Shown here: positions 1-10,608 of the stretch, piece after piece
How positions within the stretch are numbered: the stretch's first letter is position 1
Layout: every line of letters begins with the position of its first letter
Made by a program: the position numbers and the translations under genes
Notes under the pieces: generated by a model
Databases searched by the model: none
What the model saw: the letters and a program-made list of their open reading frames with translations, nothing else
Told to the model about the DNA's origin: nothing
From: an uncultured Collinsella sp.
Lineage (GTDB): Bacteria; Actinomycetota; Coriobacteriia; Coriobacteriales; Coriobacteriaceae
Direction: 5' to 3'
NCBI GenBank assembly: GCA_902490245.1
Contig: CABUDB010000036.1
Location: 1-10,608, forward strand
DNA length: 10,608 nt

Positions 1-178
1 GAACGTTGTCGGCGCTCATGATGCGGCCGAGGGGCAACTGGTGTAGACCAGATACGGCGTTGTTAAACGCTGCGCTGTCGAATGGAAACGGTGCCGTAAT
101 CTTGGAAACGGCGCGGCAACGGACGCGAAACCAACGGGAAATACGCGAGCAAGGAAGCCGTGAGCGCGTCCGTCCCGG
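1..178 (-). other. Left-edge stretch, open in frame past the upstream stop
   Basis: No complete gene is visible here. On the minus strand, the reading frame of the neighbouring membrane-protein gene stays open after that gene's TAG stop (179-181) for 59 codons, up to the window edge. The half nearest the edge has coding-like codons, with residues reading roughly TAPFPFDSAAFNNAVSG and then LPLGRIMSADNV. The half next to the stop is rich in Arg and Cys and looks non-coding. An ATG at 17-19 could start a downstream gene, but no convincing Shine-Dalgarno sequence precedes it. The motif TGGAAACGG occurs twice (83-91 and 103-111), 20 bp apart. I see no terminator hairpin with a T-run. Confidence 0.25.
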
Positions 179-1198
179 CTAGCGCCGGAACAGCTCGCGG
201 GCTCGGTCGCGGAGGTCGGTAGCTCGGATGACGCCCTCGTAGCGATTGATGCGCAGGCGCGGGAAGGCGTTGAAGAAGCGTAGGTCGCGGCGGCTGAGCG
301 ACACGCTCGGCACCGGACGGCTCATGCGCTTGCCGGCAAGGCGACGACTGAGCGACGGACGCGGCATGCTCGGCGCGGCATCGGCCACGCGGCGGGCAGC
401 GAGCGCCAGGCCGCGAGCACCATCCGAGATAAACGTCGGCATCGAAGCCTTCTCGCGCAGGGCATCGAGCGCGGCGTCACCCAGCTCGGCCAGCCACGCG
501 TTAACGGCACGGCTACGGATGTGCGTCTGTGTCACCGAGTCAATCGTCGATTCAGGAATGCGCTCGAGCATTGAGTCCGAGGCATCGGCAAGCGACTCGT
601 TGATGCGGTCGGCAAGGTCGGCCCGGACGCACTCCAGCTGGTCGGACAGGCGACGCCAGCTGGCCAAAGAACACACTGCGTCGCCCATCATCGCGACAGC
701 GACGATAAAGGCGGACAGCCGCACAATCAGCACCGGCAGATGGGCAAGCAGCCCCAGCAATGCCGGCTCCACTAAACGGCAAATGCACAGCGCACCCAAG
801 CCAAACGCGCAGGCCCAGTACAAACAGATGCGTCCGTGCAGGTTAAACGGCAGATGCGAGTAATCCCAAAAGCGCGCGCCTGTTGTTTTTTCCAACAGCA
901 CACCAACACTGTATTCGATCACGCTGCATACAAGCGCCGCGGCGACAAACTGGCTCGAGGCATCCGGAATCCCGCGCAGCAAAAGCCAGCACGCGATGCC
1001 GCCCGCACCGTAGATGGGACAACACGGCCCTAGCAAAAAGCCGCTGTTGGCAAAGCGTCCGTGGTTGAGCATGGCGCAGACTGTCGACTCCCATACCCAG
1101 CCGCAAAAACCGTAGAAGGCAAACGAGAGTACCAGCGCCGAGAGCGGACAGGCGGCAAGCGTCGCGCCGTCAAATGCCATGTCGATCGCGGTTCCCAC
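179..1198 (-). CDS. Putative ABC-transporter type IV family membrane protein (PF06541-like)
   Basis: This is a 339-residue protein with a GTG start at 1196-1198 and a TAG stop at 179-181. The N-terminal ~180 residues are a membrane domain with about five hydrophobic helices (roughly 18-38, 62-78, 84-102, 124-145 and 158-178). They carry conserved patterns of the family annotated as 'putative ABC transporter permease': WES near residue 36, GFLLGPCCPIYGAG near 53-66, and FWDYS...PFNLHGRICL near 110-125. The remaining ~160 residues are hydrophilic, Arg-rich and probably cytoplasmic, with no recognised fold. The family's function is not established; the ABC name is historical and no ATPase lies nearby. 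The start lies 3 nt after the stop of the HD gene, so the two are probably co-transcribed and translationally coupled. An AGAGGAG sequence lies about 11 nt upstream of the GTG. An ATG at codon 7 is an alternative start. Confidence 0.8.
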   Translation of the reverse strand: MGTAIDMAFDGATLAACPLSALVLSFAFYGFCGWVWESTVCAMLNHGRFANSGFLLGPCCPIYGAGGIACWLLLRGIPDASSQFVAAALVCSVIEYSVGVLLEKTTGARFWDYSHLPFNLHGRICLYWACAFGLGALCICRLVEPALLGLLAHLPVLIVRLSAFIVAVAMMGDAVCSLASWRRLSDQLECVRADLADRINESLADASDSMLERIPESTIDSVTQTHIRSRAVNAWLAELGDAALDALREKASMPTFISDGARGLALAARRVADAAPSMPRPSLSRRLAGKRMSRPVPSVSLSRRDLRFFNAFPRLRINRYEGVIRATDLRDRARELFRR

Positions 1199-1201
1199 CG
1201 T

Positions 1202-1738
1202 CTACCCACTCCTCTTTTCGCTCGATTCGCCACTCACGCCATCGTCCACCTCGTCCTTGCGCGGCAGGCGGCTGGCAACTGTCTCGCGCAGCGCGCACCA
1301 TTTATCTGCCAGACACACAATCCATGCCTCACGACACGTCGGCGGCACCGGCACCAGCGGAAACATATGCCGCACGATAATATTCCGCTCGCGCGACGTC
1401 AGCTCAAAATCTTCCTCCGCACGCGCCAGGGCAAAAAATGGATGCCGAAATCCGTGCAGTCGATGGCTCGGGTCGGGGTCATGCCAATCGTAGAGAAAGT
1501 AATCGTGTAACAAGGCTCCACGCAGCAGCGAGGCACGGTCGACCGAAATGCCAGCACGGCCCAAGCGCTCGGCAAAGGACAGGCTCGCCCGCGCAACCGA
1601 GGTCACATGTGCATAGACCGTCACGTCGCCATGCTGGATAAACTCGTGCGTTAGGCCCAAGCGGCCCGCCTGGGCAAGCTGACGGGCGGCATCGTCGACC
1701 TCGCGCGCGATTTTCTCGGCACGAACGGTATCGGACAT
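1202..1738 (-). CDS. HD domain-containing protein (putative phosphohydrolase)
   Basis: This 178-residue soluble protein belongs to the HD superfamily, whose members use His/Asp-bound metal to hydrolyse phosphoester or phosphoanhydride bonds. Visible candidate ligands in order are His44 (YAHV), the His78-Asp79 pair (LLHDYFLYDWHD), His124 (VRHMF) and Asp145 (ADKW). This spacing fits the H...HD...H...D pattern. The last ~20 residues are charged and probably disordered. The reading frame is open upstream for 15 more codons, but the start is placed at ATG 1736-1738 because a perfect AAGGAGG sits just before it. The substrate cannot be told from sequence. The gene is first in a two-gene unit with the membrane protein that follows 3 nt later, and is divergent from the DXS-like gene. 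Confidence 0.82.
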   Translation of the reverse strand: MSDTVRAEKIAREVDDAARQLAQAGRLGLTHEFIQHGDVTVYAHVTSVARASLSFAERLGRAGISVDRASLLRGALLHDYFLYDWHDPDPSHRLHGFRHPFFALARAEEDFELTSRERNIIVRHMFPLVPVPPTCREAWIVCLADKWCALRETVASRLPRKDEVDDGVSGESSEKRSG

Positions 1739-1742
1739 GCTG

Positions 1743-1749
1743 CCTCCTT
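1743..1749 (-). promoter_or_regulatory. Ribosome binding site that sets the HD gene start
   Basis: The minus strand reads AAGGAGG followed by CAGC and then ATG at 1738-1736. It is one of the strongest Shine-Dalgarno matches in the window. It argues for this ATG over the start 15 codons upstream in the same frame. Confidence 0.8.
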
Positions 1750-1827
1750 CCAGCGGCTCACGGCGGCAAGCCACGGACTGCACGCATTGAATAAAATCAT
1801 CATCGAATCTACCAGTATGGCATCGGA

Positions 1828-1839
1828 CAAAACGTTTTG
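1828..1839. promoter_or_regulatory. Perfect 12-bp palindrome in divergent region (possible operator)
   Basis: CAAAACGTTTTG is a perfect palindrome, and the flanks GG/CC extend it with one mismatched pair between. It lies between the divergent HD gene (starting at 1738) and the DXS-like gene (starting at 1967), where a shared regulator would be expected to bind. No convincing -35/-10 pair was found on either strand in this 228-nt gap, so the regulatory role is inferred from position and symmetry only. Confidence 0.35.
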
Positions 1840-1966
1840 CCCCTCCAGTTGGCGAATTACCGCGCCGCCGTCACATATCAAACGCCAAAATGTGCGAGAC
1901 TGTCTTGTGCAATTGTGCCGGCCGAGGGAGCGCCGGCGCACGATTCGCATGGAGTAACCCACAACG

Positions 1967-3748
1967 ATGCTGCTTACGCAAACGACAACGCCCGAGGACG
2001 TCAAGGCTCTCGACCGCGCCGAGCTTCCGCTGCTCTGCGGCGAGATCCGCCAGGCAATCCTCGAAAGCTCCGCCGCTGTCGGCGGACACGTTGCCCCCAA
2101 CCTGGGTGTCGTTGAGCTCACGGTCGCGCTCCATCGCGTGTTTAACTCCCCCACCGACAAAATTGTCTTTGACGTGTCGCACCAGACCTACGCCCACAAG
2201 GCGCTGACCGGGCGCGCGTACACCTATATCGACCCGGAGCGTTATGGTGAGGCTTCCGGCTTTGCCAATCCCGACGAGTCCGAGCATGACCTGTTTGCCA
2301 TGGGCCACACCTCGACCTCGGTGAGCTTGGGTTGCGGCCTTGCCCACGCCCGCGATCTGGCGGGCGACAGTTACAACGTCATTACCATCATTGGCGACGG
2401 TTCGCTTTCGGGCGGTCTGGCGTTTGAGGGCTTTAACAATGCCGCCGAGCTCGACAGCAACTTGATCATCGTCGTCAACGATAACGATCAGTCCATCGCC
2501 GAAAACCACGGTGGCCTCTATCGCAATCTGGCCGAGTTGCGCGCCAGCAACGGCACCTGTGAGCGCAACATTTTCCGCGCCATGGGACTCGACTACCGCT
2601 ATCTGGACGCCGGCAACGATGTGTTGGCCCTGGTCGACGCGTTGCAGGAGCTGCGCGATATCAATCATCCCATCGTGCTGCACGTCTCCACCGCAAAGGG
2701 CAAGGGCTTTGAGCCAGCCCAGAGCGACCCCGAGCGCTGGCATCATGTGGGTCCGTTTGACATGGCGACTGGGCGCAAGCTCTGCCCGGGCCATCCGAGC
2801 GAGCCTGCGCCGCGCACCTATGCCGATATTACGGGCGAGGCCCTGAGCGCTGCCATCGAGCGCGATCCGCAGGTTGTGGGCATCACGGCTGCCACGCCCT
2901 ACATCATGGGCTTTACACCCGAGCTTCGCGCCGCGGCAGGCAAGCAGTTTGTCGACGTGGGCATTGCCGAGGAACACGCCGTGACCTTTGCCACCGCGCT
3001 CGCCCGCTCGGGTGCCAAGCCAGTCTTTGGTGTGTACGGCACGTTTTTGCAGCGCGCCTACGACGAACTGTGGCACGACCTGTGCCTCAACGACGCCCCC
3101 GCAACCATCCTGGTATTTGGCGCGTCGATCTTTGGCACCACATCCGAGACGCACCTCTCGTTCTTTGATATTTCCATGCTGAGCGGTCTTCCCAACATGC
3201 ACTACTTGGCGCCGGCCTGTATGGAGGAATATCTGTCCATGCTGAGCTGGTCGCTCGATCACCGCGAGCATCCCGTGGCGATTCGCGTGCCGGGCATTGG
3301 CTTGGTAAGCCGCCCCGACTTGGCGCCTGCCGAGGACGCCGATTACGGCGCCGTTCATTACAACGTGGTGCGCCAGGGTCGCGACGTGGCCGTGCTCGCG
3401 CTTGGCGATTTCTTTGAGTTGGGCGAGCGCGTGGCAAACCGCTTGGCTGCCGAGTACGGCATCGAGGCCACGCTCGTCAACCCGCGCTATGCAACTGAGC
3501 TCGACCGTGAGTTCCTCGACAGCCTTGCCGCCGAGCATCGCGTTGTCGTCACTCTCGAGGACGGCATCTTGGACGGTGGCTGGGGCGAGCGTGTCGCGTG
3601 CTACTTGGCCTGCACGCCCGTGCGCACGCGCACCTTCGGCATCGCCAAGGGCTTCCCCGACCGCTACGACCCCAAAGAGTTGCTCGCTCAGAACGGCATG
3701 ACGGTCGAGAACATGGCCGCCGAAGCCGTAAGGCTACTCAACGAGTAA
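1967..3748 (+). CDS. dxs: 1-deoxy-D-xylulose-5-phosphate synthase-like TPP enzyme (short, divergent)
   Basis: This 593-residue protein matches DXS along its full length: TPP-binding domain, transketolase pyrimidine-binding domain and transketolase C-terminal domain. Canonical DXS joins pyruvate and glyceraldehyde-3-phosphate to DXP at the head of the MEP isoprenoid pathway and also feeds thiamine and pyridoxal synthesis. Kept features are GGH (His41), the SHQ motif (His72), the TPP motif GDG 143-145 to NDN 171-173, His259, the catalytic-type Glu335 in IAEEHAVTFA, FLQRAYD with Arg363, and Arg440 in AIR. Differences from E. coli DXS, aligned from memory: the linker after the TPP motif is about 30 residues shorter, and the DRAG...GADGQTH segment reads FGAS...GTTSETH (384-396). 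The latter loses the equivalents of Arg420 and Asp427, while His431 is kept (His396). It may be a true but atypical DXS or a paralogue with another acceptor. Start: ATG with GGAG at 1951-1954. It is monocistronic, with a terminator 2 nt after the stop. Confidence 0.82.
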   Translation: MLLTQTTTPEDVKALDRAELPLLCGEIRQAILESSAAVGGHVAPNLGVVELTVALHRVFNSPTDKIVFDVSHQTYAHKALTGRAYTYIDPERYGEASGFANPDESEHDLFAMGHTSTSVSLGCGLAHARDLAGDSYNVITIIGDGSLSGGLAFEGFNNAAELDSNLIIVVNDNDQSIAENHGGLYRNLAELRASNGTCERNIFRAMGLDYRYLDAGNDVLALVDALQELRDINHPIVLHVSTAKGKGFEPAQSDPERWHHVGPFDMATGRKLCPGHPSEPAPRTYADITGEALSAAIERDPQVVGITAATPYIMGFTPELRAAAGKQFVDVGIAEEHAVTFATALARSGAKPVFGVYGTFLQRAYDELWHDLCLNDAPATILVFGASIFGTTSETHLSFFDISMLSGLPNMHYLAPACMEEYLSMLSWSLDHREHPVAIRVPGIGLVSRPDLAPAEDADYGAVHYNVVRQGRDVAVLALGDFFELGERVANRLAAEYGIEATLVNPRYATELDREFLDSLAAEHRVVVTLEDGILDGGWGERVACYLACTPVRTRTFGIAKGFPDRYDPKELLAQNGMTVENMAAEAVRLLNE

Positions 3749-3749
3749 G

Positions 3750-3792
3750 AAAACCTCCGCAAGGAAAGCACCCCTGCGGAGGTTTTTATTTT
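3750..3792 (+). terminator. Rho-independent terminator of the DXS-like gene
   Basis: A perfect 12-bp stem (AAAACCTCCGCA at 3750-3761 pairing with TGCGGAGGTTTT at 3775-3786) encloses a 13-nt loop and runs into TTATTTT. It begins right after the TAA stop (3746-3748), so transcripts of the upstream gene should end here, before the repeat array. The A-tract before the stem would give the opposite strand a partial U-run as well. Confidence 0.92.
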
Positions 3793-3805
3793 CGCGGCGC
3801 GATTA

Positions 3806-3860
3806 TCTCGATCTGTAACATCTAGGGCCCGAATTCCCGTCTACCTGTTACAGATCTAGA
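3806..3860. repeat. Repeat unit 1 (imperfect inverted pair)
   Basis: The left arm TCTCGATCTGTAACA (3806-3820) pairs with the right arm TGTTACAGATCTAGA (3846-3860) at 14 of 15 positions. Relative to units 2 and 3, the A of the left arm is G and the matching T of the right arm is C, a compensatory pair of changes. The intervening 25 nt contain GGGCCC and GAATTC palindromes. Confidence 0.75.
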
Positions 3861-3884
3861 CAAACCGTCTTAGTCCCTGACCTT

Positions 3885-3943
3885 TGTCTCAATCTGTAAC
3901 AGATAGAGACCTTTTGGCCGTCTAACTGTTACAGATTGAGACA
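3885..3943. repeat. Repeat unit 2 (perfect 18-bp inverted pair)
   Basis: TGTCTCAATCTGTAACAG (3885-3902) is repeated exactly in reverse complement at 3926-3943, with a 23-nt interval between. The left copy extends to GAGAC at 3906-3910, making a near-perfect 25-bp palindrome by itself. This is the best-preserved unit and a sensible consensus. Confidence 0.85.
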
Positions 3944-3966
3944 TTCGAATCCCCCTGAAGAGAAAA

Positions 3967-4021
3967 TCTCAATCTGTAACAGTTACTCGGCAAAAATGGC
4001 TGCAGATGTTACAGATTGAGA
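3967..4021. repeat. Repeat unit 3 (perfect 15-bp inverted pair)
   Basis: TCTCAATCTGTAACA (3967-3981) is repeated exactly in reverse complement at 4007-4021, with 25 nt between. The inner halves of both copies (GTTACTC and GCAGA) have diverged while the outer arms are intact. That suggests the outer arms, or the pairing between them, are what is conserved. Confidence 0.8.
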
Positions 4022-4023
4022 CA

Positions 4024-4140
4024 AAACAGTAAGGCATGCCGTTGCATCGGTCAAAACCACCACGAAGGTGCCTGTGAACCTGTCCCTTTTTGGTAGGTTG
4101 AATAACCCATAAGGTAAGTATGTTTCTGAGTTATTTCGTG
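4024..4140. other. Non-coding stretch upstream of the transporter promoter
   Basis: No gene is seen here. The stretch includes a C/T-rich segment with CACCACGAAGGTG followed by two CCTGT words and a TTTTTGG tract (about 4057-4097). It resembles a worn intergenic repeat rather than coding DNA. Just before the -35 box, AATAACC (4101-4107) and GTTATT (4130-4135) form a weak inverted repeat that could be an operator half-site pair. Both readings are tentative. Confidence 0.3.
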
Positions 4141-4170
4141 TTGACCCATTTGAGCGCGATAGGGTATAAC
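4141..4170 (+). promoter_or_regulatory. Sigma-70-type promoter of the glutamate-type ABC operon
   Basis: A TTGACC -35 box (4141-4146) and a TATAAC -10 box (4165-4170) are separated by 18 bp and match the TTGACA/TATAAT consensus at 5 of 6 positions each. Transcription would start near 4177, leaving a leader of about 37 nt before the ATG at 4214. The Shine-Dalgarno-like GAAAGGTG sits in that leader. This is the only clear promoter found for the operon. Confidence 0.75.
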
Positions 4171-4213
4171 TCTACTCAACCGCTAGGGATTTTATTGAGA
4201 AAGGTGTTCTACC

Positions 4214-5209
4214 ATGAGCAAGAACCTCTCCCAGCAGGTCGTTCTCGACCGCCGCGGCTTCGTCGCCGCCACCTTCGCAACCGTCGCCGGCCTTGGTCTT
4301 GCCGGCTGCTCCGACACTAGCGCCGAGGCCGACAAGGGTTCCGCCGCCGGCTCTTCCAAGAGCTCCGAAGATGCCGAGGCTTCCACCACGCTCGACGCTA
4401 AGGCATTCGACAAGCTCGTCGACAACGGCCCCAAGGCCGATGACGATGCCATCGCCGCCAGCACCTGGGCCACGGCCGTCAAGGACGCCGGTGTCTTTAA
4501 GATCGGTGGCGTTCAGACCTCCACGCTCTTCTCCCTCCTCAACGAGAAAGACGGTCAGACCCGCGGCTTCGACGCCGGTATCGCACAGCTTCTGTCCAAC
4601 TACATTCTGGGCGAGAACAAGGTCGAGATCACCCAGGTGACCTCGGACACGCGCGAGTCCGTCCTGCAGAACGGCCAGGTCGACGCCGTCTTTGCCACCT
4701 ACACCATCACTGACGATCGCAAGAAGCTCGTCTCCTTTGCCGGTCCCTACTACTACACCCAGCAGGCCATCCTGGTGCTCGCCGACAACGACGACATCAA
4801 GAGCGTCGACGACCTGGCCGACAAGAACGTCGCCGTCCAGTCCGGCTCCAACGGCCCTGCCATCCTGGAGGAGCTCGCTCCCAAGGCCAGCCAGCAGGAG
4901 TTCAAGACCGACGAGGAGGCCCGCCAGGCACTTCAGCAGGGCCGCGTTGACGCCTACGTCATCGACAACAACATGCAGCAGAGCGCCCTGGTCCGCGAGC
5001 CCGGTAAGTACAAGATTGCCGGCAAGCCCTTCGGCAGCAAGGAGCCCTATGGCATCGGCCTGCCGCTCGATTCCGACGGCGTCGCCTTCGTCAACGACTT
5101 CCTTAAGAAGATTGAGGACGACGGCACCTGGACCGAGCTGTGGCAGATCTGCATCGGCGACCGCACGGGCGACACCAATGTTCCCGAGCTGCCCGAAATC
5201 GGCGCCTAG
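4214..5209 (+). CDS. gluB: Glutamate/polar amino acid ABC transporter, lipoprotein substrate-binding protein
   Basis: This 331-residue extracellular solute-binding protein (family 3) would deliver an amino acid to the permease pair encoded next. The N-terminus has a twin arginine (DRRGF, residues 12-16), a hydrophobic stretch and a lipobox LAGC. Cys32 is the predicted lipidation site, so the protein is anchored on the outer face of the membrane and may be exported folded by Tat. A Ser/Ala/Glu/Lys-rich linker (33-55) leads to the two-lobed domain (about 60-310). The segment around VDAVFATYTITDDRKKLVSFAGPYYY is characteristic of glutamate-type (GluB-like) binding proteins. The family and the GluD-type permease nearby suggest glutamate, possibly with aspartate or glutamine, but specificity cannot be read from sequence. 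It is the first gene after the promoter and is separated from the permeases by a terminator-like hairpin. The ATG is preceded by AAAGGTG. Confidence 0.87.
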   Translation: MSKNLSQQVVLDRRGFVAATFATVAGLGLAGCSDTSAEADKGSAAGSSKSSEDAEASTTLDAKAFDKLVDNGPKADDDAIAASTWATAVKDAGVFKIGGVQTSTLFSLLNEKDGQTRGFDAGIAQLLSNYILGENKVEITQVTSDTRESVLQNGQVDAVFATYTITDDRKKLVSFAGPYYYTQQAILVLADNDDIKSVDDLADKNVAVQSGSNGPAILEELAPKASQQEFKTDEEARQALQQGRVDAYVIDNNMQQSALVREPGKYKIAGKPFGSKEPYGIGLPLDSDGVAFVNDFLKKIEDDGTWTELWQICIGDRTGDTNVPELPEIGA

Positions 5210-5297
5210 GCAACGCGCCTAGTAACGGCCGCAACGAAACCATACGGAAACGCACGGCGCGCTTTATTGCGCTAAACTGTTTCTTCACTGAGTTGTC

Positions 5298-5330
5298 GGG
5301 GCTTCCGTACACACGGGAGCCCCTTTCCTT
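5298..5330 (+). terminator. Intra-operon attenuator/partial terminator
   Basis: GGGGCTTCCGT (5298-5308) pairs with ACGGGAGCCCC (5313-5323) over 11 bp, with one T-G wobble and a 4-nt loop, followed by TTTCCTT. The U-tract is poor, so read-through is expected. The position, after the binding-protein gene and just before the permease Shine-Dalgarno sequence, is typical for making more binding protein than membrane complex. It may also protect the upstream mRNA 3' end. Confidence 0.65.
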
Positions 5331-5347
5331 ATCGGCGGGAGGTCCGC

Positions 5348-6007
5348 ATGAGTCTCTCCGAGCTCTGGTCGCTCTATGGCCAGAACTACATTGACGCGCT
5401 GCTCGCAACCTGGGGCATGACGCTTGAGTCGTTTGCCATCGCCATGGTGCTGGCCGTCGCCGTCACCGTGATGCGCGTGTCGCCGCTCAAGCCGCTGCGC
5501 GTCTTTGGCGACCTGTATGTCCAGGTCTTCCGTAACATCCCCGGCATTGCGTTGCTCATCATCGTCGTCTACGCATTGCCGCCGCTCAAGGTCGTCCTGC
5601 CCTATCGCACCTGCGTTATCGTCGCCACAGTGCTCTTGGGTTCTGCCTTTGGCTCCGAGAACTTTATGAGCGGCATCAACACCGTCGGCGTCGGCCAGGT
5701 GGAAGCCGCCCGCTCGCTGGGCATGAGCTTCAACCGCATCCTCGCCAAGATCGTGATTCCGCAGGCACTGCGCTCGAGCGTGCTGCCCATGACCAACCTC
5801 TTTATCGCCGTCATGCTCACCACCGCGCTCGGCAGTCAGGTGCCGCTTAAGCCCCAGGAGCTCACCGGCGTGGTGAGCTATATCAACACGCGCTCGCTCG
5901 GCGGCGTCGCCGCGTTCTTTATCTCGGCGCTCGGCTACCTGGGCACAGCCTTTGTGGTGAGCCACATTGGCAACTACATCGATAAGAAGGTGAGGATCCT
6001 CCGATGA
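5348..6007 (+). CDS. gluC: Amino acid ABC transporter permease (GluC-like)
   Basis: This 219-residue integral membrane protein is of the His/Glu/Gln/Arg family and forms half of the translocation pore. About five hydrophobic helices are visible, starting near residues 20-40. The cytoplasmic EAA loop that docks onto the ATPase is clear: INTVGVGQVEAARSLGMS, then IVIPQALR (about residues 110-138). The FRNIPGIALLIIVVY segment near 61-75 matches the FRGTP-type segment of polar amino acid permeases. A strong GGGAGG lies 5 nt before the ATG. The 3' end overlaps the next permease by ATGA (6004-6007), implying translational coupling and a heterodimeric pore. Confidence 0.88.
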   Translation: MSLSELWSLYGQNYIDALLATWGMTLESFAIAMVLAVAVTVMRVSPLKPLRVFGDLYVQVFRNIPGIALLIIVVYALPPLKVVLPYRTCVIVATVLLGSAFGSENFMSGINTVGVGQVEAARSLGMSFNRILAKIVIPQALRSSVLPMTNLFIAVMLTTALGSQVPLKPQELTGVVSYINTRSLGGVAAFFISALGYLGTAFVVSHIGNYIDKKVRILR

Positions 6008-6837
6008 GCAAGCACTCCTCCCCCGCGCTCACCATGCGCGATGCGCTCTACGAGGCTCCCGGCCCCAAGATGCGCGCCAAGATTCGCATCGGCACCGCCA
6101 TCTCGCTTGTTGCCGTCGCCGCGCTCGCTGCCCTCGTGCTGCAGCGCTTTTATGTGACCGGTCAGCTTTCGGTCCACTATTGGTATTTCTTTACGCACCT
6201 CACCACCTGGAAGTTCCTGCTTGCCGGCTTTGAGGGCACCGTTAAAGTCGCACTCACCGCCGGCGCCATCGCGCTGGTGCTCGGCCTTGCCCTTATGCTC
6301 GGTCGCACCAGCGACATTAAGCCGCTGCAGCTGGTCTGCCGCGTGCTCACCGATTTCTTCCGCGGCGTGCCGAGCCTTCTGTTCATCTACTTCTTCTTTT
6401 TGGTGCTGCCCCAGTACAAGATTGCGCTGCCGTCGTTTTGGATGCTCACGCTTCCCGTCGCGCTCGCCGCAGCCGGTGTACTGGCCGAAATCTTCCGTGC
6501 CGGCGTCAACGCCGTACCGCGCGGCCAGGTCGAGGCGGCCCAGGCACTCGGTCTCTCCAAAGCTAAAATCACCTTTAAAATCGTCCTGCCGCAGGCTATT
6601 CGGTTTATCATTCCGTCGTTGATTTCGCAGCTTGTGGTCGTCGTCAAAGACACCACCGTCGCCTACGTGGTGAGCTACCCCGACCTCATGCAAAATGCCC
6701 GCGTGCTCATTACCAACTACGATGCCCTCGTGTCGGTCTACCTGGTGATCGCGGTCATCTATATCCTCATCAACGTCGCGATCAACAAGGCCGCTGTCTA
6801 CGTTTCGCACAAGACCGGCGCGACCATCATCCGCTAA
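6004..6837 (+). CDS. gluD: Amino acid ABC transporter permease (GluD-like)
   Basis: This is the 277-residue second pore subunit. It is longer than GluC because of a hydrophilic N-terminal extension of about 30 residues containing YEAPGPK, a feature shared with actinobacterial GluD proteins. The first helix (about 29-46) is followed by a periplasmic segment and the five-helix core. FFRGVPSLLFIYFFF (about 118-132) and the EAA loop VPRGQVEAAQALGLSKAKI...VLPQAIR (about 171-199) are both intact, and KDTTVAYVVSYPDL follows as in GluD-type permeases. The ATG overlaps the gluC stop. GAGGA at 5992-5996, inside gluC, supplies the ribosome site. The ATPase gene follows after 36 nt. Confidence 0.88.
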   Translation: MSKHSSPALTMRDALYEAPGPKMRAKIRIGTAISLVAVAALAALVLQRFYVTGQLSVHYWYFFTHLTTWKFLLAGFEGTVKVALTAGAIALVLGLALMLGRTSDIKPLQLVCRVLTDFFRGVPSLLFIYFFFLVLPQYKIALPSFWMLTLPVALAAAGVLAEIFRAGVNAVPRGQVEAAQALGLSKAKITFKIVLPQAIRFIIPSLISQLVVVVKDTTVAYVVSYPDLMQNARVLITNYDALVSVYLVIAVIYILINVAINKAAVYVSHKTGATIIR

Positions 6838-6873
6838 CGCTTTACCATTTCGAGTTATAAGGAGCCGAGCACC

Positions 6874-7638
<765 letters not shown>

Positions 7639-7725
7639 CCCAATTGCCACGCGGGCAAATTCATCAGTAACGTTTGTCCCGCGCCACCCCTGTGCCATGT
7701 CCATCCGGATTCGAAAGCCGCACCC

Positions 7726-8535
7726 ATGATCGGAACCCGCACCTCATCGTCCTACACTCCGCACGTCGACGTCGATCCCGCCGACCGCCCGCTTATCCTG
7801 GTAGCACCACGCTGGGAAGAAGCGAAGCCCTATTTGAGCGAGACGCTCTCCCCCAACGAGGAAATTGCGAGCGTCTTTGTCGACGCCATTCTTGCCGCCG
7901 GCGGTCTGCCGCTGCAGATGTCCATTACTGAAGACGTCGACGTTATCCGTCATTACGTGGAAATCGCTGACGGTATCGCCATTCCCGGCGGCCCCGATGT
8001 CAATCCCAAACGTTGGGGCGATGATCGACCCTACGACCCCACCCTCTGCTGCGAGATCCGCGATAGTTTTGAGTTTAAGCTGGTTAGCGAGGTGCTTCGC
8101 GCCAAGAAGCCGCTCTTTACCACCTGCCGCGGCACGCAGCTGCTCAATGTCGCCACCGGCGGCACCCTGTGCATGGACGTGCCGAGCCTGGGCGCGCGCG
8201 AGGGCCGCACGCAGTGGCGCCATACCCACGTGCTCAACGACCCTGTGCATCCCGTCGAGGTCGTGCCGGGCTCGCTGCTGGAGCGCGCGGTTGGCGGGCA
8301 CAGGCTCATCCAGACCAACTCGGCACATCACTGCTGCGTCGACCGCCTGGGCAAGAGCACGCGCCTGGTCGCCAAGGCAACCGATGGCGTACCCGAGTGC
8401 ATCGAGGTCGAGGGCCAGCCGTTCTGCCTGGGCGTGCAATGGCACCCCGAGTACACCTGGCAAACGCTCGAGACCGACTTTAACCTGTGGAAGTCGTTTG
8501 TCGAGGCAGCAGCTAAGGTAAAGCAGGCCCGCTAG
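7726..8535 (+). CDS. Class-I glutamine amidotransferase / gamma-glutamyl-GABA hydrolase-like protein (peptidase C26)
   Basis: This 269-residue soluble enzyme is of the PuuD-like family, which cleaves gamma-glutamyl amide bonds and releases glutamate. The elements of the triad are present: Cys134 (FTTCRGTQLLN), and His240 and Glu242 (GVQWHPEY). IPGGPDVNP (86-94) forms the conserved loop of the family, and QTNSAHH is the usual pre-His240 segment. The residues before the nucleophile are Thr-Thr instead of the common Gly-Ile/Val, a small change in the elbow. E. coli PuuD acts in putrescine breakdown, but no other puu gene is here, so the substrate is open. It starts 87 nt after the transporter ATPase with only a weak ribosome site, and it may be read from the same transcript. 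Co-location suggests hydrolysis of an imported gamma-glutamyl compound or glutamate supply; this is inference. Confidence 0.83.
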   Translation: MIGTRTSSSYTPHVDVDPADRPLILVAPRWEEAKPYLSETLSPNEEIASVFVDAILAAGGLPLQMSITEDVDVIRHYVEIADGIAIPGGPDVNPKRWGDDRPYDPTLCCEIRDSFEFKLVSEVLRAKKPLFTTCRGTQLLNVATGGTLCMDVPSLGAREGRTQWRHTHVLNDPVHPVEVVPGSLLERAVGGHRLIQTNSAHHCCVDRLGKSTRLVAKATDGVPECIEVEGQPFCLGVQWHPEYTWQTLETDFNLWKSFVEAAAKVKQAR

Positions 8536-8569
8536 CTCGCGAACCACTCAGGTTAAAGCCTCCTAAGCC

Positions 8570-8612
8570 GGGGGGGGCGGACACCAGCTACGGTGCCCGC
8601 CCCCCCCTGTAT
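8570..8612 (+). terminator. Strong hairpin with G8/C8 arms, probable terminator
   Basis: Eight G (8570-8577) plus CGG pair with CCG plus eight C (8600-8607), an 11-bp stem. It continues after one mismatch as CACC/GGTG around a short loop. The following TGTATTT is only a modest U-tract. It lies 34 nt after the amidotransferase stop and between convergent genes, so it probably ends the transporter-amidotransferase transcript. For the minus strand it has no U-tract. Confidence 0.7.
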
Positions 8613-8647
8613 TTGATATGCTCGGTATGATTATCCCTCACAAACAA

Positions 8648-9466
8648 TCAGAGAAATCTCGACCGTAATCGGTCGACGGTAAAGCAAATGGCAAAAACGC
8701 TTGCTACGTTTATGAGGCAGTCAATTAAAATCGAGATGCATTGACCATTCCCCAACGGGGTCACGCCGCAAATCCACATGAGCATCGAGGCTGGAAGCGG
8801 AAGCATGAAATTGGCCCCGACCTGTATGTAGATCGCTACGACGTTGACAAGCAACAGCATGCCAATAGGACCGAAGCCGGACCCAAAATAGGAAACAACG
8901 ATCACGCAAGAGACCACGTATGCAAGGCAGACCGCACTCGCCAGAAGAAGTCGATCGCAAAACATATTCAGGTTGAAACACTGCTGAGCATCCAAAACGA
9001 TTGCGCAGTTAAGACAGTACAAAACGACACTCGACAGGATAAACGCGCCCAAAAGGGCAAAAGAAGACAGCACCACTCGCGCAACGATAGCGCACGCACG
9101 CCTCCCTCCCCGAGCCTCCGACAACCCCCACGGGTCCTCAATAAAGCCCGAACTGACAAAGCGCGGCACAATGCAAGCCGCGATGAACGGAAAGAACAAT
9201 GCATGAGCCAACGGGGCTACGTTGAACAGCAGACCGCGAAAAACCTCTGCATTACCAAATAGAAGGACATCCTCTGCCGATAGCCGAAGCGTCGGGTCTG
9301 GGAAAAAGCCCAAGAAACTGTTCTCACGGAGGCTACAGAACCACATCGGGAAAGAATTAAGCTGCAATACCACCATGCACGCATAAGTTACCAGGATTAA
9401 GGCGTACGTCCATTTGCTCACATGCTTCAATTCTGAATGAAGGAATCTTCTAGTCTGACGAGCCAT
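8648..9466 (-). CDS. ABC exporter membrane subunit 2 (LanG/LanE-like, uncharacterised)
   Basis: This 272-residue membrane protein has about six hydrophobic helices (near 20-37, 84-100, 128-152, 172-193, 201-217 and 246-263). It has a large loop between helices 1 and 2 and a basic cytoplasmic segment (SEARGGRR, about 116-123) between helices 2 and 3, as in ABC-2 type permeases. It is unusually rich in cysteine (about 15), mostly in helices. I recognise no specific family signature. Assignment rests on topology and on its place as third gene after an ABC ATPase and a similar permease. The frame is open to a GTG at 9484, but ATG 9464-9466 is chosen because GGGGGTG sits 6 nt before it; this gives a 17-nt overlap with the upstream gene. 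Base composition is clearly more AT-rich than to the left. The 3' end contains an inverted repeat TCGACCG/CGGTCGA (8659-8676) that might help termination. Confidence 0.65.
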   Translation of the reverse strand: MARQTRRFLHSELKHVSKWTYALILVTYACMVVLQLNSFPMWFCSLRENSFLGFFPDPTLRLSAEDVLLFGNAEVFRGLLFNVAPLAHALFFPFIAACIVPRFVSSGFIEDPWGLSEARGGRRACAIVARVVLSSFALLGAFILSSVVLYCLNCAIVLDAQQCFNLNMFCDRLLLASAVCLAYVVSCVIVVSYFGSGFGPIGMLLLVNVVAIYIQVGANFMLPLPASMLMWICGVTPLGNGQCISILIDCLINVASVFAICFTVDRLRSRFL

Positions 9467-10274
9467 TGAGCACACCCCCAGCACGAAAGCTCACGAGAGC
9501 GTAAATCAATACCGATAGACAGCTGGCTGCCGCACCATATCCCAGAAGCGTCAGCTGCCCCATATCGCTATACCCAAGGGCACATCCGACTCCAAGGTAC
9601 GGCCCCGGGAGAAAGAAGATCCATCGCAAGGACGGCATGGGCGTCTGAAGGTAAGTTCCGTAGAGCGTCAAGCTCATGACAAATCCAACTATCACCACGG
9701 CCCCGCTCAATACAGCGCTGCCCGTAATCCGATAGATGGTCACCGTCTCCAGCGCAACCGATATCACCAATACGGCGTTGACTATCATTGCAGGCAAAAA
9801 TGCAGCCAGCATGCCATGCACGTAGTTTTGCCCTCCACGCGTTACGGCTATTGCAAAAAGAAGAAGGCAAAGCGCACTATATGCTGCGCCAATTATGAAA
9901 GCAGACGAAAATGCATGTGCTAGAGCGCCATTAAAGCGGGCGAGACCTCTTGCCATAGAAATTCGGTATCCCTCTTCATAGCCGCGCTCCTGTAAAATCA
10001 CCAGGCAAACGATGAGCGGTACGAACAGAGACGTACCGGCAAAAGCGCTGCGCACAAGGGACTCATCGGGTGCAGAAGGATCGATTACATTCCAGCAGAA
10101 GCCAATATCCTCCCCAAAAATGCTATTGCCAAAGGCGAGCAACGTTGTTCCGTTTTTTAGAAAGATGCCGAAGAGAAGGCCGAACGCCAGCATAAGCGCA
10201 AGACCAAACTTCGCCGGAAACATCCGCTGCAAACGCATCATATCTGCCTTTATGGGATGGATCGCCCGCTTCAT
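9450..10274 (-). CDS. ABC exporter membrane subunit 1 (ABC-2/LanE-like)
   Basis: This 274-residue membrane protein has about six helices (near 22-40, 80-95, 120-143, 157-178, 187-206 and 243-263). The arrangement is like lantibiotic-immunity permeases: an extracytoplasmic segment after helix 1 (41-78), and a cytoplasmic loop after helix 2 with QERGYEEGYRISMARGL (about 95-111). That loop is comparable to the E...E/G-rich coupling loop of ABC-2 permeases. Its ATG overlaps the ATPase stop by ATGA (10271-10274), so the two are translationally coupled. Codon use is less GC-biased than in the glutamate operon. The transported compound is unknown; peptide self-protection or bacitracin-like resistance is a reasonable guess from gene order only. 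Confidence 0.7.
   Translation of the reverse strand: MKRAIHPIKADMMRLQRMFPAKFGLALMLAFGLLFGIFLKNGTTLLAFGNSIFGEDIGFCWNVIDPSAPDESLVRSAFAGTSLFVPLIVCLVILQERGYEEGYRISMARGLARFNGALAHAFSSAFIIGAAYSALCLLLFAIAVTRGGQNYVHGMLAAFLPAMIVNAVLVISVALETVTIYRITGSAVLSGAVVIVGFVMSLTLYGTYLQTPMPSLRWIFFLPGPYLGVGCALGYSDMGQLTLLGYGAAASCLSVLIYALVSFRAGGVLNGSSD
9473..9479 (-). promoter_or_regulatory. Ribosome binding site that sets the start of exporter subunit 2
   Basis: On the minus strand GGGGGTG is followed by six bases and ATG (9466-9464). No comparable site precedes the alternative GTG at 9484. The site lies inside the 3' end of the upstream permease gene, as expected for coupled genes. Confidence 0.55.
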
Positions 10275-10608
10275 AGCGAGACCGCCTTCATCAAGCGCCT
10301 GTAATACTCTTTTAGGGATGGCGCCTCATCCCTTATGACGTCCATCGATTCCTTTTTCAGCAGTTTACCGTCATGAAGAAACAGGCAGCTTGTTGCAACC
10401 AATGCCAGCTCATCCAAATCATGGCTAGAGATGAGCATGGTCGTACCCTGTTCTCGATTCAATCGACCGATAAGGGCCCATATACTCTCGATGCCCAGCG
10501 GGTCCAACCCGTTTGCTGGCTCATCAAAAATAAGCAGATCAGTGTCACCCAACAAAGCCGTAGCTATATCCAGCCGCCGTTTCATTCCCAGAGAAAAACT
10601 GCTCACGC
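10271..10608 (-). CDS. ABC exporter ATP-binding protein, C-terminal part (window edge)
   Basis: Only the last ~112 residues are in the window; the 5' part, with Walker A and Q-loop, lies beyond 10608. Visible are the ABC signature region FSLGMKRRLDIA, a Walker B with LLIFDEPANGLDP, and the switch His in LISSHDLDEL. FSLGMKRR in place of LSGGQ-type, together with DEPANGLDP, is typical of BcrA/LanF-like exporters of bacitracin and lantibiotics. The terminal V/GTG at 10604-10606 is internal, not a start. The stop overlaps the next gene's start (ATGA). The gene heads the exporter operon as seen here; further genes may lie upstream. Confidence 0.88.
   Translation of the reverse strand, partial: VSSFSLGMKRRLDIATALLGDTDLLIFDEPANGLDPLGIESIWALIGRLNREQGTTMLISSHDLDELALVATSCLFLHDGKLLKKESMDVIRDEAPSLKEYYRRLMKAVSL

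Follow-up and report, generated by a model that had tools for sequence, protein, structure and literature searches.

Arrays of geometry-constrained half-site pairs at gene boundaries in the genus Collinsella

Between two genes of an uncultured Collinsella lies a short DNA motif repeated at strikingly regular distances, and the question it raises is what the regularity is for. The window analysed here, the whole stretch of 10,608 nucleotides, had been described in a first-pass annotation as holding six copies of CTGTWACAG, centred at 3817, 3849, 3898, 3930, 3978 and 4010, with spacings of 32, 49, 32, 48 and 32 bp. These centres and spacings are right. At no more than one mismatch the motif matches six times in the window, always inside 3813-4014, compared with 1.14 ± 1.03 matches (maximum 5) in shuffled windows (n = 200). 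There are indeed six sites, yet they are not alike: the first and the last each carry one mismatch (CTGTAACAT and ATGTTACAG), orientation alternates, and each site is the inner part of an arm of 16 bp. Since the sites alternate in orientation and sit within these longer arms, the units are three dyads. Each is 57 bp long, with two inverted 16-bp arms of consensus RTCTCRATCTGTAACA and its complement flanking an interior of 25 bp (Table 1). The alternation of 32 and 49 bp then follows from the position of the nine-base core within the arm, and the period of about 80 bp holds at this locus, with unit-to-unit steps of 81 and 80 bp.

Table 1. Features of the array and of its surroundings in the window.
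Feature	Position	Strand	Details
Upstream neighbour, DXP-synthase/transketolase-like protein	1967..3748	+	PF13292, PF02779, PF02780
Inverted repeat, 15-bp arms, then T-rich	3750..3786	+	likely terminator of upstream gene
Unit 1	3805..3861	.	arms 3805-3820, 3846-3861; interior 3821-3845
Linker 1	3862..3885	.	24 bp, free sequence, A/T at both ends
Unit 2	3886..3942	.	arms 3886-3901, 3927-3942; interior 3902-3926
Linker 2	3943..3965	.	23 bp
Unit 3	3966..4022	.	arms 3966-3981, 4007-4022; interior 3982-4006
Downstream neighbour, solute-binding protein of amino-acid-type ABC transporter	4214..5209	+	PF00497
Two ORFs 3' of the solute-binding protein gene	5348-6007, 6004-6837		presumably transporter permease, by position and look
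ABC transporter ATPase	6874-7638		PF00005

The inverted repeat behind the DXP-synthase-like gene is likely its terminator and distinct from the array; a simple terminator scan returns only a shorter stem there, on the minus strand. At 4053-4091, beside the array, stands a REP-like repeat (AAAACCACCACAAAGGTGCCTGTCCCC...TTTGTGGTGG), which is probably a Collinsella repeat in its own right. It also occurs beside several other arrays (L018, L138 and more) and forms a hairpin in L138.

The geometry of the units was followed through G005, a related genome consisting of one contig, which was pieced together from 20-kb segments and scanned with a half-site matrix. It contains 94 half-sites scoring at least 15, in 21 clusters, 18 of which hold two or more. 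The score distribution is bimodal, with 89 matches at 22 or more, 6 at 13-21 and 35 at 9-12, and the shuffled genome gives 8 matches above 9 on one strand. Arm starts lie 41 bp apart inside a unit and 39 or 40 bp apart between units: among half-sites above 9, plus-minus starts are separated by 41 bp in 41 cases and minus-plus starts by 39 or 40 bp in 27, with seven further close pairs at 9, 32, 38 or 42 bp. One to five units stand in register in G005, mostly two or three elsewhere. Genome G004 has 42 units at two mismatches and the same 42 at three. In a scan permitting 24-26 bp, the interior measures exactly 25 bp in 421 of 425 units. Steps between units outside G005 are 80 (129 cases), 81 (99), 79 (6), 78 (1) and 235 bp (1), that is, 80 or 81 in 228 of 236; all 26 steps within G005 fall on 80 (17) or 81 (9). 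Interior and step counts both include overlapping loci and related strains.

The constant distance within each pair, despite differing bases between the arms, thus extends well past the window. From 209 distinct perfect-arm interiors, a greedy pick keeps 64 that differ by more than 7 of 25 positions in either orientation. Most units were found through exact arm cores, which biases arm conservation upward; an alignment of 16 strains anchored on the transporter gene covers one locus and is free of this bias. It has no indel inside the three-unit array. Mean diversity in these strains is 0.017 for the core of the arm, 0.064 for its outer part and 0.034 for the flanking A/T positions, against 0.112 in the linkers, 0.216 in the interiors and 0.180 in the central triplet. 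The last value is raised by an exchange in unit 3; in 26 groups of a larger, biased set it is 0.022. The interior of unit 1 is strongly different in two strains (L128 and L134), unit 2 ends its interior in CTAAC or CCAGA depending on the strain, and in unit 3 the entire interior is swapped between a GTTACTCGGCAAAAAYGGCTGCAGA type and a GKTAGAACCCATTTCCTCGTCTAMC type while the flanks stay the same. Altogether, interior lengths, unit steps and the indel-free alignment lend good support to the selection on geometry proposed from the window.

Where do such units occur? When genome contigs were scanned for TCTGTAACA followed after 20-30 bases by TGTTACAGA, at least 120 stretches matched. Among the 80 matches listed, 69 are from Collinsella, nearly all with the exact length of 43 bp, and 11 are from other taxa, all of another length and chance-like. 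Perfect units are present in 23 of 43 Collinsella genomes, with 18-47 in each of 22 carriers and one in G037, and are lacking in the other 20. Across the class, at up to two mismatches in 396 genomes, 21 hold 38-67 units and five hold a single match. A reversed control pattern gives single matches in four of the 396, so single matches are at chance level, barring those inspected. The dispersed intergenic copies looked for in the genome and in Coriobacteriia are therefore many in the Collinsella carriers and at control level elsewhere in the class. A solute-binding protein 97-99% identical to that of the window is found in 21 of 43 genomes, and all 21 carry units somewhere; the array is not absent from close relatives, nor was the motif seen there without its fixed spacing. 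The 22nd carrier, G034, lacks a close match to this protein, which in other genomes matches at 62-68% (19 genomes) or only distantly (two). The close protein matches make the C. aerofaciens group the most likely home of the window.

Single units outside the main carrier group were found in G019, G037 and G038. Those of G019 and G038 lie upstream of clpB and have a changed right arm; the DNA around them is 87% identical to G005 over 371 bp and 91% over 1,551 bp, respectively. The unit of G037 has intact arms within a segment 93% identical to G005 over 249 bp. These identities suggest that the three units moved by transfer along with adjacent DNA. A phage origin was rejected: among 16 viral stretches, only L275 has two true units, and it aligns at 88% with a chromosomal locus of G005 (363 kb); the other 15 are of a different length except L281, which is without the outer arm sequence. 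In the first 400 kb of G026, a unit-free genome, no analogous arrays with other arms were found; three families of inverted pairs shown from it consist of near-identical repeats and have a different architecture. That region (L291-L310) also has repeated loci in which several distinct long inverted repeats (GGTGGCATAG, CGAATGATTG and CAAGGTATTGC families) stand near one another.

In the consensus built from 109 non-redundant units, an A-tract marks the centre, with TAG and CTA about ten bases away and G/C-rich blocks in between; then come the arms and, at about 30, A/T. Outside the arms, A/T is periodic at 10.0-10.25 bp, with an amplitude of 6.39 against 1.80 ± 0.93 in shuffles, none of 500 reaching it; a second, weaker peak lies near 7.25-7.5 bp (0.02-0.03). 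Extended half-site motifs next to the arms, as opposed to bending signals of their own, may account for part of this period. At the freely varying arm positions of the same 109 units, pairing is close to or below expectation (0.54 against 0.50 at ±23, 0.37 against 0.50 at ±28); position ±22 shows a slight excess, 0.92 against 0.88, from two double changes. Lacking covariation, the arms look like duplex half-sites and not like a stem. The interior G/C blocks are less self-complementary than shuffles (156 against 193.5 ± 10.8), which together with the arms indicates that a stem is not selected, possibly because long perfect palindromes are avoided. Compared with linkers, interiors show no clear excess of A/T- or G/C-preserving substitutions, on few events: in the G/C blocks such substitutions make up 0.11 of all changes against 0.15, although 0.62 against 0.46 of transversions.

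The reading we favour, at about an even chance of being correct, is that the arrays are binding sites for a putative DNA-bending protein, with an architectural role and not that of transporter operators. Each unit would be a duplex site for a sequence-specific protein that touches both 16-bp half-sites, inverted and some four helical turns from one another, and puts a bend into the intervening DNA. Sets of one to five units in G005, and mostly of two or three elsewhere, could then build a nucleoprotein array in register, and the arrays, standing at gene boundaries in chromosomes of the Collinsella aerofaciens group, might serve as boundary, topology or nucleoid-organising sites. This reading draws on the fixed geometry, on half-sites that are constrained yet do not covary as a stem would, on the A/T phasing and the A-tract centre, and on the dispersed placement of the arrays irrespective of promoters.

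Another explanation, possible if somewhat doubtful, is a mobile or selfish intergenic repeat of the REPIN, BIME or MITE-like kind whose spread would date to the ancestor of the C. aerofaciens group and which no longer moves, its arms kept alike by copy exchange. Dispersed intergenic copies of alternating orientation agree with it, as do the single copies in three other Collinsella within stretches resembling G005. So does the exchange of interiors: among 590 unit pairs with both flanks similar, which are not independent of one another, 93 differ at 10 or more of 25 interior positions, and segments thus reassort at the arms. Against mobility speaks that the arms are intact while the interiors are near unrelated.

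Arrays also come and go in blocks between strains. Of 145 arrays outside G005, 9 have a short flank, 25 no flank match and 18 flanks that are non-adjacent in G005. The remaining 93 could be mapped, 81 of them to positions where G005 has at least one unit and 12 to positions where it has none; related strains and overlapping loci are counted repeatedly here, and the 81 are non-independent evidence against the mobile repeat. Ten of the 12 empty-site alignments (L026 and L051 left out) show block differences with ragged ends. L018 alone offers a clean empty site, bordered on either side by AAAACCACCACA; this short direct repeat is ambiguous but would suit a mobile element. In the other nine no target-site duplication was found by eye. 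The arrays are, in sum, geometry-constrained duplex half-site pairs, kept at most mapped positions and sometimes lost.

A Y1/RAYT transposase, which the first-pass annotation proposed to look for, is present: Y1_Tnp (PF01797) occurs in 37 of 43 genomes, including all 22 carriers and G037, but also 14 of the 20 genomes without units. Its two genes in G005 (760 and 881 kb), the only ones searched for a neighbouring arm, have none in their flanks. Both lie within 468-1050 kb, which is free of half-site clusters, as is the stretch from 2050 kb round to 364 kb except for a weak single half-site at 2262 kb. The gene at 760 kb has a GGGGACAGACT-type repeat alongside. On the G005 genes, RAYT/REP was rejected as the source. 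REP/RAYT systems combine a RAYT gene flanked by two inverted repeat copies, stem-loops with compensatory changes, dispersed intergenic copies in alternating regular clusters, and usually more than 100 copies per genome. The arrays share the dispersed clusters; the G005 genes have no such flanking copies, ±23 and ±28 show no compensation in the 109 units, and each of 21 carriers has 38-67 units, although counting half-sites brings G005, with 94, near the 100-copy mark. The earlier comparison with a REP/BIME-like element accordingly stands for the dispersed, BIME-like layout and is not supported for REP/RAYT membership. MITEs are copies of a single sequence that ends in terminal inverted repeats and is flanked by a target-site duplication; the units, with their unrelated interiors, do not fit this.

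Several known systems nevertheless resemble the arrays in part. BIMEs are REP arrays reported to bind IHF or gyrase, with a protein-binding and topology role proposed (PMC2817692). They share with the Collinsella arrays an intergenic position, regularly spaced sites, alternating orientation and mosaic reassortment. The arms described here differ in having no stem covariation, no GTAG-type head and no copy at the G005 RAYT-type genes, and the arrays in their number of units, about 40-67 per carrier, and in a fixed 25-bp, free-sequence interior with an A-tract centre. REPINs, which are inverted REP doublets, are built in a similar way, a spacer of lower conservation being flanked by conserved arms in inverted orientation; in Collinsella the interiors are unrelated between copies, the arms form no decay series and there is no REP stem. 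In the neisserial NIME/dRS3 elements, short inverted repeats delimit the segments of mosaic intergenic arrays, a likeness that ends at segment length, nearly fixed in Collinsella, and at the unrelated repeat and taxa. AraC-type sites such as those of RhaS/RhaR pair long half-sites in inverted orientation, each half-site having two conserved blocks, as here, whereas Collinsella has arrays, a 25-bp interior and a placement off promoters. G005 also holds a second hairpin family, AGTTGCGGTGAAATAGGGACTGTTT with its complement (L153-L268; for example at 152746, 247633 and 389869). Its 30 clusters, 14 of them shown, are mostly single stem-loops with an arm spacing of 57 bp, and by eye the stems seem to vary in a compensatory manner.

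An unlikely variant of protein binding would be a site-specific bacterial chromatin, in which a putative Collinsella protein wraps array DNA in a continuous phased superhelix, each 80.4-bp unit taking up eight turns of about 10.05 bp. Selection would then hold geometry and A/T phase, and the sequence between contacts would be free and exchangeable in cassettes.

A cooperative operator array for a transcription factor with a broad regulon is quite improbable. Paired half-sites at fixed spacing are what such a factor would use, at least one called gene start faces 11 of the 18 G005 arrays, and the neighbours include transporters, glycosidases and regulators. Yet the arrays occupy convergent, tandem and divergent gaps, and 7 of 18 lie between convergent genes, against a background of 160 in 1142 gaps 60-1500 bp long (P 0.008; P 0.023 without a G005-specific case), a modest excess obtained with a home-made codon-usage gene caller. 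A Pfam scan covered the three window proteins and 26 G005 neighbours (28 of 36 flank positions), two of the 26 without a match. No common function or single pathway was found among these 26, which comprise GDSL lipase-like, oxidoreductase, DEAD helicase, kinase-like, Nramp, EF-Tu, GH1 glycosidase, LacI and M16 peptidase proteins, a phosphomethylpyrimidine kinase and a carbohydrate phosphorylase. The arrays are thus not confined to sites upstream of promoters of functionally related genes.

The window locus itself argues against an operator of the adjacent transporter, a role left unsupported by the convergent gaps, the mixed neighbours and an interposed gene. In G005 the array (cluster 9) has kept its place behind the DXP-synthase-like gene, at the 3' end, while an iron alcohol dehydrogenase gene stands between it and the transporter; in two named strains (L038 and L074) about 20-80 bp separate the alcohol dehydrogenase gene from a three-unit array. 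This arrangement makes a transporter operator unlikely. The same gene stands beside the transporter in L126 (G005), L130 and L143. In the set anchored on the transporter (the window and 21 loci, n = 22), three units are seen in 16 and two units in two; in a further three the fetched flank contains the dehydrogenase gene, and one (L133) is without an array. By genome, 17 of the 21 transporter-matched ones show two or three units at the locus in the fetched stretch, and in three the dehydrogenase gene hides or displaces the array within 1.5 kb. In L133, from genome G007, the array between the DXP-synthase-like gene and the transporter has been lost, and in its place is a remnant that looks like the beginning of the dehydrogenase gene.

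Along the G005 chromosome, a mean-distance estimate of origin/terminus bias, made by hand, is non-significant. Arrays about 5 kb apart recur (L042 and L009, about 5.0 kb; G004 at 1.392, 1.397 and 1.402 Mb; G005 at 1.414 and 1.419 Mb), some with similar interiors, and the two of G005 each follow a GH1 glycosidase gene, as if co-duplicated. A 364-codon ORF (L207 3742-4836; G005 1083742-1084836) stands between two arrays, no more than about 10 bases from each, and has no Pfam or PADLOC match.

A nucleic-acid hairpin serving RNA processing, termination or cruciform formation is very unlikely: as single-stranded DNA, all three units fold better than any of their 200 shuffles (z -3.9, -9.6 and -6.6), but this follows from the arms being inverted, and against a hairpin stand the uncompensated arm positions, the poorly self-complementary interiors, the separate likely terminator already 5' of the array, and an Rfam search giving no family at gathering threshold in the window (16 matches of another scan fall far below the cut-offs and are mostly eukaryotic microRNA hairpins).

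The DNA-bending reading has its own counterpoints. Exchange between units could keep the arms alike without selection, every carrier has a Y1_Tnp gene, as a mobile element would lead one to expect, and arrays are sometimes lost, in G007 at the window locus and also at other loci. As to proteins that might organise the DNA, the histone fold (PF00808), HU/IHF (PF00216) and Lsr2 (PF11774) models each match none of the 43 Collinsella genomes, with positive controls. The actinobacterial IHF model NF041260 matches 42 of 43, the exception being a carrier, G033. None of the four distinguishes carriers from the remaining genomes. Coriobacteriia are stated in one study to have an HU clade (PMC5683647); this statement either conflicts with the PF00216 result or concerns other genera.

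The arrays belong to a genus in whose genomes no HU/IHF (PF00216) or Lsr2 homologue was found. A search of titles and abstracts, with subscription papers and preprints outside its scope, returned no description of the arrays. They separate sequence from geometry unusually cleanly, and represent a dispersed, position-conserved DNA system in a group of human gut commensals.
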